Source: a virus. Taken from it: a stretch of DNA of 34,196 nucleotides. The notes under the pieces were generated by a model, which worked only from the letters and a program-made list of their open reading frames with translations, had not been told where the DNA came from and ran no database searches. The position numbers and the translations under genes were made by a program. The DNA lies in IMG/VR virus record IMGVR_UViG_3300025617_000062, positions 1-34,196 of that record; one strand, 5' to 3'. Below are positions 1-34,196 of this stretch, in pieces. Numbering within the stretch: position 1 is the stretch's first letter; every line of letters starts with the position of its first letter.

Positions 1-18
1 GCCATGCAACCTCCTTTT
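1..18 (-). promoter_or_regulatory. Start codon and RBS of the edge-crossing adaptor gene
   Basis: On the minus strand this reads AAAAGGAGG, four bases, then ATG GC at the window edge. It is a near-perfect Shine-Dalgarno site and the true start of the adaptor gene that continues at 34196. It is the main evidence that the two window ends are neighbours in the molecule. Confidence 0.85.
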
Positions 19-25
19 AAGAGAA

Positions 26-43
26 GGGGGCGTTGCCGCCCCC
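26..43 (-). terminator. Hairpin after the capsid/decoration genes
   Basis: A 7-bp GC stem (GGGGGCG/CGCCCCC) with a four-base loop lies just after the stop of the decoration-like gene. On the minus strand it is followed by TTCTCTT, only moderately U-rich. It may be a leaky terminator or an mRNA 3'-stabilising hairpin that sets capsid message levels above those of the downstream tail genes. Confidence 0.55.
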
Positions 44-51
44 AGACTCAT

Positions 52-528
52 TTAGTCAACAACATAGTACATTGTGAGCGCAACAGTGCCGGTGCCTGCG
101 GCACCACCCATTGTTACTGTCACAACGAATGAGTTGTCAGCATCTTCGCCATCGAGGTCAACCTCAGAGCCAGCGCCAAGAGCCAAAGTATTGGCTACCT
201 CAACACACTGCCCTCCAGTTGAAGCCGCCGCCGCCTTGTACGCATCAACGTCTGCCGCTACAGCAGTCCCCGCTGAGCTAGTGTAAGCCGCATGGCCTAC
301 AGACAAGGTTGTGGTTGCGCCCATCGGATCATGGCATAACTTGCCATGTAAGATGCGAGCACCGTTTGGCAGAGCAAACATCTCGATGTCATCTCCACTA
401 GCCAAAGCAGAAGCTTCGTATTCTGCGTGGGCTACACGCATTGCGCCCCCAAGCTGATTGGCTTGTACGAACTCAGATGGGTCGTTCTGAGTAAGGTTCG
501 TGCGAACATTAGAATATACAGTCGCCAT
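52..528 (-). CDS. Capsid decoration / head-stabilisation-like protein
   Basis: This is a 158-residue acidic, Ala/Gly/Thr-rich protein with no charged clusters, signal peptide or membrane segment. It lies 13 bases after the major capsid gene, with the strong RBS AAGGAG before its ATG. The second half (about 115-158) is predicted to be beta strand, ending in GTVALTMYYVVD. Small beta-rich proteins encoded right after the capsid gene are often decoration or head-stabilising proteins, so the role is inferred from position and composition. It is followed by the GC hairpin at 26-43. It could also be a head-tail joining protein. Confidence 0.55.
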   Translation of the reverse strand: MATVYSNVRTNLTQNDPSEFVQANQLGGAMRVAHAEYEASALASGDDIEMFALPNGARILHGKLCHDPMGATTTLSVGHAAYTSSAGTAVAADVDAYKAAAASTGGQCVEVANTLALGAGSEVDLDGEDADNSFVVTVTMGGAAGTGTVALTMYYVVD

Positions 529-541
529 GATTCATATCTCC

Positions 542-1405
542 TTATGCTGATTCATCACAGTCAATCTGGACAACTTTCTCTTCTTCCATGCGAGTCGCCC
601 CGAATGTAGCGCAGTAGTAAACCTGCGTAGAGTAAGACTTGTCAGAACGCTCATCGATGCGAGACACAACGTCTTTGCCGACAGCTAGCTTGATTCCATC
701 TTCTGCGAATGCAAAGCAAGAACGAATGTTCCCAGCTTTTGCAAGACGAGTAGATACGTGGAAACGGAAGCCCAGGAAGGTATTAATCTCACCTTGGACC
801 AAAGCCTTGACTGTATTGTAATCAGAGCTTGTTACCGTTGTGCTGTTCAGCAACGCTTCGATTTGGTCTGGACCAACAACAATGTGACGCTGAATCGATG
901 GATCGACAGAAGCCAAATCCAAAATCTTCTTTGTCTCAATGAGTTTTGCAAGAGACAGGTCAGCCCCGCCGTTTGCAATTTGATGCCCAGAAAGCATTGC
1001 CTGGCTTGTTGCCCCAGTCTTACCTGTCTTAGCAGTACCAATGGCCGCGTCGATGATTGCATCATCCATTGCGCGTCCCATCGCCGCCGCCGCCGCTTGC
1101 GCGTAGGTAGACGTAGGATCGATCAGCATGCGAACTTTGTCAGCGTCATCAATGAGATCCGCCCACTCGTATGAGTCCATAGTGACCATACGGCGTGAAT
1201 GTGGAGTCTCAACGATCGGAGTGTCGCCGTGGCGTGAAGTACGCTTCACAGCCGCAGATGCACCAATCTGATCAAAGAAAGCTTTTTCACCTGTCACTGA
1301 TTCCTCAGAGACAGCCCCACGCAGGATAGACCCGCGCTGTTGGGACAGCAGTTGTACGTTACTGCTGAACTGTTGCACGAATGCAGTAGTGATTTGGTTA
1401 GACAT
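542..1405 (-). CDS. Major capsid protein
   Basis: This 287-residue protein forms the head shell. The N-terminal pattern (ITTAFVQQFSSNVQLLSQQR, then SRHGDTPIVETPHSRRMVTM and YEWADLIDDADKVRMLIDPT) matches capsid proteins of podoviruses with BPP-1-like head modules, whose capsids are about 300 residues. The start is at 1405, not an upstream ATG at 1429, because GGAGAG sits just before 1405. The central Ala-rich helix with DDAIIDAA resembles the spine helix of an HK97 fold (inference). It follows the scaffold gene, the usual order, and its leader holds two hairpins. The stop TAA overlaps the RBS of the next gene. Confidence 0.87.
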   Translation of the reverse strand: MSNQITTAFVQQFSSNVQLLSQQRGSILRGAVSEESVTGEKAFFDQIGASAAVKRTSRHGDTPIVETPHSRRMVTMDSYEWADLIDDADKVRMLIDPTSTYAQAAAAAMGRAMDDAIIDAAIGTAKTGKTGATSQAMLSGHQIANGGADLSLAKLIETKKILDLASVDPSIQRHIVVGPDQIEALLNSTTVTSSDYNTVKALVQGEINTFLGFRFHVSTRLAKAGNIRSCFAFAEDGIKLAVGKDVVSRIDERSDKSYSTQVYYCATFGATRMEEEKVVQIDCDESA

Positions 1406-1451
1406 AGCGTCTCTCCTATTCAGTTGCAAAAAATAATAATCAACTCGCTAC

Positions 1452-1492
1452 CCCGTACCACGGGACGATAACGTGCAGATTCCGGATTCTGC
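1452..1492 (-). promoter_or_regulatory. Two hairpins in the capsid gene leader
   Basis: The gap between the 62-residue gene and the capsid gene holds two inverted repeats: CCCGT/ACGGG with a 3-base loop (1452-1464) and GCAGA/TCTGC around TCCGGA (1475-1492). Neither is followed by a U-run, so they are not classical terminators. They may mark an RNA processing or stabilising site that raises capsid expression. I saw no convincing promoter here. Confidence 0.4.
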
Positions 1493-1505
1493 TTCCGACA
1501 GGGGC

Positions 1506-1694
1506 TTAACGCTTATCCTGATTCAACTCATTCTTAGCTAGTGCTTTAGCCGATCGGGCCACTGGCTTGTCAATCGGAGCACAGCACCAGTCAAGGTTTT
1601 TCTGAGCCTCTTCAAGGATATTCCTTTGTTGGCTCATAGAGCTATAACTTAGTGTAACCCGTAAAACTTCAAGTTTAAACTCTCTATCATCCAT
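1506..1694 (-). CDS. Small conserved-type protein between scaffold and capsid
   Basis: This 62-residue charged protein starts MDDREFKLEVLRVTLSYSSM and ends lysine-rich. Its ATG overlaps the last codons of the scaffold gene, so it is probably translated by coupling. Small proteins of this type, with an MDDR-x-x-KLE-x-L opening, occur at the same place in head modules of other short-tailed phages, but I know of no assigned function. It is predicted mostly helical. A role in head assembly is inferred from position only. Confidence 0.6.
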   Translation of the reverse strand: MDDREFKLEVLRVTLSYSSMSQQRNILEEAQKNLDWCCAPIDKPVARSAKALAKNELNQDKR

Positions 1695-2496
1695 GAATCA
1701 TCTCTTGCAGTTCCAGGCCTCGACGCACATAAGCATCATGCTCTGGGTCGTTGCTCTTCCAGAAAGGAGAGCCTTCTCTCCTTATCTTCGCAAGTTCTTC
1801 CTGCGCATCTTGCACAGTCATAGCATTAGATACCTTCATGCCTTCAAGCTGGTCTTCGCCCATCCTGGAGGAAATGAACTCCCCAACATGCATGACCATC
1901 TTAATAAACTCAGGATTATCTCCTAGCAAAGTGCCGTCAGCCATTTGCATTTCCATAATCTCTGGGTTTGAAAACTGATCGACAATCGCTCGACCGTTCT
2001 CGATACGCTCTTCAAAAGCAGGGCCGAACTCTGCCCGGAGATCAGCCTCCGCTTGAGCGACAAACTGCTCCCGGTTCACTTCGCCAGAAGCATTCATGTT
2101 CTGCGCAAACTGGTTATATCTAGCAAACAACTCTCCAGCCTGCCGGTTGTTCAGGCCAAGCTCATGCGCTGTCTGCCGATACCAATCGACCATCTCAGGA
2201 ATATCGCCGTCCGATGACTGGATTTCGTATTGACCAGGATCAGCCGGGCGGCCAATCTTCTCGTAAAACTCATTCCACTGCTCATCTGTTGCGCCATCAC
2301 TTGGCACGACAACCTTATCCGCTCCGATCATTTGCTGTGCATGCACGTAAGATTTTGCGAGCGCACCGACATCAGGAATCGTTGATAAAGAGCGATGGCT
2401 ACGGATTTCCTCCGGAATCGCTACCCTCCAATCCTCAGCCTCGACAGACTGAGCTACCCCTTCTTCAGGGACTTCAGCTACCTGTTCATCCGACAT
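1687..2496 (-). CDS. Scaffolding protein
   Basis: This 269-residue, very acidic, helix-rich protein would guide procapsid assembly and then leave the head. The N-terminus is a flexible acidic segment (EQVAEVPEEGVAQSVEAEDW), followed by SLSTIPDVGALAKSYVHAQQ and GRPADPGQYEI. The latter two match the N-terminal region shared by T7 gp9-like and other podovirus scaffolds. The C-terminal part (about 150-269) is a charged helix, including EELAKIRREGSPFW and the ending HDAYVRRGLELQEMI, a likely capsid-binding end. It lies upstream of the capsid gene, as expected, and its end overlaps the next small gene. Confidence 0.85.
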   Translation of the reverse strand: MSDEQVAEVPEEGVAQSVEAEDWRVAIPEEIRSHRSLSTIPDVGALAKSYVHAQQMIGADKVVVPSDGATDEQWNEFYEKIGRPADPGQYEIQSSDGDIPEMVDWYRQTAHELGLNNRQAGELFARYNQFAQNMNASGEVNREQFVAQAEADLRAEFGPAFEERIENGRAIVDQFSNPEIMEMQMADGTLLGDNPEFIKMVMHVGEFISSRMGEDQLEGMKVSNAMTVQDAQEELAKIRREGSPFWKSNDPEHDAYVRRGLELQEMIHG

Positions 2497-2728
2497 TGTC
2501 TTCGTATCCTTCTAATGAATTTACATTAAGTGATTGTTTTACCAGCATATTTTGTATGAACAGCACGACAGATCGCTGGCCTTCTCTGAAAGCTGTTTCG
2601 TGAGAATCAGGGGAAAATGACGGAGAGTTGCAGTGAAATCGTGACTGCAGATCCTTGAGGACAAGCTCCCCGTCGTTGGCGCCAAAGACTAGTCGATAAC
2701 TATCTTTTAGAGATTCAATCTCTTTCAC
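2486..2728 (-). CDS. Bbp19-like phage structural protein
   Basis: This 80-residue protein starts at GTG, which overlaps the portal stop (GTGA), a coupled arrangement. The pattern YRLVFGANDGELVLKDLQSR, a loop with H/F residues, then FREGQRSVVLFIQNML matches the small family around Bordetella phage Bbp19, found between portal and scaffold genes in podoviruses. Its function is not established. The C-terminal end overlaps the scaffold start by about ten bases. It could also be a head-associated chaperone. Confidence 0.65.
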   Translation of the reverse strand: MKEIESLKDSYRLVFGANDGELVLKDLQSRFHCNSPSFSPDSHETAFREGQRSVVLFIQNMLVKQSLNVNSLEGYEDNVG

Positions 2729-4332
2729 TCAGCGCCACCTTGTATCAACTTCATTCCCGGAGCGGCCTGGCCCATCGCTTGCGCTTCAGCTAGCATTTGT
2801 TGCTGTTGCATTGCTTGCTGTTCCATTTGCTTCCGCTCTTCCCTTCGCTGTGCGACCTCAGTCTCGCCGCGTACAGTCGTTGCCGGTACAGACAAAGTAT
2901 GCATCAAATATTTCGCCATACCATCTGCGTCAACATAGTCAATAACGCTTTGATCTAATTGCGCTAATGGAGACAGCAGTTCAAGGAGTTGCAGTGCGTC
3001 TCGCACATCGCCTTGTCTCTGAGCCTTAGCGATCGGTGAAACGTATTCGATATCAATGTCTACGTTGCGCAAAACATCAGGCGCAACATTGAAGAGCTTC
3101 TGCTTCGCAATAATTCCAAAGCACCGCTGGATCATCGGCTGTAGCATTTCTGCTTGCAGTCGCCCAAGCACCGGGCCAAGCAGGCGCATCTTCTCTTCTG
3201 TTCGCTGGATCACTTCCGTCGCAGTCATTTGCGGACCTTGAGACAGCGTCAATTGATCAACATAGAACGCAGAGCGGATCGCATTACGGCGTTGCTCTTC
3301 CATGCTTAAGCCTAGCGGAGTGTTTGCCCCTGTGTTGAGAGGCTCGATGCGGTCGCGAGTACCTGATCGATAGAAGTTTAAGCCACCAGGAACCGTGCGA
3401 ATAGGCAACATATAGCCGTCATCCGGAACCATTAGCGGCGGATCGACCTGCTTTTGTGCGGCACGAATGGTGACTTCAGACATCTTGTTGAGCATTTTGA
3501 TGTCAGGTAGCGCCGTCATTGCTGGCGACCGACCATACCCAATCTCAAACGATGCCTTTAGGAAGCGCGGAGCGACATAGGGCAACTCATCAAACCCGGA
3601 CTCACTCAATACGACTTTAGACTCAGGATCGATATAAACCGAAGCGAAAGGCTTGTTCTGCGAGGTCAGCAACTTTGGATCTCTGTCGGACCGAGGGTAC
3701 ACCGCATGCACCAGGGTCAGCATCTCGTAAGGGTTCACCTTCGCCTTGTCTATAATTTTCTGGCTAACCCCGTCTCCAAATCTTTCGATCACAGCTTTCG
3801 CAGGCATCTTAAACTTCCGAAACACTGTGTCGACGCGGCCATTCGCATCTTCAGACAGGTAAACTTCAGAGCAATGCCTAGTCTGGAAACGCAGTGTTTG
3901 ATCTTTGTCAGACGCGATAAACATCACGCCGGTCCCAAATGTAATCAGATCATGGTAAAGCTCATGCACCTGTTCCTGGAAATTTGACCGAGCAAACGCG
4001 GAATACATGGTGTCCTCTGCAGACTCCAGCCACTCCTTCGCTTCATCGTTGTTATTGAGTTCCTTGTCACGGAATCTCAAAGAGAACCACTTGGTTGAGG
4101 CGTTCGTTAGCATTCCGTGAAGAGATGCAGACAATAGCTCAGCCGAATGAATCGCTGTCGAGTCAAAGATTAACTCAGTGCGCTTGTCGCCAGACGTTCT
4201 CTTCTTTGTGACATCAGCCTTCCTGGGGACCACGTAGTCAGCAATCTCTTGCCAATGGGACTCCCAAACTTCGCGCTGACTCTGGAGAGAACCTAGCTGT
4301 CGCAAAATATGGTGGGCAAGAGGGTTATCCAT
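2725..4332 (-). CDS. Portal (head-to-tail connector) protein
   Basis: This 535-residue protein forms the dodecameric portal through which DNA enters and leaves the head. The N-terminus RQLGSLQSQREVWESHWQEI followed by YVVPRK, then SAELLSASLHGMLTNASTKW, is diagnostic of the T7 gp8-like connector family, and its length is typical (about 500-560). The body includes FGTGVMFI, GYGRSPAMTALPDIKMLNKM and TATEVIQRTEE, all standard family positions. The C-terminus (about 495-530) is Gln/Met-rich (MEQQAMQQQQMLAEAQAMGQ). An RBS (GGAGG) lies within the end of the preceding gene. This assignment fixes the phage as short-tailed. Confidence 0.95.
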   Translation of the reverse strand: MDNPLAHHILRQLGSLQSQREVWESHWQEIADYVVPRKADVTKKRTSGDKRTELIFDSTAIHSAELLSASLHGMLTNASTKWFSLRFRDKELNNNDEAKEWLESAEDTMYSAFARSNFQEQVHELYHDLITFGTGVMFIASDKDQTLRFQTRHCSEVYLSEDANGRVDTVFRKFKMPAKAVIERFGDGVSQKIIDKAKVNPYEMLTLVHAVYPRSDRDPKLLTSQNKPFASVYIDPESKVVLSESGFDELPYVAPRFLKASFEIGYGRSPAMTALPDIKMLNKMSEVTIRAAQKQVDPPLMVPDDGYMLPIRTVPGGLNFYRSGTRDRIEPLNTGANTPLGLSMEEQRRNAIRSAFYVDQLTLSQGPQMTATEVIQRTEEKMRLLGPVLGRLQAEMLQPMIQRCFGIIAKQKLFNVAPDVLRNVDIDIEYVSPIAKAQRQGDVRDALQLLELLSPLAQLDQSVIDYVDADGMAKYLMHTLSVPATTVRGETEVAQRREERKQMEQQAMQQQQMLAEAQAMGQAAPGMKLIQGGAE

Positions 4333-4334
4333 GA

Positions 4335-4646
4335 CTAGCCTCCAAGCAGTGTTTTCTTAGTTGTAGCAGATGTGCCGGTTACACCACGCGATCCGGTCAT
4401 TATATTAGAGCGTCTACCGCGTCTCTGCGTTGCCCGAGACCTTGCGTCCGCTGATTGACCGGTAACTGCGCCAGTCGCTGGCTTAGGCTTTACCGCCTCC
4501 TTTGGCTGTGTCGTTGGCTTTGTTGGCTCTACAGCTTTTGGAGCTGGTTGATCAGGTGTACCACCAGCCGCCGCTCCGACGCCCGCAACAACTCCTTTGA
4601 TAGCCTTTACAGGGTTCCTAACTATTCTACGAACTACTCTTGACAT
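4335..4646 (-). CDS. Small basic Pro/Lys-rich protein with RGVT...KTLLGG tail
   Basis: This 103-residue protein starts at 4646, chosen because GGAGAT sits eight bases before this ATG. The upstream ATG at 4706 lies inside the acetyltransferase gene. It has a basic N-terminus (MSRVVRRIVRNPVKAIKGVV), an Ala/Gly stretch, a Pro/Lys/Thr linker and a basic C-terminus with GRRSNIMTGSRGVTG and final KKTLLGG. The last part resembles the end of the protein encoded at 5043-5315, two genes away. Small proteins with this tail occur near portal genes in many podophages. Their function is unknown to me; a head-assembly or DNA-associated role is only a guess. Confidence 0.65.
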   Translation of the reverse strand: MSRVVRRIVRNPVKAIKGVVAGVGAAAGGTPDQPAPKAVEPTKPTTQPKEAVKPKPATGAVTGQSADARSRATQRRGRRSNIMTGSRGVTGTSATTKKTLLGG

Positions 4647-5046
4647 GTCTTGATCTCCATTTAAACGGTAAGTCGATCTCGACACCAAGGTCAGTCTCTG
4701 ATCCACCCAGCCGAATTGCTAAATCTTGGTAGTCATACTCGACTACAATCTTACTTGCTCCAACAGCCCATAATAGATTGAAGACCGTTGTCAAGAGTGT
4801 ACGCGAAAAAAACCGGGACTGGTATTCTGGCTTGACAATCGCATGCATGGCGTATTTGTCAGGAAACTCTTCTAGGCGATAAAACCAAAAGTACCCGGCT
4901 GTCGCATCTTCATTCATGCACCGAAACATCACTGCGTAGTCCAGCTTGTCCTCATGGTCTTTAATATGCGGATAGTCCATATCAACCATTAGGTCATAGA
5001 GCCTATCAGCCTCATACTCATCAGCCCGCAAGAGAGGACGAATCAT
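4627..5046 (-). CDS. GNAT-like acyltransferase domain protein
   Basis: This 139-residue protein opens with MIRPLLRADEYEADRLYDLM, the usual first strand and helix of a GNAT N-acetyltransferase. Next comes a central strand with AMHAIVKPEYQSRFFSRTLL, at the place of the acetyl-CoA-binding loop, and a later strand with KIVVEYDY. The normal Q/R-x-x-G-x-G/A loop is degenerate, so catalysis is uncertain. GNAT-fold proteins are commonly encoded beside the portal in marine and other podophages, where their role is not known. Both ends overlap neighbours (ATGA at the start), so it is part of the head operon and probably not a recent insertion. Confidence 0.6.
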   Translation of the reverse strand: MIRPLLRADEYEADRLYDLMVDMDYPHIKDHEDKLDYAVMFRCMNEDATAGYFWFYRLEEFPDKYAMHAIVKPEYQSRFFSRTLLTTVFNLLWAVGASKIVVEYDYQDLAIRLGGSETDLGVEIDLPFKWRSRHVKSSS

Positions 5047-5315
5047 TTCTCGCTATTGCTTCCCGATAACAACGATTTGTAAACAACTGCTTCCGCGTCA
5101 GTCACCCCACGCGTCGAGGTTCGGATCGTTCCGCCCTTACTCTGTCTTGCGGCGGCTTTCTTTTTGGTGCTTGCGCTGACAGATTTTGCCGGGTCAATTG
5201 CCTCTCTTGGCGTGACCGGCGGCGCTGGAGGTGGGGGAGGAAGCTCGGGGACGCTCATGTCCATCCCGAACAGCTTGCCGACTTCGCGGCCAATCTGGTT
5301 AATAATCTTACCCAT
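5043..5315 (-). CDS. Small proline-rich protein after terL, paralogous tail motif
   Basis: This 90-residue protein has an N-terminal helix (MGKIINQIGREVGKLFGM), a run of prolines (about 25-34), a Lys/Ala-rich segment and a C-terminal motif TIRTSTRGVTDAEAV followed by KSLLSG. That tail resembles the tail of the protein at 4335-4646, suggesting a diverged duplicate pair flanking the GNAT-like gene. Proline-rich small proteins downstream of terminase are common in podophages; the role is unknown. It starts next to the terL stop and ends overlapping the next gene (ATGA). Confidence 0.6.
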   Translation of the reverse strand: MGKIINQIGREVGKLFGMDMSVPELPPPPPAPPVTPREAIDPAKSVSASTKKKAAARQSKGGTIRTSTRGVTDAEAVVYKSLLSGSNSEK

Positions 5316-6598
5316 TACAGACTAACTCCTAGTGGATTATAGTTTGAGTCCGCAATCATTTGCGGCGGACGCTCGTATTGTCTACTTTCTCGCAACCCTA
5401 CGGCAAGATACCTAAACGCATCCGCGCCGTGAGAACTCCAATCATGCACCGGGGTTGCCCGGAACGATCTCGCCTTCTCATTGTACGCCCGGTGGTAGTG
5501 CCGTAAACACTCCAGGCCTTCCTTGCATTTAGATCGATCGAATGAGCACCGAGCCAGCAACAACTGCGCCGCGTGGATTCCATCCTCCAATGGCAACTTC
5601 GGAACAACCCGGAAGTTAATACCAAGGTCGTAAGCGATCTCTCGCCTGGACTTTCCGGAACCAAGCTCCCTGACCTCAATATCATGCGGGGCATTGTGAG
5701 TCCCGTAGAGATACCCCTTCTGCTGAAGCACCCCGGCATAATGCGGCAAGCCCTCATTCCGGTTCTCGTAGAAATCAATCACGTAGATAGCTCGACCAAT
5801 CGACTGGGTAAACCAGACCGCTGTCGAATCGCCTACACCCAAATCCCACCAGGTATCAACCCGGTAACCCTCATCGTAAGGTATCTCAGTGATGCGCCCC
5901 TTTTCCTGAGATTCCTGTAACTCTTTCCCGAAAATGGCACCGGGGACGTTTGCAACCCAAGAGCATTCAAACTCTTGCTGGAACTGATCATTCGACATCA
6001 TCGCTTGAGCGGCTGACAATTCCTCTTCGTCCAGGATGCCAGTCTCGCTGGCCTTGTATACCTGCGTGAACCAATCCTGCTGTCCAGTAGCGGCTTCATA
6101 CAATTCAAAGAACGCATTATGACCACGGGGCGTCCCAATGAAGACGGACCACCCCTTACGATCTGATAACGCAGGTCTAATAATTTCCGGAAACAAGGAC
6201 TCAGGCATGTCTGCCATTTCGTCGAGCACGGCTCCGTCAAGGTAAATGCCGCGCAACGAATCCGGGTTCTCTGCGCCAAGCAACTGAATGCGAGCGCCAT
6301 TTGGAAGATCGCAACGTAATTCGGTCTCATGAAACCTCGCCATAGGGATCGCGCCCCCAAACTGCTTTAAATAGTCCCAGGCCACGTTCTTAGCCTGCCT
6401 GTAAGTCGGAGCAATGTACGCATACCTGGGGTTCGTCTTGTCAGTCAGAATCGCGTCACGGAGCAAATGGTTAATCGCCATGACCGTTTTGCCAAATCGA
6501 CGATGACACACTACGACACCCCATCGTTTATCGCGAAGAGCGTCATGAAGCTTTCTCTGCAATGGCCTTGGGCTATATGGAATGTGAATCTCAGTCAA
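5315..6598 (-). CDS. terL: Terminase large subunit (TTG start)
   Basis: This 427-residue protein would be the DNA-packaging motor and headful/cos nuclease at the portal. It opens with TEIHIPYSPRPLQ, a standard terminase opening. The ATPase has a Walker A-type CHRRFGKT (about 31-38) and Walker B LDGAVLDE. The RNase H-like nuclease has DTWWDLGVGDSTAV and a late SSHGADAFRYLAVG with the last acidic residue. I chose TTG at 6598 because AGGAG lies nine bases upstream and the family begins here. An in-frame ATG at 6748 would add 50 Arg/Pro-rich residues encoded by the repeat region, unlike any terminase I know. The neighbouring terS supports the call. Confidence 0.93.
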   Translation of the reverse strand: MTEIHIPYSPRPLQRKLHDALRDKRWGVVVCHRRFGKTVMAINHLLRDAILTDKTNPRYAYIAPTYRQAKNVAWDYLKQFGGAIPMARFHETELRCDLPNGARIQLLGAENPDSLRGIYLDGAVLDEMADMPESLFPEIIRPALSDRKGWSVFIGTPRGHNAFFELYEAATGQQDWFTQVYKASETGILDEEELSAAQAMMSNDQFQQEFECSWVANVPGAIFGKELQESQEKGRITEIPYDEGYRVDTWWDLGVGDSTAVWFTQSIGRAIYVIDFYENRNEGLPHYAGVLQQKGYLYGTHNAPHDIEVRELGSGKSRREIAYDLGINFRVVPKLPLEDGIHAAQLLLARCSFDRSKCKEGLECLRHYHRAYNEKARSFRATPVHDWSSHGADAFRYLAVGLRESRQYERPPQMIADSNYNPLGVSL

Positions 6599-6692
6599 TG
6601 TAAGACACTCCTGTACAGGTGAGTTATACGCTCTATATCGGCGCGGCTTCTGGCGGGGACAGGGTCGGTCCGATTTTCGTTTGTGACCGGGT

Positions 6693-6721
6693 GTCGATCG
6701 CGGTCGATCGATGGTCGAACG
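6693..6721. repeat. Three helically phased GTCGATCG repeats
   Basis: GTCGATCG occurs at 6693-6700 and 6703-6710, and GTCGAACG at 6714-6721, starting 10 and 11 bases apart. One-turn spacing places all copies on one face of the helix, typical of a site bound by a multimeric protein. Lying just upstream of the terL start, it may bind the small terminase or a late regulator. Confidence 0.55.
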
Positions 6722-6863
6722 ATGCGACTGACAGGCTGGAACCCGCATGAATACTGAAATGTCCGTGGCGCATAACGTAGATTATGTTAAATCGGAGGGC
6801 ATGGTTCGTCGATATCGTCATGCATTCAAGCCTCGTGCGCGAGACCACTGCCACACAACGCTT

Positions 6864-6891
6864 ACTATATGTGTCACTTCAGCCAGTCCAA
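6864..6891 (-). promoter_or_regulatory. Candidate leftward sigma70-type promoter before terL
   Basis: On the minus strand TTGGAC (6891-6886), a 16-base spacer and TATAGT (6869-6864) form a good sigma70-like promoter. It would start RNA about 260 bases before the terL TTG and drive the head and packaging genes separately from terS. Confidence 0.4.
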
Positions 6892-6960
6892 TCACTCTAT
6901 CCCGCATCACCATTGACTCTGTCTCTCTCACTTCACTCAAAGCCCTGCATCAGAACCTGT

Positions 6961-6981
6961 ACCAAACATGCACCAAACATG
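6961..6981. repeat. 11-bp tandem repeat ACCAAACATG
   Basis: ACCAAACATG is present at 6961-6970 and again at 6972-6981, one base apart, so the period is 11 bp. It is 37 bases after the terS stop (in the terS reading direction) and may be a second protein-binding element of the presumed packaging region. Confidence 0.5.
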
Positions 6982-7017
6982 TGTCATTTATGCAAAGTCC
7001 GCTCACAGCGCCTTATA

Positions 7018-7422
7018 TTAGCTCTCAGCATCATTCCATTTGAGCGTGATCGTGCCACTCATTTGGTCCTTACTGTCGACAGCCTTGTTCCGGATGCCCA
7101 GTGGCGCAAGCTGTCTCACATACTTGTCCTTCTGGTCAGCCTCAAGTCGTCTCCGCTGGACCTCTGCCTGTGCCAGCTTTGGATCGTCCGGGAGCGGCTG
7201 TTCGACTAGATCAATGATTTGGTCACGGAGAATCTCAGCCTGCAACGCTCTAGCCTTCCGATACATCTCGTGCGCATCCTCATCTTCCTGCACCCAACGG
7301 AGCACAGTGCGCCACGACGGCAAGTCATCCGCCTGACAAATCTTGGTCAGCGATCGACCATCGCATAACTCATCACAAATACGCTTCATCTGCGCTTTGC
7401 TTACTCGTTCCTTTCGTGCCAC
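7018..7422 (-). CDS. terS: Terminase small subunit (GTG start)
   Basis: This 134-residue protein would recognise phage DNA for packaging and regulate the large subunit. The N-terminal half is a helix-turn-helix: KAQMKRICDELCDGRSLTKI then SWRTVLRWVQEDEDAHEMYR, the pattern of Sf6-like small terminases. A charged helix with ALQAEILRDQIIDLV and a basic segment QRRRLEADQKDKYVRQLAP follow, the usual oligomerisation part. GTG at 7422 is chosen because GGGAGAG lies five bases before it. An upstream TTG at 7452 lies inside a terminator-like hairpin. It is first in the late gene order and is separated from terL by an unusual 419-base gap. Confidence 0.82.
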   Translation of the reverse strand: MARKERVSKAQMKRICDELCDGRSLTKICQADDLPSWRTVLRWVQEDEDAHEMYRKARALQAEILRDQIIDLVEQPLPDDPKLAQAEVQRRRLEADQKDKYVRQLAPLGIRNKAVDSKDQMSGTITLKWNDAES

Positions 7423-7434
7423 ATCATCTCTCCC

Positions 7435-7460
7435 GAAAAAGTCCCCGACCAAAGCCGGGG
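7435..7460 (-). terminator. Hairpin plus U-run upstream of terS (possible attenuator)
   Basis: On the minus strand a stem CCCCGGC/GTCGGGG (one G-U pair, 4-base loop) at 7460-7443 is followed by AC and TTTTT. It looks like an intrinsic terminator, yet it lies between the control region and the terS start, with no leftward gene upstream to terminate. It may act as an attenuator controlled by antitermination, or block leakage from the early region. Confidence 0.5.
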
Positions 7461-7530
7461 CAAAAGTGAGGGAACATCACGCTTTCGCGCATTTGACAGT
7501 GTACCCCCGAAAAAAAATTTCACATAGGTG

Positions 7531-7561
7531 TTGACCTGTTGCGTCACACTGTGGTTATACT
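7531..7561 (+). promoter_or_regulatory. Rightward sigma70-type promoter of the ribozyme operon
   Basis: TTGACC (7531-7536) and TATACT (7556-7561) lie 19 bases apart (18 if TTATAC is used as the -10). An A/T tract precedes the -35 box. AGGT/ACCT repeats flank and overlap the -35 (7526-7537), a possible operator. RNA would start near 7568, giving about 180 bases of leader before the first ribozyme cut. Confidence 0.6.
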
Positions 7562-7745
7562 GTGTCCAACGAAACGGCGGCCCCGGTTCAAAGCTCTTTA
7601 AAAACCTGCTCACTGGTTATCTGGTCTGCGCCTTGACGGTGCTTCTGGTTTCCGGATGGTTTCAGCGCCTTCGGGGTTCCGCTGATTCAGCAAGGTCTCA
7701 CTCAAGCATTCGCATCACGCATCAACCAGCTAACTTTCCCCCCTA

Positions 7746-7795
7746 GTGTCTTAGGCAATCAGCCTGACTGATGAGCGGCAGTATCCGCGAAACAC
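7746..7795 (+). ncRNA. Type III hammerhead ribozyme in the operon leader
   Basis: All required core parts are present. Stem III is GTGT (7746-7749) with ACAC (7792-7795). The cleavage base is C17 = 7750 in GTC. Stem I is TTAGGC (7751-7756) with GCCTGA (7762-7767), 5-base loop. The core CTGATGA is at 7768-7774. Stem II is GCGG (7775-7778) with CCGC (7785-7788), 6-base loop. GAA plus A15.1 is at 7789-7792. Predicted cut: between 7750 and 7751, leaving a 60-base 5'-OH leader before the first ATG at 7811. Stem III is short (4 bp), so it should open after cleavage. Self-cleavage is inferred from the structure. Confidence 0.85.
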
Positions 7796-7810
7796 ACAGG
7801 GGAATACACA

Positions 7811-8173
7811 ATGACTAACTCAATTACATGTTCACGTGAAGAAACGCTCGTTATCAGAGACCACAAGGGATTCGGATTGCGCGATGACCGAAACAGAGAG
7901 ATCGGGTTTGGATTCACAGTTTGGCAGTTTGACACTGTCAAAGGTGACAATGCGGAATTGACCAAAAGAGTTTGGGTACGCCCTGAAGACTTCAAGCCAC
8001 AAACATTCACAGTGTTCCTTTGGAACGCAAGGAACGGCGAAGGATTCGGAACAGGCCCACGTGCCAAAGAGTTTGACACGCTTCTGGAGGCCATTGCATA
8101 CGGCAAGAAAAAGACTGCTGAAGCGGAACGCAAAGTCATCAAGAAAATCAGAAAGCTGATTGAAAGCGCATAA
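7811..8173 (+). CDS. Unknown early protein, first in the ribozyme operon
   Basis: This 120-residue protein is not one I recognise. The N-terminal two thirds is mixed beta (REIGFGFTVWQFDT, KRVWVRPEDF, FTVFLWNARN) and the last 35 residues form a charged helix (KKKTAEAERKVIKKIRKLIE). It has no signal peptide or membrane segment. The start follows AGGGGAA with good spacing. As the first gene behind the strong rightward promoter it is likely made early, and phage genes in such positions often act on host functions (inference). Its TAA stop abuts a type II hammerhead ribozyme. Confidence 0.8.
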   Translation: MTNSITCSREETLVIRDHKGFGLRDDRNREIGFGFTVWQFDTVKGDNAELTKRVWVRPEDFKPQTFTVFLWNARNGEGFGTGPRAKEFDTLLEAIAYGKKKTAEAERKVIKKIRKLIESA

Positions 8174-8233
8174 GTCGAAACGCTCTTCGGAGCGTCTAGC
8201 AGATACGGCCTACTGCTACTGATGAGACAGGCC
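8174..8233 (+). ncRNA. Type II hammerhead ribozyme, intergenic copy 1
   Basis: Stem II: GTC (8174-8176) with GAC (8226-8228). GAA 8177-8179, A15.1 8180. Stem III: ACGCTC (8180-8185), TTCG loop, GAGCGT (8190-8195). C17 is 8196, so the cut falls at 8196/8197. Stem I: TAGCAG (8197-8202) with CTGCTA (8213-8218). Core CTGATGA 8219-8225, canonical. Loop-I bases GGCCT (8207-8211) pair with tail AGGCC (8229-8233), a pseudoknot. The stop codon TAA ends at 8173, directly against stem II. Stem III carries an extra-stable C(UUCG)G loop. Confidence 0.88.
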
Positions 8234-8252
8234 ACACACAGGGGAATACAAA

Positions 8253-8513
8253 ATGAAAAACTACATCAAGCTGACCAAAACTAAGTCTACAGAATGGCTT
8301 GGAAACGGCATGGGAACAGACTCAGCAGAATGGGTTGTCAAAGGCAACGAACACATCTCCGTTTTAAAAGTTGGAGGTCGGTGGCTTGCCAAAGACACAT
8401 CGATACGAAATGCGGACGGCTTCACCAAAGTCATCGCCCGCGCTGATACCAAGCATGATCTAGTGCTTACCCTCAACCGCATTTACATTGCTGAGGGCAT
8501 CACAACTGCATAA
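8253..8513 (+). CDS. Unknown small early protein
   Basis: This 86-residue basic protein has no family I recognise. It is predicted to be a small beta sheet (EWVVKGNEHISVLKVGGRWL, FTKVIARADT) followed by a helix (KHDLVLTLNRIYIAEG). It has no signal or membrane segment. AGGGGAA precedes the ATG. It sits between type II ribozymes 1 and 2, so after cleavage it would be on its own 340-base RNA (8197-8536). An early role is inferred from the operon only. Confidence 0.78.
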   Translation: MKNYIKLTKTKSTEWLGNGMGTDSAEWVVKGNEHISVLKVGGRWLAKDTSIRNADGFTKVIARADTKHDLVLTLNRIYIAEGITTA

Positions 8514-8577
8514 GTCGAAACGCCCTCCGGGGCGTCTACAGGAATCTCACCCTACCTGTATTGATAAGACAGGGTGG
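8514..8577 (+). ncRNA. Type II hammerhead ribozyme, copy 2 (U3-A8 core)
   Basis: Stem II: GTC (8514-8516) with GAC (8568-8570). GAA 8517-8519, A15.1 8520. Stem III: ACGCCC (8520-8525), TCCG loop, GGGCGT (8530-8535). C17 8536; cut 8536/8537. Stem I: TACAGG (8537-8542) with CCTGTA (8555-8560). Core TTGATAA (8561-8567): C3 is U and G8 is A, a compensatory change. Pseudoknot: TCACCCT (8547-8553) with AGGGTGG (8571-8577), one G-U pair. It abuts the TAA at 8511-8513. The altered core pair could slow cleavage. Confidence 0.8.
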
Positions 8578-8596
8578 CACATACAGGGGAAATATC

Positions 8597-8836
8597 ATGG
8601 AAACACATGCAAACGTACTGCAAGTATCACGCGAACTGAACACACGTAATGGCAACCCACGCTGGATGCTATTGATCGGTAACAAGCCCGGCACAGCAGA
8701 GTGCTTTTACACACCCTGCAATGCCAATTGGGTGCAAGCGCATGACTGGCACACATTCGTTGGCCGTCGCGTCAAAGTCGATCACCGACTGGTACGCGGC
8801 AAGCACACCATCGAACGCATCCGCATTTGCCTATGA
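8597..8836 (+). CDS. Unknown small early protein, basic, beta-rich
   Basis: This 79-residue protein starts at 8597, behind AGGGGAAATATC. The frame extends upstream to 8561 but that part is ribozyme. The sequence is rich in Arg/His/Trp (GNPRWMLLIGNKPGTAECFY, WHTFVGRRVKVDHRLVRGKH, ERIRICL) and looks like a small beta barrel. The basic character could suit nucleic-acid binding (inference). I recognise no family. It is bounded by ribozymes 2 and 3. Confidence 0.72.
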   Translation: METHANVLQVSRELNTRNGNPRWMLLIGNKPGTAECFYTPCNANWVQAHDWHTFVGRRVKVDHRLVRGKHTIERIRICL

Positions 8837-8902
8837 GTCGAAACACACCTCCGGGTGTGTCGTCGGGAACCTCATCCTACCCGGCATGATTAGACAGGAT
8901 GA
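8837..8902 (+). ncRNA. Type II hammerhead ribozyme, copy 3 (A3-U8 core)
   Basis: Stem II: GTC (8837-8839) with GAC (8893-8895). GAA 8840-8842, A15.1 8843. Stem III: ACACACC (8843-8849), TCCG loop, GGTGTGT (8854-8860). C17 8861; cut 8861/8862. Stem I: GTCGGG (8862-8867) with CCCGGC (8880-8885), one U-G pair. Core ATGATTA (8886-8892): C3 is A and G8 is U, again compensatory. Pseudoknot: TCATCCT (8872-8878) with AGGATGA (8896-8902), 7 bp. It abuts the TGA at 8834-8836. Confidence 0.8.
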
Positions 8903-8921
8903 CACACACAGGGGAAGCATT

Positions 8922-9383
8922 ATGAATCACATGAAAATCATTCAGCGTATCAAGTCGGCTCAGTATGAAACTTTCAAAAGTGTCATGCGTGACAGCAGGC
9001 CCAAGCGTAAAGTCTCTGCCCGCGTAGGTCTCAACAAATCTATGCTCAAGGAGTTCAAAGCCCGCATGGATGAGCTTAACCAACCATTCTACTTCTGGAC
9101 TGAATCGCATGCAGACTGGAGCGACAGTGTGCTGGCGAATGATCTAGAGACCAACGGCTTTCAGGTTTACGTTAATTTCCCGTGGTATCCGAAAGGTGAC
9201 CGCCGGGAATTGCAGATGCACATGCATGCACAGCAAATGGTGCATGATCTTGAAGATGCCGGGCTGACCGCTGTCTGGCATAGCAACCAAGGCCGTGCAA
9301 TCGAGGTCATCATTGGTCTCGACAACAAAGCCACATCGGTTCTATCAATTCAGGTTGCTGAATTTGACGAGCTTTTTGCATAG
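8922..9383 (+). CDS. Unknown early protein
   Basis: This 153-residue protein starts at 8922 after AGGGGAAGCATT. The N-terminus is basic and helical (KIIQRIKSAQYETFKSVMRD, RPKRKVSARVGLNKSMLKEF). The C-terminal half alternates strands and helices: GFQVYVNFPWYPKGDRRELQ, then MVHDLEDAGLTAVW, then GRAIEVIIGL. I recognise no family, signal or membrane segment. The stop TAG shares its G with ribozyme copy 4. It is the largest gene of the ribozyme operon. Confidence 0.78.
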   Translation: MNHMKIIQRIKSAQYETFKSVMRDSRPKRKVSARVGLNKSMLKEFKARMDELNQPFYFWTESHADWSDSVLANDLETNGFQVYVNFPWYPKGDRRELQMHMHAQQMVHDLEDAGLTAVWHSNQGRAIEVIIGLDNKATSVLSIQVAEFDELFA

Positions 9384-9449
9384 ACGAAACGCACCTCAAG
9401 GTGCGTCATCGGGAACCTTGCCTTACCCGATCTGACGATGTCAGGGCAA
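9383..9449 (+). ncRNA. Type II hammerhead ribozyme, copy 4 (inverted stem II, bulge)
   Basis: GAC (9383-9385) pairs with GTC (9440-9442), the reverse of the other copies, and U9439 is left as a bulge after the core. GAA 9386-9388, A15.1 9389. Stem III: ACGCACC (9389-9395), TCAA loop, GGTGCGT (9400-9406). C17 9407; cut 9407/9408. Stem I: ATCGGG (9408-9413) with CCCGAT (9426-9431). Core CTGACGA (9432-9438) keeps C3-G8. Pseudoknot: TTGCCTT (9418-9424) with AGGGCAA (9443-9449), one U-G pair. The first G is the last base of the TAG stop. Confidence 0.78.
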
Positions 9450-9467
9450 TCACATAGGGGAAATACA

Positions 9468-9836
9468 ATGGAAAATATTCTTAATGAAAAAGTATGCGGA
9501 ATTCAGGCTGACCAACTGCTGTTCACAGCGCAGGTCATCAATGAATACTTCCAAGAATTGGACGACGATCACGATTTGAAGTCATTCAGAAGACAGCACG
9601 GCATGGCTCATACCAGAGACAAGATCTCAGAGTTGGCTGTGTCATGCGAACAGGTCTACAACATGGTCAAGGATGAGCTTGATTATGATGAACCCTTCGA
9701 CTGTGACTTTGTCCCAATGTTCATGGAAGAGTGCGTACTGCACACAGAGTTCAGAGTGTTTGGTGATGAGCTAGAAAGCTCGACAAAATATTTGTTTGGG
9801 TTGCTCAAGCGTCACTACTTGAACGATTACGTATAG
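9468..9836 (+). CDS. Unknown acidic early protein
   Basis: This 122-residue, strongly acidic protein is predicted all-helical: NILNEKVCGIQADQLLFTAQ, VINEYFQELDDDHDLKSF and VYNMVKDELDYDEPFDCDF, ending VFGDELESSTKYLFGLLKRH. It contains four cysteines. It starts at 9468 behind AGGGGAAATACA. Small acidic helical early phage proteins often act by binding host enzymes or mimicking DNA, but nothing here proves it. I recognise no family. The TAG stop shares its G with ribozyme copy 5. Confidence 0.78.
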   Translation: MENILNEKVCGIQADQLLFTAQVINEYFQELDDDHDLKSFRRQHGMAHTRDKISELAVSCEQVYNMVKDELDYDEPFDCDFVPMFMEECVLHTEFRVFGDELESSTKYLFGLLKRHYLNDYV

Positions 9837-9896
9837 TCGAAACCGGGTTCGCCCGGTCTACGGGACATGACCTACCCGTATTGATAAGACAGGTCG
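9836..9896 (+). ncRNA. Type II hammerhead ribozyme, copy 5 (U3-A8 core)
   Basis: Stem II: GTC (9836-9838) with GAC (9888-9890). GAA 9839-9841, A15.1 9842. Stem III: ACCGGG (9842-9847), TTCG loop, CCCGGT (9852-9857). C17 9858; cut 9858/9859. Stem I: TACGGG (9859-9864) with CCCGTA (9875-9880). Core TTGATAA (9881-9887), U3-A8. Pseudoknot: TGACCT (9868-9873) with AGGTCG (9891-9896), one U-G pair. The first G is also the last base of the TAG stop. Confidence 0.8.
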
Positions 9897-9917
9897 CACA
9901 TCAAGGGGAAATACAAT

Positions 9918-10301
9918 ATGAAACACGCAATCGACGTTGAATACTTAGAAGGTGGCAATGTCACGTATTACGCAAACAGCAAGCAATCAGCAGATGATTT
10001 TGCGGAGCGGGTGTTTGAAACCGGGCCGCAAGCATTGTCTGCTGTCGTGCGTCTTGCAAATGCATCAGAGTCGAACGACATGGACGACGATGCAACGCCC
10101 ACTGGAGACGCGCAGTGCGATCAAATCCTATCGTTCATGAAACGCAATGGATCGATCACAAGCTGGGATGCAATGCACGAGTGCGCATGCATGCGGCTCG
10201 CGTCCCGCATCTATGATCTCAGGTGCAGGGGATATAACATCGTCAGCACAATGATCAAAAATAACGGCAAGCGATACGCGCAGTACCGCCTCAAGGAGTA
10301 A
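9918..10301 (+). CDS. HTH_39-like helix-turn-helix early protein
   Basis: This 127-residue protein has an unassigned N-terminal part (YLEGGNVTYYANSKQSADDF) and an acidic linker with DMDDDA. The C-terminal domain (about 64-127) reads CDQILSFMKRNGSITSWDAM, then MRLASRIYDLRCRGYNIVST and a final YAQYRLKE. That is the pattern of the small winged HTH domain I know as HTH_39, common in phage early operons. It may bind DNA as a local regulator (inference). It starts behind AAGGGGAAATAC and overlaps the RBS of the last gene. Confidence 0.72.
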   Translation: MKHAIDVEYLEGGNVTYYANSKQSADDFAERVFETGPQALSAVVRLANASESNDMDDDATPTGDAQCDQILSFMKRNGSITSWDAMHECACMRLASRIYDLRCRGYNIVSTMIKNNGKRYAQYRLKE

Positions 10302-10302
10302 A

Positions 10303-10485
10303 ATGTTCAACATCAAAATCAATCCGCTAGATGCCTTAGCGGATGCAAAATCAATCATGCTAAGGCAAGGCCTGCACATGATGCACATCAGCCGCACGCA
10401 TCAGGGGTATCGTGCGGTCAGACCTAATCAAAAACACTTTGGAACGGTGATGGCGGTCGTGTATCGTCACTCCCTGACTATCTAA
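10303..10485 (+). CDS. Small unknown protein, last in the ribozyme operon
   Basis: This 60-residue basic protein (MFNIKINPLDALADAKSIML, HISRTHQGYRAVRPNQK) is read from an ATG one base after the previous stop, with AAGGAG inside the end of that gene. It is the only junction in the operon without a ribozyme, so it stays joined to the HTH gene on one RNA and is probably translationally coupled. No family is recognised. It is followed at once by the ACACAC hairpin and terminator. Confidence 0.65.
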   Translation: MFNIKINPLDALADAKSIMLRQGLHMMHISRTHQGYRAVRPNQKHFGTVMAVVYRHSLTI

Positions 10486-10502
10486 CACACTCCCCTGTGT
10501 GT
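10485..10502 (+). promoter_or_regulatory. ACACAC/GTGTGT hairpin with anti-RBS sequence
   Basis: ACACAC (10485-10490) and GTGTGT (10497-10502) form a stem around the loop TCCCCT. The string TCCCCTGTGTGT (10491-10502) is the exact reverse complement of ACACACAGGGGA found before the starts of the first, second and fourth genes (7792-7803, 8234-8245, 8904-8915). It could pair with those ribosome-binding sites, as feedback or as a long-range mRNA contact. Confidence 0.45.
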
Positions 10503-10507
10503 CTTTA

Positions 10508-10531
10508 GCCCGGTTCGCCGGGCTTTTTTTT
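10508..10531 (+). terminator. Strong intrinsic terminator of the ribozyme operon
   Basis: GCCCGG (10508-10513), TTCG loop and CCGGGC (10518-10523) are followed by eight T residues (10524-10531). This is a textbook rho-independent terminator and marks the 3' end of the rightward operon that begins at 7531. Confidence 0.92.
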
Positions 10532-10540
10532 GCCTGAAAG

Positions 10541-10549
10541 TTATCCACA
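10541..10549 (+). other. Consensus DnaA box
   Basis: TTATCCACA is the exact bacterial DnaA box consensus. A single 9-mer can arise by chance, but this one lies in a gene-free stretch beside the iterons at 10610-10650. Confidence 0.5.
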
Positions 10550-10580
10550 GGGACAGCGACAGTGCATAGCACGTGCATTG

Positions 10581-10650
10581 AAAGTGTTTTGAATAAGAAA
10601 GTGTTTAGTAACACGTACATGCTAAACACGTACGTGTTCAGAACACGTAC
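10581..10650. repeat. Iteron-like repeat cluster, candidate replication origin
   Basis: AACACGTAC occurs at 10610-10618, 10625-10633 and 10642-10650, with starts 15 and 17 bases apart. An inverted copy lies at 10630-10638, making the 14-bp palindrome AACACGTACGTGTT (10625-10638). AAAGTGTTT repeats at 10581-10589 and 10598-10606, and GTGTT/AACAC forms a hairpin at 10601-10614. The cluster lies in the 203-base gap between converging operons, next to a DnaA box and before an A/T-rich stretch (10677-10695). That makes it the best origin candidate; no replication protein gene is adjacent. Confidence 0.5.
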
Positions 10651-10688
10651 CCCCTCCGGGACCGCAAGCGGAGCGTAATATTTTTAGA

Positions 10689-11090
10689 TTATTTGGTCAA
10701 GCCTTCGCGCACGATCGCACAAAATAATTCAAAAGAAATCTCAGCAGTGCAGTGAAAATGGTCCCACTGATAGGCGTCCCAACCTACACCGCTCCACGGA
10801 ATGAAAACCCTGATCGGCTGTCTATCACCCTTCACAATCAAACAGGGCGTCAGATCGACTCTCTGTGCCTGTGAGACACATTGCACCCAGAATCTCTCCA
10901 GCTTGCCGTGACTGATCACAGCGTATCGTTTGCACTCGACCGCGAACCCCGGCAACCCGATCAAATCGTGCCCGCCATCTGCCGTCTGCATCAGGTTGCG
11001 CTTGCAGTCGATACCCAATTGATCACGCAACATGCCCGCGATCTGCCTTTCAAACGCGGCCCCCTTGTTTCTGCCATTGACACTGCTCAT
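10689..11090 (-). CDS. PD-(D/E)XK nuclease, resolvase-like
   Basis: This 133-residue protein opens with NGRNKGAAFERQIAGML (Glu14), then CKRNLMQTADGGHDLIG (Asp42) and FAVECKRY (Glu52, Lys54). That is the E / D-x9-ExK active-site arrangement of small PD-(D/E)XK enzymes such as Holliday-junction resolvases and VRR-type nucleases. A later strand pair is PCLIVKGDRQPIRVFIPW. It likely cuts branched DNA made by recombination-driven replication, fitting the exonuclease and annealing genes nearby. Its ATG overlaps the stop of the repressor gene (ATGA) with GGAGG upstream, so the two are co-expressed leftward. Confidence 0.72.
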   Translation of the reverse strand: MSSVNGRNKGAAFERQIAGMLRDQLGIDCKRNLMQTADGGHDLIGLPGFAVECKRYAVISHGKLERFWVQCVSQAQRVDLTPCLIVKGDRQPIRVFIPWSGVGWDAYQWDHFHCTAEISFELFCAIVREGLTK

Positions 11091-11302
11091 GCCGACCTCC
11101 GAATGTAGAAATCGTTTGGCTGAACTTCGCCCGCTGTGACCTCCAAAATGATCAGCATGTACTTCGTTTTCGGAATCATGAAGTCATCATCATCCAAGTC
11201 CATACACCATCTGCGAACCACGGAGGCATGCGATGCCCCGATCATCTGAGCCAGTGCCCGGTAACTATACCCTCGTTTTTTGCGCCAATTATCTAGTGTC
11301 AT
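11087..11302 (-). CDS. Small HTH repressor-like protein
   Basis: This 71-residue protein starts MTLDNWRKKRGYSYRALAQM followed by IGASHASVVRRWCMDL, a Cro/CI-type helix-turn-helix (RALAQMIGASHASVVRRW). The rest is an acidic stretch and two strands (TKYMLIILEVTAGEVQPNDF), which may make a dimer contact. It is divergent from the recombination operon, and the gap between them holds a perfect inverted repeat overlapping a -35 box, a likely operator for this protein. No integrase is seen, so it need not mean lysogeny. It may be a Cro-like early switch. Confidence 0.65.
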   Translation of the reverse strand: MTLDNWRKKRGYSYRALAQMIGASHASVVRRWCMDLDDDDFMIPKTKYMLIILEVTAGEVQPNDFYIRRSA

Positions 11303-11353
11303 TGTCCCGTCCTGTACCAGTCTGCGTCACGATGAATCAGACTTCTATCGATG

Positions 11354-11383
11354 GTTGACATGATACGTCAACGATAATAGGCT
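11354..11383 (+). promoter_or_regulatory. Divergent promoter region with GTTGAC...GTCAAC operator
   Basis: Rightward, TTGACA (11355-11360) is a consensus -35, with TAGGCT at 11378-11383 after 17 bases. GTTGAC (11354-11359) and GTCAAC (11367-11372) form a perfect inverted repeat with a 7-base spacer across the -35. Leftward, the same repeat gives a TTGACG -35. Binding here would control both the repressor pair and the rightward recombination operon. Confidence 0.5.
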
Positions 11384-11433
11384 GACCAAGTATTTTTCTA
11401 AGACACTATATGTGAGCGTGGGATTTTGAAGTT

Positions 11434-11685
11434 ATGCAGGGAGGTTTCCGTGTACAAATGCGAGCGATGGTTGCGGCAATTAACGCACACGCTGGCAAAT
11501 ACACAACCGTACCTGAGATCAAGAACGCCTTCGTGTACTACGGGGGGTCACATAGTTTCGCCAGGTTCTTCGATACTGCCTTAGAGAAATACCCCAGGAA
11601 TATAGAGATCATTTATGACCGGATTCCTGGGTGGCACACGAGCGTTATTGTGTACGTCAAAAAAGAAATCATCAGTAATTTGTGA
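11434..11685 (+). CDS. Unknown small protein at the head of the recombination operon
   Basis: This 83-residue basic protein is of no family I recognise. It reads AMVAAINAHAGKYTTVPEIK, then YGGSHSFARFFDTALEKYP, then strands (IEIIYDRIP, SVIVYVKKEI). The helical first part resembles a winged-helix opening with a short beta hairpin after it (weak). The start is unclear: ATG 11434 lacks a good RBS, while GGAGG at 11439 stands 13 bases before the ATG at 11458. It precedes the HTH gene by eight bases. Confidence 0.6.
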   Translation: MQGGFRVQMRAMVAAINAHAGKYTTVPEIKNAFVYYGGSHSFARFFDTALEKYPRNIEIIYDRIPGWHTSVIVYVKKEIISNL

Positions 11686-11693
11686 GGTGAACA

Positions 11694-12062
11694 ATGGATA
11701 AATATGAAGAAGTATTAAAGCACCGCAACAGCCAGTGGCAGGTCGAGCGCACGATAGAGGATATCCTTTCGGCAATTGCTCGCATGTGTGATCTCCTCGA
11801 CAGGGGAGAGACTGTCGCATCTGTTTCGCGACGCATAGGTTTGGCAGAAGCTAAGGTCCGCAAGGTGTACAGGATACGCAACAGAAGAATGCGGTCGGCG
11901 CTCGATAACTTCTACGCGGAAGTGCTGACCCCTGTAAAGGTAGCCCCCAGGAATGCATCGCCCCGAGGTGCGCGTCGCGTAGAGGGAGTGATATCTCCCA
12001 GAGGCAAAGGAAAAAAGTATGTTGCGAACCTTATCAATGAGTTGCATGGGGGTGCGTCATGA
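11694..12062 (+). CDS. HTH-containing basic early protein
   Basis: This 122-residue protein has a helical N-terminus (EVLKHRNSQWQVERTIEDIL) and a likely helix-turn-helix ARMCDLLDRGETVASVSRR followed by IGLAEAKVRKVYRIRNRRMR. A basic, low-structure tail (NASPRGARRVEGVISPRGKG) follows. It probably binds DNA; the target is unknown. A good RBS (GAGGTG) precedes the ATG, and its TGA overlaps the ATG of the exonuclease gene, so the two are translated together. Confidence 0.65.
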   Translation: MDKYEEVLKHRNSQWQVERTIEDILSAIARMCDLLDRGETVASVSRRIGLAEAKVRKVYRIRNRRMRSALDNFYAEVLTPVKVAPRNASPRGARRVEGVISPRGKGKKYVANLINELHGGAS

Positions 12063-12994
12063 TCATCCCTGATTGGGCTAGGCGTCACAAGTATTGGTGG
12101 CACTCCAATATGAAGAACCGTGACCAAGCAAAAGTGTTCTTCGATAAGTGTGTGGTGCGGCCTAAAGTCAAGGCGGCTTGGGAGGTTATCAAGAATCCAG
12201 ACTCTGATAACGTGCACCAGGAACAGGCATGGGAAGTGATCTATCGATTGGACCAAGGGTACAATGGTTCAGATAACGCGAACATGTTGTGCGGTAGGCT
12301 AGTCCAGTCTGCCTGCGATGCCATCTTACTGGAGGGCAAGGAGCCAGCCGAGGTCATGGCATCTACGTATCAGCAGTATATGAAATATATCCCGCGCAAC
12401 TGGGACGACGGGATCGATGCGGCAAAGTGGACACAGTACGAGACCGAGTTAGAGAGCGTAATACAGAACGCATTGGTCGGTCTTCGTGAAGTCATGGCTG
12501 GCACTGAGATCTTCGGAGAGACAGAGTTGTATGGGGCGTTACCCGGCAACGAGCTTGGGCACAAGAACCTGCCTGATTACGCAGGCGTCGGTGACCTCAA
12601 GACCAAGTGGTCCAGCCGTAACTCTCGCACGAAGAGCGGGTTCGCCAACAACAACCTACCCAAAGATTTGAGTGGACGCTTCGATATTGCGAACGTCTTT
12701 CAGGTTGCCGGTGGCTGGGCGATCAATGGGCGGAAGCCGGTGTGGCTACTGTACGTCAACAAGGATGACTATAAAATCCTCAACCAGGATAACTGCGATC
12801 AATTGAAGCCAGAGTATTTGGAAGATGTTGTGAAGCAGATAAGGCTGAAGAATCGTATCACTGAGAATATGTTGAAGGCCGCGAGCACCCCGGAAGAGTT
12901 GCTGTCTTTGGTCTATCCCGACTGGGATAACCTTGGATGGAACGCACCCGAGGGATATCTACAAGAAGCGAAAGCAATATGGAGCATCGACTAA
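12059..12994 (+). CDS. PD-(D/E)XK exonuclease, RecB/Cas4-like
   Basis: This 311-residue protein likely resects double-stranded DNA ends for recombination. The first part is helical and rich in aromatics (WARRHKYWWHSNMKNRDQAK, LCGRLVQSACDAILLEGKEP). The active-site region is YAGVGDLKTK (about 174-183, D179-x-K181), followed by FQVAGGWAINGRKPVWLLYV, the Q-motif-and-strand pattern of RecB-family and phage exonucleases. The next gene encodes a single-strand annealing protein, the usual partner of such a nuclease. The ATG overlaps the preceding stop, and the TAA overlaps the next ATG (TAATG). Confidence 0.75.
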   Translation: MIIPDWARRHKYWWHSNMKNRDQAKVFFDKCVVRPKVKAAWEVIKNPDSDNVHQEQAWEVIYRLDQGYNGSDNANMLCGRLVQSACDAILLEGKEPAEVMASTYQQYMKYIPRNWDDGIDAAKWTQYETELESVIQNALVGLREVMAGTEIFGETELYGALPGNELGHKNLPDYAGVGDLKTKWSSRNSRTKSGFANNNLPKDLSGRFDIANVFQVAGGWAINGRKPVWLLYVNKDDYKILNQDNCDQLKPEYLEDVVKQIRLKNRITENMLKAASTPEELLSLVYPDWDNLGWNAPEGYLQEAKAIWSID

Positions 12995-13719
12995 TGGAGA
13001 CTAAAAAGAAGTGGGCTGAGACTATGGCCCATGTCGCTGAACTGAACAAGACGCATGGCGTTACACAGAAGGGCGGCAAGTTATACACGCAAGTGGTCCA
13101 TCGTATGGAGGCATTGCGGGAGCATCACGGGTTAGGTGTTGGTGTCGCGACAGAGATACTTGTCGATGACGGCACTCGCGTTGTCGTGAAGGCGACCATC
13201 CACACGAATGACTCGCCTGCTGTAACACTTGGCACCGGGCATGCAGAAGAACTGCGAGGTGCTGGCCTTGTCAACAAGACATCGGCTATTGAGAACTGCG
13301 AAACCTCTGCGATCGGACGAGCACTCAGTGCGATCGGCCTCAGTGGTGGAGAGTATGCCAGCGCCAATGAACTCGACGGCGTTGAGCGTAAGACGCAGGC
13401 AAAGTCTCAGCCTGCAAAGAATGTGCACACTGGGGCAGAACTGGCACAAGAGTACATACGCCAGATCAATGCCGTGCACACGCTAAGTGAACTGCAAGGT
13501 TGGCTTGGCGCAAATGCCTCGGGCTTAGAAAAGTTTGAGGGTCAAAACAAAGCAAATGCGGAGTTAGTGAAAAGTGCTGTCAAGAAGAGATCGGGGGAGA
13601 TCGCTGACTCCCCAGGAAAAGGAGAGGTTCCGAGTGATGGTGGGGCACCCGCCCCAAACGACGACCCAACCCCAGCCCCATTACCTAACCCAAACACAGA
13701 AGACGAAATACCGTTCTAA
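12994..13719 (+). CDS. Single-strand annealing protein (Rad52/ERF-like) with SSB-type tail
   Basis: This 241-residue protein starts at the ATG overlapping the previous stop. The core (about 1-130) has strands GVGVATEILVDDGTRVVVKA then GTGHAEELRGAGLVNKTSAI and ENCETSAIGRALSAIGLSGG, EYASANEL. This arrangement, an acidic/helical motif followed by a GRAL-x-x-x-GL helix, resembles Rad52/ERF-type annealing proteins. A helical middle part and a long Pro/Asp-rich linker end in EDEIPF, matching the acidic IPF tip by which SSB recruits partner proteins. It probably anneals strands made by the exonuclease; the tail may recruit host SSB partners (inference). Confidence 0.68.
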   Translation: METKKKWAETMAHVAELNKTHGVTQKGGKLYTQVVHRMEALREHHGLGVGVATEILVDDGTRVVVKATIHTNDSPAVTLGTGHAEELRGAGLVNKTSAIENCETSAIGRALSAIGLSGGEYASANELDGVERKTQAKSQPAKNVHTGAELAQEYIRQINAVHTLSELQGWLGANASGLEKFEGQNKANAELVKSAVKKRSGEIADSPGKGEVPSDGGAPAPNDDPTPAPLPNPNTEDEIPF

Positions 13720-13735
13720 CAAAGGAGAGAACACC

Positions 13736-14089
13736 ATGCCAAGAGCACAAGTATCAAAAGCAGAAGTGAAGTTACAGAAAGACATGCTGAAGACTGACAC
13801 CTATCAGGTGCAGTGCTGGCTACAGTTGGACAACGGATGGGATGAAGCGTCTCGTCGCAGGAATCCAATGACGGCAGAACAGCAAGCAGTCGTCGATCAG
13901 ATCCACAAGCTAATGCATGACAACCGCATGCAGTTGCAGATGACGATCAAGCAACGGATACCTGGTGGTGATGTGAAGACATTCCCGGCAACATGCTATG
14001 CGGATCTGTATGTCAACGAGCCGCAAGCTCCACAGCAATCGAATAATAACGGTGGTAACAATGAATCAAGCTGGACATCACTGGCTTAA
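13736..14089 (+). CDS. Unknown 117-residue protein of the recombination operon
   Basis: It starts at 13736 behind AAAGGAGAG; an upstream frame opening at 13574 lies within the annealing-protein gene and is rejected. The N-terminal half has alternating charge and a strand DTYQVQCWLQLDNGW. The middle is MTAEQQAVVDQIHKLMHDNR then MQLQMTIKQRI, and the tail is Gln/Asn-rich (PQQSNNNGGNNESSW). It has no family I recognise. Its position right after the annealing protein suggests a DNA-metabolism partner, possibly a ssDNA-binding accessory. Confidence 0.7.
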   Translation: MPRAQVSKAEVKLQKDMLKTDTYQVQCWLQLDNGWDEASRRRNPMTAEQQAVVDQIHKLMHDNRMQLQMTIKQRIPGGDVKTFPATCYADLYVNEPQAPQQSNNNGGNNESSWTSLA

Positions 14090-14231
14090 AGCAATTAGGC
14101 AAGCGTGGATTGCAAACAGGATGGACATTGACAGGCTCGACCTTGAGTACAGGAAGAAGCCTGAGAACCAATCGATATTCCTGCGCAATCCAGACGCTGT
14201 ACTTAAAACGGATAGTCGGAGCAACAAATGA
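14061..14231 (+). CDS. Small basic unknown protein
   Basis: This 56-residue protein (MNQAGHHWLKAIRQAWIANR, DIDRLDLEYRKKPENQSIF) overlaps the end of the preceding gene by 29 bases and its stop overlaps the next start (ATGA). The RBS is weak, so translation probably depends on coupling. It is helical and charged; no family is recognised. Confidence rests mainly on the overlap pattern with neighbours. Confidence 0.5.
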   Translation: MNQAGHHWLKAIRQAWIANRMDIDRLDLEYRKKPENQSIFLRNPDAVLKTDSRSNK

Positions 14232-14500
14232 AAATGATTACAGTCATGCTCATCTGCGCCGCACTGCAAGGATGCTCCGCTTTCAGCGGGGCATCTAAGA
14301 CTGCGAGCGCAACACCAAATCAAAAGCTAGTACTTGAAGACACGCTGTATGCGATGTCGAGATCAGAAACAATTGACGCAATCAAGGAGTGCGAAACATC
14401 AGGACTCAGAGCCGTCCCTATATGGACGAAACGAGCAATCAACGGCAGGCCTACATCGATTGTCGTCGATGTAACCTGTGCTCCACGATGGATGCGTTAA
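14228..14500 (+). CDS. Small predicted lipoprotein
   Basis: This 90-residue protein has a type II signal peptide: MKMITVMLICAALQGCSAFS, with lipobox L-Q-G-C and Cys16 as the lipidated residue. The mature part is about 75 residues with two further cysteines (ECETS, TCAPRW) that could form a disulfide. A phage lipoprotein of this size may act at the inner face of the outer membrane, for example in superinfection exclusion, or as an outer spanin (both inference). It is the last rightward gene and meets the leftward late genes tail to tail, sharing three bases. Confidence 0.62.
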   Translation: MKMITVMLICAALQGCSAFSGASKTASATPNQKLVLEDTLYAMSRSETIDAIKECETSGLRAVPIWTKRAINGRPTSIVVDVTCAPRWMR

Positions 14501-14790
14501 GCCGTGTTCTCATTCCTCTTGCTGATAGCCCTTGCTTTTGCACGGGCATCAGCTTTACTGGATGCACCCCAGGCATTCAAAGATAGAAGCAGTCGAGTCG
14601 GTTCGCCGTCCTTCTTCTCTGGTCCTTTCATGTTACCCATCCTCGCTAAGAAACTAGCACGGCGGGGGTTGTCTCCCTCCTTCACAGGGGCTTTCAAAGT
14701 ACCACCCTTGTAGGAGTCGCGGCCCTTTTGGTTCAGCCCACCCTTTGGGTTCTTGCCTTCCTTGCGAGTCCATGCAGGAGAGCTAGCCAT
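14497..14790 (-). CDS. DUF6321-like basic phage protein
   Basis: This 97-residue protein reads MASSPAWTRKEGKNPKGGLN, then KGGTLKAPVKEGDNPRRASF, LARMGNMKGPEKKDGEPTRL and LLSLNAWGASSKADARAKAR. I recall this arrangement from the phage family DUF6321, whose function is not established. It is very basic (Lys/Arg) and likely binds nucleic acid. It is the last gene of the late region and overlaps the preceding gene by eight bases. Confidence 0.68.
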   Translation of the reverse strand: MASSPAWTRKEGKNPKGGLNQKGRDSYKGGTLKAPVKEGDNPRRASFLARMGNMKGPEKKDGEPTRLLLSLNAWGASSKADARAKARAISKRNENTA

Positions 14791-14926
14791 TGTCCTTATC
14801 CTTCTTCTTAAAGCCGCCGGTCTTGCGCCGCATCATAGAGTAAGTCTTGTCGCTAATCGTTGACTCACTCGCAGGGCGCGATGTGCCTTTCTTCTTGCGC
14901 TTATTCATGTTCTCGTAAAGACTCAT
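14783..14926 (-). CDS. Small lysine-rich protein after endolysin
   Basis: This 47-residue protein starts at 14926 (MSLYENMNKRKKKGTSRPAS) and ends KKKDKDNG. A GGAGG sits nine bases before the ATG. A longer frame opening at 14986 lies inside the endolysin gene and is not used. The endolysin stop overlaps its RBS. Strongly basic small proteins of this type occur near the ends of phage late operons; the function is unknown, and packaging or DNA binding is a guess. Confidence 0.6.
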   Translation of the reverse strand: MSLYENMNKRKKKGTSRPASESTISDKTYSMMRRKTGGFKKKDKDNG

Positions 14927-14927
14927 G

Positions 14928-15350
14928 TCAAACCTCCAACGTATCTTCAACCATTGCAGTCGCCAGGCGTGTAGCTCGCTGACCAACTTGGTCTGCCCAA
15001 CGGCTGTCTAACATTTGAGCGGCGGACTCTTCATGGTCCCCGCTTTCTAGTGCGGCAATCATATTCTTGAAGTTTAGGAATCGGCTGATGCCGAGATTGA
15101 ACACCATATCAACTAGGATTCTCTGGCGCACTTCGCTCAGGTCCCTCCACCACGGGAGGTTGTCGTCCAGTTCCTTGGTCACTCTCAGTATGTCGTTGTC
15201 CAGGAGATACCTGGCCTCGTCTTCGGTGATGCCTAACTCTTCGACGTTGCGCCCGACCCCGAGCGTTATGAATCCTGCACTGCATTGGTAACTCTTTAGC
15301 TCTAAGCCTTCATGTAGAATTAGTTGGTCTTTTAACTTATCTACGTCCAT
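14928..15350 (-). CDS. Endolysin, T4-lysozyme (GH24) type, E-C-T triad
   Basis: This 140-residue enzyme would cut the glycan backbone of peptidoglycan at lysis. Residues 13-32 read HEGLELKSYQCSAGFITLGV, with Glu14, Cys23 and Thr29. They match the spacing of T4 lysozyme E11, D20 and T26, with Cys in place of Asp, as in many GH24 endolysins. Downstream are a helical core and an RW near the end (SRWADQVGQR). I chose ATG 15350 because GAGG stands nine bases before it; GTG 15365 and ATG 15356 are poorer. No signal or SAR segment is seen, so export depends on the holin encoded just upstream. Confidence 0.88.
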   Translation of the reverse strand: MDVDKLKDQLILHEGLELKSYQCSAGFITLGVGRNVEELGITEDEARYLLDNDILRVTKELDDNLPWWRDLSEVRQRILVDMVFNLGISRFLNFKNMIAALESGDHEESAAQMLDSRWADQVGQRATRLATAMVEDTLEV

Positions 15351-15365
15351 ATCCATATACCTCAC

Positions 15366-15743
15366 TTACTTCTTCAGCCCCTTCATTCCACGCAAGCCAA
15401 AGCTTGCCGCGATGCTTGCGTACACTGCCCACTGAAACCAATCAGGCGTGGTAGACAATACCTCAAACCCTCTAGCAACATACGGCTGTGTGTGCGGGAT
15501 GAAGCACATAGAAATTATCACAATGAAGCACACGGTCCACGCCTCATCTTTCCATGATTCGTTAGAACCCTGGGCCATGATCTTTTCCCAAGACGCCTCG
15601 TGCGTAGCGGCAACCTTCATGACCTCAGCTTCTGCTTCAGCTTTTGCAACCTTAGCTCTGGATGCGGCGGCTTTCTCTTCAGCCTTACCCTTTATCCATC
15701 CACCGGCAATGTCCCCAATCATGGGAAGTAGTGCTTGAATCAT
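15366..15743 (-). CDS. Holin, three-TM GTA-type
   Basis: This 125-residue protein has a hydrophobic N-terminus (ALLPMIGDIAGGW), an Ala/Lys/Glu helix, then DEAWTVCFIVIISMCFIPH and a final WAVYASIAASFGLRGMKGL. That is the pattern of the GTA_holin_3TM type common in phages of Gram-negative bacteria. It would form the inner-membrane lesion that frees the endolysin encoded next. Its ATG overlaps the previous stop (ATGA). Confidence 0.75.
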   Translation of the reverse strand: MIQALLPMIGDIAGGWIKGKAEEKAAASRAKVAKAEAEAEVMKVAATHEASWEKIMAQGSNESWKDEAWTVCFIVIISMCFIPHTQPYVARGFEVLSTTPDWFQWAVYASIAASFGLRGMKGLKK

Positions 15744-16063
15744 TTGTCAGACCCTCTCGACTGGTACGCGCTGGCTCCGAAGAAACTAGCAACAAGGGCG
15801 GACACTGCTATGAAGTATGTCCCTGCGATGTCAGTGATAAGGCTAGCCGCTTTATCAAGTCCGACAAGGCTACATATAAAAATACCACTGGGATAAAGCA
15901 GTAAACCAAAGAGCGCAAACCACGCCATCTTCCTGATCGAATCTCTTTGAGCGTCCTCATCTTCCATCTTACGACGGCGATCCTCAAGTTCAATAAGAGC
16001 AAGCTCATCCGAATCGATAACGCCATTCTTGTCCTTATCATAGGTATCCAATATCTTACTCAT
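15740..16063 (-). CDS. EF-hand membrane protein in the lysis cassette
   Basis: This 107-residue protein has a perfect 12-residue EF-hand loop at 9-20 (DKDKNGVIDSDE, ligands D9, D11, N13, V15 backbone, D17, E20), then a charged helix (ELEDRRRKMEDEDAQRDSIR) and two hydrophobic segments (WFALFGLLLYPSGIFICSL; AGTYFIAVSALVASFFG). It would be a two-TM protein with a cytosolic or periplasmic calcium-binding end. Co-location with the holin suggests a role in lysis timing or membrane handling (inference). It could also be a second holin or an antiholin. Confidence 0.68.
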   Translation of the reverse strand: MSKILDTYDKDKNGVIDSDELALIELEDRRRKMEDEDAQRDSIRKMAWFALFGLLLYPSGIFICSLVGLDKAASLITDIAGTYFIAVSALVASFFGASAYQSRGSDK

Positions 16064-16263
16064 CTCAGTACCTCAACAGATCCTTTCTTGACTTTCTTGG
16101 GTACGCAGTAAGCGTCCACCTTACGCTTGGCCCAGTAATTGTAACGCCACTTCCCGGTTCTTTCAGCAAAGTAATTACACCGATTGATGCTATACCAGTA
16201 CGATGTATCTTGTGGCTGTGGCTTCCCGTCAATCACAATTATCAACGCGAAGACCAGGATCAT
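16060..16263 (-). CDS. Small secreted-type unknown protein
   Basis: This 67-residue protein has a short hydrophobic N-terminus (MILVFALIIVIDG) and two cysteines in NRCNYFAERTGKW and KVDAYCVPKKVKK. It may be an exported or membrane-tethered protein. It follows directly after the 155-residue membrane protein gene, and both ends touch neighbours. The pair could be a spanin-like complex, but the sequence does not prove it. Confidence 0.6.
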   Translation of the reverse strand: MILVFALIIVIDGKPQPQDTSYWYSINRCNYFAERTGKWRYNYWAKRKVDAYCVPKKVKKGSVEVLR

Positions 16264-16731
16264 CTACTTTCCTTTAAGACTAATAATCCAAAGTAGTAAG
16301 GCCACGGCCCCGCCCACCACACCGAGAACAGCAATGCCGACAGCAGTATAAATAAATCCATTCTGTATGGCTTTTTTCTTAGCCAGTCTTTTAGCTTCCT
16401 CACGCTTCTTTTCGTTCTCGCGCATCTGCTTACGGTTAGCCATGAAGGTGCAATAATCCGTCCAAAGATTTGCGCGGCCTCCATACACCATTAAATCTTT
16501 CAGTTGAGCCTCCTTAGACTTGATGTCCTCTAAGGCCCAGAAGGCGTCAGCGTCTCCCTGAGCGGCATCAGCCTGTATCTTTTCCTTGGCATCTGCGAGC
16601 TTGGTCAAGTCCTTGCCCATAGCCCCAATACTGGATACATCCTGAATGTTTTGGCACATCTCTTTCAGGGCGCCAATCGCCTCGTTCGCGGCTTTGACTG
16701 CGCTGATTGCAAGGCCGATCTCGACGAGCAT
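16264..16731 (-). CDS. Helical C-terminal membrane-anchored protein, lysis region
   Basis: This 155-residue protein begins MLVEIGLAISAVKAANEAIG, is Ala-rich and helical through the middle (AKEKIQADAAQGDADAFWAL), then has a basic stretch (RENEKKREEAKRLAKKKAIQ) and one TM segment (YTAVGIAVLGVVGGAVALLL) near the end. Similar tail-anchored proteins occur in lysis regions of marine podophages. Function is unknown; a role in lysis or membrane contact is inferred from location. Confidence 0.65.
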   Translation of the reverse strand: MLVEIGLAISAVKAANEAIGALKEMCQNIQDVSSIGAMGKDLTKLADAKEKIQADAAQGDADAFWALEDIKSKEAQLKDLMVYGGRANLWTDYCTFMANRKQMRENEKKREEAKRLAKKKAIQNGFIYTAVGIAVLGVVGGAVALLLWIISLKGK

Positions 16732-16926
16732 CTAGGTCATCTTCATTAGGATAGCGACAAGCATGGCAATGATACTCCCCGCTGTTGCAATCATGACGCC
16801 CTCAATTCTCTTGATGCGAAGAATAGTTTCCTTCCAACGCTCACCGCATACCGCTTCGTGCGCGACTAATTTAGTTTCGATGCTGTCAATTCTTTTGTGG
16901 GCCGAAGCCACGGTGCGCTTATCCAT
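16732..16926 (-). CDS. XhlA-like small membrane protein (possible holin)
   Basis: This 64-residue protein has a coiled-coil part (KRIDSIETKLVAHEAVCGER) and a single C-terminal TM segment (GVMIATAGSIIAMLVAILM). This layout matches the XhlA-type or similar class III holin accessory proteins. It is encoded at the start of the lysis cassette and ends one base before the next gene's start. It may act with the three-TM holin. Confidence 0.68.
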   Translation of the reverse strand: MDKRTVASAHKRIDSIETKLVAHEAVCGERWKETILRIKRIEGVMIATAGSIIAMLVAILMKMT

Positions 16927-17104
16927 ACTCCGCCTCCAGAAGGTCTAATGACTCCATTGAATGAACTTCTTCAGTATAACTAAACGCATTACCTTCAGCA
17001 TCTTCCCCGGCTCCACCTAGACTCATTGCCTCTTCGTGGCTTTCTGCTTCGACAGTATACTTTCGCGTTGACTCTACTTTTACCCAAACATAATATGACG
17101 GCAT
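16919..17104 (-). CDS. Small acidic unknown protein
   Basis: This 61-residue protein (MPSYYVWVKVESTRKYTVEA, then ESHEEAMSLGG) looks like a small beta-alpha fold. Its end overlaps the next gene by eight bases. It lies between the fibre genes and the lysis cassette. No family or function is recognised. Confidence 0.6.
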   Translation of the reverse strand: MPSYYVWVKVESTRKYTVEAESHEEAMSLGGAGEDAEGNAFSYTEEVHSMESLDLLEAEYG

Positions 17105-17125
17105 TTTATTGACCCCTTGTTTCCC

Positions 17126-17971
17126 TTAAGTACCAATCATGATTCCGCAGACATCCTGAAATGCTTGAGTGTCTGTACTATAATTGCTTGATGTATTGAG
17201 GTAATGAGCAATCCTGAACGAATACAATGTGTTAGCGTTAAGGTTAAAGAAAGGACTTCTCATCCAGTAAGTTTGGTTATTGCCCGCGCCAGATGTTTCA
17301 ACATAGCAGTAAGCGGCCCCAGTAGTTGGCAAAAGTGAATTGCCGGCTCCGCTGAGAGCCACAGGGTATACGCCAGAGCCATTGTATCCATTAAAAATTC
17401 CAGTATGACTCGATGACGTACCGCTGACATCCTGGTTCCACCTATTACTAAGAGTGCCAGCGGAAATATTTGCATAAGAAAGTTGGTTCGGGTTATAAGC
17501 CAAAGGATCGGTCCTACTTAGGGTAGTTGTTTGCCATTGAGTCCAACTTGTATTTTTCCATTCATTCCAAATGGTAGTATTGCGAACGATCTGAACAGCA
17601 ACGTAGGTCATGTCATGATAATAAGTGGCGACATTATTAGGCCCATCAGAATTTGTATTTTTGAACTTGTAGCCTAAGTAAAGCCTATGGGAAGTTTGAC
17701 TGGGACCTGTAGTGTATATAAAATTTGTGACCCTTGAACTTACGTTAACATTACTCGAAGAGGATCTTTCCCCAAATGGAGTCCATGTCAGAGGAGTGTT
17801 AAGAGTTAAAGTGTCTTGGTAAGTTACGCTATAAGGAGCCACCCACTGAGGCCATAAATTCGCTCGCTGGTAATGCGCAACAGAGTTTGCATCAAAAACA
17901 CCGCTAGCTTGGATGATGTTTACGACTGAGGCGGCACCAATCTGAGATCCATTTTCATACATCCGTGCCAT
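17126..17971 (-). CDS. Likely receptor-binding / fibre-tip protein
   Basis: This 281-residue protein is rich in Asn, Ser, Thr, Tyr and Trp with almost no Lys: SYANISAGTLSNRWNQDVSG, SSHTGIFNGYNGSG and WMRSPFFNLNANTLYSFRIA. It ends QDVCGIMIGT. The composition suits an extracellular beta-sandwich that binds sugar. It sits at the end of the fibre module, overlapping the preceding gene (TAATG). I recognise no exact family; receptor binding is inferred from position and composition. Confidence 0.55.
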   Translation of the reverse strand: MARMYENGSQIGAASVVNIIQASGVFDANSVAHYQRANLWPQWVAPYSVTYQDTLTLNTPLTWTPFGERSSSSNVNVSSRVTNFIYTTGPSQTSHRLYLGYKFKNTNSDGPNNVATYYHDMTYVAVQIVRNTTIWNEWKNTSWTQWQTTTLSRTDPLAYNPNQLSYANISAGTLSNRWNQDVSGTSSSHTGIFNGYNGSGVYPVALSGAGNSLLPTTGAAYCYVETSGAGNNQTYWMRSPFFNLNANTLYSFRIAHYLNTSSNYSTDTQAFQDVCGIMIGT

Positions 17972-18330
17972 TACGAAATCTCATCCCAACAACAGGTAAG
18001 TGTGACGGTGTTACTAGACGCCGCAAACGCCTTAATAAGCCTGGCCTCTTTAAGGTAAACCGGATTATCCCTGCCTATTATGACAATCACTGTGTCAGGA
18101 GGAACATTAAGTTGGTAAGCGATATTAAGTTGAGTTACGGTGGTGCCTATCGTGACTGTTACCTGGCCCGTAGAAGAACCCGAACGATTGCTTACAAACA
18201 GAGTATGAACTTTATACATCTTTCCTGAAGAAGATGCATTCTCCACTATCGTGTTGGAGTTTGTATTAAGATCCGTGGTTATAGATCCACCGTAAATGTT
18301 TGTTGCGGTAGCTAAATTTGGGTTTGCCAT
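17971..18330 (-). CDS. Small beta-rich fibre-associated protein
   Basis: This 119-residue protein reads MANPNLATATNIYGGSITTD, then GKMYKVHTLFVSNRSGSSTG and LNVPPDTVIVIIGRDNPVYL followed by a late beta segment. I recall this pattern from small structural proteins beside tail fibres in cyanophages and other marine phages. It is predicted all-beta. A role in fibre attachment or decoration is inferred. Confidence 0.62.
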   Translation of the reverse strand: MANPNLATATNIYGGSITTDLNTNSNTIVENASSSGKMYKVHTLFVSNRSGSSTGQVTVTIGTTVTQLNIAYQLNVPPDTVIVIIGRDNPVYLKEARLIKAFAASSNTVTLTCCWDEIS

Positions 18331-18339
18331 ATCGAATCC

Positions 18340-19593
18340 TTATCCAAATACCATTGCCAGTATAATCGCCTTGCCTTGAGACAATCCACCACCACCACCA
18401 CCGCTGGGGGCCGCAAGCTCGATGATCCCGTCTGTGGCATTGTACGTCATCACGTCTCCGTCTGACGCCCCAGCTTGCAAGCCCGGAAGCCTGAACCTAG
18501 TGTTATCGCTATTGCCTATCGTAATCTCTCCGTCCACCGTTCCAGAACTTGCATCGGCCAGATCACCAATAACAATGTTCTCACTACCAGTGGTGATGTT
18601 GTCGCCAGCGCGTTGCCCAATACCAATATTGTTCGTGGCATCAGAAAAGTTTCCCGGCCCGACGCCATACAAAGCCCGATACCCGATAGCAATGTTGCCA
18701 CTAACATTTGCGCTATTACTGCCAGACATCGACTGCAAACCAATGCAGACATTCCGGCCTCCAGTAGTTACGACGCCACCAGACTGAGTTCCTACCATTG
18801 TATTTGAGTCACCTTCAGTCAGACTTCTGGTGCCCGATCCGACAATAACATTAAATACGGCTCCACTTGTAAGATCTGGAGCACTGCCTAATAACACCAA
18901 ATTTCCAGTTCCTGGACTAGTAGCGGCATCACTTAGGTCATCAAGGGCTGAAGCGCCACCACCCGCACCCGCATCAGCAAACGACAAGGAGCCAGAGCCG
19001 TCAGTGGTAATGACTTGACCAGCCGTCCCGTCAGCAGTCGGTAAATAGTAGGCGGTATTAATCTTTGTTCCAGTGGTATCGCAAGCAACACGCTCAGTCC
19101 CTAAGTGATAGAGTTTTGTGTCAAACGAATTAGCCGTAAAATAATTTTCGCCGGAGCCAAAAGTGTTACGGAGGTAATAGCTACCGGCATTCCACTGGAT
19201 GAATTGTCCGGCACTGGAGGTTCTAGTTACAAGCCCGTTGAAAAATCCGTCGTAGTAAGTTTCAAATTCATCAGCGCCCCCAAAATCAATAACTTCGTCG
19301 TCACCAAGCTTTATGGCGAACCCATTAAGGTCTAAGTCTCCACCGAGTTGCGGGGTAGTGTCATCAACAAGATCCCCGCCAGCGGAGTCTTGCGGCTCCC
19401 ATCTACCAACGCCTGAGTTGTATGCCAGGACCTGCCCGTCAGTCGGAAGTGTTGGTGAGACGTTAGACAAATCTGCTAACGACTCGCTCGTAATGTCCTC
19501 CAGCTTGTCCGTATTGAGGTTGGTGAAGTTATCATCTACCTCAGTGTTGGTAAGTGGTGAACCCTTCCCGGCTCTAGTGGTGATCGTTGACAT
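18340..19593 (-). CDS. Tail fibre protein with YadA-head-like repeats
   Basis: This 417-residue protein begins MSTITTRAGKGSPLTNTEVD DNF, the typical opening of marine phage tail fibres, and ends GKAIILAMVFG, a frequent fibre end. The central part (about 70-240) is beta-rich. Residues about 250-370 contain repeats such as GNIAIGYRAL, NNIGIGQRAGDNITTGSEN and IVIGDLADASSG, the IG-x-x-A pattern of trimeric adhesin head domains. It probably forms a trimeric fibre shaft. The RBS AAGGAT precedes the ATG. Confidence 0.78.
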   Translation of the reverse strand: MSTITTRAGKGSPLTNTEVDDNFTNLNTDKLEDITSESLADLSNVSPTLPTDGQVLAYNSGVGRWEPQDSAGGDLVDDTTPQLGGDLDLNGFAIKLGDDEVIDFGGADEFETYYDGFFNGLVTRTSSAGQFIQWNAGSYYLRNTFGSGENYFTANSFDTKLYHLGTERVACDTTGTKINTAYYLPTADGTAGQVITTDGSGSLSFADAGAGGGASALDDLSDAATSPGTGNLVLLGSAPDLTSGAVFNVIVGSGTRSLTEGDSNTMVGTQSGGVVTTGGRNVCIGLQSMSGSNSANVSGNIAIGYRALYGVGPGNFSDATNNIGIGQRAGDNITTGSENIVIGDLADASSGTVDGEITIGNSDNTRFRLPGLQAGASDGDVMTYNATDGIIELAAPSGGGGGGLSQGKAIILAMVFG

Positions 19594-19603
19594 CGCTCAA
19601 TCC

Positions 19604-20053
19604 TTATGACGCTGAGATCGTGATCGTCCAATCGACTGAGATGCTATCTGTTACTGATAGGTTGACTGGGCTGAATACGACCCTGCACAACATAGTCCCG
19701 GCAGTGTCCGCGTTGAAAACCCCAGCTTCAGTAATAGCACCAGTAACATCGCCAGCTTCAAAAGCCGCTTCATACTTGATGGTGTTATTGGTAACAGTCG
19801 TCGCATCGAGGATCTCACGAGAGCCTGCTTGCGTACCGAGAGCCGTGTCACCAGCCGCCGCCGCAGATGTACCAGTGCCTAACGCCATATGCGTCATTGC
19901 TGTTGCCGTAGCGTCTTTCATGCGGGATGCAATGTAATCCAGCCCGGCGCTTACAACCAGGTTAGTCTCTTGCCGTTTTTCTTTGACGTTGCCGTCTTTG
20001 TCTTTGACGACAATCCCGACACGCCCTTTTAGTTTCAAACCATCGTTAAACAT
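19604..20053 (-). CDS. Fibre/baseplate-associated structural protein
   Basis: This 149-residue protein reads MFNDGLKLKGRVGIVVKDKD, then GNVKEKRQETNLVVSAGLDY and IASRMKDATATAMTHMALGT. The last third is beta (AGTMLCRVVFSPVNLSVTDS, VDWTITISAS). This NLVV..GLDYIA..M pattern is known to me from small tail structural proteins in fibre modules. A role linking fibres to the tail is inferred. A good RBS (TAGGAG) precedes it. Confidence 0.65.
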   Translation of the reverse strand: MFNDGLKLKGRVGIVVKDKDGNVKEKRQETNLVVSAGLDYIASRMKDATATAMTHMALGTGTSAAAAGDTALGTQAGSREILDATTVTNNTIKYEAAFEAGDVTGAITEAGVFNADTAGTMLCRVVFSPVNLSVTDSISVDWTITISAS

Positions 20054-20062
20054 GGTGTTCTC

Positions 20063-20797
20063 CTAGAATGATTGGGATTGCCCAACGTAATCTTCTGCAA
20101 AATATGTCGCATCGACAGTATAATTTTGCACCCTAATCGATCCTGCGTCAGTAGTATTTGCAGAATCTGATAGACCTTTTCCTGGCGTTATCGCTATTGC
20201 TTCTGACGCCCGGCTATTATCGCTTAAAATTTTGAGCACTCTTAGGTTTGACTCGTCACCAAGTGCCGCACCGTTTACATCGTCAGTAACAGCAAACGCA
20301 TCTGTAATAGTGTAGTCGATATCGAATGACACCACTTCCGTCAGCATGGGTAGCTCAATGATTCCCTTCGTAATATCAAAGATCGGGTCTGAGTCTGTAA
20401 CGCCGCTGACTGTGTCCTGCGGCCCCTTAACTGGGGTTAATGAAGTAAAGTCAGTCACCGCATAAGAGTCTGTCAGAGGTCTGTCTATGCCCAGAGAGAT
20501 TTGCTCAAGCGCAGTAGAGTCATCTGATAAAGGTTTGTCTATATCAAACGCTGTCGTCTCAGTAAGATCGATCGCGTCATTAAGTTCCTTAAACTCGAAA
20601 AACTTTCCTAGTACTGCGGTCGCGTTCAGCGCATTAGCCAACAGTGTCGCAGTTAATCTCTTCGTGCCATTGACTAGGACCAGCCGTTGTTTCGCAACAG
20701 AAGCAACTAGATTGCTCGCTGACACAGCAAAGACCAGCCGGTTCTTCGCTGTGTCTAGAACAAGGTTGGTTGTCTTGATGACACTCTTTAAGTTCAT
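20063..20797 (-). CDS. Repetitive acidic tail protein
   Basis: This 244-residue protein has a basic N-terminus (MNLKSVIKTTNLVLDTAKNR) with three NRL/KRL repeats. Degenerate repeats rich in Asp/Ser/Thr follow (DLTETTAFDIDKPLSDDS, LTDSYAVTDFTS, SDSANTTDAGSIRVQNYTVD). The repeat unit carries an LSD/LTD-x-x-x-x-x-x motif about every 20-30 residues. It is likely a structural rod between baseplate and fibre. Its ATG overlaps the previous stop. Function is inferred from position. Confidence 0.6.
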   Translation of the reverse strand: MNLKSVIKTTNLVLDTAKNRLVFAVSASNLVASVAKQRLVLVNGTKRLTATLLANALNATAVLGKFFEFKELNDAIDLTETTAFDIDKPLSDDSTALEQISLGIDRPLTDSYAVTDFTSLTPVKGPQDTVSGVTDSDPIFDITKGIIELPMLTEVVSFDIDYTITDAFAVTDDVNGAALGDESNLRVLKILSDNSRASEAIAITPGKGLSDSANTTDAGSIRVQNYTVDATYFAEDYVGQSQSF

Positions 20798-21135
20798 GCG
20801 AAGTCTTCTCTCAACACAAACTGAATCACTTCAAAAACAGTTTCTCTAGTGCTGTCTGTATAGACCACCTCGACTTCGCCTTCGTAATCTCCGGCGTCTA
20901 TATCAAGCTGGCCCGAGGTAAAGTTGAAGACCACCTCTCCCTGGGCTGGGTCAACGCCGACAAAAGACCCGGACAAGGAAAACGTCACCGTGGTCGAGTT
21001 AGCTGGCCGGAAGTGAAGCGATATCGTTGCGCCAGTGACATCTTGCGCAGTGTCATCGTCACGCTTTAGCGTCACCTTAATCTGAGGCTTTGTGTCGCCC
21101 TGAACTAGGTAGATAACGTCAGATGTGCTTGTCAT
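20794..21135 (-). CDS. BppU-like N-terminal-domain protein
   Basis: This 113-residue beta-rich protein reads VIYLVQGDTKPQIKVTLKRD then ATISLHFRPANSTTVTFSLS, GEVVFNFTSGQLDIDAGDYE and EGEVEVVYTD. It resembles the N-terminal domain of the baseplate upper protein BppU, which anchors receptor-binding proteins. Here the domain stands alone, so it may be an adaptor between tail and fibre. Its stop overlaps the next start (ATGA). Confidence 0.65.
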   Translation of the reverse strand: MTSTSDVIYLVQGDTKPQIKVTLKRDDDTAQDVTGATISLHFRPANSTTVTFSLSGSFVGVDPAQGEVVFNFTSGQLDIDAGDYEGEVEVVYTDSTRETVFEVIQFVLREDFA

Positions 21136-21148
21136 TTGTCAGTCTCCA

Positions 21149-24100
21149 TCACTGCCGCCCAGTGTACTTCTGAGATTTAAGGATTTCCTGCGCAGTGTCT
21201 CTCTGCATATACGCCTTCAAAACGTCTCTGTTTTCAGGACGCGCAACAATTTCCTTGAACGCCGCCTCGTAAAATTGACGCTCAAGCTTCTTCACTTTCG
21301 CCGCCTTCTCATCATCCCTGCTCATCTCATAACCGACGCTAAGAGTTGTTAGGTTTTGCAGTGCAACCTCAAATGTCACACCTCTGACCAGGACTCCACC
21401 AGTCTTTGCTAGAACGGCAACATCTGTCCCCATGTATGCCGGGATCTTAAACCCGTCGATCGTTGCAGGCTGATTGGTTAGCGGCATGTTCAACCGCAAC
21501 ATTTCACGCTGTACGGGTGTCGGCGTTTCGCCGCGCTTAATCTTGAACGGCACGATCGCATTGTATGTTGCTTCGATTGGGTTGAGCGAGAATGGCACAT
21601 TGCGCATGAATGGCTTCCCGAAAGGATCTAAGACTTTTTGATAACGCTGATCGGCTTCCTGAAAGAAAGGATTGTTCAACGTCTGCAAGGCCCATGCGTC
21701 GTTATACTGCCGTTGCCAAAACTCTCCTGCAGATTCTCCGCCAGACTTGATTGAGCCAACCATGTTGTATGGGAATGGAGCGTCTTTGGGGATCAATCCA
21801 TCTTTTTTCTGTTGCTGATGCCAAGTCTTCAGATCACTCTCTGTCCAGTAATTAACCTCTGGACTGACTTTAGTAATCGTTGGGTCATTGAGCTTTGACA
21901 CATTCCTAAGCACTGAAGAGTAAGGAGTTGGTATAGGCCCGGTGAAATTAGACAGCGGAGACTTGAGCATAAAGCTGTAGTCGCCATACTCCATAGACTT
22001 AATGACATCTCCGATACCAGTCAGGAACGGAGTCTCTTTGAAGTAATCGACTGTTGCCCCCAAGGATGCTGTCAAAAGATTCTGCCGATCCTCTGGGTCA
22101 GTGTACATATTCATTTTCTGCACAGTGTCTGCGGCAATCCCAAGGAAAGCAGATACCGGCTCTAACCCCTGGTAACTAACGTAAACGAGCGGCCCATTGG
22201 GGATACCATTCCCGTCATACATTGGTAGCTCATTACCGTCGTCGTCTTTCGGCCAGCCATCACCGCGAAAAACAAAGCTGAATGGTTGCCAGCCACTAGG
22301 CAATCTTGCTCTAAGCTCTTTGTCTGAAGGCATCGCTCCGGTCATCTGACCGTTCTGCGCATACTCCATAAAGGTCATCATAGTGCCCGTACCGAGCGCC
22401 AGCCTGCCCGCCGCACGTTGTTGCAACTTCGGCCCTTCTTTACCCAACAACCGCTTCTGCGTCGTTGGAGAGAAGAACACAGCAACAGGGTGGTTTTCTG
22501 TTAAAATCCTGATCGAGTTTGTAGGCACCTTGCCGAAAGGCACCAGGAATCGCCCGAGAAAGTTTCTCTGAATTGCCCTTGTTATGTACCCAACACCGTT
22601 ATCGATATCTGCTGTCAGCGTATTGTACTTGGCAAAATCAGAGATCTCCTCTGTACGGGACCGGGGATCGATCAAGACCATCATCCCGTCGTCTAGCGCC
22701 TCTTGGTCAGACTTCCCTGTAGATTTGCTGATGCGCATCTGACGCATGCTCTCTTCGTACAGTGACCCGCGAGACAATATGGACTTCCAGAAATCATCTG
22801 TAGCGCCAAGAACATCTCCTGGCAAACGGATTACTTTCCCAATAAAGTCGATAGACTGGCCCATCCAACCAGAAACGCCGAGCGTTTGGGAATCAATGGC
22901 TCTCAACTCAGTAGGGTCTAGGTCAAGCTTGCCGCCAGAAACTGACGCCTGCTGTCCGGTCTTGAATGTTTCGAGGCCGACAAGGTAAGCGTCTTTGAAC
23001 GATCGCCCGTACCCGTACCACCGAGCCATAATGTCTTCAAGGTAGATGCCTTCTGGATCTGTGGCCTTACCCATTGCCCTCTGCCCGGCGCGGACTCCAG
23101 CACCAATCCCTGCGCCAGTAACGTCTGCAAGCTCGTTGTAAACAGCGAACAATGGAGTGCCCAAGAAATTCTTCAGTGCAGTCGTCGGCCAGGAAAGCAG
23201 TCCATTAATGTAAATCTCGTGAAGAACACCTGAAGTTTTTGACGCCCAACCTTTACTGACAAACTTGTTTGCTTCTTTCTGTCCGCCTCTGCGCAGTGCT
23301 TTTAGATACGCCTTAGCCATATTGCGATTGAGCTTCTGCCCACCAGCGCCCTCAAGCAATTCTGAGTTTGCGTAGCCAACGTCAACATTTGGCCCGACCG
23401 GAATCTTAAATGCTTGTAACGCCCGAGCTATTTCCGTTTGGAATCCCTTTGCTTTCATCTGCAAAGCGGAATGCACCGCCATCTTCCGACGAAAGGCAAC
23501 CAGCGACGCGGCATCATCAGCCCCACCGGTAGTAATTTTCTCTGCCATTTCTGCTAATTGCTTGGCAGATCGTTGCAAAAGTAAGCGCAAAGCAGTCATT
23601 TCTTCTGCATTTAATGTCTCGCCGACCTTCTTCTTCAATACCGAACGGCTGAACCCCAGGTCATCGGCAAGCTTTTCTGATGCGTTCTCTAGCGTTTGCT
23701 CATTCTTAATTACGCCGCGCTTCACTGCTTCTGTTGGGTCGGCAAGTATTTCGCTGACTGCATTGAGGACGGACTGGATGTCTTCGTTATCCTCCATGTA
23801 ATCAAAGTTGAAATCGATCCCGGTGTCAGTCTCAATAACGACGCCACGCTTCTTGTACATTTCAAGCAGGTCAACGGCCTCTCCTTCTGGAGCGACACCT
23901 GTTGAGTACTCGCTCAACCCTTTCTGGCCAAGCTCATTAACCTGTTCTGCTTTGACTTCACTGCGAGTCGGCATCTGGGCTTCAGGTGGCATCCCGATAT
24001 CTTCAGGGGTCAGCCCTTCTGGCGGAAGTTCCGTCGCTGTTTTAGCTGAGCCACCAGCAGTATCGAAACGCTCCTTGCCTTCCTCAGATAGAACCTTTTC

Positions 24101-24358
24101 GGCTAACGCCTCCTGCCGCTTGGAATACTCTCCTGCAGGAACCTGGCGCTCTTCTATCGCTGTAGGCACAGAAAGGTCTTCTGCATCTGTTCCGCGTGTC
24201 ACAGCCCTAGACGGGACTTTCGATGCTTGCTTGATGAAAGTACTTAGCGGGCCGCCAGCAACAAACACGCGTTCAGGCTTGCGCGGTATTGTGCTCGCCT
24301 GTTCTGTAACTCCGCCTTCTAGAGCGGCTTGTCCTGCCTGTTCATCAAGTATTGCCAC
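21149..24358 (-). CDS. Large internal virion protein (GTG start)
   Basis: This 1069-residue protein starts at GTG 24358, after AAGGGAT. It is Ala/Gly/Glu-rich and helical in the first third (FNFDYMEDNEDIQSVLNAVS). Residues about 385-560 hold small-residue-rich helices (GLLSWPTTALKNFLGTPLFA, DVTGAGIGAGVRAGQRAMGK) that could enter a membrane, and IRLPGDVLGATDDFWKSILS. It occupies the place of T7 gp15/gp16-type ejection proteins. No lysozyme or transglycosylase motif was seen. It is probably ejected to form a channel for DNA (inference). Confidence 0.68.
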   Translation of the reverse strand: MAILDEQAGQAALEGGVTEQASTIPRKPERVFVAGGPLSTFIKQASKVPSRAVTRGTDAEDLSVPTAIEERQVPAGEYSKRQEALAEKVLSEEGKERFDTAGGSAKTATELPPEGLTPEDIGMPPEAQMPTRSEVKAEQVNELGQKGLSEYSTGVAPEGEAVDLLEMYKKRGVVIETDTGIDFNFDYMEDNEDIQSVLNAVSEILADPTEAVKRGVIKNEQTLENASEKLADDLGFSRSVLKKKVGETLNAEEMTALRLLLQRSAKQLAEMAEKITTGGADDAASLVAFRRKMAVHSALQMKAKGFQTEIARALQAFKIPVGPNVDVGYANSELLEGAGGQKLNRNMAKAYLKALRRGGQKEANKFVSKGWASKTSGVLHEIYINGLLSWPTTALKNFLGTPLFAVYNELADVTGAGIGAGVRAGQRAMGKATDPEGIYLEDIMARWYGYGRSFKDAYLVGLETFKTGQQASVSGGKLDLDPTELRAIDSQTLGVSGWMGQSIDFIGKVIRLPGDVLGATDDFWKSILSRGSLYEESMRQMRISKSTGKSDQEALDDGMMVLIDPRSRTEEISDFAKYNTLTADIDNGVGYITRAIQRNFLGRFLVPFGKVPTNSIRILTENHPVAVFFSPTTQKRLLGKEGPKLQQRAAGRLALGTGTMMTFMEYAQNGQMTGAMPSDKELRARLPSGWQPFSFVFRGDGWPKDDDGNELPMYDGNGIPNGPLVYVSYQGLEPVSAFLGIAADTVQKMNMYTDPEDRQNLLTASLGATVDYFKETPFLTGIGDVIKSMEYGDYSFMLKSPLSNFTGPIPTPYSSVLRNVSKLNDPTITKVSPEVNYWTESDLKTWHQQQKKDGLIPKDAPFPYNMVGSIKSGGESAGEFWQRQYNDAWALQTLNNPFFQEADQRYQKVLDPFGKPFMRNVPFSLNPIEATYNAIVPFKIKRGETPTPVQREMLRLNMPLTNQPATIDGFKIPAYMGTDVAVLAKTGGVLVRGVTFEVALQNLTTLSVGYEMSRDDEKAAKVKKLERQFYEAAFKEIVARPENRDVLKAYMQRDTAQEILKSQKYTGRQ

Positions 24359-24398
24359 TTGCTATCCCTTCTTAACTGAACCTGTCACGTACAATTGC

Positions 24399-27300
24399 TC
24401 ACTCGACTTGCGGTTCTTGTCCGCTGTTTCCTGAGCCTTCAGCATCTTGATCAACGGATGATTCTCGTCCCCGCCTCGTTTCTTTACTGATTCCATTGCG
24501 GCCTGCAACGCTGTCTTCATAACTTACTCCACCTTCAATCCACTCCGACCCTGGACGGTCCGTGTTCTTGAACACTTTGTTTTCAAAGAATAATACATTT
24601 GTAGAGGATACGTCTGCCTCTTCCATTAAGTCTTGAGCAATCTCCATAAACTTATCCATTGCACTGTCTGGGTCTGGAACCCCTCCCTCAAACTCTGGAA
24701 TGTACTGGATGCGCACACCTACAGCACCCGCAACCTCTTCGCCTGTATCGGCCTGCACATCTGGACGGTCTTTATACCGAGCGTCCGTAATAATTGTGCC
24801 CCCACCAATATCGTACTTTTGACGCAAAGAGTCAATCATGGCAATTGCTTTATCTGCTTCCTGCCTAGATTTGAAGAATACCTCTAGGCCAGGCATTGCA
24901 CCCTGCGTTCCGGTTGGTACAACTTTGGACACATATACAGCGTCTTGGTCATACTTACGTCCAAGATCGACCAGGTTATTAACAAAATTAGTCTCGTCAA
25001 AATCTGACCGGGTGACGACTTCAGTATTCAGTGATCGCTCTGGAGTACCCCCGAATACGCCGTAACTATTGTTTGCCTGTTGTGCAACGACGGCTGGATC
25101 GTCCTTGAGAGGACTTAGTACTTCGCTAGATAACTCAGCTTGTTCGACATTAGTCGGACGCTGTTCTGGACGCTCGCGAGACACACCGACAACTCGACGC
25201 TCTACCGGAGCTTTCAATTCCTCTAGACGCGCTTCCGCTATTGCTTTCTGCTCTGGCGTTGACCCAGATGAATTGATGGTCTTGCGCAACTCATCAATCT
25301 CGACTCGTTCAGGGGAGCCAGCAAGGCCCGCCTCGTAATCAAGTGACCCGCCTTCACCAGCTTTGTTTGTCCATCCGTTGATGGTCCACTTCTCTTTTTC
25401 CAGAAACCATACAACAGCCTGGAGATCATCTGGACCTAAGTCACCGATCGACGAGTCATAGTTCTTAACGAAGCCTTCGGCGTTGATCGCGTTAGCCGCA
25501 TCAGTGAATATGCGCTGACCAAAACCAAACTCAGAACCAATGATTGGCTCATCAATTGTACTTCCGGTTAAGTGGTTACCTGCAACAGCCTGCTCTGCAG
25601 GGGGAGGAATGCGCTTAAGTCCTGCCGCGTCGCGCAGATACCGAGCCGCCCACACATCAATTGTTGGTTGCGACCCATAGCCAATGAGGTTACCTGTAAA
25701 GTTAATGGTCTTCGGCGCCTGCCCGACCTTGATCTGCCTAAACATATCTAGCAAAGCTTTCGTTGCGGCTGGGCTATTGATGCCATATAGCTGACCAGTC
25801 GCCTTAGTCATCAGCGGAAACTCACCAGCCTTGAACAATTTTGTTAGCGTTGCCGGGTCAACTTTCTCTCCAGCCTCAACCCGAGCAAGGTACGCCTGGA
25901 TCTCTTTGTCAAAATCGCCATTAGTGTAACGACGCAGTACATCAATCCCATTGTTCCAATTTGTACGCACATCCGTGTTTGCCGATGTCGCGCCAAGCAA
26001 ATCAGCGAAGACATCGCCTAGTCCGCCAAACTCTGAGCGCAAACGACTCCGCATCGACCGATACCAGTCTGCTTGCGCAAGGATGTCCTTCGCCGCCTGG
26101 TCACCATTATTCGCCCTGTTAACGACATCGCGAACATCATCGACTGTACGCGTCGTCATATCCTGCTGGTGACGCGCATAACTTTTATTACGGCGAGGCT
26201 TTTCATACCCATAGACAATCGGTTGCCACTCGACATCAACTTTTTTAGTTGCCTCTTTAATAGTGACAGTCGGCTTACTTTTAACGTCCTTGACGGTAAT
26301 CTCTGCCCAGCCATCGTCAGTCGGGTAGTTAGACTTAATACGCCTAACTTCGTCTTCGACTCGTTTAACTTCGCTTGCTGGTAGACCCAAACCCTCTAAC
26401 GATTTTTTAATGTTCGCCTTATCTTTAGCGGCAAGTCTCTTGATTATCCTGCCGCCAGGTAAGGCCTGGGTCTCATCCGTATAAACTAAACTAGAGAGGC
26501 CAAGTGTTGTCACCAGTGATTTCATGAGGACGGGATGCTTTTTGATGTAGCGCAACGACGTAATCGCTCCGTCGATCATCCCAGCAAGGCCTAAATCCTC
26601 TAAGGCAAACTGAAACCGCTCACGGAGACGCCCTTCCGCTGACTCTAAGTCAGCATCTTCTGCAGTATTGAGATACTCAAGAATTGGCAACCCAAGCCCT
26701 GAAGACATTGCTTTGACGATCCCGCCTTGCTCTGGGTCGAACAAAGTTGCAGAAACTGCACTGCGCCCGTAGAGCGCACCACGGCCAGTGCCTGTGCCTC
26801 TAGTGAGCAAAAACCCTGTCGTAAACTGCGAGATGTCACGCAACATTTCTTCAGCAAACCCGCGAGCCTCTGCGCGATCTTCAAACTGAGGAGCGGCTGG
26901 CAACTGCACCATATACTCAGTAGGTATCTGATCGCCGGTGACATCATCGATATAACTAACGCCGACAGAGTCAGTCAAAGACTCAAGCTCGCTTTCTGCT
27001 AATTCATACACAAGCTGGCTGGCCTGGTTGAGCGCCCGCACCGAACCGCCGACGATTGTGCGATCAACAAAACCGCCCTGCTCAAAAACTCCAGGGGCGT
27101 TTGCCTCTATCATTTCCATTCGTTTGCTGTGCGTTGTTCCTAAGAATTCAGACCGAGCTTTGGCTCCGCGAATAGCGGCCTCTTCCGTTTCATAGTTTGG
27201 CAACTTGTCACCAGAGCGAGTGCGGGTTGCCGCATCGTACAAAGCTTCCCGGTCTGTGACGCGCTTGCCCTCAACAATTGTTGGAACATTGTAAAACCTT

Positions 27301-27614
27301 TCATCGCCTGTTAGACCAATGTCTACTCCGCGCACAGTGATGGTTTCCTCTGTCGCAATCGACCCGTCTTCATTTTTGAGAACAGGTCGCGTGACATCTA
27401 CCGGGAATCCGTCTTGGTCAACCAGTGGCTCAGCGCCAACTTCCTCAAGTCTTTCCTTCGTTGGAACATCTGGGTCAACTCCAGATTGCCCATCTTCAGC
27501 GAGCTTCCCGGTGATAACGATATCGGCTTTTAAGTCCTTCGGGGACGCAAACGCTTGCAATAGTTCGGCTTGGTCATATGCGTCATACGCAAGTTGTTCG
27601 CGATCATTATTCAT
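24399..27614 (-). CDS. Large internal virion protein
   Basis: This 1071-residue protein has a domain near 95-160 (NVPTIVEGKRVTDREALYDA, LPNYETEEAAIRGAKARSEF) of a kind repeated in many phage virion proteins. A folded middle region (about 470-720) has ILAQADWYRSMRSRLRSEFG, then NFTGNLIGYGSQPTIDVWAA and FGFGQRIFTDAANAINAEGF, with GPDDLQAVVWFLEKEKW. The C-terminal region is mixed. It may be an enzyme-bearing ejection protein, but I see no catalytic motif I can name. It overlaps the preceding gene (ATGA) with GGAGGAGG upstream. Confidence 0.65.
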   Translation of the reverse strand: MNNDREQLAYDAYDQAELLQAFASPKDLKADIVITGKLAEDGQSGVDPDVPTKERLEEVGAEPLVDQDGFPVDVTRPVLKNEDGSIATEETITVRGVDIGLTGDERFYNVPTIVEGKRVTDREALYDAATRTRSGDKLPNYETEEAAIRGAKARSEFLGTTHSKRMEMIEANAPGVFEQGGFVDRTIVGGSVRALNQASQLVYELAESELESLTDSVGVSYIDDVTGDQIPTEYMVQLPAAPQFEDRAEARGFAEEMLRDISQFTTGFLLTRGTGTGRGALYGRSAVSATLFDPEQGGIVKAMSSGLGLPILEYLNTAEDADLESAEGRLRERFQFALEDLGLAGMIDGAITSLRYIKKHPVLMKSLVTTLGLSSLVYTDETQALPGGRIIKRLAAKDKANIKKSLEGLGLPASEVKRVEDEVRRIKSNYPTDDGWAEITVKDVKSKPTVTIKEATKKVDVEWQPIVYGYEKPRRNKSYARHQQDMTTRTVDDVRDVVNRANNGDQAAKDILAQADWYRSMRSRLRSEFGGLGDVFADLLGATSANTDVRTNWNNGIDVLRRYTNGDFDKEIQAYLARVEAGEKVDPATLTKLFKAGEFPLMTKATGQLYGINSPAATKALLDMFRQIKVGQAPKTINFTGNLIGYGSQPTIDVWAARYLRDAAGLKRIPPPAEQAVAGNHLTGSTIDEPIIGSEFGFGQRIFTDAANAINAEGFVKNYDSSIGDLGPDDLQAVVWFLEKEKWTINGWTNKAGEGGSLDYEAGLAGSPERVEIDELRKTINSSGSTPEQKAIAEARLEELKAPVERRVVGVSRERPEQRPTNVEQAELSSEVLSPLKDDPAVVAQQANNSYGVFGGTPERSLNTEVVTRSDFDETNFVNNLVDLGRKYDQDAVYVSKVVPTGTQGAMPGLEVFFKSRQEADKAIAMIDSLRQKYDIGGGTIITDARYKDRPDVQADTGEEVAGAVGVRIQYIPEFEGGVPDPDSAMDKFMEIAQDLMEEADVSSTNVLFFENKVFKNTDRPGSEWIEGGVSYEDSVAGRNGISKETRRGRESSVDQDAEGSGNSGQEPQVE

Positions 27615-29320
27615 CGAACCTCCTCCCCTAAGAATGGACTAAGCTGATTCAAGATTCCCTGCACCTGACCTAACTGCTTCGTTGCTGTTGGAAGCTGTTG
27701 CAGATACGTCTGCAGATATTGCTTCCGATCAGTGCCTGCTGGCGGATCATTCCATCCAACCAATATGTCATCGTTGAGTTTGATAGAGCTAACAATCAAA
27801 GTGTACTGCTTGTCGAAAGCGCTCTGAATTTCAGCCTTGAGCGGCGCAGAAAAAGCCGTGCCGATCTCCTGGGCTTTTTGCACAATGGTGTCATAGCTTG
27901 CTCCACGCCCGCCCGACATAGGCTGTCCAGGCTCTGGAGTCGTATTCAGCCACTCATTGAAGCGATCACGCGCTTGACGGAAATATGTGTCGCCAAAGCT
28001 TTTAAGCTCTGGACTCAAACTGTCCTTGTACTTATTGAAGCCAATCCGGTCAGCGATGACTTCTTTGCCTTGCCCAACTGCTTCGTTAGACTCCTGCCTA
28101 GCGCGACCCATAAACTTATCAACAGTAGAAACTGTCAGCTTATCCTGGACCGCCATAATAGCGCTCATCGTTAAACGATTTTTACCATCAAGGTCATTTA
28201 GATAATTACTCGCGTCTCGATCATCGACTAGCTTTTCTTCGGTAGTAGAAATCCCAAGCCGCTTCTCAATCCAGTTAATTTCAGTCGTCTTGTCATAATA
28301 ATTCTGGGCGCGAAGGTGATCGTATGCTGTTAACGCTTGGGCTAATTCAGATGGATTACGAATATCTGCATTCAAAATGTTCGCATTCATTTGATCGAGA
28401 CGACCAATCCTTTCTTCGTCCTCTTTCTTCTTCATGTCATCAGCAAACTTTTCTTGTTTGTTTGCGTAATCAATCATTGATTTTTGGAATGCAACTCGCT
28501 CATCAGGCTCCATTTGCGCGAGCGCGGCAGAGAGGACGGGGTCTTCTTTCTCAAGCTCACCTGAAACTAGCTTGGTTGCAACTCCATCAAAGTCTCCGTC
28601 AGCCATATAAGACTCAACAGTGCCAGTAGCAATATCTTGAATTGTGTCAGACGTTAAAGTCGCAACAGCCTCCGCTGACATGTACCCAGAATTTGTCGCG
28701 TAATTCAAAAGCCCTCTACTACGCCTAACTTGAAAAGTGTCATCATAGATAGGGGCTGTATCAAAAAGGTTCTCTATAGCCTCTAAGCGTTCGTCTTCTG
28801 TCAATCGGGTATCTGCCGCAAGCATTACTTCTTTGTGGACTCTTTTGGTTATGTTAATGCCTGCAGTCTTCACAAAAATTTTGTTGGAGTTTTTTCTAAA
28901 CGATCCTACATAACGCGTATGTAAATCACTTGCTGAGGAACCAAAGAATGACTTGGCAGTTGACGTAGTCAGGTACGGCTTACCTGACGTAGGGTTAATT
29001 CTCTTGCCAGCAGAGTACTCTTTGTAAACCTGGTCCATCTTAGACACGACCTCTGAAGGATCGATCACGTTAATATCTTGTCTCAGCGCCTCATCTTCGA
29101 TCGTGCGCAACTCGATCTCCATGGCCTTCTCTGCCGCAATGGCTTGGTTTTGAGCGTGGATCTTTAGCTTCTCTTCACCTGCTTGGAACAAAAGTTGCCC
29201 GGCCTGAGAGATGACGCGAGCGTTAGCTGAGAGCACCTGGCCGCTTACTTGCACGTTAACTTGAGGCGTGACTGCACCAGAAACTCTTTTCGTCTGCGCC
29301 GTGTACAAAGGAACTTTCAT
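27611..29320 (-). CDS. Internal virion protein, helical
   Basis: This 569-residue protein begins MKVPLYTAQTKRVSGAVTPQ then VNVQVSGQVLSANARVISQA and is highly helical and charged after about residue 40 (NQAIAAEKAMEIELRTIEDE). It resembles, in size and position, the helical core proteins encoded after a gp14-like gene in podoviruses. It would lie in the head and be ejected with DNA. It has no cysteine-rich or membrane part. RBS AGGAGAG precedes the ATG. Confidence 0.68.
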   Translation of the reverse strand: MKVPLYTAQTKRVSGAVTPQVNVQVSGQVLSANARVISQAGQLLFQAGEEKLKIHAQNQAIAAEKAMEIELRTIEDEALRQDINVIDPSEVVSKMDQVYKEYSAGKRINPTSGKPYLTTSTAKSFFGSSASDLHTRYVGSFRKNSNKIFVKTAGINITKRVHKEVMLAADTRLTEDERLEAIENLFDTAPIYDDTFQVRRSRGLLNYATNSGYMSAEAVATLTSDTIQDIATGTVESYMADGDFDGVATKLVSGELEKEDPVLSAALAQMEPDERVAFQKSMIDYANKQEKFADDMKKKEDEERIGRLDQMNANILNADIRNPSELAQALTAYDHLRAQNYYDKTTEINWIEKRLGISTTEEKLVDDRDASNYLNDLDGKNRLTMSAIMAVQDKLTVSTVDKFMGRARQESNEAVGQGKEVIADRIGFNKYKDSLSPELKSFGDTYFRQARDRFNEWLNTTPEPGQPMSGGRGASYDTIVQKAQEIGTAFSAPLKAEIQSAFDKQYTLIVSSIKLNDDILVGWNDPPAGTDRKQYLQTYLQQLPTATKQLGQVQGILNQLSPFLGEEVR

Positions 29321-29339
29321 GGTAACCAGCCTCTCCTAA

Positions 29340-29828
29340 TTAAGCGTCAACCATCTTGCTACCTTGAGACAAAAGCGTTGCCATCGCCTCTGTCCTAGTA
29401 GCATTGGCCGACGCTTTTGCTTCAAACATAGCAATATCGCCTTTAAGGCTTACACCTGTTGCCTGCTCTCTAATGTCACGAGCACGAGCGCGTGAAGCAT
29501 AATCGATCCTTCGTATTTCTTCGTCTGCCTGATCAGCGTTCGCAAGAAGTATCTCAAGCCCGGTCCCGCTATAAGCGTCGAATCCAGACTTCATGATTGC
29601 CGACTCTGTTTCTTTTTCAAACTTTCGATACTGAGTCTGGAAATTTAGAATATCGAGTTTACTTTCAAACAGAAGATCTTCTGCCGCAGTTCTTAGTAAC
29701 GATGCATTACGCTCTGCAACTTTTTTGTTCCAGCGTCCAGCGACCTCTTGTGCTTCAGCCGCCGCCTGAGAACCGGCATAGCTTAAAGCCATACCCGCTA
29801 ACATCATTCCAGTGCCTGTTGCTGACAT
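29340..29828 (-). CDS. gp14-like internal virion protein
   Basis: This 162-residue protein opens with a hydrophobic segment (GTGMMLAGMALSYAGSQAAA), then the motif GRWNKKVAERNASLLRTAAE, followed by long helices (RKFEKETESAIMKSGFDAYS; RRIDYASRARARDIREQATG). A short TM segment plus coiled-coil is typical of T7 gp14-like ejection proteins, which enter the outer membrane. It follows the nozzle gene closely. RBS is weak (AGGTAAGAT). Confidence 0.72.
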   Translation of the reverse strand: MSATGTGMMLAGMALSYAGSQAAAEAQEVAGRWNKKVAERNASLLRTAAEDLLFESKLDILNFQTQYRKFEKETESAIMKSGFDAYSGTGLEILLANADQADEEIRRIDYASRARARDIREQATGVSLKGDIAMFEAKASANATRTEAMATLLSQGSKMVDA

Positions 29829-29831
29829 ATC

Positions 29832-32800
29832 TTACCTATCGAAAGTTTGGAGTAATGGCATCAAGGCCAATACTGTCATTGGTAAAGGGTCATCTTGCTT
29901 AACAACAATGAACCCATCCGTCTCGTAGTTCCCGCTAAACTCAATATACTTGTCGCCAGTATACAGCGGAATTGCCGTAGTCGCTGAAGCGCCAGGCTCA
30001 GCAAAAACGATTGGCTTTAAGTTGCTAGTGTCCGGTCCAATCTGTGCACCAGACGCTTCTAAGAACCTTGCAGTCACGCCTCTAATTCGCTTCGTTTTGC
30101 CCTGACTAGTGCCTTCCGTGCCGCCTGCATCAATCCGCATTGTCTCTAGCGTGGATGAATAATTGTAGCCAACGACTGCATCTGTAACGTCTACGTCTAA
30201 CGAAATGCTACCGCTAGATACAGTTTTGTCCGCATGCTTTGCCCCATTGGCAAGGATCGACACGGTTTCTCCTTCAAGGTGACTAAGCCCTGATAAAGAG
30301 TTAACAGCCGCTCCGCTGTAAGTCAGATGTGAATCCAAGAACCTAGGGTCGATCACCGTGGAAATGTTATCGATTTCGGAAAGTCTCTCAATGTAACGCT
30401 TAGTCGCACCATTGATTGTCCTTTTAACGATCATGTAAAGCTCATCTTCCCCGCTCCGAGAAGGCAGAGAAATAATACTTTCAATAAAACCTGACCCGCC
30501 AATTGTATGTTTGTGCCAGGCAATCACTTCTTCCTCTCGACGGTAGGTAAGTCCTATGAGGGAGCCGTCTCCAAGCCTCGCCCACAAGATGCCGTCTGGC
30601 TCTTGTTGCCACGCAATTTCTTTAATTAGTCCTGTAGTCAAATGCTCAGACAACAGCGTGAGATCAGGAGCAAAATAACTGTCCGTATCAAAATCATAGA
30701 CAAGCTCTCTTAACTTTCTTTCTCCTCGCTGGACAAACAGTACTGCTGAGCCAATTGTGAATGGCTGGACCGTAGACCCACCATAGTTAGACTGTCGTCG
30801 GATCTGAATATTTGTAGGCGTCAAAGTCTCGCTCGTTCCGCCAGAACTAACAGAAAACTCACCACCACTTGTCCCAACAACAAGCAATCTCGCCCCGACA
30901 AGATACTGGATGACGTTGACCTGATTACTGCTAAGCGTATAAGTAATTGCGTCAGTCGCATCAATCCCTGGCGTAAAGTCTGTGAACAAGCCAGCCGATG
31001 AGAAGAACAGCGTTTGTGGCTGACTTAGGGTGTTCCCTAAAATTAATCGTTGCTCGTACAAGGTGACGACCGCAGGATAGCCAGTGGTCTCCGAAAAAGC
31101 CCCGAGCCGATACTCATCATCAGCTTCAAGATCGCCAACGATCGTTATAGAATTTCCAGCACTTTCGCTCGTTAAGTCTCCCCCAGGTGCTATCAGAATT
31201 GTATCGGCAGTAACGCTTACAATTAAGGCGCCTACCTCATTATTATTGGTATGCTGTGTGAATCCGGTTACGGATATGCGCATGCCCTCTTTAAAGCCTC
31301 TTTCAATGAAGTTACCGGCACTATCTTCAAACCGATCGTTATGCGAAAGACCAGTCCCACTGGGATCTCCCTCGTGCGCAGAGATAGTCGTCGCTGTATA
31401 GGACGGCATCAATTCAGTGCGACCATCTTCATTTTCCAGGACAGTGGCAGTGGCATTTATATCATTAGAAACGGCAGTGATTCGCGCATATCCATCATGC
31501 ACTTTTACCAAGCGCCCAACATCAGTTGGCTGGAAAGTATTTGACGTTGCGGTTAGGGTGACAGATCCAGTTCTCGCACTGGCCGTCATAGTAGACCCAT
31601 CAAAATTAACGTCTTGCATTGGCCCGCGAGTAAATGGAACATCGTAACAAGCCCACTGAGTCGCGCCAGCGCGAACGAATTGTTGTGGCTTATGATCAGG
31701 GTGCACAAGGTAAAGAACGTCGGCTGACTGCGCATACCTTATCCCTTCAAGCTCATTAGGCGAATACGGCGTCACTACCTCTAGCACTCTGCTGTCGATA
31801 GGGTTCGTATTAAGATAATCAAACGAGCTAGTGTAACCATTGTTAGCATTGTTTCTAAAGTACCAGGTGCTACTTAAATCTTGATCGCCATCGTCGGTGA
31901 TCAGGCTGTCATCATGCGAAAGCCCTAGGTATGGGTATCTCAGATTTATCGATGTTGCAACATTAGTGACCCCATTTTGCACCGGATCGCTGTACCAAAT
32001 CTTTTTGCCATCTGCTTGCATGTGGGCATTGATCACGCCCCAAGCCCCATTAATGCCTAAATCTGACCCATCATCAACCTCAGATAGCTTAAAAAAAGCG
32101 CTAGTTATTAAAGGGTGCTCATTATAAATGCCTGGGAAAAGGCCTACGGCAAAAAAAGACATATACCCTTTAGAAATAATTACATTTCTATTCCCTTGCG
32201 GGGATAGAAATGTTGTCGTAAAAACGTATGAGGGGGCATCGTGCACATACATCAGATCTAAACTGTCTGAATGCGATAAATCCTTATACTTGGTAGGGGA
32301 CGTATCGTAGTTTTCCCCTGCTGGAGTGAAGCCTGCCTCGTGCGCATAGACTCCATTTGCATCCATAATCCAGTGGTTATTAGTAGCCACACATTGGATG
32401 CCGGTCATAATTCCGTTCGCATCGGCATCGCCCGTGTTCGTCACGATATAGTTAAATGGATACGATACGTTCATGACTTCGGTTGAGCCATTGTTGGTAG
32501 GAAAACTTCTAAACGCGTCCACAATAAAGTTCCAAGAATGCGCGTCTATGGCAGATAATCTCATCTTGATATAACAAACAGAGTATCTTTGTATTCGTTT
32601 TGGGGTGTTACCAAATGATATGACAGCGCTTGGATGAAGCAGGTGACTGACGAGAATGAATAATCCTGATCCTCCTTGCTCAAGCCAAGGGTTTATGCCG
32701 ATCCGATTAACCCTATCGTTGTCGTCGTGGTCCTCGTCCCTGTGAGAGAGATAATAATAGTCCTCTCCCTCTATCACAGACCTGAAAGGAGGGTTGAAAG

Positions 32801-33668
32801 AAACGCCAGATATAGGGATAGGATATCTAGAAGCAGTTTGCTGTGCCCCTAAATAGTAAGTGTTATCTGCGGCAGAAGTGATATCACCATCTGATAAACT
32901 CGACAAATCATACGCTTCATTAAGGTCAAATTGGTAAAAAGTGCAGTCAGTGTGCGACGTACTTAAGGAAGTGATATCTGCAGTGGGGGTGCCATCCCAA
33001 ATATAAAATGCTTCGCCGTAGTCAACAAGGGGATACCTCGCGCCAAAAAATATTCCACAGTGAAACCTTCTGCTCCCTTTGGGCATATTGGATGAGTGCC
33101 TGTCCGGTAAAACCCAGGTCTTCTCAGTATCCACTGGGCCAGCAGTGTAAAGGTTATGCGGTGACTCTAGCGTGTATTGACGGATACTAATCGAAAGCGT
33201 ATGGAACACTGGCTGGAAATCGTCTTTTGCTTCAGTTATTTTTACGGCATAAACTTTATACCCGTCTTCACTGAAATGAAGATACATATCTTCTCTGCCA
33301 AAAGGGACAGATTGGGGTGCCCCCCATCCAACCTGCGTAACCGTATCCGTGTTAAAAGCAGTCCGGGCTTCTTCTAGCAAAAACCCATCATTGGTTACAA
33401 GTCTAGCTTTTTCATCGCCAAACTCAACAGCGTAAGTTTGGTCAACATTGAACTCGAAAGGGATTAGCCTATGCTCTGAAGAAGAGTCAGATACTTCCCC
33501 AATAAACTTTGTGCCAGGCCTACGTGTCGCGCCGCCCTGTGGGTGGACCACCATGTTCTCAAGCGTCTTACAGCCGTTATCGTACTTGGCTACATCGGTC
33601 CGCCCATCTAGTCGCGGAGAAAGCTCGCCCGCTGTGAAGTTAGTCTGGATAGGACTCGCTTTAGCCAT
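29832..33668 (-). CDS. Tail nozzle protein (T7 gp12-like) with a ~500-residue insertion
   Basis: This 1278-residue protein starts QTNFTAGELSPRLDGRTDVA, then KYDNGCKTLENMVVHPQGGA and TRRPGTKFIGEV, the diagnostic opening of gp12-like nozzle or stabilisation proteins. At about residue 620 the family pattern resumes (VTPYSPNELEGIRYAQSADV then LYLVHPDHKPQQF) and continues to the usual end QDDPLPMTVLALMPLL. Residues about 105-620, absent from usual members (about 600-850 residues), are Asp/Ser/Tyr-rich and hold LSH-x-D motifs (LSHRDED, LSHSDSL, LSHDDSL). The insert may be a host-contact domain. The TGATG start overlap couples it to the adaptor gene. Confidence 0.82.
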   Translation of the reverse strand: MAKASPIQTNFTAGELSPRLDGRTDVAKYDNGCKTLENMVVHPQGGATRRPGTKFIGEVSDSSSEHRLIPFEFNVDQTYAVEFGDEKARLVTNDGFLLEEARTAFNTDTVTQVGWGAPQSVPFGREDMYLHFSEDGYKVYAVKITEAKDDFQPVFHTLSISIRQYTLESPHNLYTAGPVDTEKTWVLPDRHSSNMPKGSRRFHCGIFFGARYPLVDYGEAFYIWDGTPTADITSLSTSHTDCTFYQFDLNEAYDLSSLSDGDITSAADNTYYLGAQQTASRYPIPISGVSFNPPFRSVIEGEDYYYLSHRDEDHDDNDRVNRIGINPWLEQGGSGLFILVSHLLHPSAVISFGNTPKRIQRYSVCYIKMRLSAIDAHSWNFIVDAFRSFPTNNGSTEVMNVSYPFNYIVTNTGDADANGIMTGIQCVATNNHWIMDANGVYAHEAGFTPAGENYDTSPTKYKDLSHSDSLDLMYVHDAPSYVFTTTFLSPQGNRNVIISKGYMSFFAVGLFPGIYNEHPLITSAFFKLSEVDDGSDLGINGAWGVINAHMQADGKKIWYSDPVQNGVTNVATSINLRYPYLGLSHDDSLITDDGDQDLSSTWYFRNNANNGYTSSFDYLNTNPIDSRVLEVVTPYSPNELEGIRYAQSADVLYLVHPDHKPQQFVRAGATQWACYDVPFTRGPMQDVNFDGSTMTASARTGSVTLTATSNTFQPTDVGRLVKVHDGYARITAVSNDINATATVLENEDGRTELMPSYTATTISAHEGDPSGTGLSHNDRFEDSAGNFIERGFKEGMRISVTGFTQHTNNNEVGALIVSVTADTILIAPGGDLTSESAGNSITIVGDLEADDEYRLGAFSETTGYPAVVTLYEQRLILGNTLSQPQTLFFSSAGLFTDFTPGIDATDAITYTLSSNQVNVIQYLVGARLLVVGTSGGEFSVSSGGTSETLTPTNIQIRRQSNYGGSTVQPFTIGSAVLFVQRGERKLRELVYDFDTDSYFAPDLTLLSEHLTTGLIKEIAWQQEPDGILWARLGDGSLIGLTYRREEEVIAWHKHTIGGSGFIESIISLPSRSGEDELYMIVKRTINGATKRYIERLSEIDNISTVIDPRFLDSHLTYSGAAVNSLSGLSHLEGETVSILANGAKHADKTVSSGSISLDVDVTDAVVGYNYSSTLETMRIDAGGTEGTSQGKTKRIRGVTARFLEASGAQIGPDTSNLKPIVFAEPGASATTAIPLYTGDKYIEFSGNYETDGFIVVKQDDPLPMTVLALMPLLQTFDR

Positions 33669-34196
33669 CAGAACCTCGATCTAATAAATACGTCTGCCTC
33701 TAGTGAGCCTGCCGCAGAAACACTATCAATGCTCGCCGGAGTGCCTTCGGTAGCATCAACAAACCTGGCTTCTTTCAGTTTCTCTTCGTAAACAGACCGG
33801 AAGTAATCCGCAAGATTGACGCTACCTACAATGGGGTAGCAAATATCTGCCGCGATCTTAGCAATCAAGGCTTCTTCAAATAGGCCGTCGAACATGTTCT
33901 CTGAAACATCTGCGACATACATAATCTCTAAGGTCCCCTCATCACACAGGATCTTGTCTTTCTCGACCCTATGAGGGATATCTAGCTTGCTTAGGTTTAA
34001 AACGCGAAGGCAGTTGCGCGGGAGAGCAAACTCACTTGCAAAGCCAAATGCAGGGGTTGCTCCAGTAGGAGAGAGCGAAACTCTAGTTACTGCGAAATTC
34101 CAGGGATGCGATCTTAAAACGGCATGCTTAATAGAATGATACCGTTGGTTACAGACTTCAGCGTTCTTACTGTTCTCTGTAAGAGAAGCGATAGTG
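33668..34196 (-). CDS. Tail tube/adaptor protein (T7 gp11-like), crosses the window edge
   Basis: This gene makes the adaptor ring expected to sit between portal and tail nozzle. It is split by the ends of the window: the ATG is at 5..3 on the minus strand, the second codon uses bases 2, 1 and 34196, and the frame stays open to a TGA at 33668, giving 177 residues. The joined product contains NQRYHSIKHAVLRSHPWNFA near the N-terminus, then FGFASEFALPRNCLRVL and ILCDEGTLEIMYVADV, the pattern seen in T7 tail tubular protein A relatives. Its usual length in that family is about 180-200 residues, so it looks intact. An ATG at 33922 would give only an 84-residue fragment and lose the conserved N-terminal half. 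The stop overlaps the start of the tail-nozzle gene (TGATG), fitting coupled translation. Family assignment is from motif memory. Confidence 0.85.
   Translation of the reverse strand, partial: TIASLTENSKNAEVCNQRYHSIKHAVLRSHPWNFAVTRVSLSPTGATPAFGFASEFALPRNCLRVLNLSKLDIPHRVEKDKILCDEGTLEIMYVADVSENMFDGLFEEALIAKIAADICYPIVGSVNLADYFRSVYEEKLKEARFVDATEGTPASIDSVSAAGSLEADVFIRSRF

Follow-up and report, generated by a model that had tools for sequence, protein, structure and literature searches.

In phage T7, host RNase III cuts the polycistronic early RNA at gene junctions, which yields separate mRNAs with 3′ hairpins. RiboJ is an engineered hammerhead insulator that is sited between the promoter or upstream RNA and the Shine-Dalgarno sequence and provides every gene with a standard 5′ end. 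In type II hammerheads, a pseudoknot between loop I and the tail is common, although not universal. Prophages with multiple hammerheads around individual genes or short blocks of genes were described by Perreault et al. in 2011 (PMC3088659). That study demonstrated that tandem arrays cleave in vitro and that an Agrobacterium triple array cleaves in E. coli, described covariation of the U3-A8 core pair, and proposed processing into single-gene mRNAs; of 18 hammerheads that fit the consensus, 4 showed no activity in vitro, and circular or spliced products were sought and not found (PMC3088659). In haloviruses HF1/HF2, the mapped 5′ end of a transcript lies no more than 3 nt from the hammerhead cut (PMC3088659). 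A 2017 review regards the question of what hammerheads do in phages and bacteria as open (PMC6155905).

The window analyzed here, a 34,196-nt stretch of viral DNA, contains an operon in which several same-strand hammerheads flank single genes or blocks, as in the clusters of Perreault et al. An initial sequence-only reading of the window had taken phage hammerheads to be usually single and their systematic use to be undescribed, which the 2011 report contradicts (PMC3088659). The operon and those clusters have in common hammerheads of types I/II/III close together at single genes or blocks, the loop I-tail pseudoknot, and U3-A8 variants. They differ in extent and regularity: the largest cluster in the text of PMC3088659 is triple, whereas here the leader and five of six gene gaps are occupied. 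The hammerhead of HF1/HF2 (HHphage; PMC3088659) likewise directly precedes the gene that opens an early polycistronic transcript, but it is a single copy with a divergent core.

Organization of the operon

The operon lies on the + strand and is plausibly a phage early operon. At its head, sequence inspection reveals a promoter-like TTGACC-19-TATACT element (7531–7561) that is consensus-like, a limit that counts against the mechanism favored below; it is absent from the promoter scan because its spacer of 19 falls outside the scan's 16–18 rule. TTGAC is kept in five aligned leaders, while the -10 region varies. The leader also carries a boxA-like GCTCTTTAAAAACC (7593–7606), which lies 157 nt upstream of the predicted type III cut in the window and in loci L084, L038, and L057 alike. 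Genes 1 (120 amino acids; 7811–8173), 2 (86 amino acids; 8253–8513), 4 (153 amino acids; 8922–9383), and 5 (122 amino acids; 9468–9836) have no PHROG assignment and no Pfam match above the cut-off. Gene 3 (79 amino acids; 8597–8836) corresponds to phrog_20597, a family of unknown function, and gene 6 (9918–10301) encodes a winged helix-turn-helix protein (HTH_39; PF14090, 8.7e-16; phrog_4973, 5.7e-19). Gene 7 (60 amino acids; 10303–10485) follows gene 6 after a 1-nt gap that lacks a ribozyme, so hammerhead coverage of the operon is incomplete, a further point against that mechanism. The terminator scan places an intrinsic terminator at the operon's end (10507–10531). No T7-like RNA polymerase was detected in the window, and blastn of the operon against named phages gave no match.

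Six hammerheads in the window

A structural descriptor applied to both strands of the window finds exactly five type II hammerheads and one type III hammerhead and nothing more, in agreement with the six copies that the sequence-only reading had placed along one operon. The type III copy (7746–7795) is kept in the five aligned leaders. It has a full core, a 6-bp stem I and 4-bp stem II that are closed by loops, and an open stem III with 4 inner bp; cleavage is predicted after C7750. The type II copies, all on the + strand, have loops that close stems I and III, an open stem II, the A15.1-U16.1 pair, and H17, and all five contain the core C3 U4 G5 A6 N7 G8 A9 / G12 A13 A14 with compensatory changes only. 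Their seven-base cores read CUGAUGA, UUGAUAA (twice), AUGAUUA, and CUGACGA, so pair 3-8 covaries: along the operon it is C-G, U-A, A-U, C-G, and U-A.

In each type II copy, loop I can form a 5–7-bp pseudoknot with sequence 3′ of stem II: GGCCU/AGGCC in the copy at 8174–8233 (predicted cut after C8196), UCACCCU/AGGGUGG at 8514–8577 (C8536), UCAUCCU/AGGAUGA at 8837–8902 (C8861), UUGCCUU/AGGGCAA at 9383–9449 (C9407), and UGACCU/AGGUCG at 9836–9896 (C9858). All six predicted cuts fall at positions identical to those in the sequence-only reading. Its account of the product ends is also supported. 3′ hairpins (-9.0 to -12.1 kcal/mol) are predicted for the type II copies, with none for type III. Each upstream gene has a stop codon that adjoins stem II or overlaps it by 0–1 nt, and the ribozyme gaps of 79–85 nt are occupied all the way from stop codon to Shine-Dalgarno sequence. 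In the copy at 9383, an additional U separates A9 from stem II, and the type III copy pairs imperfectly in its extended stem III; both features were counted against the mechanism that we favor below. The sequence-only reading had overlooked the variation among the seven-base cores, the additional U at 9383, the pseudoknots, the contact between stop codons and stem II, and the release of a leader fragment by the first cut.

A stricter form of the descriptor gave 0 matches in 60 mononucleotide shuffles. In 1.86 Mb of fetched loci, the descriptor found 261 type II and 16 type III matches on both strands, compared with 0 and 0 in dinucleotide shuffles. In the Rfam check proposed by the sequence-only reading, four of the five type II copies were listed, and one reached the gathering score of RF02276 (37): the copy at 8174, matched at 8173–8236 with 37.7 bits. 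The copies at 9383, 8837, and 8514 scored 35.8, 24.5, and 23.8 bits, respectively; the fifth type II copy (9836) and the type III copy were not listed at E<=10. A model built from the window-type ribozyme family gave the five copies, all of which belong to its training set, 67.6–83.8 bits (E<=1e-14), with 83.8 bits for the copy at 8514 and 76.7 bits for that at 9836. These results suggest that many copies of such hammerheads are hidden below the Rfam thresholds.

Covariation and conservation in relatives

Pairing is kept in 96.7% of pair cells across 124 distinct relatives, compared with 69.9% after shuffling. Covariation is seen at 21 of 23 pairs, including 7 of 7 in the pseudoknot. Core pair 3-8 is paired in 100% of these relatives (CG 113, UA 6, AU 4, UG 1), and among 176 copies found without requiring this pair, there were 0 mismatches and 2 U-G wobbles. 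Pseudoknots of at least 5 bp form in 80% of copies with their own tail and in 20% with swapped tails. Comparison of sequences thus supports the predicted type II structure well, down to the pseudoknot and the 3-8 core pair. Registration with the upstream gene extends to the relatives as well; among 97 copies whose selection did not depend on the search pattern, 53 have a stop codon that terminates at offset 0/+1 relative to stem II.

Hammerhead arrays in other phages

The largest array comprises up to about 31 hammerheads in one phage. Of 25 mixed arrays, many of them related to one another, 24 have type III before type II. A stricter rule that type III always comes first held for 11 of 11 arrays in a first sample and was abandoned: the wider sample contains 33/333 arrays (consecutive type III copies) and one 23 array (type II before type III), so that only the order of type III before type II holds, the contigs being related. 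In locus L309, a type III copy and nine type II copies lie upstream of a T7-like RNA polymerase gene at nearly every early-gene junction, and the remainder of its 43-kb contig gave no model matches. Same-strand hammerheads lie upstream in 11 more RNA-polymerase loci.

Eight cultured pelagiphages carry smaller hammerhead sets, located in the early region (17 sense and 0 antisense matches, compared with 0.15 per shuffle). HTVC031P has none from 5.5 to 40.9 kb, and the early regions of T7, Bordetella BB8, Pasto, LUZ100, and YIMV22061 are devoid of hammerheads. We considered and rejected the idea that hammerheads are a trait of the HTVC010P-like lineage, since HTVC010P itself lacks them and Lederberg gave a single weak type I-like match. 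Cultured HTVC010P-like relatives, identified by capsid, lack type II/III copies, which counts against our preferred explanation. A literature search, with subscription journals mostly outside its reach, found nothing relevant on hammerheads in pelagiphages or Autographiviridae. Among 91 scorable pairs drawn from a few related contigs, 45 combine similar ribozymes with unrelated neighboring genes (both neighbors in 16, one in 29). Swaps are seen on either side, which rules out that a ribozyme is tied to its downstream gene only.

Proposed mechanism and alternatives

The motifs, predicted structures, covariation, positions, and gene swapping, all read directly from the sequences, lead us to a model that we consider probable: constitutive self-cleavage provides each gene with a separate mRNA, independent of host RNases, that is bounded by a 5′-OH hairpin and a 3′ hairpin and behaves as an insulated, swappable cassette. 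By analogy with arrays of relatives known to cleave, we infer that the six window copies cut themselves, although the inactive consensus hammerheads of PMC3088659 weigh against this. One RNA would be transcribed from the operon, and every hammerhead would cut itself during synthesis. At a type II cut, stem III, a GC-rich hairpin of 6–7 bp about 23 nt past the stop codon, would form the 3′ terminus of the preceding mRNA; the downstream mRNA would start with a 5′-OH inside the 6-bp stem I hairpin, followed by the Shine-Dalgarno sequence, and the stem I loop may remain pseudoknotted after the cut. The type III cut would remove the leader as a non-coding fragment of ~180 nt; with no gene ahead of it, this cut has no need to produce a 3′ hairpin. 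Processing would take place independently of host RNases and give five monocistronic messages plus a bicistronic one, all of whose structured ends are uniform. The window hammerheads would thereby stabilize the mRNAs and insulate each gene from its neighbors, so that genes could be swapped between ribozyme junctions.

In this model, RNA would carry out the logic of RNase III in T7 early mRNA. Both systems cut at junctions and leave 3′ hairpins, and, as in T7, the sites in L309 and the pelagiphages come before the RNA polymerase gene. The window sites, however, are hammerheads and not double-stranded sites for host RNase III; the RNA itself would be the catalyst, and the ends would be 5′-OH and 2′,3′-cyclic phosphate. 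The likeness is therefore one of function and not of membership. Like RiboJ, the window hammerheads precede Shine-Dalgarno sequences and would give a standard 5′ end; unlike RiboJ, which is of type III, they are natural, tandem, and of type II, and would also define where the preceding mRNA ends.

The ribozymes might instead serve mainly as seams for exchange of gene cassettes, that is, short conserved recombining junctions with a stop codon and Shine-Dalgarno sequence in which cleavage is selfish or secondary. The unrelated neighbors of similar ribozymes fit this idea, as does the overlap of the ribozyme start by the stop codon, but the supporting pairs stem from few related contigs. Moreover, the stems vary in primary sequence, which leaves short stretches of homology, and the strong compensatory selection on the catalytic core and tertiary pseudoknot would be needless for a mere recombination patch. 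We therefore think this unlikely. That stem II adjoins the stop codon also raises the possibility of conditional switches, with cleavage set by terminating ribosomes, by a ligand, or by a type III copy that exposes the Shine-Dalgarno sequence of gene 1. In the uncut RNA, a CCCC can base-pair with the AGGGG of gene 1, and compensatory combinations occur in related leaders (CCCC/GGGG, CCUC/GAGG, CUCA/UGAG). Across 119 examples, however, swapping the strands does not lower Shine-Dalgarno pairing in type III stems (0.42 native vs 0.44 swapped), and folding predicts no release upon cutting (unpaired 0.28 vs 0.31); on both grounds we reject unmasking by the type III cut as a general rule. The motifs also lack an additional ligand-sized domain, and switching appears quite improbable.

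Cleavage on both sides of a gene could also feed circularization into exonuclease-proof, single-gene mRNAs, inasmuch as hammerhead chemistry produces the 5′-OH and 2′,3′-cyclic phosphate that are RtcB substrates and genes 1–5 are each flanked by hammerheads. In viroids and kindred elements, hammerheads are associated with circular RNAs (PMC7761336). Against this, Perreault et al. found no circular or spliced products (PMC3088659), no RNA ligase was identified here, and hairpins at both ends would impede joining; we judge circularization highly improbable. We give almost no credence to the copies being relics or chance motifs without present function. Several do fall under the Rfam threshold, but shuffles give zero, all copies lie on the sense strand at junctions, and the strong covariation contradicts this explanation.

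Implications

To the 2011 report, the present analysis adds arrays with as many as about 31 copies, an array at nearly every junction before a T7-like RNA polymerase gene, sets in eight pelagiphages, the A3-U8 core, registration with the stop codon in over half of copies, the order of type III before type II, and ribozymes that are kept while their neighbors swap. It is an evenly balanced proposition that many phages, including T7-like phages and cultured pelagiphages, mature early mRNAs by ribozymes only, through hammerheads placed at early-gene junctions (nearly all of them where coverage is fullest), with as many as 31 copies per genome at the extreme. Such maturation would dispense with host RNases, provide decay-resistant 5′-OH and 3′-hairpin ends, and render insulated cassettes exchangeable. 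Tandem phage hammerheads also offer natural parts for ribozyme-insulated operons. With operons that carry hammerheads at most junctions and isolated pelagiphages at hand, the purpose of phage hammerheads becomes directly testable.

Hammerhead ribozymes occupy most junctions of a putative early operon

A structural descriptor for type II and type III hammerheads identified six copies on the + strand between 7746 and 9896, one of type III and five of type II, and no others on either strand of the window. Predicted cleavage sites, after 7750, 8196, 8536, 8861, 9407 and 9858, are identical to those proposed by the sequence-only reading. A stricter form of the descriptor gave 0 matches in 60 mononucleotide shuffles; across 1.86 Mb of fetched loci, the descriptor recovered 261 type II and 16 type III hammerheads (dinucleotide shuffles, 0 and 0). 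Rfam lists four of the six copies, with only one above the gathering score, which indicates that curated thresholds under-count this hammerhead family.

The operon contains seven genes and extends from a promoter-like site (TTGACC-19-TATACT) to a strong terminator (10507–10531), the hairpin of which accounts for weak Rfam matches to betaproteobacterial sRNAs at 10479–10531. The type III hammerhead (7746) lies between a boxA-like site in the leader and gene 1. Gaps 1–5 between genes are 79–85 nt long, and each is occupied from stop codon to Shine-Dalgarno by a single type II hammerhead (8174, 8514, 8837, 9383 and 9836); gap 6 (1 nt) has none. In all five type II copies, the last base of the upstream stop codon lies at stem II or one base inside.

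The ~180-nt leader ahead of the type III ribozyme (window 7505–7745) is strongly conserved across five contigs. It contains the boxA-like GCTCTTTAA and may serve in antitermination or be a structured leader RNA of another kind; cleavage at 7750 would detach it from the transcript.

Base pairing is conserved as sequences diverge

The type II cores in the window read CUGAUGA, UUGAUAA, AUGAUUA, CUGACGA and UUGAUAA; thus, the 3-8 pair varies on both sides. The copy at 9383–9449 has an additional U after A9 that is retained in related contigs. Additional bases between A9 and stem II also occur in another ribozyme of two such contigs (L038 and L057) and in one of a third (L084). The hammerhead of chrysanthemum chlorotic mottle viroid carries an extra nucleotide at the same place and cleaves more slowly.

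A covariance model built from the window and close relatives, with the pseudoknot left out, yielded 266 matches (E ≤ 0.01) in 100 loci. Among 124 distinct aligned copies, paired cells amount to 96.7%, compared with 69.9% in shuffled and at most 44.5% in slid versions; 21 of 23 pairs have changes on both sides, all seven pseudoknot pairs covary, and the 3-8 pair is always formed (CG 113, UA 6, AU 4, UG 1). A search that did not require this pair found 176 distinct copies with no mismatch there except two U-G wobbles. In a test independent of the model, loops formed at least 5 bp with their own tails in 80% and with swapped tails in 20%. Comparison of the window with orthologous ribozymes revealed double changes, for example in stem III (CGCACC/GGUGCG to CGCGCC/GGCGCG) and in the core (U3-A8 to C3-G8).

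Hammerhead arrays in other phages

Early-region hammerheads of types I, II and III were found in the cultured pelagiphages HTVC031P, Eistla, HTVC019P, HTVC109P, HTVC022P, HTVC201P, HTVC168P and HTVC021P (17 sense, 0 antisense, 0.15 per shuffle). Most are intergenic by annotation; two HTVC109P copies overlap annotated starts. The linear record of HTVC031P (MH598800) has type III copies at both ends (~296 and ~40986), and from 5.5 kb up to the second of these it has no hammerhead; when the genome is circular, the end copies lie ahead of the early genes. Comparison of terminase (57%) and capsid (67%) makes the window's phage a distant HTVC010P-like podovirus. The motif is absent from HTVC010P, Lederberg has a single weak type I-like match, and no hammerheads were found in the early regions of T7, Bordetella BB8, Pasto, LUZ100 and YIMV22061.

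One narrow type II pattern matched 97 virus contigs, and two type III patterns gave at least 120 matches each. The contig IMGVR_UViG_3300033551_000003 contains 31 model matches on one strand of a single 18.6-kb block. The genes lying among these type II copies (42610–61250) include unknowns along with those for an HNH endonuclease, an ATPase and a transposase-like protein; the helicase genes are on the other strand from the array. In IMGVR_UViG_3300047297_000136, one type III and nine type II copies lie between early genes, with an integrase and then a T7-like RNA polymerase after them. Eleven further RNA-polymerase loci have upstream hammerheads on the same strand. Another locus (L339) has five type I copies in a row, then one of type III and a further type I, with an RNA polymerase match downstream; it is a type I-based form of the same layout. 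A single stretch of a Patescibacteria MAG contig (JAHCSE010000023.1, L109:4972–7680) holds four hammerheads of type II and two of type I; it perhaps belongs to a phage of Patescibacteria.

In 24 of 25 mixed arrays, type III comes ahead of type II; the contigs are related, which makes the effective n smaller. The stop codon falls at stem II offset 0/+1 in 101 of 162 distinct copies having a nearby stop, in 53 of 97 copies outside the search pattern and in 69 of 117 cluster representatives. A stem-III Shine-Dalgarno gate was unsupported as a general rule when tested. Among 91 scorable, non-independent pairs of similar ribozymes, 46 have both neighbours in common, 12 share the upstream one alone, 17 the downstream one alone and 16 neither. 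Judged from these sequences, genes are swapped on either side of retained ribozymes.

Proposed role in mRNA processing

The sequence-only reading knew of no description of systematic hammerhead use at nearly every junction of an operon. That claim is too broad, as phage clusters, pseudoknots, U3-A8 cores and the idea of single-gene mRNAs were published in 2011 (Perreault et al. 2011, PMC3088659). Our partial coverage of the literature yielded no published report of A3-U8 cores, arrays this large, stop-codon registration or pelagiphage/T7-like early-region arrays. Tandem arrays of relatives have been shown to cleave both in the test tube and in E. coli; for a halovirus, the 5′ end of a transcript maps near a hammerhead cut (PMC3088659).

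We infer that the six copies in the window cleave. Stem III of type II copies is a GC-rich hairpin (−9.0 to −12.1 kcal/mol) located 22–25 nt past the upstream stop. Cleavage would make this hairpin the 3′ terminus of the upstream mRNA and leave the downstream mRNA with an entirely paired 5′ terminus; the type III cut would discard a leader that has no 3′ hairpin. Exonucleases are slowed by 3′ hairpins, and RNase E and RppH act poorly on paired, unphosphorylated 5′ ends. The best account of the hammerheads is therefore constitutive processing into single-gene mRNAs that would be stable and insulated.
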